From Solimonas variicoloris DSM 15731 (GTDB lineage Bacteria > Pseudomonadota > Gammaproteobacteria > Nevskiales > Nevskiaceae): DNA of 46,847 nt. The notes beneath the pieces were generated by a model. The model had not been told where the DNA came from. It saw only the letters and a list, made by a program, of their open reading frames with translations, and did not search any database. Shown here one piece after another: positions 1 through 46,847 of the stretch. The translations under genes and the position numbers were made by a program. Every line of letters starts with the position of its first letter. Positions within the stretch are counted from its first letter, which is position 1. Where the stretch lies: the NCBI RefSeq assembly GCF_000382285.1, contig NZ_KB907946.1, forward strand, positions 1-46,847, given 5' to 3'.

Positions 1-302
1 CCGTGGAGCCGGTGATCGGGCACCTGAAGGACGACTGCGGACTACGGCGGAACTGGCTCAAAGGATCGGAAGGGGATGTGCTGCATCCGGTGTTGTGTGC
101 CGCCGGCTACAACCTGCGCTGGTTGATGCGGGCCATTGCCCGGTTGGGACTGAAGGCCCTTTTTGCACTCTGGCTTCTGGTCGGGATGCTTGAGCGGGTG
201 GTCAGTGACGAGGGGGGCATGGCCGCCGGGTCGGCGGCTGGCGGCGGTGAATTGAATATTTCAGGACCGACTTATTATTCAGCGTCGTTTTTCACTAATA
301 TA
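1..302 (+). CDS. IS5-family transposase, C-terminal fragment
   Basis: The frame enters from the left edge and reads EPVIGHLKDDCGLRRNWLKG, then a YNLRWLMRAIARLG helix. This is the typical end of IS5-family DDE transposases: the EPVIGHLK block carries the last catalytic Glu region, followed by the hydrophobic C-terminal tail. The N-terminal and central parts lie outside the window. The 3' end is uncertain because the frame has no stop until 1352, deep inside antisense xerC, so the natural stop has been lost or the element end is disrupted. The given end is where base composition changes from the AT-rich stretch at about 250-330 to GC-rich chromosomal DNA. I could not identify a terminal inverted repeat or target duplication. 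Confidence 0.7.
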
Positions 303-344
303 GCCTTAAGGCCGAAAAATAACATTTATCGACCGCCGCGGCGC

Positions 345-1289
345 TCACGGATCACGCCGGCGCCGCGCGCGCGGGTGGGCGTCGTCGTAGACCGTCGCCA
401 GATGTTTCCAGTCGAGATGGGTGTAGATCTGCGTCGTCGACAGATGCGCGTGCCCCAGCATCTCCTGCACGGCCCGCAAGTCGCCACTGTTTTCAAGCAT
501 GTGGGTCGCAAACGAATGCCGCAGGCGATGTGGATGCAGGTGCACACCCAGACCGTTGCGGCGCGCCCAGTCGCGCAAAGTTCGGGCAATCGCCGTACGC
601 GACAGGCGGCCACCGCGGGACGAGACGAACAGGGCCGGCTCGCCGACGCCGGCCAGACCCGCCCGGCAGGCCAGCCAGGCGTCGAGCGCAGCCCGCGCCT
701 TGCCGCCGAGCAGCACGATCCGCTGCTTGCTGCCCTTGCCGGTCACCGTCAGCTCCTGCTGGCGGGCGTCGAGCGCGCCGACATCGAGCCCATGCAGCTC
801 GGCCAGGCGCATGCCGGTCGAGTAGAACAGCTCGATCAGCGCGCGCGCGCGGACTGCGTCCTCGTCGCCCGCCGTGTCGCGATCGAGCGTGGCCGACAGG
901 GTTTCGGCGTCGATCACGGCCGGCAGCTTGCGTTGCAGCTTCGGCGCGCGCACCTGCGCGGCCGGATTCGCCGCCAGGCGCTGCTGGCGCACCAGGAAGC
1001 GGAACCAGCCACGCAGGCTGGACAGGTAGCGATGCAGGCTCGCCGGCTCGCGCCCGGCGCGGCGCTGCGCGCCGAGGAAATCGCGGACGCGATGCACGTC
1101 GATCTGCTCGAGCGCGGTGACGCGGGCCAGACCGCAGTAGTGGCCGAACCGGCGCAGATCGCGCTCGGCGGCCGCGACGGTATGCGGCGAGTAGCGCTTT
1201 TCGTCGCGCAGGTAGCCGAGGTAGTCGTCGACCAGCGGCGCGAAGAAGGCCGGCGCCTCGCTCTCCGCCGCCGGCGCCGCCGCCTTCAC
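345..1289 (-). CDS. xerC: Tyrosine recombinase XerC
   Basis: The 314-residue product is a site-specific tyrosine recombinase that, with XerD, resolves chromosome dimers at dif. The N-terminal SAM-like core-binding domain covers about residues 14-105 and the catalytic domain about 120-305. The full active-site set is visible: Arg161 (STGMRLAEL), Lys185 (TGKGSK), His254 and Arg257 (HPHRLRHSFATHML), His280 (LGHAHLST) and nucleophile Tyr289 (QIYTH). The GTG start at 1289 overlaps the stop of the upstream DUF484 gene as GTGA, which implies translational coupling. It also gives the normal family length of about 300 residues. A longer open frame extends to 1652, but that part is the shadow of the DUF484 gene. 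The order dapF-DUF484-xerC is the classical gammaproteobacterial arrangement and favours XerC over XerD. Confidence 0.95.
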   Translation of the reverse strand: MKAAAPAAESEAPAFFAPLVDDYLGYLRDEKRYSPHTVAAAERDLRRFGHYCGLARVTALEQIDVHRVRDFLGAQRRAGREPASLHRYLSSLRGWFRFLVRQQRLAANPAAQVRAPKLQRKLPAVIDAETLSATLDRDTAGDEDAVRARALIELFYSTGMRLAELHGLDVGALDARQQELTVTGKGSKQRIVLLGGKARAALDAWLACRAGLAGVGEPALFVSSRGGRLSRTAIARTLRDWARRNGLGVHLHPHRLRHSFATHMLENSGDLRAVQEMLGHAHLSTTQIYTHLDWKHLATVYDDAHPRARRRRDP

Positions 1290-1987
1290 GTCCGCGCGCG
1301 CACCGCGGCGGCCACCAGATCGGCGGTCAGCTCGAGGAACAGCTTGCCCTGACGCGGCGCGAAGCGTTCCGCCTCGCGCGAGCCGAGCGCGACGAAGCCG
1401 AGGCTCTTCTCCTTCTCCAGCGGCACGATCGCCGCCGAGCGGATCTCGGCCGCCTTCGGGAACAGCAGCTGCGCCCGCTCGGCGTCGATCGGCCCGCATT
1501 CGATCAGGCGGGTCCGGAAGAAGTCGTCGAGCGAGCGCGCCAGACGGCCGTCCGGCTCGATCGGCACGATGCCTTCGATGTCGTGGCGCTTGTAATGCGC
1601 CGCACCGATGCCGATCAGCGTGGCGTCGATATCGAAGTCCTCGCGCATGCACTTGGCGAGCCCGGCGGCGACGCCGGCCAGCGTCGGCGCCCGGATCAGC
1701 GTGCGCGCGAGGCGGTGCACATTGTCCTGGCGGCGCTCGTTGTCGCGGGCAGCTTCGAGCAGGCGTTCGAGGCGATCCTCGAGACGCTGATTCTTGGCGC
1801 GCAACAACTCGACCTGCTTTTCGATCAGCGACACCGCGGAACCGCTGCGATGCTTGAGCTCAATGCTTTCGAGCAGATCCGGATGACGGGCCAGGAAGTC
1901 AGGGTGCGCCTTCAGATACGCGACGATCTCGCGCTCGTTGAGCTTCGGCACCGCCGCTTCCTTGGCTTGCGTATTCAATTCGGCCAT
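1286..1987 (-). CDS. DUF484 family protein (GAF-like)
   Basis: This 233-residue protein sits between dapF and xerC, the conserved position of the DUF484 family in gammaproteobacteria. The N-terminal part carries the family signature of paired short helices ([20 protein letters not shown], residues about 22-41). A charged coiled-coil follows ([20 protein letters not shown], about 54-73), then a GAF-like globular domain to the end. The biochemical role is not established. A link to XerC or cell-wall precursor supply rests only on gene neighbourhood. The ATG at 1987 lies 13 bp inside the 3' end of dapF, and its stop overlaps the xerC start, so the three genes are very probably one transcript. 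Confidence 0.9.
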
Positions 1988-2814
1988 TCGATCTCCCCCT
2001 CGAAGACGGTTTCCGCCGGCCCCGTCATCAGCACCGGCTCGCCTTCGCCTCCCCACTCGATGCTCAGCTGGCCGCCGCGTACCTGCACGTCGACACAGGC
2101 ATCGAGCAGGCCCCACAGCCGTCCGACCGCCACCGCCGCGCAGGCGCCGCTGCCGCAAGCCAGCGTTTCGCCGGCGCCGCGCTCGTAGACGCGCAGGCGT
2201 ACGTAGCTGCGGTCGACGATCTGCAAAAAGCCGACGTTGACGCTCTGCGGGAACGCCGGATGCCGCTGCAGGCGCATGCCGAGCTCGGCGACCGGCGCAT
2301 GGTCGACGTCGGCGACCGTCAGCACCGCATGCGGATTGCCCATGCTCACCGCGCCGATCTCGACCGTCTCGCCCTTGTCGAGCGCCAGCGTGTAGCGCGC
2401 GGCGCGCGGCGCGGCCGCGAACGGAATGTCGCGCGGCTCGAAGCGCGGCACGCCCATGTCGACGCGGTACTGGTTGCCCTCGACGTGGCGCAGTTCGAGC
2501 ACACTGGTCTGCGTGCGCACGCGGATTGCATCCTTGTGCGACAGGCCGCGCTCGCGCACGAAGCGGGCCAGCGCCCGCGAGCCGTTGCCGCACTGGCCGA
2601 CCTCGCTGCCGTCGGCGTTGAAGATGCGATAGTTGAAATCGACGTCGGCGGTCGACGGCGGCTCGACGACCAGGACCTGATCGCAACCGACGCCGAAGCG
2701 GCGATCGGTGAGTCGCTGCAACAAGGCAGGTGTCGGCCGGAACGGCTCGCGGGTGGCATCGACGACGACGAAGTCGTTGCCGGCGCCTTCCATTTTGGTG
2801 AAGTGCAGCTTCAT
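1975..2814 (-). CDS. dapF: Diaminopimelate epimerase DapF
   Basis: The 279-residue enzyme interconverts LL- and meso-2,6-diaminopimelate, the step that supplies lysine and peptidoglycan precursors in the cytoplasm. It is PLP-independent and uses two cysteines as acid and base. Both are present in their conserved contexts: Cys75 in QCGNGSRA and Cys220 in ACGSGACAA. The N-terminus [16 protein letters not shown] matches the family signature and fixes the start at 2814, giving the usual length. No Shine-Dalgarno sequence precedes the ATG. Instead a TACAAT -10 box ends six bases upstream, so the mRNA may be leaderless. It is the first gene of the dapF-DUF484-xerC cluster and diverges from the VOC gene at 2938. 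Confidence 0.97.
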
Positions 2815-2820
2815 CCGTAT

Positions 2821-2826
2821 ATTGTA
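2821..2826 (-). promoter_or_regulatory. Candidate leaderless promoter -10 box for dapF
   Basis: Read on the minus strand, TACAAT is followed by six bases and then the dapF ATG. Transcription would then start at or next to the A of the start codon. No recognisable -35 hexamer lies 16-18 bases upstream (CGCCTC in that place), and there is no Shine-Dalgarno sequence. Confidence 0.4.
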
Positions 2827-2937
2827 TCGGCATCGGCCGCGCCGAGGCGGACCAGGGAGATCGATGGACCACACCGCACCGAACGGCCTGCCGCCGGGTC
2901 GCCGCCGCGCGCCGCGGCGCTGCGGGGAATCCGCGCC

Positions 2938-3330
2938 GTGAGGAACGTCTACGCGATCGTCACCACCCCCGAGATCCGCGCCTGCTGCGATTTCTACCGG
3001 CGCGCGCTCGACGCGCGCATCGTGTTCCGCGCCGACTGGTACGCACACATCAGCTTCCGCGGCTGGGAGCTGGGCTTTCTCAAGCCGCACCAGGACGCTC
3101 CGCTGCCGGTGTTCCAGCACACGACGACGACGCGCGGGCTGTGCATCGCGCTGGAGACCGAGAACGTGCAGGCCGACTACGAACAGCTGGTTTCGCGCGG
3201 TTTGGCGCCGCTCGGCCCGATGCGCGAGTTCGCCAATGGCGAGCGCTCGTTCGCCCTGATCGACCCGGCCGGCACCGTCCTCAACTTCGTCGAGCACCGC
3301 CCGCACGCCGCCGACGGCCCGAGCGCCTGA
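2938..3330 (+). CDS. VOC family (glyoxalase/bleomycin-resistance fold) protein
   Basis: This 130-residue protein has the vicinal-oxygen-chelate fold pattern: two beta-alpha-beta-beta-beta units, with [20 protein letters not shown] opening the first and [20 protein letters not shown] opening the second. The end [20 protein letters not shown] is the usual closing strand pair with a metal-ligand Glu. The substrate cannot be assigned. Members include lyases, dioxygenases and antibiotic-binding proteins. The GTG start at 2938 is chosen because GGGGA lies about 10 bases upstream and it begins exactly at the first beta strand. The same frame is open further upstream, but there it overlaps dapF antisense. 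The gene is monocistronic and divergent from dapF. Confidence 0.8.
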
Positions 3331-3351
3331 GCCGCGCGCCGCGGCGCTCCT

Positions 3352-3380
3352 TTGTCTTTTCAAAATGCGCGTGCTAGAAA
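3352..3380 (+). promoter_or_regulatory. Candidate sigma70 promoter for the actin-like gene
   Basis: TTGTCT (3352-3357), a 17-base spacer and TAGAAA (3375-3380) preceded by an extended -10 TGC. Transcription would start near 3387, leaving a leader of about 33 bases with TGGGGAG ahead of the GTG start at 3420. Confidence 0.4.
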
Positions 3381-3419
3381 CGCGCGGATCAGTTCGCCAC
3401 CGGGCATGGGGAGTCGTTC

Positions 3420-4433
3420 GTGAAGGTTCTCGGCGCAGACATCGGCTTCGGCTACACCAAGGCGACGGACGGCCGCCAGTTCCAGGTCTTCAAGTCGGTG
3501 GTCGGCGAAGCCGCCGAAGTGCAGTTCGGCGAAAGCCTGCTGCCGGGGGTGCCGCAGTATCCCCGCCACGTCATCATCGGCGGTCAAGGCTACTTCGTCG
3601 GCGAGCTCGCCGAGACCCAGTCACGCGGCCGCGGCTTCACACTCGACCAGAGCCAGTTCCTCGCCCAGTACGCCAAGATCCTGGCGCTGACGGCGCTCGC
3701 CCCGTTCGTCGACAGCGGCGATCCGGTGCGGCTCGTCACCGGCCTGCCGATCAGCTTCTTCCGCAAGCACCGCGACGCTCTGACGGCGCTGCTGCAGAGC
3801 CGCCACACGATCACCGTGGTCAAGCCGGGTGGCGCCGACCGCGAGGAGAAGATCGTCTACATCGAGCGCGTGCGCGTCGTGCCGCAGCCGTTCGGCTCGA
3901 TGTTCGACCTGATGCTCAACGACATCGGCAAGCCGGCCAGCCAGCGTTTCGTCTCCGAGAAGATCGGCATCATCGACATCGGCTTTCGCACCGCGGACTA
4001 CACGATCAGCGACAAGACGCGCTACTCGGAGCGCGGCTCGCAGAGCTCGGACGCCGGCATCTCCTCGGCCTACCAGGCGATCGCCAACGTGCTGCACGAG
4101 AAGAGCGGCGTCAGCGTCGAGCTGTACCGGCTCTACGACGGCGTCAGCAAGGGCACGATCAAGATCAAGGGCAAGAGCTACGATCTCACCGCGATCGTCA
4201 AGGCCGCATTCCAGCAGCTCGCGACGCGCATCGCCCAGGAAGTGAACCGCCTGTGGGCCGACGACTGGGACATCGACGCCATCGTCATCACCGGCGGCGG
4301 CGGCGCGACGCTGGCGCCGTACCTGCAGCCGCTGCTCGAAGGCGAGGTGCTGCCGATGTCGCCCGAGCAGGACGCGCGCCTCAACAACGTGCACGGCTAC
4401 TGGAAGTACGGCATGCACCTCTGGGGCGGCTGA
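3420..4433 (+). CDS. ParM/ALP-like actin-family ATPase
   Basis: The 337-residue product belongs to the prokaryotic actin-like proteins related to ParM/StbA and archaeal Ta0583. The nucleotide-binding motifs are visible: phosphate-1 loop [10 protein letters not shown] (residues about 5-14), phosphate-2 loop [15 protein letters not shown] in the middle, and adenosine motif [15 protein letters not shown] near the C-terminus. Such proteins polymerise with ATP. Plasmid versions push replicons apart together with a DNA-binding adaptor, ParR. No ParR-like gene or centromere-like repeat array follows here: the next gene is convergent with a 28-bp gap. The protein is therefore a chromosomal orphan of unknown cargo. 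The GTG start has a good ribosome-binding site. It could have a cytoskeletal or organelle-positioning role, but nothing in the sequence shows which. Confidence 0.85.
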
Positions 4434-4461
4434 GCGCGGCGGCGGATCGATCCGCCCGCCG

Positions 4462-5874
4462 CTACGCCGTTTCCGCCGCGCGCGGCGCCTCCGCCGCGAT
4501 GCCCACCGCCGCTTCGAGCGCGTCGAGCGCATCGCCGGCGTAGACCGACAGGCGCTGCATGCTCGGCAGCGTATCGCGGCAGCCGGTGAAGCCGACGTTG
4601 AACTGGCCGGCATAGCTGACCGCGGTGATGTTCAGCGCCTGCCCGTGCGCCAGCAGCGAAACCGGGTACATCTGCTCCATGCGCGCGCCGTTGAAGTACA
4701 GCGGCCGGTCGGGGCCCGGCACGTTCGACACCGTCAGGTTGAACATCGGCCGCGTATGGCCGCCGAGCCCGGACAACAGCTGCGCCATGAACGGCGCCAT
4801 GAACAGCGCCGTGTAATTGTCGATATCAGCCTTGTGCAGCTGCTGCAGGTGCTCCTTGGCGCGCTGCGCGGACTCGTGGATCGCGCGCACGCGCGCCAGC
4901 GGATCGGCGATGTGCGTGTTGAGGTTGGCGATGATGAAGCTGATCGCGTTGCCGGCGCCCTGGTCGTCGGCCGGCCGCACCGAGACCGGCACGCCGGCGG
5001 TCAGCGGCTTGTCCGGCAGCGCGCCGATCTCGCCGAGATAGCGCCGCATCGAAGCGGCGCAGACCTCGAGGAACACGTCGTTGACGGTGACGCCGGCGGC
5101 CTTGGCGATGCGGCGCACGCGCTCCAGCGAATAGTGCTGCGTGGCGAAGCGGCGCTGCCCGGAGATCTTGCCGTTGAAGGCCGAGCGCGGCCCGCTGAAC
5201 GGCAGCGCCCAGTCCTTGTCCTCGTGCCGGACCGCCTCGCGCAGCAGCTCGCCGAACGCGCGCGTCACGCCGGGCACAGTGCGCAGCTGCGTGCGCACGC
5301 CGTCGAGCACGGCCTGCAGCGGCGTCTCGGCCGCCGGCCGCGACCCGCCGCGGCTGCCGGCGCCGACCGACCAGGGCGGACGCAGATCGCGCGCATCCGG
5401 ATCGGGCGAGAGCATGCGCGCCAGCATGCGCATGCCGCCGATGCCGTCGACCAGCGAGTGATGCATCTTCATGTACAGCGCGAAGCGGCGGTTCTCGAGC
5501 CCCTCGATCAGATGGCACTCCCACAGCGGGCGGCCGAAATCCATCGGGTTGGAATGCAGGCGCGAGATCAGCACGCCGAGCTCGCGCTCGCCGCCGGGCT
5601 GCGGCAGCGCCGAATGGCGGAAGTGATATTCGAGATCGATCTGCCGGTCCTCTTCCCAGGCCGGCAGCAGAAAGCGCAGGCCCGGCGCGACCAGGCGCAG
5701 GTTGAACGGGTAGGCGAATTCGCGCGCCGCGCGGAAGTGCTCGACCTGCTTCTTGAGGAACTGCGGACCGGCCTTGGCCGGCAGCGAGAAGATCGCCAGG
5801 CAGCCGACCTGCATCGGCGTCGCGCGCGTATCGACGTACAGCCACGCGGCATCGAGCGGCTTCAAGGGCTTCAT
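4462..5874 (-). CDS. Wax ester synthase / diacylglycerol acyltransferase (WS/DGAT)
   Basis: This 470-residue acyl-CoA-dependent acyltransferase would esterify fatty alcohols or diacylglycerol, making wax esters or triacylglycerol storage lipid. The catalytic motif HHxxxDG is present as HHSLVDG (residues 138-144). Family blocks include the start MKPLKPLDAAWLYVDTRATP, the PLWECHLIEGL strand before the active site, and the C-terminal NLTVSNVPGP motif with PVSLLAHGQALNI after it. Length is normal for the family. The ATG at 5874 is preceded by GGAGGAG at good spacing. Upstream codons to 5985 lack a better start. It diverges from the aldehyde dehydrogenase gene, which would oxidise fatty aldehydes, so the pair suggests fatty alcohol/aldehyde/wax turnover. 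Confidence 0.93.
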   Translation of the reverse strand: MKPLKPLDAAWLYVDTRATPMQVGCLAIFSLPAKAGPQFLKKQVEHFRAAREFAYPFNLRLVAPGLRFLLPAWEEDRQIDLEYHFRHSALPQPGGERELGVLISRLHSNPMDFGRPLWECHLIEGLENRRFALYMKMHHSLVDGIGGMRMLARMLSPDPDARDLRPPWSVGAGSRGGSRPAAETPLQAVLDGVRTQLRTVPGVTRAFGELLREAVRHEDKDWALPFSGPRSAFNGKISGQRRFATQHYSLERVRRIAKAAGVTVNDVFLEVCAASMRRYLGEIGALPDKPLTAGVPVSVRPADDQGAGNAISFIIANLNTHIADPLARVRAIHESAQRAKEHLQQLHKADIDNYTALFMAPFMAQLLSGLGGHTRPMFNLTVSNVPGPDRPLYFNGARMEQMYPVSLLAHGQALNITAVSYAGQFNVGFTGCRDTLPSMQRLSVYAGDALDALEAAVGIAAEAPRAAETA

Positions 5875-6011
5875 CGGACTCCTCCGTTTTCTCGTTATGC
5901 GCGCAGTGTAGGCGGGCGGCGACGGCGCGCCCAGCGTCGCGGCGAAAACGCGGCTGGCGGCAAGGCCAATGGCGCTCGCGGTCATGCCGCCGCGAACCTG
6001 AACGCCTATAC

Positions 6012-6034
6012 TTGAATGATAAACGGGCGTTCAA
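6012..6034. promoter_or_regulatory. Candidate TetR-type operator between WS/DGAT and ALDH
   Basis: Half-sites TTGAATG (6012-6018) and CGTTCAA (6028-6034) form an inverted repeat with one mismatch and a 9-base spacer. It lies 45 bp upstream of the aldehyde dehydrogenase start in the divergent intergenic region. A second, smaller inverted repeat, CGGGCG/CGCCCG, overlaps it. Size and symmetry are those of TetR/FadR-like operators in fatty-acid genes. The regulator is not encoded in the window. Confidence 0.35.
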
Positions 6035-6078
6035 TTCGCCCGGCCAACTTTTTACATCGGGATCTCTGGAGTGCAGTC

Positions 6079-7533
6079 ATGAACACGGTCGTTTCCTACC
6101 TGCCCAACGCCGCCGGCGCCGCCGCCGATCCGGGCAGCGCCATCCGCCACGCCTTCGACGCCCAGTGGTCGACCGCGCTGCGCCTGCGCAGCTCGACGGC
6201 CAAGGAACGCATCGCCAAGATCCAGCGCCTGCTCGACGCCGTGCTCGCGCACCGCGAGGCGTTCTACGCGGCCGGCTACAAGGACTTCAAGAAGCCGCCC
6301 GCGGAGATCGATCTCACGGAAGTGCTGCCGGTCGTCGCCGAGGCCAAGCACACCATGCGCGCGCTCAAGGGCTGGATGAAACCGATGCGCGTGTGGCCGT
6401 CGCGGATGACGATGGGCACCAAGAGCTGGATCCAGTACGAACCGAAGGGTCGCTGCCTGATCGTCTCGCCGTGGAACTACCCGGTGAACCTGACGTTCGG
6501 CCCGCTGGTGTCGGCGATCGCCGCCGGCAACACGGCGATCCTCAAGCCCTCGGAAATGACCCCGAACCTGTCGGGCCTGATGGCGAAGATCGTCCGCGAA
6601 ATCTTCCCGGCCGAGGAAGTGGCCGTCTTCGAGGGCGACGCCGCGGTGTCGACGGCGCTGCTCGCGCTGCCGTTCGATCACATCTTCTTCACCGGCTCGC
6701 CGGCGATCGGCAAGGTGGTGATGGCCGCCGCCGCCAAGCACCTGACCTCGGTCACGCTGGAACTCGGCGGCAAATCGCCGACCATCGTCGACGAGTCGGC
6801 CGACCTCAAGTCGGCGGCCCGCACCATCATGTGGGGCAAGTACACCAACAATGGCCAGACCTGCATCGCGCCCGACCACATCTACGTGCACGAAACGGTC
6901 AAGGACAAGTTCGTCGCCGAGTGCGTCGCCGTGCTCAAGGCCAGCTACGGCGACACCGCCAGCGCGCAGATGCAGAGCGGCAGCCTCGCGCGCGTCGTCA
7001 ACCAGCGCCACACGCAGCGCATCGCCGGTCTGCTCAACGACGCCCGCGAGCGCGGCGCGCGCGTGCTGTTCGGCGGCGAGGTCAACGAGGGCGAGTGCTT
7101 CGTGCAGCCGACCCTGATCGACAGCATCCCGGCCGACGCCAAGATCCAGAGCGAGGAAATCTTCGGACCGCTGCTGCCGGTGATCGGCTACCGCGATCTC
7201 GACGAAGTGATCGCCGAGGTCAATGCCCAGCCCAAGCCGCTGGCGCTCTACATCTGGAGCAAGCGCGAGGCGAACATCGAGCGCGTGCTCAAGAACACGA
7301 CGGCAGGCGGCACCTGCATCAACCATGTCGTCATGCAGTACGCGCAGGGCAACCTGCCGTTCGGCGGCGTCAACAACTCCGGCATCGGCTCGGCGCACGG
7401 CATCTTCGGTTTCAAGGCCTTCTCGCACGAGCGAGCCGTGGTGCGCACGCGCTTCAATCTGGCGACGATGCTGTATCCGCCGTACGGCGAGAAGACCCGC
7501 AAGCTGCTGAACCTGATGATCAAGACGCAGTAA
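6079..7533 (+). CDS. Class 3-type aldehyde dehydrogenase (coniferyl/fatty aldehyde type)
   Basis: This 484-residue NAD(P)-dependent dehydrogenase oxidises aldehydes to carboxylates. The general base Glu228 lies in VTLELGGKSP and the nucleophile Cys262 in NNGQTCIAPDH. The Asn of the PWNYP motif (residues about 131-135) is also present. The sequence after the Cys (IAPDHIYVH) and the C-terminal RFNLATMLYPPYGEKTRKLL tail are typical of ALDH3 and bacterial coniferyl-aldehyde dehydrogenases rather than ALDH1/2. The ATG at 6079 has TGGAG about 8 bases upstream. An in-frame ATG at 6016 lies inside the operator-like palindrome and is rejected. A strong terminator follows, so the gene is a single-gene unit. 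Fatty aldehydes are a reasonable substrate given the divergent WS/DGAT gene, but this is inference. Confidence 0.92.
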   Translation: MNTVVSYLPNAAGAAADPGSAIRHAFDAQWSTALRLRSSTAKERIAKIQRLLDAVLAHREAFYAAGYKDFKKPPAEIDLTEVLPVVAEAKHTMRALKGWMKPMRVWPSRMTMGTKSWIQYEPKGRCLIVSPWNYPVNLTFGPLVSAIAAGNTAILKPSEMTPNLSGLMAKIVREIFPAEEVAVFEGDAAVSTALLALPFDHIFFTGSPAIGKVVMAAAAKHLTSVTLELGGKSPTIVDESADLKSAARTIMWGKYTNNGQTCIAPDHIYVHETVKDKFVAECVAVLKASYGDTASAQMQSGSLARVVNQRHTQRIAGLLNDARERGARVLFGGEVNEGECFVQPTLIDSIPADAKIQSEEIFGPLLPVIGYRDLDEVIAEVNAQPKPLALYIWSKREANIERVLKNTTAGGTCINHVVMQYAQGNLPFGGVNNSGIGSAHGIFGFKAFSHERAVVRTRFNLATMLYPPYGEKTRKLLNLMIKTQ

Positions 7534-7560
7534 GCGGCGGCACGCCCGGGCACCGCCCGA

Positions 7561-7586
7561 AAGGCCGGCCACGCGCCGGCCTTTTT
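7561..7586 (+). terminator. Rho-independent terminator of the aldehyde dehydrogenase gene
   Basis: A 9-bp stem, AAGGCCGGC (7561-7569) paired with GCCGGCCTT (7575-7583), has a 5-base loop and continues into TTTTT. It begins 27 bp after the stop codon. Confidence 0.85.
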
Positions 7587-7924
7587 GTTGAGCTGTCGGT
7601 CGGCGCCGGCGCCCCGGCGCGGCAGGCGCGCAAAAGAAGACCCGACCCACGACGGCGTCGCGCCAACCCGGGCCAGACCCGGACGCCGAGCGCGAGCAGA
7701 CCGCCGCCCCAGGCGCACCCGCGAGCACGTCGCGCCGCTGCGCGCCGGCGGCCGCGGCATCGTTGTCGCGCAGGGTCATCGGATCAGCGGACAAGAATGT
7801 CCCGACCCTGCGGGCGGCGCCGGCCACGCCCGGTGGTCCAGGCGTCTCAGCCCGCTTGACCGCTCGTCGCCGGCGCCCCGGCGCTATAGTCGGCCCATAA
7901 GACGGATAACGATGGAGGGGAAAC
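7587..7924. other. Intergenic region with a 17-bp GC direct repeat
   Basis: No gene is supported here. CGCCGGCGCCCCGGCGC occurs twice in direct orientation, at 7604-7620 and 7868-7884. Each copy can fold on itself (GCGCCGG/CCGGCGC type hairpin). The second copy ends directly at TATAGT (7885-7890), a good -10 box for the acylase gene, but no convincing -35 is present at normal spacing. GGAGGGG just before 7925 is the acylase ribosome-binding site. Confidence 0.5.
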
Positions 7925-10360
7925 ATGATCGAGAAATGGACGATCCGGCGTTCGTTCGCCTGCCTGCCGCTGTGCGCGGCGCTCCTGCTCGGCGCTTGTG
8001 GCGGTGGCGGTGGCGGCGGTGACGGCGGCGGTGACGGCACCGCAAAAGCCTACGACGCGACGATCACGCGCACCTCGATGGGCATTCCGCACATCCGCGC
8101 CAAGGATTTCGCCGGCCTCGGCTACGGCTATGGCTACGCGTTCGCCGAGGACAACCTCTGCGTGCTGCTCGACGATCTGGTGACGATCCGCGGCGAGCGC
8201 TCGCGCTACTTCGGCCCGGACGGCAGCTACTCGATCCCGGCCGTGCCGGTCACCGCCAACAACGTCGACAGCGACTTCTTCTGGAAGCTGATGGCGACCG
8301 ATGCGGTCGTCGCCAATCTGCGCAACACGGCGCGCGCCGAGATTCGCGACATGACGCGCGGCTACGTCGCCGGCTTCAACCGCTACATCGGCGAACTGAA
8401 GGCCGGCCGACACCCGGGCCGGCACCAGGCCTGCGCCACCGCCGGCTATCTGGCGCCGATCAGCGAGGACGATCTCTACCGGCGCTACTTCCGCCTGTCG
8501 ATCATCGCCTCCTCGTCGGTCTTCACCAACGAGATCGCGCAAGCCACGCCGCCACTGCTGTCGGCCGGCGCGAGCGCCGCGGCGGCCCCGGATCCGCAGC
8601 AGCTGAAGACCCTGCTCGAACGCGAGCCGAACGCCCTGAAGGCGTTCACGCACGACAAGGCCTTCGGCAGCAACATGTACGGCCTCGGCCCGCAGGCGAC
8701 GCAGGACGGTCAGAGCCTGCTGTTCGGCAACCCGCACTTCCCGTGGAGCGGCACCGAGCGCCTGTATCTGGTGCATCTGACCATCCCCGGCCAGTTCGAC
8801 ATCATGGGCTCCTCGCTGTACGGCGTGCCGGCCGTGCTGATCGGCTTCAACGACCATCTCGCCTGGAGCCATACGGTCTCCACCGCCTACCGCTTCACGC
8901 TCTACCAGCTGCCGGTCAATCCGCTGAACCCCAAGCAGTACTTCTATGAGGGCCAGCTGGTCGACATGACGCCGGTGCCACTGACGATCGACGTCAGACA
9001 GGCCGACGGCAGCACCGCGCCGCAGAGCCGCACGCTGTACCGCACGCAGTACGGCCCGGTGCTGGAGATGAAGGTCGCCGGCATTCCGGTGCTCGGCTGG
9101 GACAACACGCGCGTCTACACGCTGCGCGACGCCAATGCCGAGAACGACCGCCTGATGAACCAGTTCTTCGCCTGGAACACGGCGGCCAGCCTCGACGAGT
9201 TCAAGGCCAAGCACGCCGAGGTGCTCGGCGTGCCGTGGGTCAACACGGTCGCCACCGGCCCCGGCCAGGCCGCCTACTACGGCGATCTCAGTGTCGTGCC
9301 GAACGTGCCGGACAGCCTCGTCGCCAGCTGCAAGGCGCCACTGCTGTCGCCGGTCATCGACAGCGTCGCGCCGGGTCTGCCGCTGCTGCAGGGCAACCGC
9401 GCCGACTGCCAGTGGCTCAACGACGACGATGCACCGGCGCCGGGCATCTTCGGCGCCCAGCATCTGCCGAAGCTCGAACGCCAGGACTGGGTCGCCAACA
9501 TGAACGACAGCTACTGGCTCACCAACCCGGCCGCGCCGCTGACCGGCTACGCACGCATCATCGGCGACGAGGACAGCACGCGCTCGCTGCGCACGCGGCT
9601 CGGCATCCGGCAGATCCAGCGCCGTCTCGACGGCAGCGACGGCCGTGGCGCGCCCAAATTCACGATGCAGAACCTGCAGGACGTGGTGCTGTCGGCGGAT
9701 CTCTACAGCGCCGAACTGGCGCTCGAGGATGTCAAGCGCGATCTGTGCCCGCGCGCCGGCATCTACGACACCAGCCGCGCCTGCGCGGCGCTGGCGCAAT
9801 GGAACGGCAGGGCCAGCCCCGACGCGATCGGCGCGCCGCTGTGGATCGAGTTCTGGGGTCGCGTCGCCGGCAGCAGCGGCATCTGGAAGAACGCCTATTC
9901 GTCGGCCGATCCGGTCGGCACGCCGAACGGCCTCGACACCGCGAAGAGCGCCGTGCGCAAGGCCCTGCACGACGCGCAGAGCGCGGTGCAGGACGCCGGG
10001 CTCGACTTCAACGGCCGCTTCGATACCCAGCAGTTCTCGGCGGTGCACGCCGCCCCGCTGCGCATCCCGGTGTTCGGCGCCAGCGGCAGCGTCGGCGCGT
10101 TCACCGTCGCCGACCACGATGCGCTGACCGCCGCCGGCTATCCGGTCAATTTCGGCAACAGCTACATCCAGACCGTGACCTGGACCGCGCAGGGCGTGCA
10201 CGCCGAAGGCTTCGTCACCTACTCCGAATCGAGCGATCCGGGCAATCCGCACTACGCCGACTTCACGCAGCGCTACGCGCAGAAGCAGTGGCTGCACCTG
10301 CCGTTCAGCGAGGCCGAGATCGCCGCCGACCGGCAGTCCGTGCAGCAGATCAGCGAATGA
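7925..10360 (+). CDS. Penicillin/AHL acylase family Ntn-hydrolase, lipoprotein
   Basis: This 811-residue precursor belongs to the self-cleaving N-terminal nucleophile acylases (PvdQ, QuiP, penicillin G acylase). Residues 1-24 form a lipoprotein signal with LGAC at the cleavage site (Cys25), followed by a run of about 10 Gly and Asp, so the enzyme is predicted to be lipid-anchored outside the cytoplasm. The alpha chain starts at YDATITRTSMGIPHIRAKD. Autocleavage would occur between Gly248 and Ser249 (KAFGSNMYGLG), freeing Ser249 as nucleophile. The FGNPHFPW and IGFNDHLAWSHT blocks of the beta chain follow as in the family. Family members hydrolyse acyl-homoserine lactones, acylated siderophore precursors or beta-lactam side chains. 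Which applies here cannot be read from sequence, and no LuxI homolog is in the window. Confidence 0.9.
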   Translation: MIEKWTIRRSFACLPLCAALLLGACGGGGGGGDGGGDGTAKAYDATITRTSMGIPHIRAKDFAGLGYGYGYAFAEDNLCVLLDDLVTIRGERSRYFGPDGSYSIPAVPVTANNVDSDFFWKLMATDAVVANLRNTARAEIRDMTRGYVAGFNRYIGELKAGRHPGRHQACATAGYLAPISEDDLYRRYFRLSIIASSSVFTNEIAQATPPLLSAGASAAAAPDPQQLKTLLEREPNALKAFTHDKAFGSNMYGLGPQATQDGQSLLFGNPHFPWSGTERLYLVHLTIPGQFDIMGSSLYGVPAVLIGFNDHLAWSHTVSTAYRFTLYQLPVNPLNPKQYFYEGQLVDMTPVPLTIDVRQADGSTAPQSRTLYRTQYGPVLEMKVAGIPVLGWDNTRVYTLRDANAENDRLMNQFFAWNTAASLDEFKAKHAEVLGVPWVNTVATGPGQAAYYGDLSVVPNVPDSLVASCKAPLLSPVIDSVAPGLPLLQGNRADCQWLNDDDAPAPGIFGAQHLPKLERQDWVANMNDSYWLTNPAAPLTGYARIIGDEDSTRSLRTRLGIRQIQRRLDGSDGRGAPKFTMQNLQDVVLSADLYSAELALEDVKRDLCPRAGIYDTSRACAALAQWNGRASPDAIGAPLWIEFWGRVAGSSGIWKNAYSSADPVGTPNGLDTAKSAVRKALHDAQSAVQDAGLDFNGRFDTQQFSAVHAAPLRIPVFGASGSVGAFTVADHDALTAAGYPVNFGNSYIQTVTWTAQGVHAEGFVTYSESSDPGNPHYADFTQRYAQKQWLHLPFSEAEIAADRQSVQQISE

Positions 10361-10367
10361 TCGCGAC

Positions 10368-10393
10368 GGCGCCGGGGCGCACGTCCCGGCGCC
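10368..10393. repeat. GC hairpin just after the acylase stop
   Basis: GGCGCCGGG (10368-10376) pairs perfectly with CCCGGCGCC (10385-10393) across an 8-base loop, starting 8 bp after the stop codon. There is no T-run, so it is at best a weak or Rho-assisted terminator or an mRNA-stabilising hairpin. Confidence 0.4.
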
Positions 10394-10455
10394 CGCGGCG
10401 GCAGCGCTTGGATTCGTCCCGCGCAGCCGCATAATGGTGGCGGAGACCCGCGCCC

Positions 10456-11250
10456 ATGACGATTCCCGAACCGGCGGTCCGCGACCAAGGCCCGACCGCG
10501 ACCGCCGCCGACCGCCTGCGCGTGCTGACGCTGAACATCCAGGTCGGCATGCAGACGGCGCACTACGGCCATTACGTGACCGGCGCCTGGCGCCACGTGC
10601 TGCCGTCGCGCGGCGTCCGCAACAACCTCGACCGCATCGCCGAGCTGGCCTCGCAATTCGACCTCGTCGCGTTGCAGGAGGCCGACGCCGGCAGCCTGCG
10701 CACCGCGCAGCTCAATCAGGTCGAATACCTCGCCGCCAAGGCCGGCCTGCAGCACTGGCAGCTCGCGGTCAACCGCAACCTGCGGCCGTTCGCGCAGCAC
10801 TGCCTGGGCTTCCTGTCGCGCCACCCGCTGCTCGACATCGAGCATCACCCGCTGCCCGGTCGCGTGCCGGGCCGCGGCGCGCTCGCCGCGACGCTGGCGC
10901 AGCCCGGCTATGACCCGCTGCGCGTGGTGGTCGCGCATCTGGCGCTGAGCCGCACTTCGCGGCAGGTCCAGCTCGACTACCTCGCCCGGCTCGTGCCGCA
11001 GAAGCGCGAGCTGCTGCTGCTCGGCGACCTCAACTGCGAGACCGACGAGCTGCTGCAGCACTCGCCGCTGCGCGACATCGGCCTGCAGCCGGTCAGCGGC
11101 GCCGCGACCTTCCCGAGCTGGAAACCGCAGCGCCGCCTCGATCACGTACTGGCGACGCCGGGTCTGCGCGTCGCCCACAGCCACGTGGTGCCGACGCCGC
11201 TGTCGGACCATCTCGCCGTCGCCGTCGAACTGCACCTGCCGCCGGCATGA
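10456..11250 (+). CDS. Endonuclease/exonuclease/phosphatase family protein
   Basis: The 264-residue product has the DNase I-like metal-dependent fold. Visible motifs are LRVLTLNIQVG (first strand with the metal-site Asn), FDLVALQEAD (catalytic Glu, residues about 70-79), LLLLGDLNCETDE (Asp/Asn of the active site) and PLSDHLAVAVEL (terminal Asp-His pair). The substrate class (phosphodiester in nucleic acid, sphingolipid or inositol phosphate) is not determined by these motifs. Its stop overlaps the start of the cardiolipin synthase gene as ATGA. EEP-fold proteins are often found next to Cls enzymes, which suggests a membrane-lipid role, but this is inference from context. The first 20 residues are Ala/Pro-rich and may be disordered. 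There is no signal peptide. Confidence 0.85.
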   Translation: MTIPEPAVRDQGPTATAADRLRVLTLNIQVGMQTAHYGHYVTGAWRHVLPSRGVRNNLDRIAELASQFDLVALQEADAGSLRTAQLNQVEYLAAKAGLQHWQLAVNRNLRPFAQHCLGFLSRHPLLDIEHHPLPGRVPGRGALAATLAQPGYDPLRVVVAHLALSRTSRQVQLDYLARLVPQKRELLLLGDLNCETDELLQHSPLRDIGLQPVSGAATFPSWKPQRRLDHVLATPGLRVAHSHVVPTPLSDHLAVAVELHLPPA

Positions 11251-12716
11251 GGGCGCAGCTCGCGACGCTGCAGGACTTCGTCGTGAGCGTCGACTGGGCG
11301 GCGGTGCTGCTGCCGCTGTGGCTCGCGATCGCGGTCGGCACCGCCGGCCACGCCCTGCTGACCCGGCGTGACGCGCGCGCGGCCTGGGGCTGGATCGCCG
11401 TCTGCTGGCTGTTCCCCTTCGCCGGGCCGCTGCTCTACTTCTTCTTCGGCATCAACCGCATCCGCACGCACGCGCGGCGCTTCAGCATCGACCGCAGCGG
11501 CCGCATGATCGGCTCGGCGCACGCCAGCGACGCGCGGCGCGCGGTCGCCGCGACCGGCGTCGTACCCGGCTGGCTCGACGAAGTCGCGCGCACCGCCGAC
11601 GTGCTGACGCGGCGACCGCTGCTCGGCGGCAACCGCATCGAGCCGCTGCACGACGGCGAGCAGGCGTTCCCGCGCATGCTCGCGGCGATCGAGGCGGCGC
11701 GCGAGACGGTCTGGCTGGCCAGCTACATCTTCGACAACGACGCCGTCGGCCGCTCGTTCGTCGCCGCGCTGGCGGCGGCCCGGCGCCGCGGCGTGCAGGT
11801 GCGCGTGCTGATCGACGACGTCGGCGAGCGCTATTCGCTGCGCCGCATCGGCACGCCGCTGCGCGCTGCCGGCCTCGACGTCGCGCGCTTCAATCCGCTG
11901 CGCCTGCTGCCGCCGTCGCTGCACCTGAACCTGCGCAATCACCGCAAGCTGCTGCTCGTCGATCACGAAACCGGCTTCACCGGCGGCATGAACCTCAGCG
12001 CCCGGCACCTGACCGCCGATACCGGCAAGCGCCACCGCGTCGCCGACCTGCATTTCGCGCTGCACGGCCCGATCGTGCAGCAGATGAGCGAGGTGTTCGC
12101 CGAGGACTGGGCGTTCGCCACGCGCGAGCGCCTGGCGCTGCCGCCGGCGCCGCCATGCGTGGCCGGCGGCGCCGTCGCGCGCGTCATCACCGACGGTCCC
12201 AACGAGGATCTCGATCAGCTCAACTTCGTGCTGCAGGCCGCGCTCGCCGCAGCGCGGCGCGAGGTGCTGATCATGACGCCGTATTTCCTGCCCTCGGCCG
12301 AGCTGATCGCGGCCCTGCAGGGCGCGGCGCTGCGCGGCGTGCGCACCGTCGTGCTGCTGCCGGCGCGCAACAACCTGCCGTATGTCGACTGGGCGATGCG
12401 TCACCAGCTCGGCCCGCTGCTCGAACGCGGCGTGCGCGTGCGCTTCCAGCCCGGACCGTTCTGCCACAGCAAGCTGCTGGTGGTCGACCACGCCTACACG
12501 CTGATCGGCAGTGCCAACTGGGACCCACGCAGCCTGCTGCTGAACTTCGAGCTCAACGTCGAACTCTACGATCCGGCGCTGGCGCGGCAGATGGCGGCGC
12601 ACTTCCTCGAACGCTGGCAGCTCGGCGAGGAACTGCTGCTGCGCGACGCGCAGCACCCGCCGTTCGCGCAGCGCGTGCGCAACGCCTTGTGCTGGCTGTT
12701 TTCGCCCTATCTATAG
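11247..12716 (+). CDS. cls: Cardiolipin synthase (phospholipase D superfamily)
   Basis: This 489-residue membrane enzyme condenses two phosphatidylglycerols to cardiolipin and glycerol. Two N-terminal membrane segments are visible (about residues 16-36 and 45-68, the second ending in PLLYFFFG). Two HKD motifs follow: His232-x-Lys234 with Asp239 (NHRKLLLVDH, followed by FTGGMNLS) and His407-x-Lys409 (CHSKLLVVDHAY, followed by GSANWDPRS). Length and order match ClsA-type enzymes. The ATG start overlaps the stop of the preceding EEP-family gene by four bases, so the two are translationally coupled. The product ends with FSPYL, a common Cls C-terminus. Confidence 0.94.
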   Translation: MRAQLATLQDFVVSVDWAAVLLPLWLAIAVGTAGHALLTRRDARAAWGWIAVCWLFPFAGPLLYFFFGINRIRTHARRFSIDRSGRMIGSAHASDARRAVAATGVVPGWLDEVARTADVLTRRPLLGGNRIEPLHDGEQAFPRMLAAIEAARETVWLASYIFDNDAVGRSFVAALAAARRRGVQVRVLIDDVGERYSLRRIGTPLRAAGLDVARFNPLRLLPPSLHLNLRNHRKLLLVDHETGFTGGMNLSARHLTADTGKRHRVADLHFALHGPIVQQMSEVFAEDWAFATRERLALPPAPPCVAGGAVARVITDGPNEDLDQLNFVLQAALAAARREVLIMTPYFLPSAELIAALQGAALRGVRTVVLLPARNNLPYVDWAMRHQLGPLLERGVRVRFQPGPFCHSKLLVVDHAYTLIGSANWDPRSLLLNFELNVELYDPALARQMAAHFLERWQLGEELLLRDAQHPPFAQRVRNALCWLFSPYL

Positions 12717-12798
12717 AAGTGCCGGACGGGGACGGCCGCGCACGGACGCCGACTACAATACGCGCCGCCTTCCGACCGCGACCGCCCGCCGCTCCCGC

Positions 12799-13794
12799 AT
12801 GCGCATCCCCTTCCTCGACGGTTTCCTCGCCTCGATGCTGATCGCGATCGCGATCGCGCTGCTGGCACCGCAGCTCGGCGCCAGCGGCGGCGTGCTGCAT
12901 CTGGAGCAGGTGACGATGGTCGGCGTGGCGATCGTCTTCCTGCTCAGCGGCGCCGGCCTGTCGCCGGCCAAGCTCAAGGCCGGCGCCGCCAACTGGCGCC
13001 TGCACCTGTTCGTGCAGCTGTTCACTTTCGCCGTGTTCCCGCTGCTCGGGCTCGCCGTGGTCGGCCTCGCCGGCCGCTGGCTGCCGCAGGAACTGGCGCT
13101 CGGCTTCTTCTACCTCTGCGCGCTGCCGTCGACGGTGTCCTCGTCGATCGCGATGACGGCGCTGGCGCGCGGCAACATCGCCGCCGCGGTCTTCAACGCC
13201 ACGCTGTCGAGCCTGATCGGCATGGTGCTGACGCCGCTCTACATCAGCCTGTGGCTGCAGGCCGCGAGCCACGGCGTGCCACTCGCCGACCAGCTGATCA
13301 AGATCGGCGAGCAGCTGCTGCTGCCGTTCGTCGTCGGCCAGATCCTGCGGCCGCTGATCGGCGACTGGGTCGCCGCGCACAAGCACGTGACCGGCAAGGT
13401 CGACCGCGGCGTGATCGTGCTGATCGTCTTCAACTCGTTCTGCGACGCCACCGCGGCCGGCGTGTGGACGCGCTACGGCGTCGCGCCGCTGCTGGCGACC
13501 GCGCTGCTGACCGGCGGTCTGCTGGGCTTCGTGCTGTGGCTGACGCATCTGGTCGCCACGCGCTTCCGCTTCACGGTCGAGGACGAGATCACGGCGGTGT
13601 TCTGCGGCTCCAAGAAGAGCCTCGCCACCGGCGCGCCGATGGCGGCGCTGATCTTCGGCGCCTCGTCCGGCGGCGCGCTCGGCCTGATCATGCTGCCGAT
13701 CATGGTCTACCACCAGCTGCAGCTCATCGTCTGCTCGGTGATCGCGCGCCGCTACGCGCAGCGGCCGGAAACGGCCGCCGCGCCGGACATCTGA
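12799..13794 (+). CDS. SBF-like (bile acid:sodium symporter family) transporter
   Basis: The 331-residue polytopic protein has about nine to ten hydrophobic segments and the pattern of the SBF-like group (YfeH type, PF13593-like). Characteristic blocks are VFLLSGAGLSPAKLKAGAAN, CALPSTVSSSIAMTALARGN in the middle (the discontinuous helix that binds sodium in this fold) and CGSKKSLATGAPMAALIFG towards the end. The natural substrate is unknown; the family name does not imply bile-acid transport. A TACAAT -10-like box lies at 12754-12759. The stop is only 3 bp from the end of the convergent AcuI-like gene, with no terminator between them. Confidence 0.9.
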   Translation: MRIPFLDGFLASMLIAIAIALLAPQLGASGGVLHLEQVTMVGVAIVFLLSGAGLSPAKLKAGAANWRLHLFVQLFTFAVFPLLGLAVVGLAGRWLPQELALGFFYLCALPSTVSSSIAMTALARGNIAAAVFNATLSSLIGMVLTPLYISLWLQAASHGVPLADQLIKIGEQLLLPFVVGQILRPLIGDWVAAHKHVTGKVDRGVIVLIVFNSFCDATAAGVWTRYGVAPLLATALLTGGLLGFVLWLTHLVATRFRFTVEDEITAVFCGSKKSLATGAPMAALIFGASSGGALGLIMLPIMVYHQLQLIVCSVIARRYAQRPETAAAPDI

Positions 13795-13797
13795 GCG

Positions 13798-14802
13798 CTA
13801 CTCGGCGCCGGAGACGCGCACCAGCGTGCGGCCGGTGACGGTGCCGGCGATCAGGTCCTCGCAGGCCGCCGGCAGCTCCTGCAGCGTGATCTCGCGCGTC
13901 ACCAGACGCTCGAGCACGCGCGGCTTCCATTCGCCCGAGAGCTTGGCCCAGATGTCCTCGCGCCAGGCGCGCGGGCACTCGACGGAGTGGATGCCGAGCA
14001 GGGAGACGCCGCGCAGGATGAACGGCATCACCGTGGTGTGCAGCTCGTGCGATTGCGCGAGGCCGATGCTGGCGATGTTGCCCCAGGGCTTCACGGTGCG
14101 CGTCAGCATCGCCAGCGTCTCGCCGCCGAGGTTGTCGACGGCACCACCCCAGCGCGCCGATTCGAGCGGCTTGTTGCCGACGTCCAGCGACTGGCGTGCG
14201 ATCACCTCGTCGGCGCCGAGCGCGTGGAGATAGTCGTCGGCCTTGCCGGCCTTGCCGGTAATCGCGTGCACGGTGAAGCCGGCGCGCTTGAACAGGTCGA
14301 CGGCGATCGAGCCGACGCCGCCGGTCGGACCGGTAATGGCGATCGGCCCCATCGCCGGCGCCTGATGGTTCTCCAGCATGCGGCGCAGCGCGAAGGCGGC
14401 GGTGAAGCCGGCGGTGCCGATCGCCATCGTCTCGCGCAGGGTCAGGCCGTCCGGCTTGCGGATGATCGAATCGGCGGCGACGCGCGCGAACTCGGCATAG
14501 CCGCCGTCGAACACCTCGCCGATGTTGCAGCCGGTGACCAGCACCGCGTCGCCCGGCCGGTAGCGCGCGTCGGTGCTCGCTTCGACGTGGCCGGCCAGGT
14601 CGATGCCCGGCACCTTCGGATAGGACTTGAGGATGCGGCCCTTGCCGGTGACGGCGAGCGCGTCCTTGTAGTTGATGCCGGTCCAGGCGACGCGCACCAC
14701 GACCTCGCCCGCCGACAGCGCGTCAATGCCGATCCGCTCGAAGCGCGCCTCGGTACGGTTCTTCTCGGGGGCATGCACGCGCAGCGCGGTGAACTCGCTC
14801 AT
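13798..14802 (-). CDS. acuI: AcuI/YhdH-type MDR oxidoreductase (acrylyl-CoA reductase-like)
   Basis: This 334-residue NADPH-dependent medium-chain reductase is of the YhdH/YhfP/AcuI group. That group reduces acrylyl-CoA to propionyl-CoA and other activated double bonds and lacks the structural zinc site. Motifs visible are TGINYKDALAVTGKGRIL, the PGIDLAGHVEAS substrate-domain block, the nucleotide-binding ITGPTGGVGSIAVDL and the late LLGIHSVECP, which is characteristic of this subfamily. Two consecutive ATG codons exist. The second (14802) is preferred because AGGAG then sits six bases upstream. Acrylyl-CoA reductase is the best-known activity, but other enones are possible and no propionate or DMSP genes are nearby. 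Confidence 0.88.
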   Translation of the reverse strand: MSEFTALRVHAPEKNRTEARFERIGIDALSAGEVVVRVAWTGINYKDALAVTGKGRILKSYPKVPGIDLAGHVEASTDARYRPGDAVLVTGCNIGEVFDGGYAEFARVAADSIIRKPDGLTLRETMAIGTAGFTAAFALRRMLENHQAPAMGPIAITGPTGGVGSIAVDLFKRAGFTVHAITGKAGKADDYLHALGADEVIARQSLDVGNKPLESARWGGAVDNLGGETLAMLTRTVKPWGNIASIGLAQSHELHTTVMPFILRGVSLLGIHSVECPRAWREDIWAKLSGEWKPRVLERLVTREITLQELPAACEDLIAGTVTGRTLVRVSGAE

Positions 14803-14905
14803 CATCGTCTCCTCGGACGTTTCATTGATCTGCGCCATTTTCCGCGGGCGCCGAAAGCGGGACAATGCCGCGCATTCTGCCAGAGCGCCCGCCACGGTCC
14901 CCGCC

Positions 14906-15526
14906 ATGCCGCAATACACGCAAAACCCGCCGCTCGACATCGCCCATCTCGACGTCGATCCGCTCACGCAGCTGCAGCGCTGGCTCGACGACGCCGCCGC
15001 CGCGCCGATGATCGAACCGACGGCGATGACGCTGGCGACGGTCGACGCGCACGGCCGGCCGTCGGCGCGCGTGGTGCTGTTCAAGGGCTTCCACGACGAC
15101 GGCCTGACCTTCTACAGCAACTACGAAAGCCGCAAGGGTCGCGAGCTCGCCGCCAATCCGAACGTCGCGCTGGTGTTCTGGTGGGACCGACTCGAACGCT
15201 CGGTGCGCGTCGAAGGCCGCGTCAGCCGGCTGTCGCGCGCGATGTCCGAGCGCTACTTCCACCTGCGCCCGCGCGCCTCGCAGATCGGCGCCGTGACCTC
15301 GCGGCAGAGCGCCGTGGTGCGCTCGCGCGAGGAGCTCGATCGCCGCTTCGACGCCAAGGCCGCCGAACTCGGCGAGCAGGAAGTACCGCTGCCGGACTTC
15401 TGGGGCGGCTACCACGTGGCGCCGGAAGCGATCGAGTTCTGGCAGGGCCGCCACGGCCGTCTGCACGATCGCCTGCGCTACCGCCGCGAAGGCGACGGCT
15501 GGATCGTCGAACGCCTGGAACCCTGA
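14906..15526 (+). CDS. pdxH: Pyridoxamine 5'-phosphate oxidase PdxH
   Basis: The 206-residue FMN enzyme oxidises pyridoxine or pyridoxamine 5'-phosphate to pyridoxal phosphate in the last step of vitamin B6 synthesis and salvage. FMN-binding blocks are ARVVLFKGFHDDGLTFYSNY and RKGRELAANPNVALVFWW. The PLP-site block (VRVEGRVSRLS, then SERYFHLRPRASQIGAVTSR) is also present. The C-terminal signature PDFWGGYHVAPEAIEFWQGR is decisive for the family. Length is standard. The ATG at 14906 begins at the usual short N-terminal tail. An upstream open frame runs into the divergent AcuI-like gene and is not used. The gene stands alone, with 103 bp to the divergent gene. Confidence 0.96.
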   Translation: MPQYTQNPPLDIAHLDVDPLTQLQRWLDDAAAAPMIEPTAMTLATVDAHGRPSARVVLFKGFHDDGLTFYSNYESRKGRELAANPNVALVFWWDRLERSVRVEGRVSRLSRAMSERYFHLRPRASQIGAVTSRQSAVVRSREELDRRFDAKAAELGEQEVPLPDFWGGYHVAPEAIEFWQGRHGRLHDRLRYRREGDGWIVERLEP

Positions 15527-15692
15527 ACGCGCAGCCCTGCGCACGGCCGCCAGCGTGCGGCCGGGAACCGCGGCGAGTCATCTCCGGCTGCCCGCACCCC
15601 GTCGCGACACGATGCATCGCAGCTGGCTCCCGCCGCCGGAACCCGGCACGCGGCCGCGTCAGCGAGTCGTCCGCCGCCGCAGCCGCAGGCTC

Positions 15693-16136
15693 TCAGGGCG
15701 CGCTGTCGCGGACCGGGAAATCGACCGACAGGCGCGTGCCGTCGTCGAGCACGAACTGCAGGCGCTGCGACTGCCCGGCCGTCAGCGGCTGCTTGAGCCC
15801 CATCAGCATCAGGTGCAGGCCGCCGGGCGCCAACGACACGCTGCCGTGCGCCGGCAGTTCGAGGCTGTCGACCTCGCGCATGCGCATCACGCCGCCTTCA
15901 TGGCTCATCGAATGAATCGCCGCGCTGGCGGCGAGCGCAGGCTCGACCGTCACGCTGAGCACGCGCCGCGGCGCGTCGCCGTCGTTGCGGAAAGTCGCGT
16001 AGCCGCCGGCGACACTGGCGCCCGGCGGCGTCGCCCGCAGCCACGGCGACACCACGGAAACGGGATCGGCGGCCTGCGCCAGCGTGGACCCGCAAAGCAC
16101 GGCCAGCACGGCCGCGAAACGAATGAAAGTGCGCAT
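15693..16136 (-). CDS. PCu(A)C-type periplasmic copper chaperone
   Basis: The 147-residue precursor has a Sec signal peptide (residues 1-22, cleavage after LAQA) and a cupredoxin-like PCu(A)C domain. The copper-ligand pattern H-x10-M-x21-H-x-M is exactly present as His75, Met86, His108 and Met110. It is expected to bind Cu(I) in the periplasm and to donate copper to cytochrome c oxidase assembly or to buffer it. The gene follows a small DUF2946-like gene by 80 bp on the same strand. DUF2946 and PCu(A)C genes recur together at copper loci, which supports an operon. No heme-copper oxidase gene is present in the window. Confidence 0.92.
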   Translation of the reverse strand: MRTFIRFAAVLAVLCGSTLAQAADPVSVVSPWLRATPPGASVAGGYATFRNDGDAPRRVLSVTVEPALAASAAIHSMSHEGGVMRMREVDSLELPAHGSVSLAPGGLHLMLMGLKQPLTAGQSQRLQFVLDDGTRLSVDFPVRDSAP

Positions 16137-16216
16137 CGGAAACTCCTGAAGTTGCCGCACCGGCGGCATGAGAACGGCCCGGTTCGAGGGCGGGTCGCGC
16201 GCAGCGCGCGCGGACT

Positions 16217-16627
16217 TCAGGCGCGGCGCGGCGGCCCGCGCGACGGCGGCCGGGGCAGACGCAGGGCCCGCGACGCCGCCGCGGCGATCACGCGCGCCAG
16301 CGGCGGCGATGCGCCCGCCGCCGGCACATGGTGGAGATCCGGCGACGGCAAGGCGGCGGCATGCAGGACGGCGCAGAGCGGGCAGGCCGACAGCAGATGC
16401 GCGGTCGCGGCGCCGCTCTCGCCGCGCTGCCGCGGCTTCGCCGCGAGCTGCTGACGCAGCGCCGCGAGCCGCGCCGGCGCGGCCTCGCCGCAGAACGCGG
16501 CCAGCAGCGGATCGGCGCCGCGGCGCAGCTGCGCCTGCAAATGCACGCTCGGCAGCAGCAGCTGGCCGAGCAGCGCGGCGAGGCTGAGCATCAGGAACAG
16601 CGAGCGATGGCGCGCGGAACGGATCAC
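16217..16627 (-). CDS. Small DUF2946-like membrane/periplasmic protein
   Basis: The 136-residue product has one hydrophobic N-terminal segment (LFLMLSLAALLGQLLLPSVH) that looks like a signal anchor, then a CPLC motif (LLSACPLCAVLHAAAL), as in DUF2946 proteins, and a Pro/Arg-rich tail. Function is unknown; proteins of this kind cluster with copper or TonB genes, and here PCu(A)C follows directly. The GTG at 16627 is chosen because the alternative ATG at 16708 lies upstream of the cold-shock gene's terminator hairpin. Its translation would then need read-through. Family assignment rests on the CPxC motif, size and neighbourhood, so it is moderate. Confidence 0.6.
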   Translation of the reverse strand: MIRSARHRSLFLMLSLAALLGQLLLPSVHLQAQLRRGADPLLAAFCGEAAPARLAALRQQLAAKPRQRGESGAATAHLLSACPLCAVLHAAALPSPDLHHVPAAGASPPLARVIAAAASRALRLPRPPSRGPPRRA

Positions 16628-16673
16628 GGCGGCATTCTGCCAGCGCCCCGGCGGCGACGCGAAGGCGGATGCG

Positions 16674-16698
16674 AAAAACCCCGCGCGCGGCGGGGTTT
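16674..16698 (-). terminator. Rho-independent terminator of the cold-shock gene
   Basis: On the minus strand AAACCCCGC (16698-16690) pairs with GCGGGGTTT (16684-16676) across a 5-base loop and continues into further T residues. It lies 25 bp after the csp stop. Confidence 0.85.
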
Positions 16699-16722
16699 CG
16701 TTCGTCATCGGGAGGCGGCGGA

Positions 16723-16935
16723 TCAGGGCAGGATCGTGACTTTCTCGGCCTGCAGGCCCTTCTGGCCTTGCGCGACCTCGAACTCGACCTTCTGGCCTTC
16801 CGCGAGCGTGCGGAAGCCCTGGGCCTGGATCTGCCGGAAATGCACGAAGACATCTTCCTTGCCGGGGCGCTGGATGAAGCCGAACCCCTTGGCGCTATCG
16901 AACCACTTCACCGTCCCTGTTTCGCGAGTAGCCAT
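16723..16935 (-). CDS. Cold-shock protein (CspA family)
   Basis: This 70-residue single OB-fold protein binds single-stranded RNA and DNA and acts as an RNA chaperone. RNP1 is KGFGFIQ (residues 16-22) and RNP2 is DVFVHF (28-33); the N-terminal [14 protein letters not shown] is diagnostic. Length is the family standard. The ATG at 16935 is preceded by AAGGAAAGG about 9 bases upstream. A candidate promoter about 155 bp upstream would give a long untranslated leader like those of cold-inducible csp mRNAs. Whether this copy is cold-induced or constitutive cannot be told from the protein. Confidence 0.96.
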
Positions 16936-17119
16936 CTGTTCAACCTTTCCTTATCTCTTCGGCTGCCAGGCAGCCGCGCTGATGAACGACGAAGGGTGAG
17001 CTTCGCCTGCCGCGGGCAGGATGATGGCCTCTGCAAAAAGCTCGGCGTTCGCACGGCGTCTCCACAAAGGTAACGACCTGCGCCCGGCCCTACTCTAGCG
17101 CAACCGCATGCCGCGACAA
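16936..17119 (-). promoter_or_regulatory. Candidate csp promoter and long 5' leader
   Basis: On the minus strand TTGTCG (17119-17114), a 16-base spacer and TAGAGT (17097-17092) resemble a sigma70 promoter. Transcription would start near 17085, making a leader of about 150 bases before the csp ATG. This is similar to the long thermosensing leaders of enterobacterial cspA. I did not find a cold-box consensus. Confidence 0.4.
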
Positions 17120-17202
17120 GCGAGCCCGCGCACACTGCGGCTGTACCCGGGGCGCGACGCATCGCTATGATTCCCGGCCCAGCCGCTGCAGGGAGCGCTG
17201 CA

Positions 17203-17967
17203 ATGAAATCCTGGCACTACGCCACCGTCCTCATCGCCATCCTCGTCGTCGCCTGCGCGACCTCGCCGACCGGCCGCCGCCAGCTGCGCCTGGTCTCCGA
17301 CTCGGAGATGGCGCAAATGGGCGCGACCGCGTTCCAGGAAATGAAGACCAAGACGCCGACCACCAAGGACACGCGCGAGTCTTCGTACGTGCAATGCGTG
17401 GCGCGCGCGATCACCACCGAGGTCGGCGGCACCTGGGAAATCCAGGTCTTCGACTCCAAGGAGGTCAACGCCTTCGCGCTGCCCGGCGGCAAGATCGGCG
17501 TCTATACCGGCCTGCTCAAGGTGGCGACCACGCAAGACCAGCTCGCGGCGGTGATCGGCCACGAAATCAGCCACGTGCTCGCCGGCCACTCGGCGGCGCG
17601 CGTTTCCAACCAGATGGCGGCGCAGTTCGGCACCGTGCTGCTGTCGGCCGGCACCGGCCTGTCGCCCGACCTGATCGGCACCGGCGCGCAGTACCTCGTG
17701 CTGCTGCCGTTCTCGCGCGGCGACGAATCGGAGGCCGACATTCTCGGCATGCAGCTGATGGCGCGCGCCGGCTTCGATCCGGCGCAGGCGATCACGCTGT
17801 GGCAGAACATGTCGAAGGCCAATGGTCAGGGGCCGCCGCAGTTCATGTCGACGCACCCGTCCAACGAAACGCGCATCGCCGATCTGCAGCGCAATCTGCC
17901 GAAGGAGCAGCCGCACTACCAGCAGGCCCGCGCCGCCGGCAAGAAACCGAACTGCGGCACGCCCTGA
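17203..17967 (+). CDS. M48-family zinc metallopeptidase, lipoprotein (LoiP/YcaL-like)
   Basis: This 254-residue precursor has a short lipoprotein signal ending in VVAC (Cys18), so it is probably anchored to the outer membrane facing the periplasm. The zinc site is HEISH (His120, Glu121, His124), with the third ligand Glu in DESEADILG. The NAFALPGGKIGVYTGLL strand before it is typical of M48 oligopeptidase-like proteins. The closing MSTHPSNETRIADLQ block is also typical. Family members degrade misfolded outer-membrane proteins. The ATG at 17203 has GGGAG upstream; an earlier in-frame ATG at 17167 overlaps a TATGAT -10-like box and would spoil the signal peptide. The C-terminal 20 residues are polar and end in a Cys-containing tail. 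Confidence 0.93.
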   Translation: MKSWHYATVLIAILVVACATSPTGRRQLRLVSDSEMAQMGATAFQEMKTKTPTTKDTRESSYVQCVARAITTEVGGTWEIQVFDSKEVNAFALPGGKIGVYTGLLKVATTQDQLAAVIGHEISHVLAGHSAARVSNQMAAQFGTVLLSAGTGLSPDLIGTGAQYLVLLPFSRGDESEADILGMQLMARAGFDPAQAITLWQNMSKANGQGPPQFMSTHPSNETRIADLQRNLPKEQPHYQQARAAGKKPNCGTP

Positions 17968-18135
17968 GCGCCGCGACCGCCGCGGCGCAGGGGCACCTGC
18001 GCGCGATCCGGCTCCGGGCGCCGCGGCGCGGATGCCGGACGCCGGCATGAACAGCGGCGCCGCGCTCCGCGGCGCGAGACGCCGTCGCGACTCCCGGGCG
18101 GCAGCGCCGCAGCGGCGACCCCGCAGGGGCCGGCA

Positions 18136-18141
18136 TAGAAT
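18136..18141 (+). promoter_or_regulatory. Candidate leaderless promoter -10 box for rmuC
   Basis: TAGAAT is followed by eight bases and the rmuC ATG at 18150. No Shine-Dalgarno sequence is present. The box also sits in the small palindrome GGCAT-AGA-ATGCC. Confidence 0.35.
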
Positions 18142-18149
18142 GCCGCCCC

Positions 18150-19574
18150 ATGGACATCGCCCTGTTTCTGATCGCCGCGCTGCTCGGCGCCTTCATCGGC
18201 GGCCTGATCGCCGCCCTGCTGCGGCGGACGCCCGACGCCGCCGCCGCGCTCAAACCCGAACTCGAACGCCTCGAACGCGCGCTGCGTGACGAAGCGGCCG
18301 CGACGCGCCGCGACGCAGCCGAGCTGACGCGCGGCCAGCGCGCCGAGCTCGGCGAGACGCTGACGCGCTTCGGCACGCTGCTGACCCAGCAGCACGAGCA
18401 GCTGCGCGGCACGCTCGCCGAGAAGCTCGACGGCTTCGCCGCCGAGCTGCGCGCACAGAACCAGCGGCTCGCCGACACCCAGCGCCAGCTCGCCGAGGAC
18501 GCGCTCAAGGCGCGCGGCGAGCAGGCCCAGCAGCTCGCCCGCTTCGGCGAGCAGCAGAGTCTGGCGCTGCGCCAGCTGGTCGAGACGCAGACGCAGCAGG
18601 CCGTCGCGCTGCGCACCAGCGTCGACGACAACCTCAAGACCCTGCGCAAGGACAACGAGGACAAACTCGAACAGATGCGGCGCACCGTCGACGAGAAGCT
18701 GCACGAGACCCTGGAGAAGCGCCTCGGCGATTCGTTCAAGCTGGTCAGCGAGCGGCTCGAACTGGTGCACAAGGGCCTCGGCGAGATGCAGACGCTGGCC
18801 AGTGGCGTCGGCGATCTCAAGCGCGTGCTGACCAACGTCAAGACGCGCGGCGGCTGGGGCGAGGTGCAGCTCGAAAGCATCCTCGAACAGATGTTCACGA
18901 TCGAGCAGTACGCCAAGGGCGTGATGACCAAGCCCGGCAGCCGCGAGGCGGTCGACTTCGCGATCCGCCTGCCCGGCCGCGGCGAGGGCGAGTCGCCGGT
19001 CTGGCTGCCGATCGACGCCAAGTTTCCGCGCGAGGACTACGAACGCCTGCTCGACGCGCAGGAGCGCGCCGACGTCGAAGCCGCGCGACTCGCCGGCGCG
19101 CAGCTCGAACGCGCCGTGCGCCTGCAGGCGAAGTCGATCAGCGACAAGTACATCGGCCCGCCGCAGACCACCGACTTCGCGGTGCTGTTCCTGCCGACCG
19201 AAGGACTCTACGCCGAGGTGATCCGCCGCCCCGGCATCGTCGATGCGCTGCAGCGCGAGCACCGCGTCGTCGTCGCCGGCCCGACCACGCTGACGGCGCT
19301 GCTCAACAGCCTGCAGATGGGCTTCCGCACGCTGGCGATCGAGCAGCGTTCGAGCGAAGTCTGGCGCGTGCTCGGCGCGGTCAAGACCGAGTTCGCCAAG
19401 TTCGGCGACGTGCTCGACAAGGTGCAGAAGAAACTCGACGAAGCCAGCAAGCAGATCGAGCAGACCGGCGTGCGCTCGCGCGCGATCACGCGCCAGCTGC
19501 GCGAGGTCGAGGCGCTGCCGGCCGGCGAAAGCGAAAGCCTGCTGGCAGCGCCGTCCGACGAAACGGATGCCTGA
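18150..19574 (+). CDS. rmuC: DNA recombination protein RmuC homolog
   Basis: The 474-residue protein begins with one membrane helix (about residues 4-26). A long Glu/Arg/Gln-rich coiled-coil to about residue 190 follows, then the RmuC domain. Diagnostic blocks are VGDLKRVLTNVKTRGGWGEV, LPIDAKFPREDYERLLDAQE and KYIGPPQTTDFAVLFLPTEG. The E. coli protein limits inversion at short inverted repeats, and the C-terminal domain resembles restriction-endonuclease folds. The biochemical activity is still not settled. The gene is transcribed alone and ends 88 bp before a perfect bidirectional terminator shared with the convergent phoX gene. Confidence 0.95.
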   Translation: MDIALFLIAALLGAFIGGLIAALLRRTPDAAAALKPELERLERALRDEAAATRRDAAELTRGQRAELGETLTRFGTLLTQQHEQLRGTLAEKLDGFAAELRAQNQRLADTQRQLAEDALKARGEQAQQLARFGEQQSLALRQLVETQTQQAVALRTSVDDNLKTLRKDNEDKLEQMRRTVDEKLHETLEKRLGDSFKLVSERLELVHKGLGEMQTLASGVGDLKRVLTNVKTRGGWGEVQLESILEQMFTIEQYAKGVMTKPGSREAVDFAIRLPGRGEGESPVWLPIDAKFPREDYERLLDAQERADVEAARLAGAQLERAVRLQAKSISDKYIGPPQTTDFAVLFLPTEGLYAEVIRRPGIVDALQREHRVVVAGPTTLTALLNSLQMGFRTLAIEQRSSEVWRVLGAVKTEFAKFGDVLDKVQKKLDEASKQIEQTGVRSRAITRQLREVEALPAGESESLLAAPSDETDA

Positions 19575-19661
19575 TCGGCAGGCTCCGGCCGCGCAGCCGG
19601 CACGCTGAACTGCCAGGGCGCCGCCGCGCCCTCGCGGTGATTCTTGCGCGATGCCGCGCGC

Positions 19662-19703
19662 CGGACACGAAAAAGGGCGCCGCAGCGCCCTTTTTCGTGT
19701 CCG
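19662..19703. terminator. Bidirectional Rho-independent terminator between rmuC and phoX
   Basis: A perfect 19-bp inverted repeat has a four-base loop (CGCA at 19681-19684). Each arm contains GGGCGC next to an A/T5 run, so U-rich tails arise on both strands. It lies between the convergent stops of rmuC and phoX. Confidence 0.93.
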
Positions 19704-19712
19704 CGATCCGAC

Positions 19713-21524
19713 TCAGGCGCCGACCGGCTTGCCGTCCTGGCGACGCACGACGACCGTCGACGAGCGCGGCGGCAGCTCGGCGCTCGGCCAGCTGCCGTTC
19801 GGGTGCTGGATGTTGATGAAGAAGGTCTTCAGATCCGGCGTGTAGGCGATGCCGGTGATCTCGCAGCCCTGCGGACCGACCAGGAAGCGCTTCGACTCGC
19901 GCGTGGTCTGGTCGATCGCGTACATGGCGTTGTGGCCGAACACGTCGACGTTGGTCTTGCCGGAGACGCCGGAGCTGCCCGGCACCGACATGTCGGTCTG
20001 CACCCACAGGCGGTTCTCCGGATCGACGCGGATGCCGTCCGGGCTCGAGAAGGTGTCGCCGTTGATGTCGCCGACCAGATTGCCGGTCTCGTTGGCCAGC
20101 GACGGGTCGCCGGCGAGCAGGAAGATCTCCCACTCGAAGCTCGTCGCGTCCGGCGCGTCGCCGGCTTCCTTCCACTTGATGATCGAACCGTGGCGGTTCG
20201 ACACGCGCGGGTTGGCGGCGTCGGTGACCTTGCGGCCGGAGTTGTTGGTCAGCGTCGCGTAGACGGTCTTGTCCGGACCGACGGCGATCCATTCCGGACG
20301 GTCCATCAGCGTCGCGCCGGCGACGCGCGCCGCGGCCTTGGTGTTGATCAGCACATCGGCCTGCGTCGCGAAATCGATGGTGGCCGGCGTCTGCGAGCCC
20401 TGCGTGGTGTTGCCCGGATCGGTGGCGCCGACGACCAGGCCGTTCTGGCCCTGCACCAGCGCGATCCAGTCGCCGCTGCCGTCGGCGTTGAAGCGCGCCG
20501 CGTACAGCGTGCCCTCATCGAGCAGATTAGTGTTGGCGGCGCGGTCGTTCGGATTGACCTTGGCGTTCGGCACGAACTTGTAGATGCAGCCCGGCGTGCT
20601 GTCGTCGCCGAGGTAGACGGCCAGCGTGTTGTCGCTGCCGAGCAGGTAGGCGGTGTTCTCGTGGTCGAAGCGGCCGAGCGCGGTGCGCTTGACCGGCAGG
20701 CCGGCGAGCTCGCCGCGCGGGTCGATCTCGACGACCCAGCCGTAGCCGAGTTCCGGCTGCGAGGGATCGAAGTAGTTCTCGGTGGTTTCCTCGCAGGTCA
20801 GATACGTGCCCCACGGCGTCGCGCCGCTCGCGCAGTTGTTGAGCGTGCCGACCACGGTGCCGCCGACCGCGGCCGCGGCCGGGCCGCTGACGCGGTACAG
20901 GGTGTTGCCGGTGTAGCGCTTGTTGTACGGCGAGTTCTTCTTGACCTGCCACTTGCCGTTCGAAGCAAGCTCGACCTCGATCACCGAAACGCCGACCGCG
21001 GACAGGGCGATGCGCTTCTGCTCTCTGGTTTCCAGCGCATCGACGCCGCTCAGCATGATGGTGTCGTCGTAGTTCTCGTGGTTGATCGCCAGCAGGCCGC
21101 CCTTGTTCGGGTTGACGCCCGGCAGCTCGAAGAAGTGCATGCCGTCGTGGTTGCCGCCGGCCTGCAGCTCGGTCTCGGCCGAGGACTGCGGCGTACCGGC
21201 GTAGGCGACGGCGCCGGCGGCGACCGCGTCACCGGCCGAGAACATGACCTCGACGGTATAGCCTTCGGGCACCGTCACCGTGTCGAGCGTGTTGGCGTCG
21301 ACGGCCTTGAAGCCGACGTTGTAGTCGGCCGACGACGAACCGTTGTCGTCGTCGCTGCAGCCGCTCAGGCCGGCGACGCCGAACACGGCGAGCAGCGAGG
21401 CGCCGAGGCCGCCCTTGAGTACCGTGCGGCGGCTGAGCGAGGCGCGGACGATGTCGTCGAGCATCTGCCCTTCGACGTGGATGGGGGCTTGCGGCTTGCG
21501 GTGTTGATCGGTGAGGTGCGACAT
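19713..21524 (-). CDS. phoX: PhoX-type alkaline phosphatase (DUF839), Tat-exported lipoprotein
   Basis: This 603-residue enzyme is of the PhoX family, calcium- and iron-dependent phosphomonoesterases that release phosphate outside the cell. A Tat motif SRRTVLK (residues 31-37) precedes a hydrophobic stretch and LSGC with Cys56, so it is probably folded before export and lipid-anchored. Family blocks include PWGTYLTCEETTENYF (metal-ligand Glu residues), GRFDHENTAYL, SSPDGIRVDPENRLWVQTDM and GCEITGIAYTPDLKTFFINI at the end. The start at 21524 gives the conserved MSHLTDQH leader; the frame extends further without a better start. I saw no Pho-box upstream, and no pho genes are nearby, so phosphate control is unproven. 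Confidence 0.92.
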   Translation of the reverse strand: MSHLTDQHRKPQAPIHVEGQMLDDIVRASLSRRTVLKGGLGASLLAVFGVAGLSGCSDDDNGSSSADYNVGFKAVDANTLDTVTVPEGYTVEVMFSAGDAVAAGAVAYAGTPQSSAETELQAGGNHDGMHFFELPGVNPNKGGLLAINHENYDDTIMLSGVDALETREQKRIALSAVGVSVIEVELASNGKWQVKKNSPYNKRYTGNTLYRVSGPAAAAVGGTVVGTLNNCASGATPWGTYLTCEETTENYFDPSQPELGYGWVVEIDPRGELAGLPVKRTALGRFDHENTAYLLGSDNTLAVYLGDDSTPGCIYKFVPNAKVNPNDRAANTNLLDEGTLYAARFNADGSGDWIALVQGQNGLVVGATDPGNTTQGSQTPATIDFATQADVLINTKAAARVAGATLMDRPEWIAVGPDKTVYATLTNNSGRKVTDAANPRVSNRHGSIIKWKEAGDAPDATSFEWEIFLLAGDPSLANETGNLVGDINGDTFSSPDGIRVDPENRLWVQTDMSVPGSSGVSGKTNVDVFGHNAMYAIDQTTRESKRFLVGPQGCEITGIAYTPDLKTFFINIQHPNGSWPSAELPPRSSTVVVRRQDGKPVGA

Positions 21525-21731
21525 GGCTGGCCTGGCTCCGTCGTGCTGGGTTGGTGAGGAAAAAACGATCCCTCGCACGCTAGTCGCCGACGATGAAAAA
21601 CCCGGGACGTTTTGAAGAAGGCCGGGACGGGCGCGCGACAGCCGGCCGACAGACGAGCCGCCGGACGGCGCAGCGGCAGCGTCCCGGAACCCCTAAACTA
21701 CGCGCCCCTCGCCGTCCACCCGCCGCTGTCC

Positions 21732-23114
21732 ATGGCCCGCACCGCCCCCGCCCGCCGCCGCGCCGGCGCTTCCCAGAAGCCCGCCGCCCCGAAAGTCGGC
21801 TTCGTCTCGCTCGGCTGCCCGAAGGCGCTGGTCGATTCGGAGCGCATCCTCACGCAGCTGCGCGCCGAGGGTTATGAGACGACGCCGACCTACGACGCCG
21901 CCGACGTGGTCGTCGTCAACACCTGCGGCTTCATCGACGACGCGGTCGCCGAATCGCTCGACGCGATCGGCGAGGCGATGGCGGAGAACGGCAAGGTCGT
22001 CGTCACCGGCTGCCTCGGCGCCGGCCCGAAGAGCAGCATCGTCCGCGAGAAATTCCCGGACCTCTTGTCGATCAGCGGCCCGCAGGACTACGTGTCGGTG
22101 ATGAACGCGGTGCACGCCGCGGTGCCGCCGGCGCACGATCCGTTCTTCGACCTGCTGCCGCCGCAGGGCATCAAGCTGACGCCGAAGCACTACGCGTATC
22201 TGAAGATTTCCGAAGGCTGCAATCACAAGTGCAGCTTCTGCATCATCCCGTCGATGCGCGGCAAGCTCGCGTCGCGGCCGGTCGGCGAGGTGCTGCTCGA
22301 AGCCGAGAAGCTGGTGAAGTCCGGCGTGCAGGAACTGCTCGTCATCTCGCAGGACACCTCGGCCTACGGCGCGGACCTCAAGTACGCCAAGGGCCGCTGG
22401 CGCGACCAGGAATACGAAACGCGCCTGCTCGGCCTCTGCAACGGCCTGTCCGAGCTCGGCGCCTGGGTGCGCCTGCACTACGTTTATCCGTATCCGCACG
22501 TCGATCAGATCATGCCGCTGATGGCCGAGCGCAAGGTGCTGCCCTACCTCGACGTGCCGTTCCAGCACGCCTCGCCGAAAGTGCTGAAGGCGATGAAGCG
22601 CCCGGCCGCCGCCGAGGACACGCTCGAACGCATCCACGCCTGGCGCAAGATCTGCCCGGACCTGACCATCCGCAGCACCTTCATCGTCGGCTTCCCCGGC
22701 GAGACCGAAAAGGACTTCGAGCTTTTGCTCGACTGGCTCGACGAGGCGCAGCTCGATCGCGTCGGCTGCTTCCGCTACTCGCCGGTCGACGGCGCGACGG
22801 CGAACGCGCTGCCCGGCCAGGTGCCCGACGAGGTCAAGGAAGAGCGCTACCACCGCTTCATGGAGAAGCAGCAGGCGATCAGCGCCGCGAAACTCCAGGA
22901 CAAGATCGGCCAGACCATCGAAGTGTTGGTCGACGAGATCCACGACGACGCCGCCAGCGTCGGCCGCTCCTGGGCCGACGCGCCGGAGATCGACGGCAAG
23001 GTCTACATCAAGGGTCTGGGCACGAGCGGCAAGCTCAAGGCGATGCCCGGCCAGCGCATCAAGGTGAAAGTCGTCGACGCCGACGACTACGATCTGTTCG
23101 CGACGCTGGCCTGA
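21732..23114 (+). CDS. rimO: Ribosomal protein uS12 methylthiotransferase RimO
   Basis: This 460-residue radical-SAM enzyme adds a methylthio group to Asp88 of ribosomal protein S12. It has the three expected parts. The UPF0004 domain has cluster cysteines Cys29 ([12 protein letters not shown]), Cys65 (NTCGFIDD) and Cys94 (TGCLG). The radical-SAM core has Cys163, Cys167 and Cys170 ([12 protein letters not shown], then [10 protein letters not shown]). A C-terminal TRAM domain follows. The CPKALVDSE wording separates RimO from the tRNA enzyme MiaB. The ATG at 21732 starts a short Arg/Ala-rich tail before the first domain; TAAACT about 35 bases upstream could be a -10 box. The gene diverges from phoX. 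Confidence 0.96.
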
Positions 23115-23126
23115 GGACGTCGCGCC

Positions 23127-23531
23127 TCAGAGATGCCGCGTCTCGGCCGGCGTCTCCGACCAGCGATTGTGGCGGCCATCGGCGTACCGGATCGGCGCGG
23201 CGATCAGTTCCTCGGCCGTGACATCGTCGAGCGCGCCGAGCTGCACCGAGACGTAATCGCCGCCGATCTGCTCGATGTGGCCGCGCCCGAACGAGCGCAC
23301 GCCGCAATGCCGGCAGAACAGGTGATGCGCGCTGTTCGTGCCGAACTGGTAGTCACTCAGCGCGTCTTCGCCGGCCAGCAGGCGAAAAGCGTCCGGCTTG
23401 ATGATCGCGCTCCAGTTGCGGGTCTTCGTGCAGATCGAGCAATTGCAGCGGCCGGTGCCGGCGCCGAGATCGATGTCGGCCTCGAAGCGGACGGCGCCGC
23501 AGTGACAGCTGCCGTGATAGGTCTTCTTCAT
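23127..23531 (-). CDS. GFA (glutathione-dependent formaldehyde-activating-like) family protein
   Basis: The 134-residue zinc protein has the GFA/CENP-V fold. Structural zinc ligands are seen as [11 protein letters not shown] (Cys9, Cys11), a [10 protein letters not shown] cluster (Cys29, Cys31, Cys34) and [11 protein letters not shown]. The pattern is complete, but the family contains many enzymes and non-enzymes, and glutathione-formaldehyde activity should not be assumed. The ATG at 23531 is preceded by GGAGAG. The stop is 12 bp from the convergent rimO stop. The upstream AEC transporter gene lies on the same strand 103 bp away. Confidence 0.88.
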
Positions 23532-23634
23532 CGCGCTCTCCTGAAGTGGGGTGCCGTCGCAGCGGCACGCACATGCTGGCGCAGCGCTGCTGCCAGCATG
23601 CCGTCAGGAGTGTCGAGGCACCAGGCGCGCGCGC

Positions 23635-24534
23635 TCAGCCGAGCGCCCAGTTCCACAAGGGCACGGTGACGAAACCGAGCAGGGTGCCGACGCCGAGCAG
23701 CGTGTTGGCGACCGGCGGATCGAGGTTGTGCTGGTCGGCGAGGATCGCCGCCGAGACCATCGGCGCCATCGCCGCCTCGAGCACGGCGATCGTCAGCGGC
23801 AGGCCGCGCACGCCGAACAGCAGGCCGAGGCCGAACACGATCGCCGGGATCAGCAGCAGCTTGTAGGCGGCGCCGAGGCCGACCGCGGTGACGCGGTCGC
23901 GGCCCAGATGCAGATGGAAACGCAGGCCGACGACGAACAGCGCGATCGGCGTCAGCGTCTGTGCGATGCGCGCCAGCACCGACTCGATCATCTCCGGCCA
24001 CTGGCCGAGCATGCTGACCACGATCGCCACGACCAGCGCGATGAACGGCGGGAAGAACGCCAAGCGCCGGACGATCTGCGCGGCCTGCGGCCGCTGCCCG
24101 GCGTACAGCGAGGCGACGATGATGCCGCCGGCGGCGAGCGCGATGAAGCAGCCGCCCTGATCGGCGACGACGGCAAGTGCGAGGCCGTCGCGGCCGCGCA
24201 GCGCCTCGACCAGCGGATAGCCGATGAACGAGGTATTGCCGAGGCCGGCGACCAGGATCAGCGCACCGATGCGCTCGCGCGACCAGTTCAGGCGGCGGCC
24301 GAGCCGATCGAACAGCACCCAGGCGAGCCCGAACACCAGCCACTGCGACAGCACCAGATAGATCAGGTGCCGGTCGAAATGCACGCGCGGGATCAGCTCC
24401 AGGATCATCGCCGGCAGCGCCACGTTGATCAGCCACCAGTTGAGGCCGGCGGCGAGCCCGATCGGCGGCCGCGCGTAGCGCGCGACGAGAATGCCCAGCG
24501 TCAGGCAGACGATGAGCAGGACAAAGGAATTCAT
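23635..24534 (-). CDS. AEC (auxin efflux carrier-like) family transporter
   Basis: This 299-residue membrane protein has about ten hydrophobic segments in the two-times-five arrangement of the AEC/BART superfamily. Typical blocks are LNWWLINVALPAMILELIPR after the first helix, LGNTSFIGYPLVEALRGRDG in the middle, and IAVLEAAMAPMVSAAILADQ in the second half, where the conserved proline crosses the unwound helices. Substrates of bacterial members are organic acids or related anions; the one here is unknown. The start at 24534 is preceded by AGGA. The gene diverges from the DJ-1/PfpI gene. Confidence 0.9.
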   Translation of the reverse strand: MNSFVLLIVCLTLGILVARYARPPIGLAAGLNWWLINVALPAMILELIPRVHFDRHLIYLVLSQWLVFGLAWVLFDRLGRRLNWSRERIGALILVAGLGNTSFIGYPLVEALRGRDGLALAVVADQGGCFIALAAGGIIVASLYAGQRPQAAQIVRRLAFFPPFIALVVAIVVSMLGQWPEMIESVLARIAQTLTPIALFVVGLRFHLHLGRDRVTAVGLGAAYKLLLIPAIVFGLGLLFGVRGLPLTIAVLEAAMAPMVSAAILADQHNLDPPVANTLLGVGTLLGFVTVPLWNWALG

Positions 24535-24733
24535 GGCGCGCGATTTTACGCCATGCGCCACGCTTTCACGGCCGCCGCGCACGACGAAACGCGAACTTTC
24601 GGCACCGGATGTTGCCCAAGGAAGAGACGCCCCGGTACGGCCGTCTGGTCGGCGCCGGTGGCGCCGCCCGCGCGAGGCCCCGCGCGCCGGTCTGCCTCGC
24701 ATCGGTTCCACTGCCCCGCACGGAGGAACGTCG

Positions 24734-25486
24734 ATGAACACCCGAAACCGCATAGCCGACGCCGAGCTCGACCGCGAACTCGAAAATACCTTTCCCGCCA
24801 GCGATGCACCTGCCTGGGGCGGCACCGCCGAGGAGAGCCGCCGCCGCACCGCGTCCGCCACGCACGGCCGCAAGTCATCCGGGGCACGGGCGCTCGAAAA
24901 GGGCGGCCTGCACGGCAAGACCTTCGCGATTCTCGCCACCGACGGCTTCGAGCAGTCGGAGCTGATGGAGCCGAAACGCGCGCTGCTGGCGGCCGGCGCG
25001 ACGGTCGAGATCGTCGCGCCGCATCTCGGCACGCTGCGCGGCTGGCGCCGCCACGAGTGGGGCGACGAGGTGGCGGTCGATCTCGACCTGCACGCCGCCA
25101 GCCCGTCGCGCTACGACGGCCTGGTGCTGCCGGGCGGCGTGCTGAACGCCGACACGCTGCGCACCGAGCCGCGCGCGGTCAGCTTCGTGAAGGACTTCTT
25201 CGCCAATGGCAAGCCGGTCGCGGCGATCTGCCACGCGCCGTGGCTGCTGATCGAGGCCGGCGCCGTCGACGGCCGCCGGCTGACGTCCTGGCCGTCGCTG
25301 AAGACCGATCTGCGCAATGCCGGCGGCGAGTGGGTCGACGAAGCGGTGGTGGTCGACGGCACGCTCGTCACCAGCCGCAAGCCGGACGATCTGCCGGCGT
25401 TCAACGCGGCGATGACCGGCCTGTTCGCGCAGCACCAGCGCCGCGCCCAGGCGCGTACCGCGATCGCCGCCGGCGACGTGCCGTAG
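24734..25486 (+). CDS. DJ-1/PfpI family protein with N-terminal FPASD extension
   Basis: This 250-residue protein has a DJ-1/PfpI domain from about residue 60, with the nucleophile-elbow cysteine Cys166 in PVAAICHAPWLL and an acidic partner at Glu78-type position (SELMEP). The segment GWRRHEWGDEVAVDLDL resembles YhbO/PfpI stress proteins with deglycase- or protease-like annotations. The actual reaction is disputed for the family. The first 55 residues are an extension with LDRELENTFPASDAPAW, a short motif also seen as small stand-alone proteobacterial proteins. The ATG at 24734 has GGAGG at good distance. The gene overlaps nothing and meets the convergent regulator gene after 1 bp. Confidence 0.88.
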   Translation: MNTRNRIADAELDRELENTFPASDAPAWGGTAEESRRRTASATHGRKSSGARALEKGGLHGKTFAILATDGFEQSELMEPKRALLAAGATVEIVAPHLGTLRGWRRHEWGDEVAVDLDLHAASPSRYDGLVLPGGVLNADTLRTEPRAVSFVKDFFANGKPVAAICHAPWLLIEAGAVDGRRLTSWPSLKTDLRNAGGEWVDEAVVVDGTLVTSRKPDDLPAFNAAMTGLFAQHQRRAQARTAIAAGDVP

Positions 25487-25487
25487 C

Positions 25488-26543
25488 TCAGCGCGGCGGC
25501 TCGCGCAGACCGAAGGTGCGCAGCGCCGCCTGCCAGCCGGCCTGGAAGCGCGTGCGGGCGTTGAGCGCGGCCTCGAGCGCCATCAGCCGGCGATGCAGGG
25601 TGCGCGCCGAAATGCCGAGTTCGTGCGTGATCGCCTTGTCGTTGAGGCCAGCGGCGAGCAAGGCGACGAGGCGGTCGGTCTCGGCGTTGCCGGCCTCGGC
25701 GCTGTCGATCTGCAGCTCGCCGTGGCGTGTGAACGAGATCGGCGCGGCACGCTGCCACATCATCTCGAACAGCTCGCACAGCGCATCGAGCAGCGACGAC
25801 GGCCGCACCAGCAGCACCGGCCCGTCCGGCTGCTGCAGGTTCAGCGGCAGCAGGCCGATGCGACGGTCGGCGATGATCAGCTTGCCCGGCAGGTTCGACA
25901 GCACGCGCACGTCCTCGCCGGCCTCGATGCTGCGCCGCGCCTCGGCGAGCCAGCCCGGCAGTTCGAGCACGGCCGGATCGTAGATGTTGCGGTACTTCAC
26001 GCCGCGCCGGGTCGCGGCCAGCCGCAGCTCGTCGACGCGGTTCGGCGACGACGACAGGAACGGCGGCCGCACCAGACACAGCATTTCGGACTGCGCGCTG
26101 CGCTGCATCTGCTGATAGGACTGCGCCGAGGCCGGACCGGCGAGCATCTCGACGATCTGCTGCTCGCGCGGCGCGGCGGCCGCCGACTTCTGCATCTCCT
26201 CCTGCAGCCCGGCGATCGCCAGCCGTGTGCGCTGCAGTTCCTCCTGCCGGTGCAGGATCAGCGCCTCGACGGCGATGTCCGGCGGCGTCGGCAGGTAGCG
26301 GCGCACGCGCTCCGGCGAGTGCGTGACCAGGCCCTTGAGTTCCAGGTCCGTGAGCAGGCGCTGCACGCGGCGCTGCGCAATGCCGAGCGCGCGCGCCAGA
26401 TCGGTGAGGCAGCTGCCGGGCTGACGCAGCAGCGCGCGGTACGCCTGCTGCTCGGGCAGCGTCAGGCCGACGCCTTCGAGCAGGCGGGCCGCGTCGCCGC
26501 GCGTCTCGCCGCGCGAAGTCCGATCGCCCTCCATCTTCTTCAT
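25488..26543 (-). CDS. Two-HTH transcriptional regulator (TrmB-like N-terminus, LuxR-like C-terminus)
   Basis: The 351-residue protein has an N-terminal TrmB-type winged helix (LTLPEQQAYRALLRQPGSCL, then LARALGIAQRRVQRLLTDLE, residues about 25-75). A helical linker leads to a PLD-like central domain whose middle reads GVKYRNIYDPAVLEL. A LuxR-type helix-turn-helix lies near the end (LVALLAAGLNDKAITHELGI, then SARTLHRRLMALE). Such proteins are known as regulators of secondary metabolism or secreted enzymes in other bacteria; the ligand is unknown. The gene follows the protease polyprotein on the same strand behind a large hairpin. No clear Shine-Dalgarno sequence precedes the ATG. Control of the polyprotein is a guess from location. 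Confidence 0.8.
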   Translation of the reverse strand: MKKMEGDRTSRGETRGDAARLLEGVGLTLPEQQAYRALLRQPGSCLTDLARALGIAQRRVQRLLTDLELKGLVTHSPERVRRYLPTPPDIAVEALILHRQEELQRTRLAIAGLQEEMQKSAAAAPREQQIVEMLAGPASAQSYQQMQRSAQSEMLCLVRPPFLSSSPNRVDELRLAATRRGVKYRNIYDPAVLELPGWLAEARRSIEAGEDVRVLSNLPGKLIIADRRIGLLPLNLQQPDGPVLLVRPSSLLDALCELFEMMWQRAAPISFTRHGELQIDSAEAGNAETDRLVALLAAGLNDKAITHELGISARTLHRRLMALEAALNARTRFQAGWQAALRTFGLREPPR

Positions 26544-26555
26544 GCGCCGCCTGCC

Positions 26556-26598
26556 CCGCCTTTGCCTCGATCCCGGCCGGGATCATCGGCAAAGGCGG
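26556..26598 (-). terminator. Large hairpin between protease polyprotein and regulator gene
   Basis: Perfect 11-bp arms CCGCCTTTGCC (26556-26566) and GGCAAAGGCGG (26588-26598) enclose the palindrome GATCCCGGCCGGGATC (26569-26584). It begins 17 bp after the polyprotein stop and ends 13 bp before the regulator start. There is no T-run, so it may be a Rho-assisted terminator, an attenuator or an autoregulatory operator rather than a simple terminator. Confidence 0.45.
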
Positions 26599-26615
26599 CG
26601 CGCGGCGCCAGCGTC

Positions 26616-29285
26616 TCAGCGGCGCCGACGGCGCCAGGCGCCGAGCAGCAGCGGCGCGAGCAGGCTCAGGCCGAGCGCACCGCCGCCGCCGTGCGCGGCG
26701 GGCGGCGGCTCCGCCTCGTTCGGGGTGCCGGCCAGTTCGAACGCCCAGATCGGCGCCATGCCGCCGTAGTTCGGATCGTAGCCACCGGCGATGTAACCCC
26801 GCGTCTGTCCGCGGCCGACCGCCGGCATCGTCAGGTGCCGCGCGTTATGCACGGCGACGCTCCAGGCGCTGCCGTCGAACAGCTCGCCGTCGTCCCAGCC
26901 GGCGGCGGCCGGATCGCCGACGCCGTGCAGCGCGTACAGGTGTCCGTCGTGGCGCAGCACGCCCATGCCGTGGCGCGCGCGCAGCATCGGCACGTCGTCG
27001 GCCGTCCATGCCGCGCCGGCCGGCGCGAGCCGCTGCACGAGCGCGGTCGGCGGGAAGCTGTCGTAGTCGTAGTTCATCAGGTAGCCACCGAGCAGACGCA
27101 CCGTGCCGCTGTCCGGATCGACATCGATGCCGGCGTTGGCGACCGCCTGGGCGAGCGGCGCGCCGGCGCTCCACGCGTCGGCGGCCGGATCGTAGACGTA
27201 GGTCTGCGCCGAAATGTCGTCCTGCAGCTCGGGCGGGAACAGGCGGCGGTTGCCGCCGGCGACGAGCAGCTTGCCGCCGACCGCCGCGACCGCCGGATAG
27301 ATCAGCCCCTCCGGCAGCGGCGCGCCTTCCGACCACTGGCCGGTCACCGTATCGAAGATCTGCAGCGCGTCGACCGCCTGATACTGCGCGTCCATGCCGC
27401 CGACCACATAGAGCTTCTCGCCGATCGCCGCGGCGCGCATCGCCGTCACCGCGCGCGGCATCGTCCAGGCGCTGTCGAACACCGAGGTCTGCGCGCGCGT
27501 ATCGAAGCGCTCGACGGCGCCGGTGCCGCCGTAGTACGTCGTGCCGCCGACGATCCACAGCTGCTCGCCGATCTGTGCGTAGGCGGCGTCGGAACGCGGC
27601 ACCGCCATCTCGCCGACGCGCACCGGCCGTTCGGCGATCGCGAAGCAGGCGGCGTTGGTCGACGCGCCGGCCGCGGTCTCCACCACCAGGCGACCGCTGC
27701 CGTAGGCGGCGCTCTCCGGCACGACGGCCGCGATGCGCCCGCCGCTCCAGCTCTGCACCGCCAGCGCCACGCGCGTGCCGTCGTCGCGTTCGAACGCGAC
27801 CGTGCCGCGCGCGTCGCCGAAGCGGTAACCGCGCAGCTGCACGGTCTGGCCGGGGCCGACCGCCAGCGGGCTCGCGCCCCACAGCGCGGCGCGCCCGGCG
27901 CCGGCCGCCAGCGCGGCGTCGAGACGCGCGATGCCCTCGGTGACCGCCTTGCCGCGCAGATCGGCGAGCGGCTTCGCACCGTTGAGCAGGGCGCTCTTGA
28001 TGTCGAGCATCGGCGCCTGCGGATACTGCGCCCAGACCAGCGCGGCGATGCCGCTGAGTTCGGCGGCGGCGACCGAAGTGCCGCCGAAGTAGCCGTAGCT
28101 GTTGCCCGGGAAGGTGGTCGTCGCGTCTTCGCTCGTCACGAACAGATCGACCGCGCCGCAGCCGTAGTTGCTGGTGTAGTCCGGCCCTTCCAGATCCGGC
28201 GCGGTGGCGCCGGCGGCGACGATGCCGTCGAGATCGTAGTTGGCCGGATACTGCGGCGCCTTGTCCGAATCCATGCTGTAGTTGCCGGCCGCGGCGACGA
28301 CGAGGATGCCGGCGTCGGTCGCCGCCTTGAACGCCTCGTGCAGCGCCGGACTGTTGGTCGGATCGCCCCACGACGCATTGATGATGACGCGCGACAGCTG
28401 CAGGCGCTGCTTGAGGTCGATGAGGTAGTCGATCGCCTCGACCGCGTCGGAATCGGCCGCCAGGAACAGCTGGTCGACGATGCGCAGCGGCAGCATCTGC
28501 ACGCGCCAGGCGACGCCGGCGCCGCCGAGCCCGTTGTTGCCGACCGCGCCGATCGCGCCGGCGACCGCGGTGCCGTGCACGCCGCCGTCGGCCGGATCGC
28601 TGTCGTCGTCGACGGTGTCGATGCCGTGCACGTCGTCGACGTAGCCGTTGCCGTCGTCGTCGACGCCGTTGCCGGCGATCTCGCCCGGATGCACCCAGAT
28701 GTTCTCGGCGAGATCCTCGTGGCCGTAGTCGATGCCGGAGTCGAGCACGGCGACCACCACGTCCGCGGCCAGGGTGCGCACGCTCCAGCCCTCGGGCGCG
28801 TTGAGGTCGCGATCGTCGAGACCGGACGCGTAGTTCACCACCTGGCCGATGTTGTGCAGCGTCCACTGCACGGCGAAGTACGGATCGTTCGGCAGCAGGC
28901 CCTGCGCGCGCCGCCGGAAATCGGGCGCGGCGAACTCGACCATGCCGCTGCGGTACAGCGCCTCGATCGTCTCGCCGACCGGCCGCCGCGTCTTCAGCGT
29001 CACCAGTCCGGTGCGCGCCGACGCTTTCAGCGGCGTCGCGCCGGCCTGCGCGAGCGCGGCGCGCAGCGCCGGCGGCAGACGCGTGCCGAGGCGCTGCGCC
29101 TGGGCCCGGGCACTGGCGGCGGACGCCTGCCGGGCGAGCGGCACGTCCTTGAAGCGGACGATGACGCGATCGAGCGCGAGATCGTTGCGCAGCGGCACGC
29201 GAAACTCGTCGGCCGCCGCGGCCTGTGCGGCGAACGGCAGCAGGCCGAGCGCGGCGAGCGCCAGCGCGACGCCGCGGGCGCCGTG
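26616..29285 (-). other. Polyprotein module 3: S8 subtilase with IPT/TIG and kelch repeats
   Basis: Residues 2258-3146. It opens with GARGVALALAALGLLPFAAQ then AAAADE, a signal-peptide-like hydrophobic segment with a likely AQA cleavage site, but no ATG, GTG or TTG precedes it in frame near the junction. Prodomain, S8 domain (Asp2439 in VLDSGIDYGHEDL, His2494 in GGVHGTAVAG, Ser2661 in GGTSVAAAEL), TIG-like domain (PGQTVQLRGYRFG) and kelch repeats (LWIVGGTTYYGG, LYVVGGMDAQ, LLVAGGNRR, VRLLGGYLMN) repeat the order of module 2. The DDDGNGYVDD loop is also kept. The two modules therefore arose by duplication and have diverged. The gene ends in HGGGGALGLSLLAPLLLGAW plus Arg5. Confidence 0.83.
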
Positions 29286-32200
29286 CCGGCGCAGGCCGGC
29301 CAGCAGCAGCGGCAGCAGACCCAGCAGGGTCAGCGCGCCGCCGCCCGAACGCGCCGGCGGCGCATCGACCGCCGCACGCGCGGCGAGCGCGAAGCGATAC
29401 ACCTGGGGCGAGGCGTCGTAGTAATAGATGCCGCCGATCACGACCAGCGTCTGGCCGCCGAACACGTAGGCACGGTCGCCGACCACGGCCGCCGCCGGCG
29501 CGATCAGGTCGATGCTGCCGCTCATCGCCTCGCGCCACTGCCCGTCGGCGTACAGCGCGCCGTTGCGATAGCCCATCGGCACGCCGAAGGGGCTCGGCGC
29601 GCCGTCGCCGTGCAGCAGATAGACCGCGTCGCGATAGACCAGCGGCGCAGCGCGTGCGCGCGGCGCGGCCAGCGCCGGGCCCGCCGTCCAGCGGTCGTTC
29701 CTGAAGTCGTAGCGGTCGACACGCGTGCCGGGCTGCGCGCCTTCGCCGTAGCCGCCGAGCACGACGATCGCGTCGCCCGCCGGCGCCAGCACCGCGGCGC
29801 GGCCGTAGGCCGCGACCGGCATCGCCGCGCCCTGCGTCCAGCGCCGTGCGGCGGGATCGTAGACATAGGTCGTGGCGACGATCTCGGCGCCGGTCGGCTG
29901 CTGCTGCCACTGCGGCGTGCCGCCGAAGACGTAGAGCCGGCCGCCGCCGGCGGCGACCGCCACCTCGCCGAGCGCGGCCGGCAGATCCGGACCGGTGCTC
30001 CAGCTGCCGCTGGCGGGATCGAAGATCTGCAAGTGCGCGGTGGCGATGCCGTCGGCGTCGAAGCCGCCGACCACGTAGATCCTGCCGTCGATCTGCGCGC
30101 TGCCGGCGTCGTGCACGGCGTGCGGCATCAGCCAGCGGGTGTCGACGTACGGCGTTTCGCTGACCGCGTCGAAGCGCTCGGTCAGCGCCGTCGTGCCGTA
30201 CGGCGTGAGGCCGCCGAACACCCAGACCTGCTCGCCACTCGCCTGCACGGTCGCGCCGGTGCGCGGCACCGCGGCACTGGCGACCGGGGTCGCCCGATCG
30301 GACACCGTGAAACAGGTCTGCGCCGAATCGACGCCGGCCGCGGTGGCGAGGATCAGGTCGCCGGCGCCGTAGTCGAGCGTCGCCGGCAGCATCGCGGTGA
30401 CCGCATCGTCGCTCCAGGCCTGCACGGTCAGCGCCGTATCGCCGCCGTCGCGGCGCAGACGCACGCTGCCCGGCATCGCCCCGAAGTGCCGCCCGTGCAG
30501 CGTCACCGTGGCGCCGGGCCGGGCCGCGGTCGACGACAGCTTCCACACCGCCGGCGTCGCCGTCGTGTAGGCGAGCGCGGCGTCAGCGCGCACCAGGCCC
30601 TGCGCGATCGATGCGCCCTTGAGATCGGGCAGCGGCTTGCTGCTCGACAGGATGGCGCTCTTGATGTCCTGCCACGGCGCGTCCGGGTTCTGCGACCAGA
30701 CCAGCGCGGCGATGCCGGAAACGATCGCCGCCGCCTGCGAAGTGCCGCTGCTGATGGCGAGCCCGCCGGGATATGGCCCGAGGATCCATTCGCCGGGCGC
30801 GAGCACGTCGACCGTGCCGCAGCCGAAGTTGCTGAAGCCGGCGACGCCGGTATAGCTGGTCGCCGCGGCGCCGACCGCGAGCACCGCATCGGACGGATCG
30901 GCGGCCGGATAGGACGGCCGGTAGTCGATGTCGCGGCTGTCGTTGCCGGCGGCGGCGACGACAAGGATTCCGGCCGCCTCGGCGGCGGCGATCGCATCGT
31001 GCAGCGCCGGGCTGTCGGCGTCGCCGCCGAAGCTGAGGTTCAGCACCACGCGCGGCAGGCCGAGCGCCTGCTTGGTGCGCACGACGTAGTCGATCGCCTC
31101 GATCACGGAAGAATCGTTGATGAAGCCGCGCGCGTTGAGCACCTTCAGCGCCATCAGCTGCGCCTGCCAGGCGACGCCGGCCGAGTCGAGGCCGTTGTTG
31201 CCGACCGCGCCGACGATGCCGCTCACCAGGCTGCCGTGCGAGTTGTCGTCGTACGGATCGCCGCTGCCGTAGACCGGCGCGATACCGTAGACGTCGTCGA
31301 CGTAGCCGTTGCCGTCGTCGTCGACGCCGTTGTCGGCCATCTCGCCCGGGTTGCGCCAGAGGTTCGGCATGAAGTCCGGGTTGTAGTAGTCGATGCCGCT
31401 GTCGACGACGGCCACCACCACTGCGCTGCCGTCGGTGCGCACGCTCCACGCTTCCGGGGCGTTGATGTCGCGGTCGCCGAGGCCCCAGAGGCTGACCAGC
31501 GGCTGATACTGGGCGACGTCGTCGAGGCCCCATTGCCACGAGAAAAAGGTGTCATCCGGATAGCGCGCCGCCTGCGGGCGGCGTGCGTAATCGGGCACCG
31601 CATACTCGACCGCGCCGCTGCGATAGAGCGCGTCGATGGTCTTGGCGAGCGCCGCCTGGCCGCCGGCCGGGAGCCCGTCGAGCAGCAGCAGGCCGAGGCC
31701 GGGATAGGCGGCGCGCGGCCGCAGACCGGTCTGCGCGAGGCGCTCGCGCGTCGCCGCCGGCAGCGCGGCGAACGTCGCCGCGGCGCGCGCCGGACCCGCC
31801 AGCCGCGCCAGCTTGGCCGCGCCGGACGGCGCCTGCCGGAGCTTGACGAGCACGCCGGCCGGCGCCTCGTCGGCGCGCGCCTGCGCCGGATCGGCGCGCA
31901 GATACGGCGGCGGCAGCTCGATCCTGCTGACGGTGGTGGCCTGCGCGGCGGGCGCGACGAGCAGGCCCAGCACGACGACGAGCAGCGCGGGCACGCGCGC
32001 GGTCCTGAGTTTCATCGAACGATTCCGGAGACGATGGATGTGGACGGCCGGACGGCCGCGCCAGCGACGTGCCGCGCCGAGCAGCAGCAGCGTCAGCAGC
32101 CACAGCGGCTGCAGGGCGCCGCCGCCGCCCTTGCCGCCGCTGGCCGCGGCCGGGCGCACGGTGACGGCGACGCTGTCCTCGGCAACGCGCGTGCCGTCGC

Positions 32201-35200
32201 TGACCGTGATGCGGAAGCGCAGCACGGTCGGCGCATCGACGTCCGGCGCCTGGAAGCGCGGCGCCGTCGTGTCGGCAGCGCTCAGCGCGACCTGCGGCCC
32301 GTCGGTCTGCACCCAGCCGACCGTCAGCGTGTCGACGCCGTCCTGATCGCGCGCCGCGCCGGCGAGCTGCACCACGGTCGGCGCGCCGCCGCTGCGCGCG
32401 TCGACGCTCTGGTCGGGACCGGCGTCGGCGTGCGGCGGGCGCGCGTCGCAGGCCGTGGCGTTGGCGACGATGCGGCTGAACGGCAGGTTGCGGATACCGG
32501 CGAACGCAACGTTGTCGATCATCCAGCCGGTATCGCCGATCACGCCGTCGCTGGCGAGGCGGAAACGCAGCTTCACGCGCCGGCCGCCGAACGAATAGCC
32601 GAGACTCAGCACGCTGTGCGCGAGCTGCTGCTGCGGGTTCAGCTCGCCGATGAAGGCCGGCACGCCGAAGTTGGGCTCGAACACCAGCGCCAGACCGTTG
32701 TAGCCGCCTTCGACGAAATGGCTGTCGAGGTTGGCGACGTTGTAGAAGTCGGTGCCGTTGGTGCTGAGCTCGATGACGGCGCCGTCGTAGCCGTACTGCT
32801 GGCCGTCCTGCTCGCCGGCATATTCGAGGCGGAACCAGTGATCGAAACTCATCGTGAACTCGGCGCCGTCCTCGACCTCCAGCCACGGCGAGGTCAGCGT
32901 CAGATCCGAGCCGCTCGCATGGTCCGGCGCCATCCACAGGTGATTGCCGTCGCCGGCCTCGCGCACCGCCCAGCCGGGCATGCCGAGCGGCAGCGCCGCG
33001 ACCTGCCAGTCGACCTGCGTCGCCGCGCCGGTCTCGACATCGTCGGCGCGCGCGTGCGGCTGCGCGTCGAAATTGACGAAGCTGGCCTGCGTCAGCGGCT
33101 GCGGCTCCAGCACCGCGCCGGCGTCCTCGCCGACCGGCGCGAAGGCGATCGTCAGCCGCATCGGCTGGCCGACGCCGGCGCGCTCGAGCCTGAAGGTCGT
33201 GGTCGCGCTCATCTCGTCGCCGCTGGCCAGCGGCGGATTGAAGACGATGCGGCCGCCGTTGGCGAAACTCAGGTCGGCGTCGCTGCTGAGCTGGGCGACG
33301 ACCGGCTCGTTGATCGTGCGCGTGCCATAGCCGCGGATGCGCAGCGTCAGCGCCGCGGTCTCGCCGGCGTCGAGCACGCCGTCGGCGGTGCAGTAGCCGG
33401 CGACGCCGTCGTCGTAGGCGTAGTCGACGCTCGCCGCGCTGATCTCGAAGCTGCCGGCGTCGGCGATGTTGCTCTCGTGCACGCCGGTCAGGTCGTCGCT
33501 CCAGCGGTCCGGGGCGATCGCGCCGACGCCCATGCCGCGCTTGGCGAAGGCCGCGGCGGCGAGCCGGAAGTCGGCCTCGTCGGTCGCCGCGACCGCGGCG
33601 AGCAGCGCGTCGCGCGCCTCGAGATAGGTCGGCGCGACCGGCGTCATCTTCAGGCCGGCGATCACGTAGTCCTGCATGCGCGCGCGCGCCTGCTCGAAGC
33701 TGTAGCGCGGATCGTTGAGCAACGCCGCGTAGAACTCCCACAGCGTGTTGGCCCAGATCTCACCGGCCGCATGCACTTCGTTGTTGTCGGCGCCGTCGGT
33801 GGCGCCGGCGATCGGCGCCGTGTCCGGCAGCGGCTCGCCCTTGGCGATGTGCCGGAACGTCATCGGATAGACCGTCAGGTCGGTCGAATACGGCGCGCGG
33901 CGCAGACCGAAGTAGGTGCTGGCGCTGACGTAGAGCGCGGCGCCGTACGGTCCCTGATAGTGGTCGTTGCCGGCGACGAGGCGGTCCTCGGCGCGCACCG
34001 ACAGCAGCAGCGTCGAGAAGTCGCTCCAGCCCTCGCCCATCGCCACGCCCTGGCGGTTGATCAGGCCGTTGCCGTCACCGACCAGGCGGTTGCTGACGTA
34101 GTGGAAGAATTCGTGGGCGATGATGCCGGTGTCGAGCGTGCCGTCGTAGTCGGTGGACGCGTCGCGCTGCACGTGCAGCGTCACCGCGCCCTGCGCCAGC
34201 GCCTCGCGCAGGCGCGCGCCGTCGCGCTTGAGGATCGCCAGCGTGCCGATCGTGACGCTGGCGTCCTGCCCGGCGAGGCCGAGCGGAGCGGTCGCGTCCT
34301 GGTTGTCGGCGATCAGCACCGCGGTCGCGCCGGCGGCCTGGGCGTTGGCGGTCTTGACGACGAAATCGCAGCCGCCACGGTCGATCAGCGCGATGCGGCC
34401 GGCGACCTCGGCGGCGTTGGCGAACGGCGCTTCGCAGCCGTCGCCGGCGTTGCCGCTGCCGTCGTCGACCGGCGCGAGTTCGCCGTCGACGGCGAACTGC
34501 TTCGGACCGAACTCGGCGACGCCGAACGCGAAGCTGCCGAGTCCTTCCGGGACGAGGACCGTCAGCGCGCCGCTGACCGGGCCGTCCCAGAGATACATCT
34601 GCATGCGCGGCGGATAGCCATCCGGCGGCGTCGACATGTTGGCGTTGTTGCGGCCGCCGAAATCCTGGCCCTGCGCGAACATCGCATCGTCCTCGAGGCC
34701 GCCGCGCCCGTAGTTGCGGCGCTGCGCGTTGCCGGCCGCCTCGCCGAAGCCGTGGTCGTACCAGAAGTCGTGCAGCCAGTTGGTGACATAGAAGAGATTG
34801 AGCACGGCGCCGTTGCGCGCGACGCTGCTGCGCGGATCGCCGTCTGCGACGAGCGGATAGTCGAACACGCCGGGCGCGGTCATCGTCGCGCGCAGATCGC
34901 CGAGCAGCGGGTCGTAGCCGTCGATGCCGGCGATATCCAGATAGGCGTCGACGTTGTTGCCGACGGTCTGCGTGGCGCCGTCGTCGAGCCACGGGTCCTG
35001 GGTGCTGATCGGCCCGTGCGCGAGCGTGACGAGCTGCGTCGCCGCCGGCGCGCGCGGCGGCGCCTGCGCCGGATCGCGCACCGTCGCCGGAACGAAACCG
35101 TTGCCGAGCGGACCGTCGTATGGCTGGCGGATGCCCTCGGCGTCGGCCCAGACGCGATAGCTCGCGGCGAGGTCGGCGGTCTGGTCCTTGCGCTGCAGCA

Positions 35201-36056
35201 CGCGGCCGTCGCGGGCCGAGATCACGTAGCCGTAGGCGCGGCGCTCGCCGCCGTCGGCGCTCGCCGCGCGCAGGTCGACGTAGTGCGCGGGCTCCAGCCG
35301 CTCGCGGCCGGCGGCGTCGCGGCCGGCGTAATAGACGGGCTTGCTGCGCGGCGTCTCGACCAGATGCCAGGCGCCGGCGGCGCGGCCGGCGGGCGCGAAG
35401 AGACGGTAGCCGCCGCGCTCGGCGCCGGCCTGCAGCGACTGCGTCAGGGGCTCGCCGGTGAGGTCGGCGTACGCGGCGGCGATCGCCTGCGGAGCGTCGA
35501 GCGCGAACGCGGCGCGCGCAGCGCCGTCGGCGGCGGGCGTCACGGCGAAGTAGCCGGACACCGCCAGCGGCCGCAGTTCGCGATCGAGCAGGACGTTGAA
35601 GCTGCGCGCGAACACCTCGATGCCGTCGTGCATCTGCCGGAAGCGCGCCACCAGCGGGCCGCGGCCGGTATCGTGCAGCTCGGCGAGCCGCGCCGCGTCG
35701 ACGCTCGCCCGGCTCACGCCGAGCAGCGTGCGCTGTGTCTGCAGCACGCGCCGCGCCGCGGCCTCGGCCTGCAGCGCCGGCCTGAGCGGCGCGAGGCGCT
35801 CGGACACCGCGCCCCGCTCGACCCACAGGAAAGTCGAGCCGCCGAGCGCGGCATCGTAGTGCGACGGGAAGCCGTGGCGGCCGGGCAGCGCCTGCGGCGC
35901 GATCGTCGCGACGCTGCGCCGCGCCACCGCCTGCGCAGCACGCCGGGCGTCGATCGCCGTCGCAGCGGCATCGAAATTGGCGGGCGCAGCGCCCAGATCA
36001 CGCGCGGCCAGCGCCAGCAGCAGCGCGCCGATGAAGGCGGGCACGGAAGTACGCAT
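26616..36056 (-). CDS. Tandem secreted protease polyprotein: M36 - S8/kelch - S8/kelch
   Basis: A single frame without stops codes 3146 residues. It contains, in order, a Sec signal peptide (1-24), an M36 fungalysin-like metalloprotease, a GlyGly-CTERM-like tail (1307-1335), a second signal-like segment (about 1348-1373), an S8 protease with TIG and kelch regions, a second GlyGly tail (2238-2257), a third signal-like segment (2261-2279), a second S8 protease with TIG and kelch regions, and a final GlyGly tail (3122-3146, ending in five Arg). All three active sites are intact. Known GlyGly-CTERM proteins carry one such tail at the C-terminus and are cut by a rhombosortase; three in one chain is unusual. 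ATG at 36056 with AGGGG upstream is the start; earlier in-frame codons to 36206 lack a signal peptide. A missed frameshift or lost stop could split it, so genuine fusion needs sequence confirmation. The three modules are described separately. Confidence 0.85.
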   Translation of the reverse strand: MRTSVPAFIGALLLALAARDLGAAPANFDAAATAIDARRAAQAVARRSVATIAPQALPGRHGFPSHYDAALGGSTFLWVERGAVSERLAPLRPALQAEAAARRVLQTQRTLLGVSRASVDAARLAELHDTGRGPLVARFRQMHDGIEVFARSFNVLLDRELRPLAVSGYFAVTPAADGAARAAFALDAPQAIAAAYADLTGEPLTQSLQAGAERGGYRLFAPAGRAAGAWHLVETPRSKPVYYAGRDAAGRERLEPAHYVDLRAASADGGERRAYGYVISARDGRVLQRKDQTADLAASYRVWADAEGIRQPYDGPLGNGFVPATVRDPAQAPPRAPAATQLVTLAHGPISTQDPWLDDGATQTVGNNVDAYLDIAGIDGYDPLLGDLRATMTAPGVFDYPLVADGDPRSSVARNGAVLNLFYVTNWLHDFWYDHGFGEAAGNAQRRNYGRGGLEDDAMFAQGQDFGGRNNANMSTPPDGYPPRMQMYLWDGPVSGALTVLVPEGLGSFAFGVAEFGPKQFAVDGELAPVDDGSGNAGDGCEAPFANAAEVAGRIALIDRGGCDFVVKTANAQAAGATAVLIADNQDATAPLGLAGQDASVTIGTLAILKRDGARLREALAQGAVTLHVQRDASTDYDGTLDTGIIAHEFFHYVSNRLVGDGNGLINRQGVAMGEGWSDFSTLLLSVRAEDRLVAGNDHYQGPYGAALYVSASTYFGLRRAPYSTDLTVYPMTFRHIAKGEPLPDTAPIAGATDGADNNEVHAAGEIWANTLWEFYAALLNDPRYSFEQARARMQDYVIAGLKMTPVAPTYLEARDALLAAVAATDEADFRLAAAAFAKRGMGVGAIAPDRWSDDLTGVHESNIADAGSFEISAASVDYAYDDGVAGYCTADGVLDAGETAALTLRIRGYGTRTINEPVVAQLSSDADLSFANGGRIVFNPPLASGDEMSATTTFRLERAGVGQPMRLTIAFAPVGEDAGAVLEPQPLTQASFVNFDAQPHARADDVETGAATQVDWQVAALPLGMPGWAVREAGDGNHLWMAPDHASGSDLTLTSPWLEVEDGAEFTMSFDHWFRLEYAGEQDGQQYGYDGAVIELSTNGTDFYNVANLDSHFVEGGYNGLALVFEPNFGVPAFIGELNPQQQLAHSVLSLGYSFGGRRVKLRFRLASDGVIGDTGWMIDNVAFAGIRNLPFSRIVANATACDARPPHADAGPDQSVDARSGGAPTVVQLAGAARDQDGVDTLTVGWVQTDGPQVALSAADTTAPRFQAPDVDAPTVLRFRITVSDGTRVAEDSVAVTVRPAAASGGKGGGGALQPLWLLTLLLLGAARRWRGRPAVHIHRLRNRSMKLRTARVPALLVVVLGLLVAPAAQATTVSRIELPPPYLRADPAQARADEAPAGVLVKLRQAPSGAAKLARLAGPARAAATFAALPAATRERLAQTGLRPRAAYPGLGLLLLDGLPAGGQAALAKTIDALYRSGAVEYAVPDYARRPQAARYPDDTFFSWQWGLDDVAQYQPLVSLWGLGDRDINAPEAWSVRTDGSAVVVAVVDSGIDYYNPDFMPNLWRNPGEMADNGVDDDGNGYVDDVYGIAPVYGSGDPYDDNSHGSLVSGIVGAVGNNGLDSAGVAWQAQLMALKVLNARGFINDSSVIEAIDYVVRTKQALGLPRVVLNLSFGGDADSPALHDAIAAAEAAGILVVAAAGNDSRDIDYRPSYPAADPSDAVLAVGAAATSYTGVAGFSNFGCGTVDVLAPGEWILGPYPGGLAISSGTSQAAAIVSGIAALVWSQNPDAPWQDIKSAILSSSKPLPDLKGASIAQGLVRADAALAYTTATPAVWKLSSTAARPGATVTLHGRHFGAMPGSVRLRRDGGDTALTVQAWSDDAVTAMLPATLDYGAGDLILATAAGVDSAQTCFTVSDRATPVASAAVPRTGATVQASGEQVWVFGGLTPYGTTALTERFDAVSETPYVDTRWLMPHAVHDAGSAQIDGRIYVVGGFDADGIATAHLQIFDPASGSWSTGPDLPAALGEVAVAAGGGRLYVFGGTPQWQQQPTGAEIVATTYVYDPAARRWTQGAAMPVAAYGRAAVLAPAGDAIVVLGGYGEGAQPGTRVDRYDFRNDRWTAGPALAAPRARAAPLVYRDAVYLLHGDGAPSPFGVPMGYRNGALYADGQWREAMSGSIDLIAPAAAVVGDRAYVFGGQTLVVIGGIYYYDASPQVYRFALAARAAVDAPPARSGGGALTLLGLLPLLLAGLRRHGARGVALALAALGLLPFAAQAAAADEFRVPLRNDLALDRVIVRFKDVPLARQASAASARAQAQRLGTRLPPALRAALAQAGATPLKASARTGLVTLKTRRPVGETIEALYRSGMVEFAAPDFRRRAQGLLPNDPYFAVQWTLHNIGQVVNYASGLDDRDLNAPEGWSVRTLAADVVVAVLDSGIDYGHEDLAENIWVHPGEIAGNGVDDDGNGYVDDVHGIDTVDDDSDPADGGVHGTAVAGAIGAVGNNGLGGAGVAWRVQMLPLRIVDQLFLAADSDAVEAIDYLIDLKQRLQLSRVIINASWGDPTNSPALHEAFKAATDAGILVVAAAGNYSMDSDKAPQYPANYDLDGIVAAGATAPDLEGPDYTSNYGCGAVDLFVTSEDATTTFPGNSYGYFGGTSVAAAELSGIAALVWAQYPQAPMLDIKSALLNGAKPLADLRGKAVTEGIARLDAALAAGAGRAALWGASPLAVGPGQTVQLRGYRFGDARGTVAFERDDGTRVALAVQSWSGGRIAAVVPESAAYGSGRLVVETAAGASTNAACFAIAERPVRVGEMAVPRSDAAYAQIGEQLWIVGGTTYYGGTGAVERFDTRAQTSVFDSAWTMPRAVTAMRAAAIGEKLYVVGGMDAQYQAVDALQIFDTVTGQWSEGAPLPEGLIYPAVAAVGGKLLVAGGNRRLFPPELQDDISAQTYVYDPAADAWSAGAPLAQAVANAGIDVDPDSGTVRLLGGYLMNYDYDSFPPTALVQRLAPAGAAWTADDVPMLRARHGMGVLRHDGHLYALHGVGDPAAAGWDDGELFDGSAWSVAVHNARHLTMPAVGRGQTRGYIAGGYDPNYGGMAPIWAFELAGTPNEAEPPPAAHGGGGALGLSLLAPLLLGAWRRRRR
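29286..32015 (-). other. Polyprotein module 2: S8 subtilase with IPT/TIG and kelch repeats
   Basis: Residues 1348-2257. It begins MKLRTARVPALLVVVLGLLV, ending APAAQA, a complete signal peptide with its own ATG at 32015 and a weak GGAA upstream. Independent initiation is therefore possible besides read-through. An inhibitor-like prodomain (GVLVKLRQAP to AVEYAVPDYA) precedes the S8 domain with Asp1552 (VVDSGIDY), His1607 (NSHGSLVSG) and Ser1773 (SGTSQAAA). A calcium-type loop DDDGNGYVDD is inserted after the Asp. An IPT/TIG-like domain (PGATVTLHGRHFG) and kelch-type repeats (VWVFGGLTPYGT, IYVVGGFDADG, LYVFGGTPQ, IVVLGGYGEG) follow. The tail is SGGGALTLLGLLPLLLAGLRR. Confidence 0.83.
32016..36056 (-). 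other. Polyprotein module 1: M36 fungalysin-like metalloprotease with PA and PKD-like domains
   Basis: Residues 1-1347. After the signal peptide, an FTP-type propeptide (about 75-180, with RFRQMHDGIEVFARSFNVLL) precedes the catalytic domain. Its zinc site is HEFFH (648-652), with the third ligand Glu675 in GEGWSDF. A protease-associated domain is inserted before the zinc motif (about 520-630, RIALIDRGGCDFVVKTANAQ). After the peptidase come an Ig-like strand-rich part, a jelly-roll-like segment (DHWFRLEYAGEQDGQQYGYD) and a PKD/REJ-like domain (ADAGPDQSVDARSGGAPTVV). The tail at 1307-1335 is Gly-rich, then WLLTLLLLGAARRWRGR. Expected role: secreted, broad-specificity endopeptidase activated by propeptide removal. 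Confidence 0.85.
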
Positions 36057-36446
36057 CGGTTTCCCCTGAAGCCGTTGCCGGCGGCGCGCCGGCATGGCGT
36101 GGATGACGCGCGATGGCTTCGCCCTGACGAAGCGCACCGCGGGATTCGCTGACCGAATCCGGACGCATCGAGTGTCGGTTTCGTGACCGAATTGCGTCAA
36201 CGCCAAAACATGGCCGCTTTCCGCCTTGGCAACAATCAGCCAGCCGACGCACAGGAACGGACGGCGCCGCGCCGCATCAGCGCGCAGACCGCTGAGGACT
36301 TGTCCTCAGGCGCCGTCGGCAAACAGCTCCGAAGTGCGTGTCGCGGCCGGCGGCGGGAGCCGCCCGGGGGCTTCGCGAACGGCGGCATGTCCCGCGTCCG
36401 ACGCGCGGACCCGCGTCTCGCGCCCATCCGGCGCCGGCCGCCGCCC
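36057..36446. other. Regulatory intergenic region upstream of the protease polyprotein
   Basis: This 390-bp gap shows no supported gene. It holds a perfect palindrome at 36292-36309 (listed separately) and an inverted repeat GGATTCG/CGAATCC (36142-36148 and 36154-36160). Two direct copies of TGACCGAAT also occur (36150-36158 and 36184-36192; ATTCGGTCA on the coding strand, start-to-start 34 bp). The polyprotein ribosome-binding site AGGGG lies just before 36056. I cannot pick a convincing -35/-10 pair. Confidence 0.5.
36292..36309. promoter_or_regulatory. Perfect 8+2+8 palindrome, candidate operator
   Basis: CTGAGGAC-TT-GTCCTCAG has fully complementary arms. It lies 236 bp upstream of the polyprotein start and 138 bp downstream of the LuxR-type regulator stop. 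Its 18-bp size and two-fold symmetry are what dimeric LuxR-family regulators bind. No T-run follows on either strand, which argues against a terminator. Confidence 0.45.
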
Positions 36447-37649
36447 TCAGCTCAGGCCGAGCACGCTCTGGTGCAGCAGGCGCACGAGCGCCGCCTGCCG
36501 CGTGACGCCGGTCTTGCCGAACACCGCCTGCAGATGCGTGCGCGCGGTGTTGCGGCCGATGCCGAGTTGCGCGGCGCTGTCGTCGAGGGTGTGGCCGGCG
36601 GTCAGCAGCAGCGCCAGCGTCGCCTCGGCCTGCGTGAAGCCGAACAGGCGACGCGCGAGGTCCAGCGCCGAGGGCGCGGCGCCGGCCTCCGGATCGCGCA
36701 GGAACACGGCGACCGCCGGACGCCGCCGGCTTTCCGAGAACGGCCCGGGCGGGATCGGCCGCACCAGCAGGCTCAGGCGGGCACGGCCCGACGGGCGCGT
36801 CACCGACATCGCTTCGGCACGCAGGCCGCCGCCAGCCACCGTCGCGCCGCGCAGCGCGCTGCGCAGCAACTGCTGGAACTGGCGCCGCTCGGCGCCGTGC
36901 TCGAGCGACAGCTCGTGCGCGGCGGCGGCGATGCCGTCGCGCGCGTCGAGGATGCGGCGCGCTTCCGGATTGAGATCGAGCAGCGCGCCTTCCTGGTCGA
37001 GGCTGACGACCCCGAGCGCCATGCGATTGACCGAGCCGGCGAACAGCGCGCGCTCGCATTCCAGCGCATCGAGCCGCGCGTGCAGGCGAATCGAGCGCTT
37101 CACGTGCGGCGCGATCAGGCGCAGCAGCGCCTTGTCGTCGGCACCGAACGGCGGCGCATCCGAGGCGCGCGTCGCGCGCAGACGGCATTCGAGGCCGTCG
37201 CGCGAATAGATGTCGGTGCCCATCAGATGGCGGATGCCGAGCGGCCGCAGGTAATCCTGGTAGACCGCGCTGCTGCGCCACGGCCGGCCGACGAAGTCCT
37301 CGGGCGTGACGGCCTCGCCTTCCGGCAGGCCGACGAAGGGATCGACCGCGAAGAAGTGCGTCTGGTAGGAGCGCTGGCTTTCGAGCGTGATCTGCCCGGT
37401 GTGCACCATCACGCCGGCATGCACCGGCGACGGCGGCCGCATGATCAGCGTCACGTGCAGCGCGCCGAGCTGCTCGCGCAGCATCTCCATCGCCGTCTGC
37501 AGCGGCGGCGTCTCCAGCGGCCCGTCGTAGACCGCGCTGAGCAGCCGGTCGAGGAAGGCCTGCCGCTCGCCGCCGATGGCGACGGCGGACGACGGCGGCA
37601 TCGCGGCCGCGCGCGCGCGCGCCGTGCGACGGGCAAGGATTGCCGGCAT
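36447..37649 (-). CDS. LuxR-family transcriptional regulator (PAS/GAF-like sensor, C-terminal HTH)
   Basis: The 400-residue protein ends in a LuxR-type DNA-binding domain: FGFTQAEATLALLLTAGHTL, then DDSAAQLGIGRNTARTHLQA and VFGKTGVTRQAALVRLL. The N-terminal 170 residues look GAF-like and the middle part PAS-like (MALGVVSLDQEGALLDLNPE). The architecture is that of orphan LuxR regulators common in high-GC Proteobacteria, not of acyl-homoserine-lactone receptors or response regulators; the ligand is unknown. The ATG at 37649 is preceded by GGAGGAG at eight bases. It lies upstream of the protease polyprotein on the same strand, so it is the best candidate local regulator of that gene. Confidence 0.88.
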   Translation of the reverse strand: MPAILARRTARARAAAMPPSSAVAIGGERQAFLDRLLSAVYDGPLETPPLQTAMEMLREQLGALHVTLIMRPPSPVHAGVMVHTGQITLESQRSYQTHFFAVDPFVGLPEGEAVTPEDFVGRPWRSSAVYQDYLRPLGIRHLMGTDIYSRDGLECRLRATRASDAPPFGADDKALLRLIAPHVKRSIRLHARLDALECERALFAGSVNRMALGVVSLDQEGALLDLNPEARRILDARDGIAAAAHELSLEHGAERRQFQQLLRSALRGATVAGGGLRAEAMSVTRPSGRARLSLLVRPIPPGPFSESRRRPAVAVFLRDPEAGAAPSALDLARRLFGFTQAEATLALLLTAGHTLDDSAAQLGIGRNTARTHLQAVFGKTGVTRQAALVRLLHQSVLGLS

Positions 37650-37706
37650 TGACGTTTCTCCTCCGCAAGCAGCGAGCGCGCCGGTCGTCGCCGCCGCGTC
37701 GCAGCG

Positions 37707-37752
37707 AACGTCAGGGAGCAGCGATACGCCGGCGCGCGTATCCGCTGACGTT
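37707..37752. promoter_or_regulatory. Spaced inverted repeat upstream of the LuxR-type gene
   Basis: AACGTCAG (37707-37714) and CTGACGTT (37745-37752) are perfect 8-base inverted copies with 30 bases between them, about three helical turns. A small palindrome, GCTGA-cgttta-TCAGC, overlaps the right half at 37744-37759. The pair lies 58 bp upstream of the regulator start and could be an autoregulatory site. The rest of 37650-37938 shows no gene. Confidence 0.3.
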
Positions 37753-37877
37753 TATCAGCGCCAGCCGCCAGTCAGATCATCCGAAAGGACGAGAGGCGCG
37801 CGCCGCGACGGCGATCGCGAGGCGGCGGCGACTGCGGCGCCGGCCCCGGGCCGGACGATATCGGCAGAAGAAACGAT

Positions 37878-37905
37878 GGAGAAAGCGGCGTGCCGCGCGG
37901 CACGC
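37878..37905 (-). terminator. Candidate terminator of the cyd operon
   Basis: On the minus strand a perfect palindrome GCGTGCCGC/GCGGCACGC (37905-37888) is followed by CGCTTTCTCC, a short pyrimidine-rich tail. It lies 34 bp after the ybgE stop. The tail is weak, so efficiency is doubtful. Confidence 0.4.
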
Positions 37906-37938
37906 GAGACGCAGCGGCGCCGTGGCGGTGCCGCTGTT

Positions 37939-38244
37939 TCAGCCGAGCGCGCCGCGCAGCGCGCCGCCGCCGAGGCGCAGCGCCACCGCGGCGAGCGCGG
38001 CGGCGCAGGCCCAGCCGGACAGCAGCCAGCGCGGCAGCGGATGGCGCGGAACGAAGCCGACGCCGCGCGTCAGGCCCGCCGCCATCGCCCAGCAGGCCAG
38101 CGTCGCCGCCCAGTGATCGGCCTTGCCCTGCGCGTCAACGAGCAGGCGCGGATAGGCGGTGATGGCGAGCATCAATCCGACCCCGACCGCCAGCGCCAGC
38201 CAGGACTGGCGCGGCGGCTGATCGGGCTCGCCCGTGGCGCTCAC
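37939..38244 (-). CDS. ybgE: Cyd operon protein YbgE
   Basis: The 101-residue membrane protein has three hydrophobic segments (LALAVGVGLMLAITAYPRLL, WAATLACWAMAAGLTRGVGF, and a C-terminal Leu/Ala helix). Its size, the GVGFVPRH loop and its place as last gene after cydX identify it as YbgE, a conserved accessory of cytochrome bd operons of uncertain function. The GTG start at 38244 overlaps the cydX stop as GTGA, so translation is coupled. A weak terminator follows. Confidence 0.85.
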   Translation of the reverse strand: MSATGEPDQPPRQSWLALAVGVGLMLAITAYPRLLVDAQGKADHWAATLACWAMAAGLTRGVGFVPRHPLPRWLLSGWACAAALAAVALRLGGGALRGALG

Positions 38245-38357
38245 GAATGCTCCTCGGAGCCTTCGCGGCGCGCCTCCTCGTTCTCACCCCACATGGCGTT
38301 GAGGATCGCCAGCAGGACCGCGAAACCTACACCCAGCACCCACGCGAAATACCACAT
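38241..38357 (-). CDS. cydX: Cytochrome bd small subunit CydX
   Basis: This 38-residue single-span protein begins MWYFAWVLGVGFAVLLAILN and continues AMWGENEEA, the CydX (YbgT) signature. It then has an acidic tail. CydX is needed for stability and heme retention of the CydAB oxidase. The gene starts 13 bp after cydB and overlaps ybgE by four bases. It is shorter than many gene-finding thresholds, so it is easily missed. Confidence 0.95.
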   Translation of the reverse strand: MWYFAWVLGVGFAVLLAILNAMWGENEEARREGSEEHS

Positions 38358-38370
38358 CGTGTCTTTCTCC

Positions 38371-39507
38371 TTAGTAAGCGCTGTGTTCGTCGCGCTTGAT
38401 CCGCTCGACGGTGACCTTGCCGCGCATCACGCGGTAGGCCCAGCTCGTGTAGAAGATGATCAGCGGCATGAAGATCAGCGTGGCCCACAGCATGATGCCC
38501 AGCGTCAGGTGGCTGGAGACGCTGTCCCAGACCGTGAGGCTGTGATTCGGATCGGACGACGACGGCATCAGGAACGGGAACATCGACACGCCGGCCGTGC
38601 CGATCACGCCGACGATGGCGAGCGACGAGGCGATGAAGGCCAGGCCGGTACGCCCCGCGCGCGTCAGCAGCATCGCCAGCAGGCCGCCGGCGAAGGCCAG
38701 CGCCGGTACCAGCATGGTCAGCGGCGCCTTCTCGTAGTTGGCCAGCCACGCGCCGGTCTGGCGCACCACTTCCTTGGCGGCCGGATTCGGCAGCGCGTTC
38801 GGATCGATCGTCGAGGTGATCGCATAGCCGTCGAGGTGCGCGACCCAGAAGCCGGCGGCCGCGAAGCCGAGCAGCATCAGCGTGCCGGCGCCGTAGACTG
38901 CAGCGCGCGCGCGCGCCGCCAGCGGCTCCTCGGTGCGGTGCGCCAGATAGATGCCGCCGTGAAAGACCAGCATCGCGCTCGACACCACGCCGCACAGCAG
39001 CGCGAACGGATTGAGCAGCTGCCAGAAGCTGCCGGTGTAGTACGGCACGAGCAGCGAGTTGAAGTGGAACGGCACGCCCTGCAGCAGGTTGCCGAAGGCC
39101 ACGCCGAAGATGATCGGCGGCACCGTGCCACCGACAAACAGGCCCCAGTCCCAGGTGCGGCGCCAGGTCGGATTCTGCAGCTTGCTGCGGTAGTCGAAGC
39201 CGACCGGGCGGAAGAACAGCGCCCACAGCACGGCCAGCATCGCCCAGTAGAAGCCCGAGAAGGCAGTGGCGTAGATCAGCGGCCAGGCGGCGAAGATCGC
39301 GCCGCCGCCGGTGATGAACCACACCTGGTTGCCGTCCCAGTGCGGGCCGACCGTGTTGATGACGACGCGGCGCTCGATATCGCTGCGGCCGACAAAGGGC
39401 AGCAGCGTGCCGACGCCCATGTCATGGCCGTCCATGATGGCGAAGCCGACGAGCAGGACGCCGACCAGCAGCCACCAGATCAGTTTCAGTGTTTCGTAGT
39501 CGAACAT
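38371..39507 (-). CDS. cydB: Cytochrome bd ubiquinol oxidase subunit II CydB
   Basis: The 378-residue polytopic subunit has the conserved start MFDYETLKLIWWLLVGVLLV with FAIMDGHDMGVG (residues about 22-33). It then has VGPHWDGNQVWFITGGGAIF in the second helix hairpin. Length equals that of E. coli CydB (379). It has no heme of its own and forms the heterodimer with CydA, with a proton or oxygen path in the family. It starts 10 bp after the cydA stop with AGGGAA as ribosome-binding site and ends 13 bp before cydX. Confidence 0.97.
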   Translation of the reverse strand: MFDYETLKLIWWLLVGVLLVGFAIMDGHDMGVGTLLPFVGRSDIERRVVINTVGPHWDGNQVWFITGGGAIFAAWPLIYATAFSGFYWAMLAVLWALFFRPVGFDYRSKLQNPTWRRTWDWGLFVGGTVPPIIFGVAFGNLLQGVPFHFNSLLVPYYTGSFWQLLNPFALLCGVVSSAMLVFHGGIYLAHRTEEPLAARARAAVYGAGTLMLLGFAAAGFWVAHLDGYAITSTIDPNALPNPAAKEVVRQTGAWLANYEKAPLTMLVPALAFAGGLLAMLLTRAGRTGLAFIASSLAIVGVIGTAGVSMFPFLMPSSSDPNHSLTVWDSVSSHLTLGIMLWATLIFMPLIIFYTSWAYRVMRGKVTVERIKRDEHSAY

Positions 39508-39517
39508 GGCAATTCCC

Positions 39518-41074
39518 TTAGTGCGCGATGGCGTCCGAGTCGTAGCGGCCGGTGCCCAGGCTGCCCGGGCCGAGCCGCGCGAAGCGCACCATCAGGTAGA
39601 CCTCGACGATGAGCAGCACCGTGTAGAAACCGATGAAGCCGGCCAGCGAGCCGTACAGGCTCTCCACCGACAGCGTCGACACCGACAGGTGGGTCGGCAG
39701 CACGCCGTAGATCGTCCACGGCTGGCGGCCGTATTCGGCGACGAACCAGCCGAGTTCGCAGGCGATCCACGGCAGCGGCAGCGACCACAGCGCCCACTTC
39801 AGCAGCCATTCCTTGTGCGCGCACTCGCCCTTGACGGTGTACCAGGCGGCGACCGCGAACAGCGCCAGCATCAGAAAGCCGATGCCGACCATGAAGCGGA
39901 ACGTCCAGAACATCGGCGTGACGCGCGGAATGGTGCTGTCGACCGCCTTGGCGATCATCTCCGGCGTGGCGCTGTCGACGTTCTCGGTATAGCGGCGCAG
40001 CAGCAGACCGAAGCCGAGATCGGCCTTGTGCGCGTCGAACGTGGCGCGCGCATCGGCGTCGCTCCGATCGGCACGCAGGCGCTCCAGCGCCTTGACGGCC
40101 TCGATACCGGAGACGATGCGGTGGTGATTCTTTTCCTTGATCTCGGCGATGCCGGGGATTTCCTTGCTGATCGAGCGCGTGCCGATCAGACCCATGACCC
40201 ACGGGATCTGCACCGCCCAGTCATTCTTCTGCTCGGCCTCGTTCGGCCAGGCGACGAGGTTGAACGGCGCCGGCGCCGGCTCGGTCTCCCACATCGCCTC
40301 GAGCGCCGCCATCTTGGTCTGCTGCGCCTCGCCGACCGTGTAACCCGATTCGTCACCGAGCACGATCACCGAGCACACCGAAGCCAGGCCGAACGCGGCG
40401 GCGATGCGGAAGCTGCGCTTGGCGAACTCGACGTCGCGGCCCTTGAGCAGATACCAGGCCGACACCGACAGCACGAACATCGCGCCGGTGACGTAGCCGG
40501 CCGACACCGTGTGCACGAACTTGGCCTGCGCGTCCGGATTGAAGACCACCGCCCAGAAGTCGGTCAGCTCCATGCGCATGGTCTCGAAGTTGAACTCGGC
40601 GCCGACCGGGTTCTGCATCCAGCCGTTGGCGATCAGGATCCACAGCGCCGACAGATTGGTGCCGACCGCCATCAGGATCGTGACCAGCAGGTGCTGCGGC
40701 TTGGACAGGCGATCCCAGCCGAAGAAGAACAGGCCGATGAAGGTCGACTCGAGGAAGAAGGCCATCAGGCCCTCGATCGCCAGCGGCGCGCCGAAGATGT
40801 CGCCGACGTAGTGCGAGTAGTACGCCCAGTTGGTGCCGAACTGGAACTCCAGCGTGATGCCGGTCGTCACGCCGAGCGCGAAGTTGATGCCGAACAGCTT
40901 GCCCCAGAAGCGCGTCATGTCCTTGTAGATGACCTTGCCGGTCATCACGTAGACGCTCTCCATGATGACGAGCAGCCAGACCATGCCGAGCGTGAGCGGC
41001 ACGAAGAGGAAGTGGTACATCGCCGTCGCAGCGAACTGCAGGCGGGACAAATCGACGAGATGCTCACTGATCAT
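39518..41074 (-). CDS. cydA: Cytochrome bd ubiquinol oxidase subunit I CydA
   Basis: This 518-residue subunit binds hemes b558, b595 and d and oxidises quinol while reducing oxygen to water. The first ligand is His21 in [12 protein letters not shown] (E. coli His19). Other family blocks are [20 protein letters not shown] and the [13 protein letters not shown] segment near the quinol site. The periplasmic Q-loop is long (about residues 245-390), as in E. coli CydA, so this is an L-type bd-I-like oxidase rather than the short cyanide-insensitive CioA. The ATG at 41074 overlaps the cydP stop as ATGA; the in-frame extension to 41188 is antisense-like sequence within cydP and is rejected. Confidence 0.97.
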
Positions 41075-41274
41075 GGGCGGATGCTCGGTGGAGAAGAAGG
41101 GGCGGCGGCCGGATCGCTGCCTAGCAGGGTTTCGCCGGCACGATCGCCGTCGACCGTCACACGCTGATGGTTCACGAACAGACTCCACAGCGCGAAGATC
41201 GCGACGAGCTTGAGCACGACGATGACGATGATGTGGCGCAGCAGGCGCTTGTCATCGAGGCGTCGGGCGGGCAT
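41071..41274 (-). CDS. cydP: Putative cytochrome bd small subunit CydP
   Basis: The 67-residue protein has one membrane helix ([20 protein letters not shown]) preceded by the basic stretch [13 protein letters not shown]. This is the pattern of the small CydP proteins encoded ahead of cydA in several Proteobacteria. A part in bd-oxidase assembly or stability is inferred from position; no activity is known to me. The ATG at 41274 fits the family length; a GTG at 41304 in the same frame is possible but has no ribosome-binding site. It is the first gene of cydP-cydA-cydB-cydX-ybgE. Confidence 0.72.
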
Positions 41275-41329
41275 CGCGGCTACCGGTGGATGGAAGGACT
41301 TCACGTGCGATCAGCATCGGAACGAAAAC

Positions 41330-41378
41330 CCGTTTGATCATGCCGCCTCGAACGGGATGACACCATGATCGAAATCAA
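41330..41378 (-). promoter_or_regulatory. Class II FNR/ANR-type promoter of the cyd operon
   Basis: On the minus strand TTGATTTCGATCAT (41378-41365) matches the FNR consensus TTGAT-N4-ATCAA in nine of ten positions. A -10-like CATGAT lies at 41342-41337. The implied start at about 41330 places the FNR site centre at -41.5, exactly the class II activator position. The leader to cydP would be about 56 bases. Low-oxygen activation is the expected outcome. Confidence 0.6.
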
Positions 41379-41531
41379 ATCCGCACCTCCTGTCCGGAGC
41401 TGCGACAGCAGAATTCCGATCCTTTCTAGAACAGCGCTTTCGGCACGGCATTGCAATTGGACAGATTGTCGCGCATCCGTCATGCCCAGTCGCCGACGCG
41501 TGTCCAGGCCGCCCGGCGCAGGCCGCGCCGA

Positions 41532-42875
<1,344 letters not shown>

Positions 42876-42888
42876 GACGGCGGCGAGC

Positions 42889-42926
42889 CTGCCACAGGCT
42901 GCCATTTTCTGCCACGCTTTCTGTCA
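42889..42926 (+). repeat. Phased CTGCCA array, candidate FisR enhancer
   Basis: CTGCCA occurs at 42889, 42899 and 42909, exactly 10 bases apart, followed by CTGTCA at 42921. Copies therefore lie on one face of the helix. The array ends about 84 bp upstream of the sigma54 promoter, a usual distance for an enhancer-binding-protein site. It also covers the fisR translation start region, which could serve autoregulation. Confidence 0.45.
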
Positions 42927-43009
42927 TCTGGCGGCGGCTGCCGACCGACGCATCGTCGCGAGCCTACAGAAATTCCAGCAAAAACAGATGGGCCAGAACC
43001 CTGAGAGAC

Positions 43010-43025
43010 TGGCACGCGGCTTGAT
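43010..43025 (+). promoter_or_regulatory. Sigma54 promoter of the sulfide-oxidation operon
   Basis: TGGCACG-CGGC-TTGAT matches the -24/-12 consensus TGGCACG-N4-TTGCW except for A in place of C in the -12 element. The GG and the downstream TTG are correctly spaced. Transcription would begin near 43035, with a leader of about 27 bases to the persulfide dioxygenase start. Confidence 0.7.
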
Positions 43026-43061
43026 GGTGGCAGTCATCCCGTTTCGCGTCGGAGGACCGCG

Positions 43062-43946
43062 ATGGCAACCGAATCCCGCTTGATGGTCGAGGGACATTTT
43101 GATCCCGCGACCTCGACCGTCAGCTACATCGTCTTCGACCGCTCGACGCAGCAATGCGCGATCGTCGACAGCGTGCTCGACTACGACCCGAAATCCGGCC
43201 GCACCTCGACGCGCTCCGCCGACGCGCTGATCGCGCGCGTGCGCGAACTCGGCGGCACCGTGCAGTGGCTGCTCGAAACACACGTGCACGCCGATCACCT
43301 CTCCGCCGCCGCCTACCTTCAGCAGCAGCTCGGCGGCCAGATCGCGATCGGCGACCAGATCCGCACCGTGCAGCAGGTGTTCGGCAAGCTGTTCAACGCC
43401 GACAGCCGCTTCGCGCGCGACGGCAGCCAGTTCGATCACCTGTTCCACGACGGCGACGCCTTCCAGATCGGCTCGCTCAGCGCCAAGGCCCTGCACACGC
43501 CGGGACACACGCCGGCCTGCATGACCTACGTGGTCAGCGACGGCGACGAGACCGTCGCCTTCGTCGGCGACACGCTGTTCATGCCCGACTATGGCACCGC
43601 GCGTTGCGACTTCCCGGGCGGCGACGCGCGCACGCTGTACCGCTCGATCAACAAGGTGCTGAGCCTGCCGGCCGACACCCGCCTCTACATGTGCCACGAT
43701 TACCAGCCGAACGGCCGCGAGGTGCGCTTCGTGACCACCGTCGCCGAGGAGCGCGCGCACAACATCCACGTGCGCGACGGCATCAGCGAGGACGCCTTCG
43801 TGACGATGCGCACGACGCGCGACGCGACGCTGCAGATGCCGGTACTGATCCTGCCGTCGGTGCAGGTCAACATGCGCGCCGGGCATCTGCCGGAGCCGGA
43901 GGACAACGGCGTGCGCTACCTGAAGATTCCGCTCGACGCGCTCTAG
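43062..43946 (+). CDS. Persulfide dioxygenase-like MBL-fold hydrolase (Blh/ETHE1 type)
   Basis: This 294-residue metallo-beta-lactamase-fold protein has HVHADH (residues 74-79), [12 protein letters not shown] and FVGDTLF, the metal-site blocks of the ETHE1/Blh group. With a single iron, such enzymes oxidise glutathione persulfide to sulfite. It is the stand-alone MBL type without a rhodanese domain. The C-terminal [20 protein letters not shown] is characteristic of Blh-like proteins. CGGAGGA precedes the ATG. The gene is first in an operon with the SQR fusion and a TauE/SafE exporter, under a sigma54 promoter divergent from fisR, so a sulfide-detoxification role is well supported. Confidence 0.9.
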
Positions 43947-43971
43947 ACCACGACAGCCGGGACCCCGACGC

Positions 43972-45642
43972 ATGCAGCTCCGCGCCCTCAGCGACACCCT
44001 TTTCGTCTCCGCCCAGATCCAGGTCACCGACCTGCCGGCCATCGCCGCGCAGGGCGTGCGCACGCTGATCTGCAACCGGCCGGACGGCGAAGGCGCCGAC
44101 CAGCCGACGCACCAGGAACTCGCCGAGGCGGCGACCGCCGCCGGCTTGCGCCTGCATTACCTGCCGGTGGTTTCCGGCCGCGTCGACGACGACACCGCCG
44201 CGGTCTTCGGCGCGCTGCTCGAGACCGCAGACAAACCGATCCTCGCCTTCTGCCGCACCGGCATGCGCTCGACGACGCTATGGGCGCTGTCGCAGGCCGC
44301 GCGGCAGCAGCCGGTCGAAACGCTGGTGCAGCGCGCGCACGAGGCCGGCTACGACCTCGGTGCGATCGGCGAGCGTCTCAACCGCTGCGGCGCCGGCGCC
44401 GCGACCCGCACCGACGCGCGGCATACGGTCGTGATCGTCGGCGGCGGCGCCGCCGGCATCGCCACCGCCTCGAGCCTGCTCGCGCGCGACCCGAAGCTCG
44501 ACATCGCCATCATCGACCCCGCCGACACGCACTACTACCAGCCCGGCTGGACGCTGGTCGGCGCCGGCGTGTTCCGGCCGGAGACGACGGCGCGCAGCAT
44601 GGCGCGGCTGATCCCGCGCGGCGTGCACTGGATCAAGGCCGCGGTCGCCGGCTTCGAGCCCGCAAACAAGGCGGTGATCCTCGAAGGCTGCCGCGTCGTG
44701 CGCTACGAGATGCTGGTCGTCTGCCCGGGCCTCAAGCTCGACTGGACGGCGATTCCCGGTCTCGCCGAGAGCATCGGCCACCACGGCGTCACGTCGAACT
44801 ATCGCTACGATCTCGCGCCGTACACCTGGAAGCTGGTGCAGGAACTGCAGCGCGGCCGCGCGCTGTTCACGCAGCCGCCGATGCCGATCAAATGCGCCGG
44901 CGCGCCGCAGAAGGCGCTGTATCTGTCCTGCGATCACTGGCGCCGGCATGGCCGCCAGGGCGCGATCAAGACCGAATTCCTCAACGCCGGCGCCGTGCTG
45001 TTCGGCGTCGCCGATTACGTGCCGGCGCTGATGGAATACATCCGGCGCTACGAGGTCGAACTCAGCTTCGGCCACACGCTGACGGCGGTCGACGGTCCGC
45101 GTCAGATCGCGAGCTTCACGCGCACGCGGCCCGACGGCAGCAAGGAAACCGTCGAGCGCGAGTTCGACATGCTGCACGCCGTGCCGCCGCAGACGGCGCC
45201 GGACTTCATCCGCAGCAGCCCGCTCGCCGACGCCGCCGGCTGGATCGACGTCGATCCGGCGACGCTGCAGCACCGCCGCTACGCCGACATCTTCGGCCTC
45301 GGCGACGCCGGCAACATGCCGAACGCCAAGACCGCCGCCGCCGCGCGCAAGCAGGCGCCGACCGTCGCGCACAACGTCATCGCCGCGCTCAAGGGCCAGC
45401 CGCTCAACGGCCGCTACGACGGCTACGGCTCCTGCCCGCTGACCGTCGAGCGCGGCAAGATCGTGCTCGCCGAGTTCGGCTACGGCGGCAAGCTCAAACC
45501 GAGCTTCCCGGCCTGGCTGCTCGACGGCCGCAAGCCGACGCGCGCCGCCTGGCTGCTGAAGGAACGCCTCCTGCCGCCGCTGTACTGGGAAGCGATGCTC
45601 AAGGGCCGCGAGTGGCTGGCCAAGCCGGAGCTGGTCGGCTGA
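43972..45642 (+). CDS. Fusion: DUF442 sulfurtransferase-like domain + sulfide:quinone oxidoreductase
   Basis: This 556-residue fusion has two domains. Residues 1-110 are a DUF442/TIGR01244 phosphatase-like domain whose loop CRTGMRS (Cys94) can act as a sulfur-transfer site. Residues 150-556 are a flavoprotein with the FAD motif GGGAAG (157-162) and the two redox cysteines of SQR, Cys308 in [10 protein letters not shown] and Cys488 in DGYGSCPLT, which match the human SQOR pattern (type II SQR). The enzyme would oxidise sulfide, pass electrons to quinone and place sulfane sulfur on an acceptor. Its fused domain may receive or move that sulfur. This domain pairing is known in databases as a bifunctional protein; the transfer step is inferred. 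It lies 25 bp after the dioxygenase gene and its stop overlaps tauE. Confidence 0.9.
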
Positions 45643-46469
45643 TGCCGCAGCACCTGCTGCTGCCGCCGGCGCTCGGCGCCGTGGTCGGACTGATCCTGGC
45701 GCTGACCGGCGCCGGCGGCGGCATTCTCTCCGTGCCGCTGCTGGTGTTCGGGCTCGGCCTGTCGATGACCACGGCGGCACCGATCGGCCTGCTCGCCGTC
45801 GGCCTGTCGGCCGCCGTCGGCGCGATCATGGGCCTGCGTCAGGGCATCGTCCGCTATCGCGCCGCGGCGCTGATCGCGACGCTCGGCGTCGTCGTCGCGC
45901 CGGCCGGCCAGTGGCTCGCGCATCGTCTGCCGAACGCGCCACTGGCGATCGCCTTCGCCGCCGTGCTCGCCTACGTCGCCGTGCGCATGCTGCGCCAGGC
46001 GCACGTGCATCTGCGCACCGGCGTCGCGCCGGAGCCGCGCAACATGCGCCCCTGCGTCGTCGACCCGCGCGACTCGCGGCTGCACTGGACCCGGCCCTGC
46101 GCGCGCGCGCTGGCCGGCACCGGCGTGGTCTCCGGCCTGCTGACCGGTCTGCTCGGCGTCGGCGGCGGCTTCGTCATCGTGCCGGCGCTGAACCGCAATA
46201 CCGATCTCGATACCAAGAGCATCATCGCAACCTCGCTCGCGGTGATCGCACTGGTGTCGATCGGCAGCGTCGCCAGCGCCACCTGGTCCGGGCAGATGCA
46301 ATGGGCGCTCGGCGCGCCGTTCGCCGGCGGCGCCGTGCTCGGCCTCGTCGCCGGCCGCCTCGTCGCGCATCGCATCGCCGGCCCGCGCCTGCAGCAGGCC
46401 TTCGCCGTCGTCGCGCTGATCGCTGCGGCGCTGCTCGTCTGGCGCGCCGCGGGTGATCTGAGCAATTAA
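45642..46469 (+). CDS. TauE/SafE family sulfite/sulfur-anion exporter
   Basis: The 275-residue membrane protein has two repeats of the TauE/SafE motif: LTGAGGGILSVPLLVFGLGL (residues about 20-39) and LLGVGGGFVIVPALNRNTDL (about 171-190). About eight hydrophobic segments are visible. Members export sulfite, sulfoacetate or related anions. The ATG overlaps the SQR stop (TGATG), so it is translationally coupled to sulfide oxidation. Sulfite made by the persulfide dioxygenase is the logical substrate. The longer open frame upstream is a shadow of the SQR gene. Confidence 0.9.
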   Translation: MPQHLLLPPALGAVVGLILALTGAGGGILSVPLLVFGLGLSMTTAAPIGLLAVGLSAAVGAIMGLRQGIVRYRAAALIATLGVVVAPAGQWLAHRLPNAPLAIAFAAVLAYVAVRMLRQAHVHLRTGVAPEPRNMRPCVVDPRDSRLHWTRPCARALAGTGVVSGLLTGLLGVGGGFVIVPALNRNTDLDTKSIIATSLAVIALVSIGSVASATWSGQMQWALGAPFAGGAVLGLVAGRLVAHRIAGPRLQQAFAVVALIAAALLVWRAAGDLSN

Positions 46470-46560
46470 AGCCGCAGACTCACGCCGCCGATAAATCTAC
46501 AAATTAGCCTTTCCGAAACTCTCTCACTTATCTATCGCCCTCGTGCCGTAAGCTTCCCCG
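46470..46560. other. AT-richer junction between tauE and the IS3 element
   Basis: This short gap is noticeably richer in A and T than the surrounding chromosome and should contain the right end of the IS3 element. No clear terminal inverted repeat could be named without the other end of the element. Confidence 0.3.
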
Positions 46561-46847
46561 TCAAGGCGACAGTTCAAACCCAGAGCTTCTGGCGGCTTGA
46601 GCGTACTCGATCGGCGTGAGATCGCCGAGCGAGTCATGGGGTCTTTGCTCGTTGTATTCCAGCATCCACCAGTAGACCGCTTCGCGGACGTCGTCGAGCC
46701 TGGAAAAGAGGTGCTGGTCCAGCAGTTCGTTGCGCAGCGTGCGGTTGAAGCGTTCGATGTAGGCGTTCTGGTTGGGCTTTCCGGGCTGGATGTACTGGAT
46801 CGCCATGCCGGCCGCCTTGGCCCATTGCGTGAAGACTTCGCCGAGAA
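46561..46847 (-). CDS. IS3-family transposase OrfB, C-terminal fragment
   Basis: The frame runs off the right edge. The visible 94 codons read LGEVFTQWAKAAGMAIQYIQ, PGKPNQNAYIERFNRTLRNE, then WWMLEYNEQRPHDSLGDLTP. This is the last part of the IS3 integrase core with the catalytic Glu in the NQNAYIERFNR motif. It corresponds to the final third or less of OrfB, which is normally made by frameshifting from OrfA; that region lies outside the window. The TGA stop is at 46561-46563. The part present is intact, so the element may be functional. Confidence 0.92.
   Translation of the reverse strand, partial: LGEVFTQWAKAAGMAIQYIQPGKPNQNAYIERFNRTLRNELLDQHLFSRLDDVREAVYWWMLEYNEQRPHDSLGDLTPIEYAQAARSSGFELSP

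What the first reader, a model, noticed from the sequence alone, without database searches (positions are those of the whole stretch)
26616..36056. Three secreted proteases in one 3146-codon frame, each with its own GlyGly-CTERM-like tail
The frame holds M36, S8 and S8 proteases with intact catalytic residues. Three Gly-rich/TM/Arg tails occur at 1307-1335, 2238-2257 and 3122-3146. Two hydrophobic signal-like segments follow the first two tails directly. Each tail span would go out-to-in and each signal-like span in-to-out, with Arg-rich loops (RRWRGR..., RRHGARG) inside, so the topology agrees with the positive-inside rule. A rhombosortase cut at each Gly-Gly and a signal-peptidase cut at each AQA would release three separate proteins. 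GlyGly-CTERM is known as a terminal sorting signal; internal tandem use would be a new polyprotein strategy.
Basis: partly seen in the sequence, partly recalled or inferred. Interest (0 to 1): 0.92.

Follow-up and report, generated by a model that had tools for sequence, protein, structure and literature searches.

The report
Bacterial polyproteins cut at sorting tails
One very long bacterial gene encodes three exported proteases joined end to end by short membrane hairpins that look built to be cut apart, and the same kind of hairpin recurs in related bacteria, often joining a surface protein to an outer-membrane barrel.

Summary
On the minus strand, 36056..26616 is one stop-free 3146-codon frame encoding M36, S8-kelch and S8-kelch proteases. 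All three Gly-rich tails pass the GlyGly-CTERM cut-off. Two are internal, each followed by an Arg-rich loop and a second signal peptide. Junction 2 has no start codon; junction 1 keeps an ATG and is weaker. An artefact is unlikely: the genome has two further such frames, and I read 37 junctions in 36 frames from 27 genomes. One frame type is conserved in three species of the genus, another in two. Most other frames join an exported protein to an OmpA-type barrel. All 13 junction genomes in a 369-genome class sample encode rhombosortase, against 126 of 369 overall. Best reading: rhombosortase cuts the tail and signal peptidase the second signal, so one chain yields two or three exported proteins. 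Cleavage is untested. The idea has one published cousin, an internal MYXO-CTERM protein (MXAN_5598). Searches (listings, plus passages of five papers) showed no report for GlyGly-CTERM.

The parts
26616..36056 (-). Whole 3146-codon frame: M36 + S8-kelch + S8-kelch precursor
   Evidence: Stop-free translation, ATG to TGA
35985..36056 (-). N-terminal signal peptide (MRTSVPAFIGALLLALAARDLGAA), end set by eye
   Evidence: Sequence; hydropathy peak
32127..35984 (-). M36 unit with PA and PKD-like domains; HEXXH at 34101-34115
   Evidence: Pfam; NCBIfam M36 models match nearly full length but under cut-off; alignment to 4k90
32058..32126 (-). Internal GlyGly-CTERM tail 1
   Evidence: TIGR03501 15.8 bits, cut-off 15.5
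32016..32057 (-). Junction 1 Arg-rich spacer, GC3 0.64 against 0.93 for the frame; looks like a former leader
31938..32015 (-). Second signal peptide, begins with its own ATG, ends APAAQA
29346..31937 (-). S8-1 protease with kelch propeller
   Evidence: Pfam S8 and kelch; deseasin MCP-01 match 9.8e-67
29220..29345 (-). Junction 2 hairpin: GlyGly-CTERM tail 2, RRHGAR loop, third signal peptide ending AAQA; no ATG/GTG/TTG
   Evidence: TIGR03501 18.6 bits; codons
26688..29219 (-). S8-2 protease with kelch propeller, 45% identical to S8-1
26619..26687 (-). Terminal GlyGly-CTERM tail 3
   Evidence: TIGR03501 15.7 bits; stop follows one residue after the match

Best explanation
The frame is a precursor for three exported proteases. 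Its first signal peptide starts Sec export of the M36 unit. Each internal GlyGly-CTERM tail then stops transfer with the Gly-rich side outside and the Arg loop inside, and the hydrophobic segment after the loop restarts transfer as a second signal peptide. Signal peptidase I cuts after A-x-A, freeing the N-terminus of the next unit. Rhombosortase cuts at the Gly-rich motif, freeing the C-terminus of the previous unit for lipid-type attachment and type II secretion, as for ordinary GlyGly-CTERM proteins. The left-over hairpin is degraded. The same cassette joins other pairs, above all an exported surface-type protein and an OmpA-type barrel. Making the units in one chain fixes their ratio, timing and place of export. 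Shown: the frame, tails, loops, signal-like segments, recurrence, conservation of sister fusions, and the presence of a rhombosortase gene. Inferred: both cuts, the topology, and the reason for coupling.
For: Three tails over the curated cut-off. Rhombosortase over cut-off in the own genome carrying GMSGVIHGL, cf. the SGMLHGL active-site peptide quoted from PMC3237569, next to T2SS pseudopilin genes. Survey not selected for hairpins: of 58 TIGR03501 hits at E 0.5 or better in 11 genomes of the genus, 50 are terminal, 1 is a false hit and 7 are internal; all 7 are followed by a second signal. Two more such frames in the same genome. The Calx-beta/OmpA frame is 94% and 71% identical in two other species with the fusion kept; the double-subtilase frame is kept in one. 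dN/dS across the C17 hairpin is 0.23 against 0.21 in both units. 37 junctions: 169 basic to 1 acidic loop residue; 20 of 37 lack ATG/GTG/TTG between the two cores. All 12 class-sample junction genomes other than our own have rhombosortase against 125 of 368, P 1.6e-6 uncorrected for kinship. OMP-type Pfam hits in the second unit in 23 of 27 scanned frames of that type; a barrel tied to an inner-membrane hairpin would hardly reach the outer membrane uncut (inference).
Against: No cleavage data. Haft and Varghese (PMC3237569, passages) suggest that the extreme C-terminal position may help rhombosortase choose its substrates, which internal tails would contradict. Junction 1 has its own ATG and a low-GC3 spacer, and the shifted frame ends in ATGA there, so it may be two overlapping genes or a recent fusion. 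The window's own three-protease frame has no orthologue in the genomes searched. The dN/dS of the C6 loop-plus-signal part, G000 against G007, is 1.99 on only 6 changes. Rhombosortase co-occurrence is not specific to junctions: of the other 28 class genomes with a model match, 23 also have one and 5 do not, so the tail itself explains much of it. Models A3 and A4 were built from hairpins, so loop charge and tail motif are partly selected for, and neither nor 54 listed junction 1. A-x-A sites were picked by eye; no signal-peptide predictor or structure model was available.
Confidence: 0.72

Rival explanations
1. Partial processing: signal peptidase cuts the second signal, but rhombosortase does not accept internal tails, so the upstream protein stays in the inner membrane by tail plus hairpin or is cut by GlpG.
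For: PMC3237569 (passages) suggests that the extreme C-terminal position helps specificity. GlpG processes VesB when rhombosortase is absent (PMC13393428, passages).
Against: Internal tails keep a full GlyGly-CTERM signature over cut-off, and junction genomes have rhombosortase. The GlyGly-CTERM works as a portable motif at the C-terminus of other proteins (PMC13393428, abstract and passages).
Confidence: 0.15
2. Uncut multidomain protein: the hairpins stay as permanent membrane anchors holding several periplasmic proteases together.
For: One open frame; the Arg loops fit a stable helical hairpin.
Against: Second units include OmpA-type barrels and two with lipobox-like sites, which would need a freed N-terminus. 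Small-x-Ala sites end most second segments (picked by eye).
Confidence: 0.06
3. Junction 1 is two separately translated genes whose apparent fusion is an error or a recent loss of a stop; only junction 2 is a true internal junction here.
For: Own ATG at 32013-32015; spacer GC3 0.64; shifted frame ends in ATGA at that ATG; M. xanthus traA and traB overlap by four bases (PMC3325183, passages).
Against: The frame is open as sequenced; other internal junctions also carry in-frame ATGs (G008_C14, G426_C1a).
Confidence: 0.25
4. The whole finding is a sequencing or assembly artefact.
For: Draft assembly of 48 contigs; the window is one contig.
Against: The same design was read in 27 genomes, with orthologous fusions in separate genomes.
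Confidence: 0.02

Closest known systems
GlyGly-CTERM / rhombosortase proteins (VesB type; PMC3237569, PMC6219818: passages; PMC13393428: abstract and passages)
   Same: Same tripartite tail, passing the same model and cut-off; same protease family in the genome; T2SS pseudopilin genes beside the rhombosortase gene
   Different: Tail is internal and followed by a second signal peptide and another protein; in the passages read it is described at the C-terminus
MXAN_5598 of Myxococcus xanthus, internal MYXO-CTERM (PMC11980579, Discussion part 1 and passages)
   Same: Adhesin region, internal sorting tail, then an outer-membrane barrel with OmpA domain; authors propose that the N-terminal part is processed
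   Different: Different tail and protease (myxosortase); described there as atypical and such ORFs as rare; the text read names no second signal peptide and no chained proteases
TraA/TraB of M. xanthus (PMC3325183, passages)
   Same: Sorting-tail surface protein paired with an OmpA-domain protein
   Different: Two genes overlapping by four bases, not one frame
Bradyrhizobium FbcH cytochrome b/c1 precursor, and viral envelope polyproteins cut by signal peptidase (recalled; the listings of two searches held no FbcH paper)
   Same: Internal signal peptide cut inside a longer chain
   Different: No sorting tail; different protein classes

Membership tests
GlyGly-CTERM tail | Gly-rich motif, TM segment, basic cluster; score over TIGR03501 cut-off 15.5 | tested here: met
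   15.8, 18.6 and 15.7 bits
GlyGly-CTERM tail | Located at the protein C-terminus | tested here: not met
   Met only by tail 3; tails 1 and 2 have 1815 and 889 residues after the match. Internal tails are GlyGly-CTERM-like sites in a new position
GlyGly-CTERM tail | Rhombosortase encoded in the genome | tested here: met
   141.1 bits, cut-off 84
GlyGly-CTERM tail | Cleavage by rhombosortase | not testable with these tools
   Needs proteomics or reconstitution
rhom_dep_M36 (NF038111) | Score over cut-off 1700 | tested here: not met
   1096.3 bits over nearly the full model; the myxosortase-dependent M36 model NF038112 scores higher, 1218.8, but is also under its cut-off of 1500
M36 fungalysin | Pfam match and HEXXH/Glu | tested here: met
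S8 subtilase (two units) | Pfam match and Asp/His/Ser triad | tested here: met
Sec signal peptide, SPase I type (internal) | Basic n-region, hydrophobic core, small-x-Ala end | tested here: inconclusive
   Features present on inspection, sites chosen by eye; no signal-peptide predictor was available
Polyprotein | Precursor cut into separate functional proteins | not testable with these tools
   Inferred only

The most novel reading that the evidence does not exclude
A widespread bacterial 'cut-apart' cassette: internal GlyGly-CTERM tail, Arg loop and second signal peptide let one gene make several exported proteins with different fates (surface-anchored, outer-membrane barrel, lipoprotein, protease) in fixed ratio. 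In its main form it couples a surface adhesin-like protein to an OmpA-type partner, a one-chain analogue of TraA/TraB.
Probability: 0.55. Interest if true: 0.87.

Novelty: new variant of a known kind. Interest (0 to 1): 0.78.

Why it matters
If the cuts occur, bacteria make envelope proteins as polyproteins more often than thought, and a sorting tail named for its C-terminal position also works inside a chain. That bears directly on how rhombosortase recognises its substrates. It also predicts partners: a surface protein and the OmpA barrel made with it in one chain should act together. And it affects annotation, since some long proteins that look like single 'OmpA family' or 'Calx-beta' proteins may be two proteins.

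Tried and rejected
Plus-strand reading of the coordinates: set aside because the minus strand carries the domains. Orthologues of the window frame: none found in relatives, class sample, genus or GTDB contigs (4 distant loci); that last scan may leave out near records. Rows dropped on reading: G008:C20 (not a Gly tail), G335:C7 (terminal), L203/G446:C82 (terminal), L201/G428:C179 (stand-alone barrel), G000:C5 (looks like a transporter end). From I fetched 16 + 18 regions, chosen as long matches, mostly without stops. Tail-only rows were not read, nor were several rows reaching partly into the second signal (for instance G014:C3; G119:C124 and G183:C1), so counts are lower bounds. In one search at most 17 candidates per genome were scored, and even our own junction 2 was not listed there. 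The codon test on C6 was weak: few changes, loop dN/dS above 1 in one pair. Literature: the listings of searches show no report of internal GlyGly-CTERM; of those papers I saw text of five only (PMC3237569, PMC6219818, PMC13393428, PMC11980579, PMC3325183). Haft 2024 (PMC10810001) is not held and could contain prior art.

Full report
What is there. Pfam finds an M36 fungalysin with PA and PKD-like domains, then two S8-kelch units. Catalytic motifs are intact by alignment to solved relatives and between the two S8 units, which are 45% identical. That points to tandem duplication of a complete unit: export signal, protease, kelch propeller, tail. All three tails pass the curated GlyGly-CTERM cut-off of 15.5 bits, at 15.8, 18.6 and 15.7.

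The two internal junctions differ. Junction 2 (29220-29345) runs GGGALTLLGLLPLLLAGL-RRHGAR-GVALALAALGLLPFAAQA and has no ATG, GTG or TTG, so as sequenced S8-2 can hardly be made except as part of the chain. Junction 1 has an ATG directly before its signal peptide, a 14-codon spacer with GC3 0.64 against 0.93 for the frame, and a shifted frame that ends in ATGA at that ATG. It may be a younger fusion, or S8-1 may also start on its own.

It is not a single oddity. In the same genome, a 2447-residue frame on contig C17 holds two subtilase units joined by the same kind of hairpin, and an 800-residue frame on C6 holds a Calx-beta protein, an internal tail, a signal peptide and an OmpA-type barrel. 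The C17 tail scores 12.1 bits, under the cut-off. In the genus, 58 TIGR03501 hits at E 0.5 or better in 11 genomes were all read: 50 are within 28 residues of a stop, 1 is a false hit (a signal peptide), and 7 are internal. All 7 are followed by a second signal. They lie in 5 of the 11 genomes (G000, G003, G006, G007, G008). The second unit is a trypsin-like protease in G008 and a CehA/McbA-type metallohydrolase behind a lipobox-like site in G006.

Other fusions are conserved. The C6 frame is 94% identical in G007 and 71% in G003, both with the junction open. A 44% relative in another genus (G433) spans the junction without a stop. The C17 frame is kept in G007. Across the C17 hairpin dN/dS is 0.23, against 0.21 in both units. 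For C6 the hairpin gives 0.52 (G007) and 0.73 (G003), and the loop-plus-signal part alone gives 1.99 in one pair on 6 changes. So C17 is good evidence of translation through the junction, and C6 is weaker on this test alone. The window's own frame has no orthologue to test.

How wide it is. A model of 7 hairpins was searched in the 58 family genomes that the tool returned, and one of 17 hairpins in a 369-genome class sample. From I fetched 16 regions and 18; 14 and 17 proved to be junctions. With those from the genus this gives 37 junctions in 36 frames from 27 genomes: 15 of the 58 family genomes and 12 further genomes of the class sample. Of the 34 fetched regions 3 were dropped: one stand-alone barrel and two terminal tails. 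Tail-only rows and several partial rows were not read, and at most 17 candidates per genome were scored, so these are lower bounds. Loops hold 169 Lys/Arg and 1 Asp/Glu. Ala stands at the chosen -1 site in 34 of 37; two have lipobox-like sites and one has Ser. Sites were picked by eye and the models favour Arg loops, so these are consistency checks, not independent tests. 20 of 37 junctions have no start codon between the two hydrophobic cores.

Second units. Of 27 frames thought to carry a barrel and scanned, 23 have an OMP-type Pfam hit (OmpA_membrane, OMP_b-brl or OmpA) after the hairpin at E 0.01 or better: 9 of 12 in the family and 14 of 15 in the class sample. In two of the 23 (G437, G427) the only such hit is under Pfam's own cut-off. 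No hit: G426_C1b, G439, G445 and G063; the first three align with the C6 barrel. The two C6 orthologues in the genus were not scanned. The E. coli OmpA model NF008071 aligns from profile positions 2-8 in three frames, so it includes the internal signal region.

The enzyme. Rhombosortase is over cut-off in the own genome and in 56 of 58 family genomes, where it cannot discriminate. In the class sample it is over cut-off in 126 of 369, and in all 13 genomes with read junctions. Without our own genome that is 12 of 12 against 125 of 368, hypergeometric P 1.6e-6. The 12 fall in 8 families, so they are not independent. The other 28 genomes with a match are a partial control: 23 have rhombosortase and 5 do not, so much of the association belongs to the tail rather than to the junction. 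The own rhombosortase has WRLLTGS and GMSGVIHGL motifs, matching the WRxxS/T and SGMLHGL elements quoted in PMC3237569. T2SS genes gspG and gspJ over cut-off, and a gspH-like gene just under it, lie beside it.

Mechanism. Each tail should halt export with its Gly side out and Arg side in; the next hydrophobic stretch should restart it. Signal peptidase I (or II at the two lipobox-like sites) would free the next N-terminus, and rhombosortase the previous C-terminus. VesB work reports rhombosortase cleavage at the tail and surface display by type II secretion (PMC6219818, passages), and that the tail is portable (PMC13393428, abstract and passages). Whether rhombosortase accepts a tail with more chain behind it has not been shown in what I read.

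What is known. PMC3237569 (passages) treats the tail as C-terminal and has no occurrence of 'internal', 'polyprotein', 'tandem' or 'fusion'. [quoted passage not shown] So the concept has one published cousin. What appears new is the GlyGly-CTERM form, the second signal peptide as a defined partner, chains of proteases including a triple, and recurrence with conserved fusions. This rests on the listings of searches; Haft 2024 was not held.

Verdict.

Noticed in passing
L073:357-7697 (G000:C17): Second polyprotein-like frame in the same genome, 2447 aa, two subtilase units joined by a tail/signal hairpin; conserved in G007:C7.
   Followed up: yes
L078:2180-4579 (G000:C6): Third such frame, 800 aa, Calx-beta protein plus OmpA-type barrel; kept in two other species of the genus.
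   Followed up: yes
L074:3282-3947 with 646-3451: Rhombosortase gene sits divergently beside gspG/gspH/gspJ-like type II secretion genes.
   Followed up: partly
L199 (G006:C13) and L242 (G331:C100): Internal tails followed by lipobox-like signals, so the second product would be a lipoprotein.
   Followed up: partly
L128:3639-6614 (G008:C14): Tandem duplicate of a whole trypsin-like unit (signal, protease, tail) fused in one 988-aa frame; parallels the S8 pair in the window.
   Followed up: partly
window:25593-36152 (+): A 3519-codon open frame on the opposite strand, presumably a GC-rich shadow; no domain search was made on it.
   Followed up: no
window:25488-26543 (-): TrmB-type winged-helix regulator just downstream of the protease frame.
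   Followed up: no
L003 (G000:C1:8787-12815): M36 paralogue in the same genome whose match region includes one TGA; not examined further.
   Followed up: no
L201 (G428:C179): Stand-alone relative of the C6 barrel with its own start and signal peptide, showing the barrel also exists unfused.
   Followed up: partly
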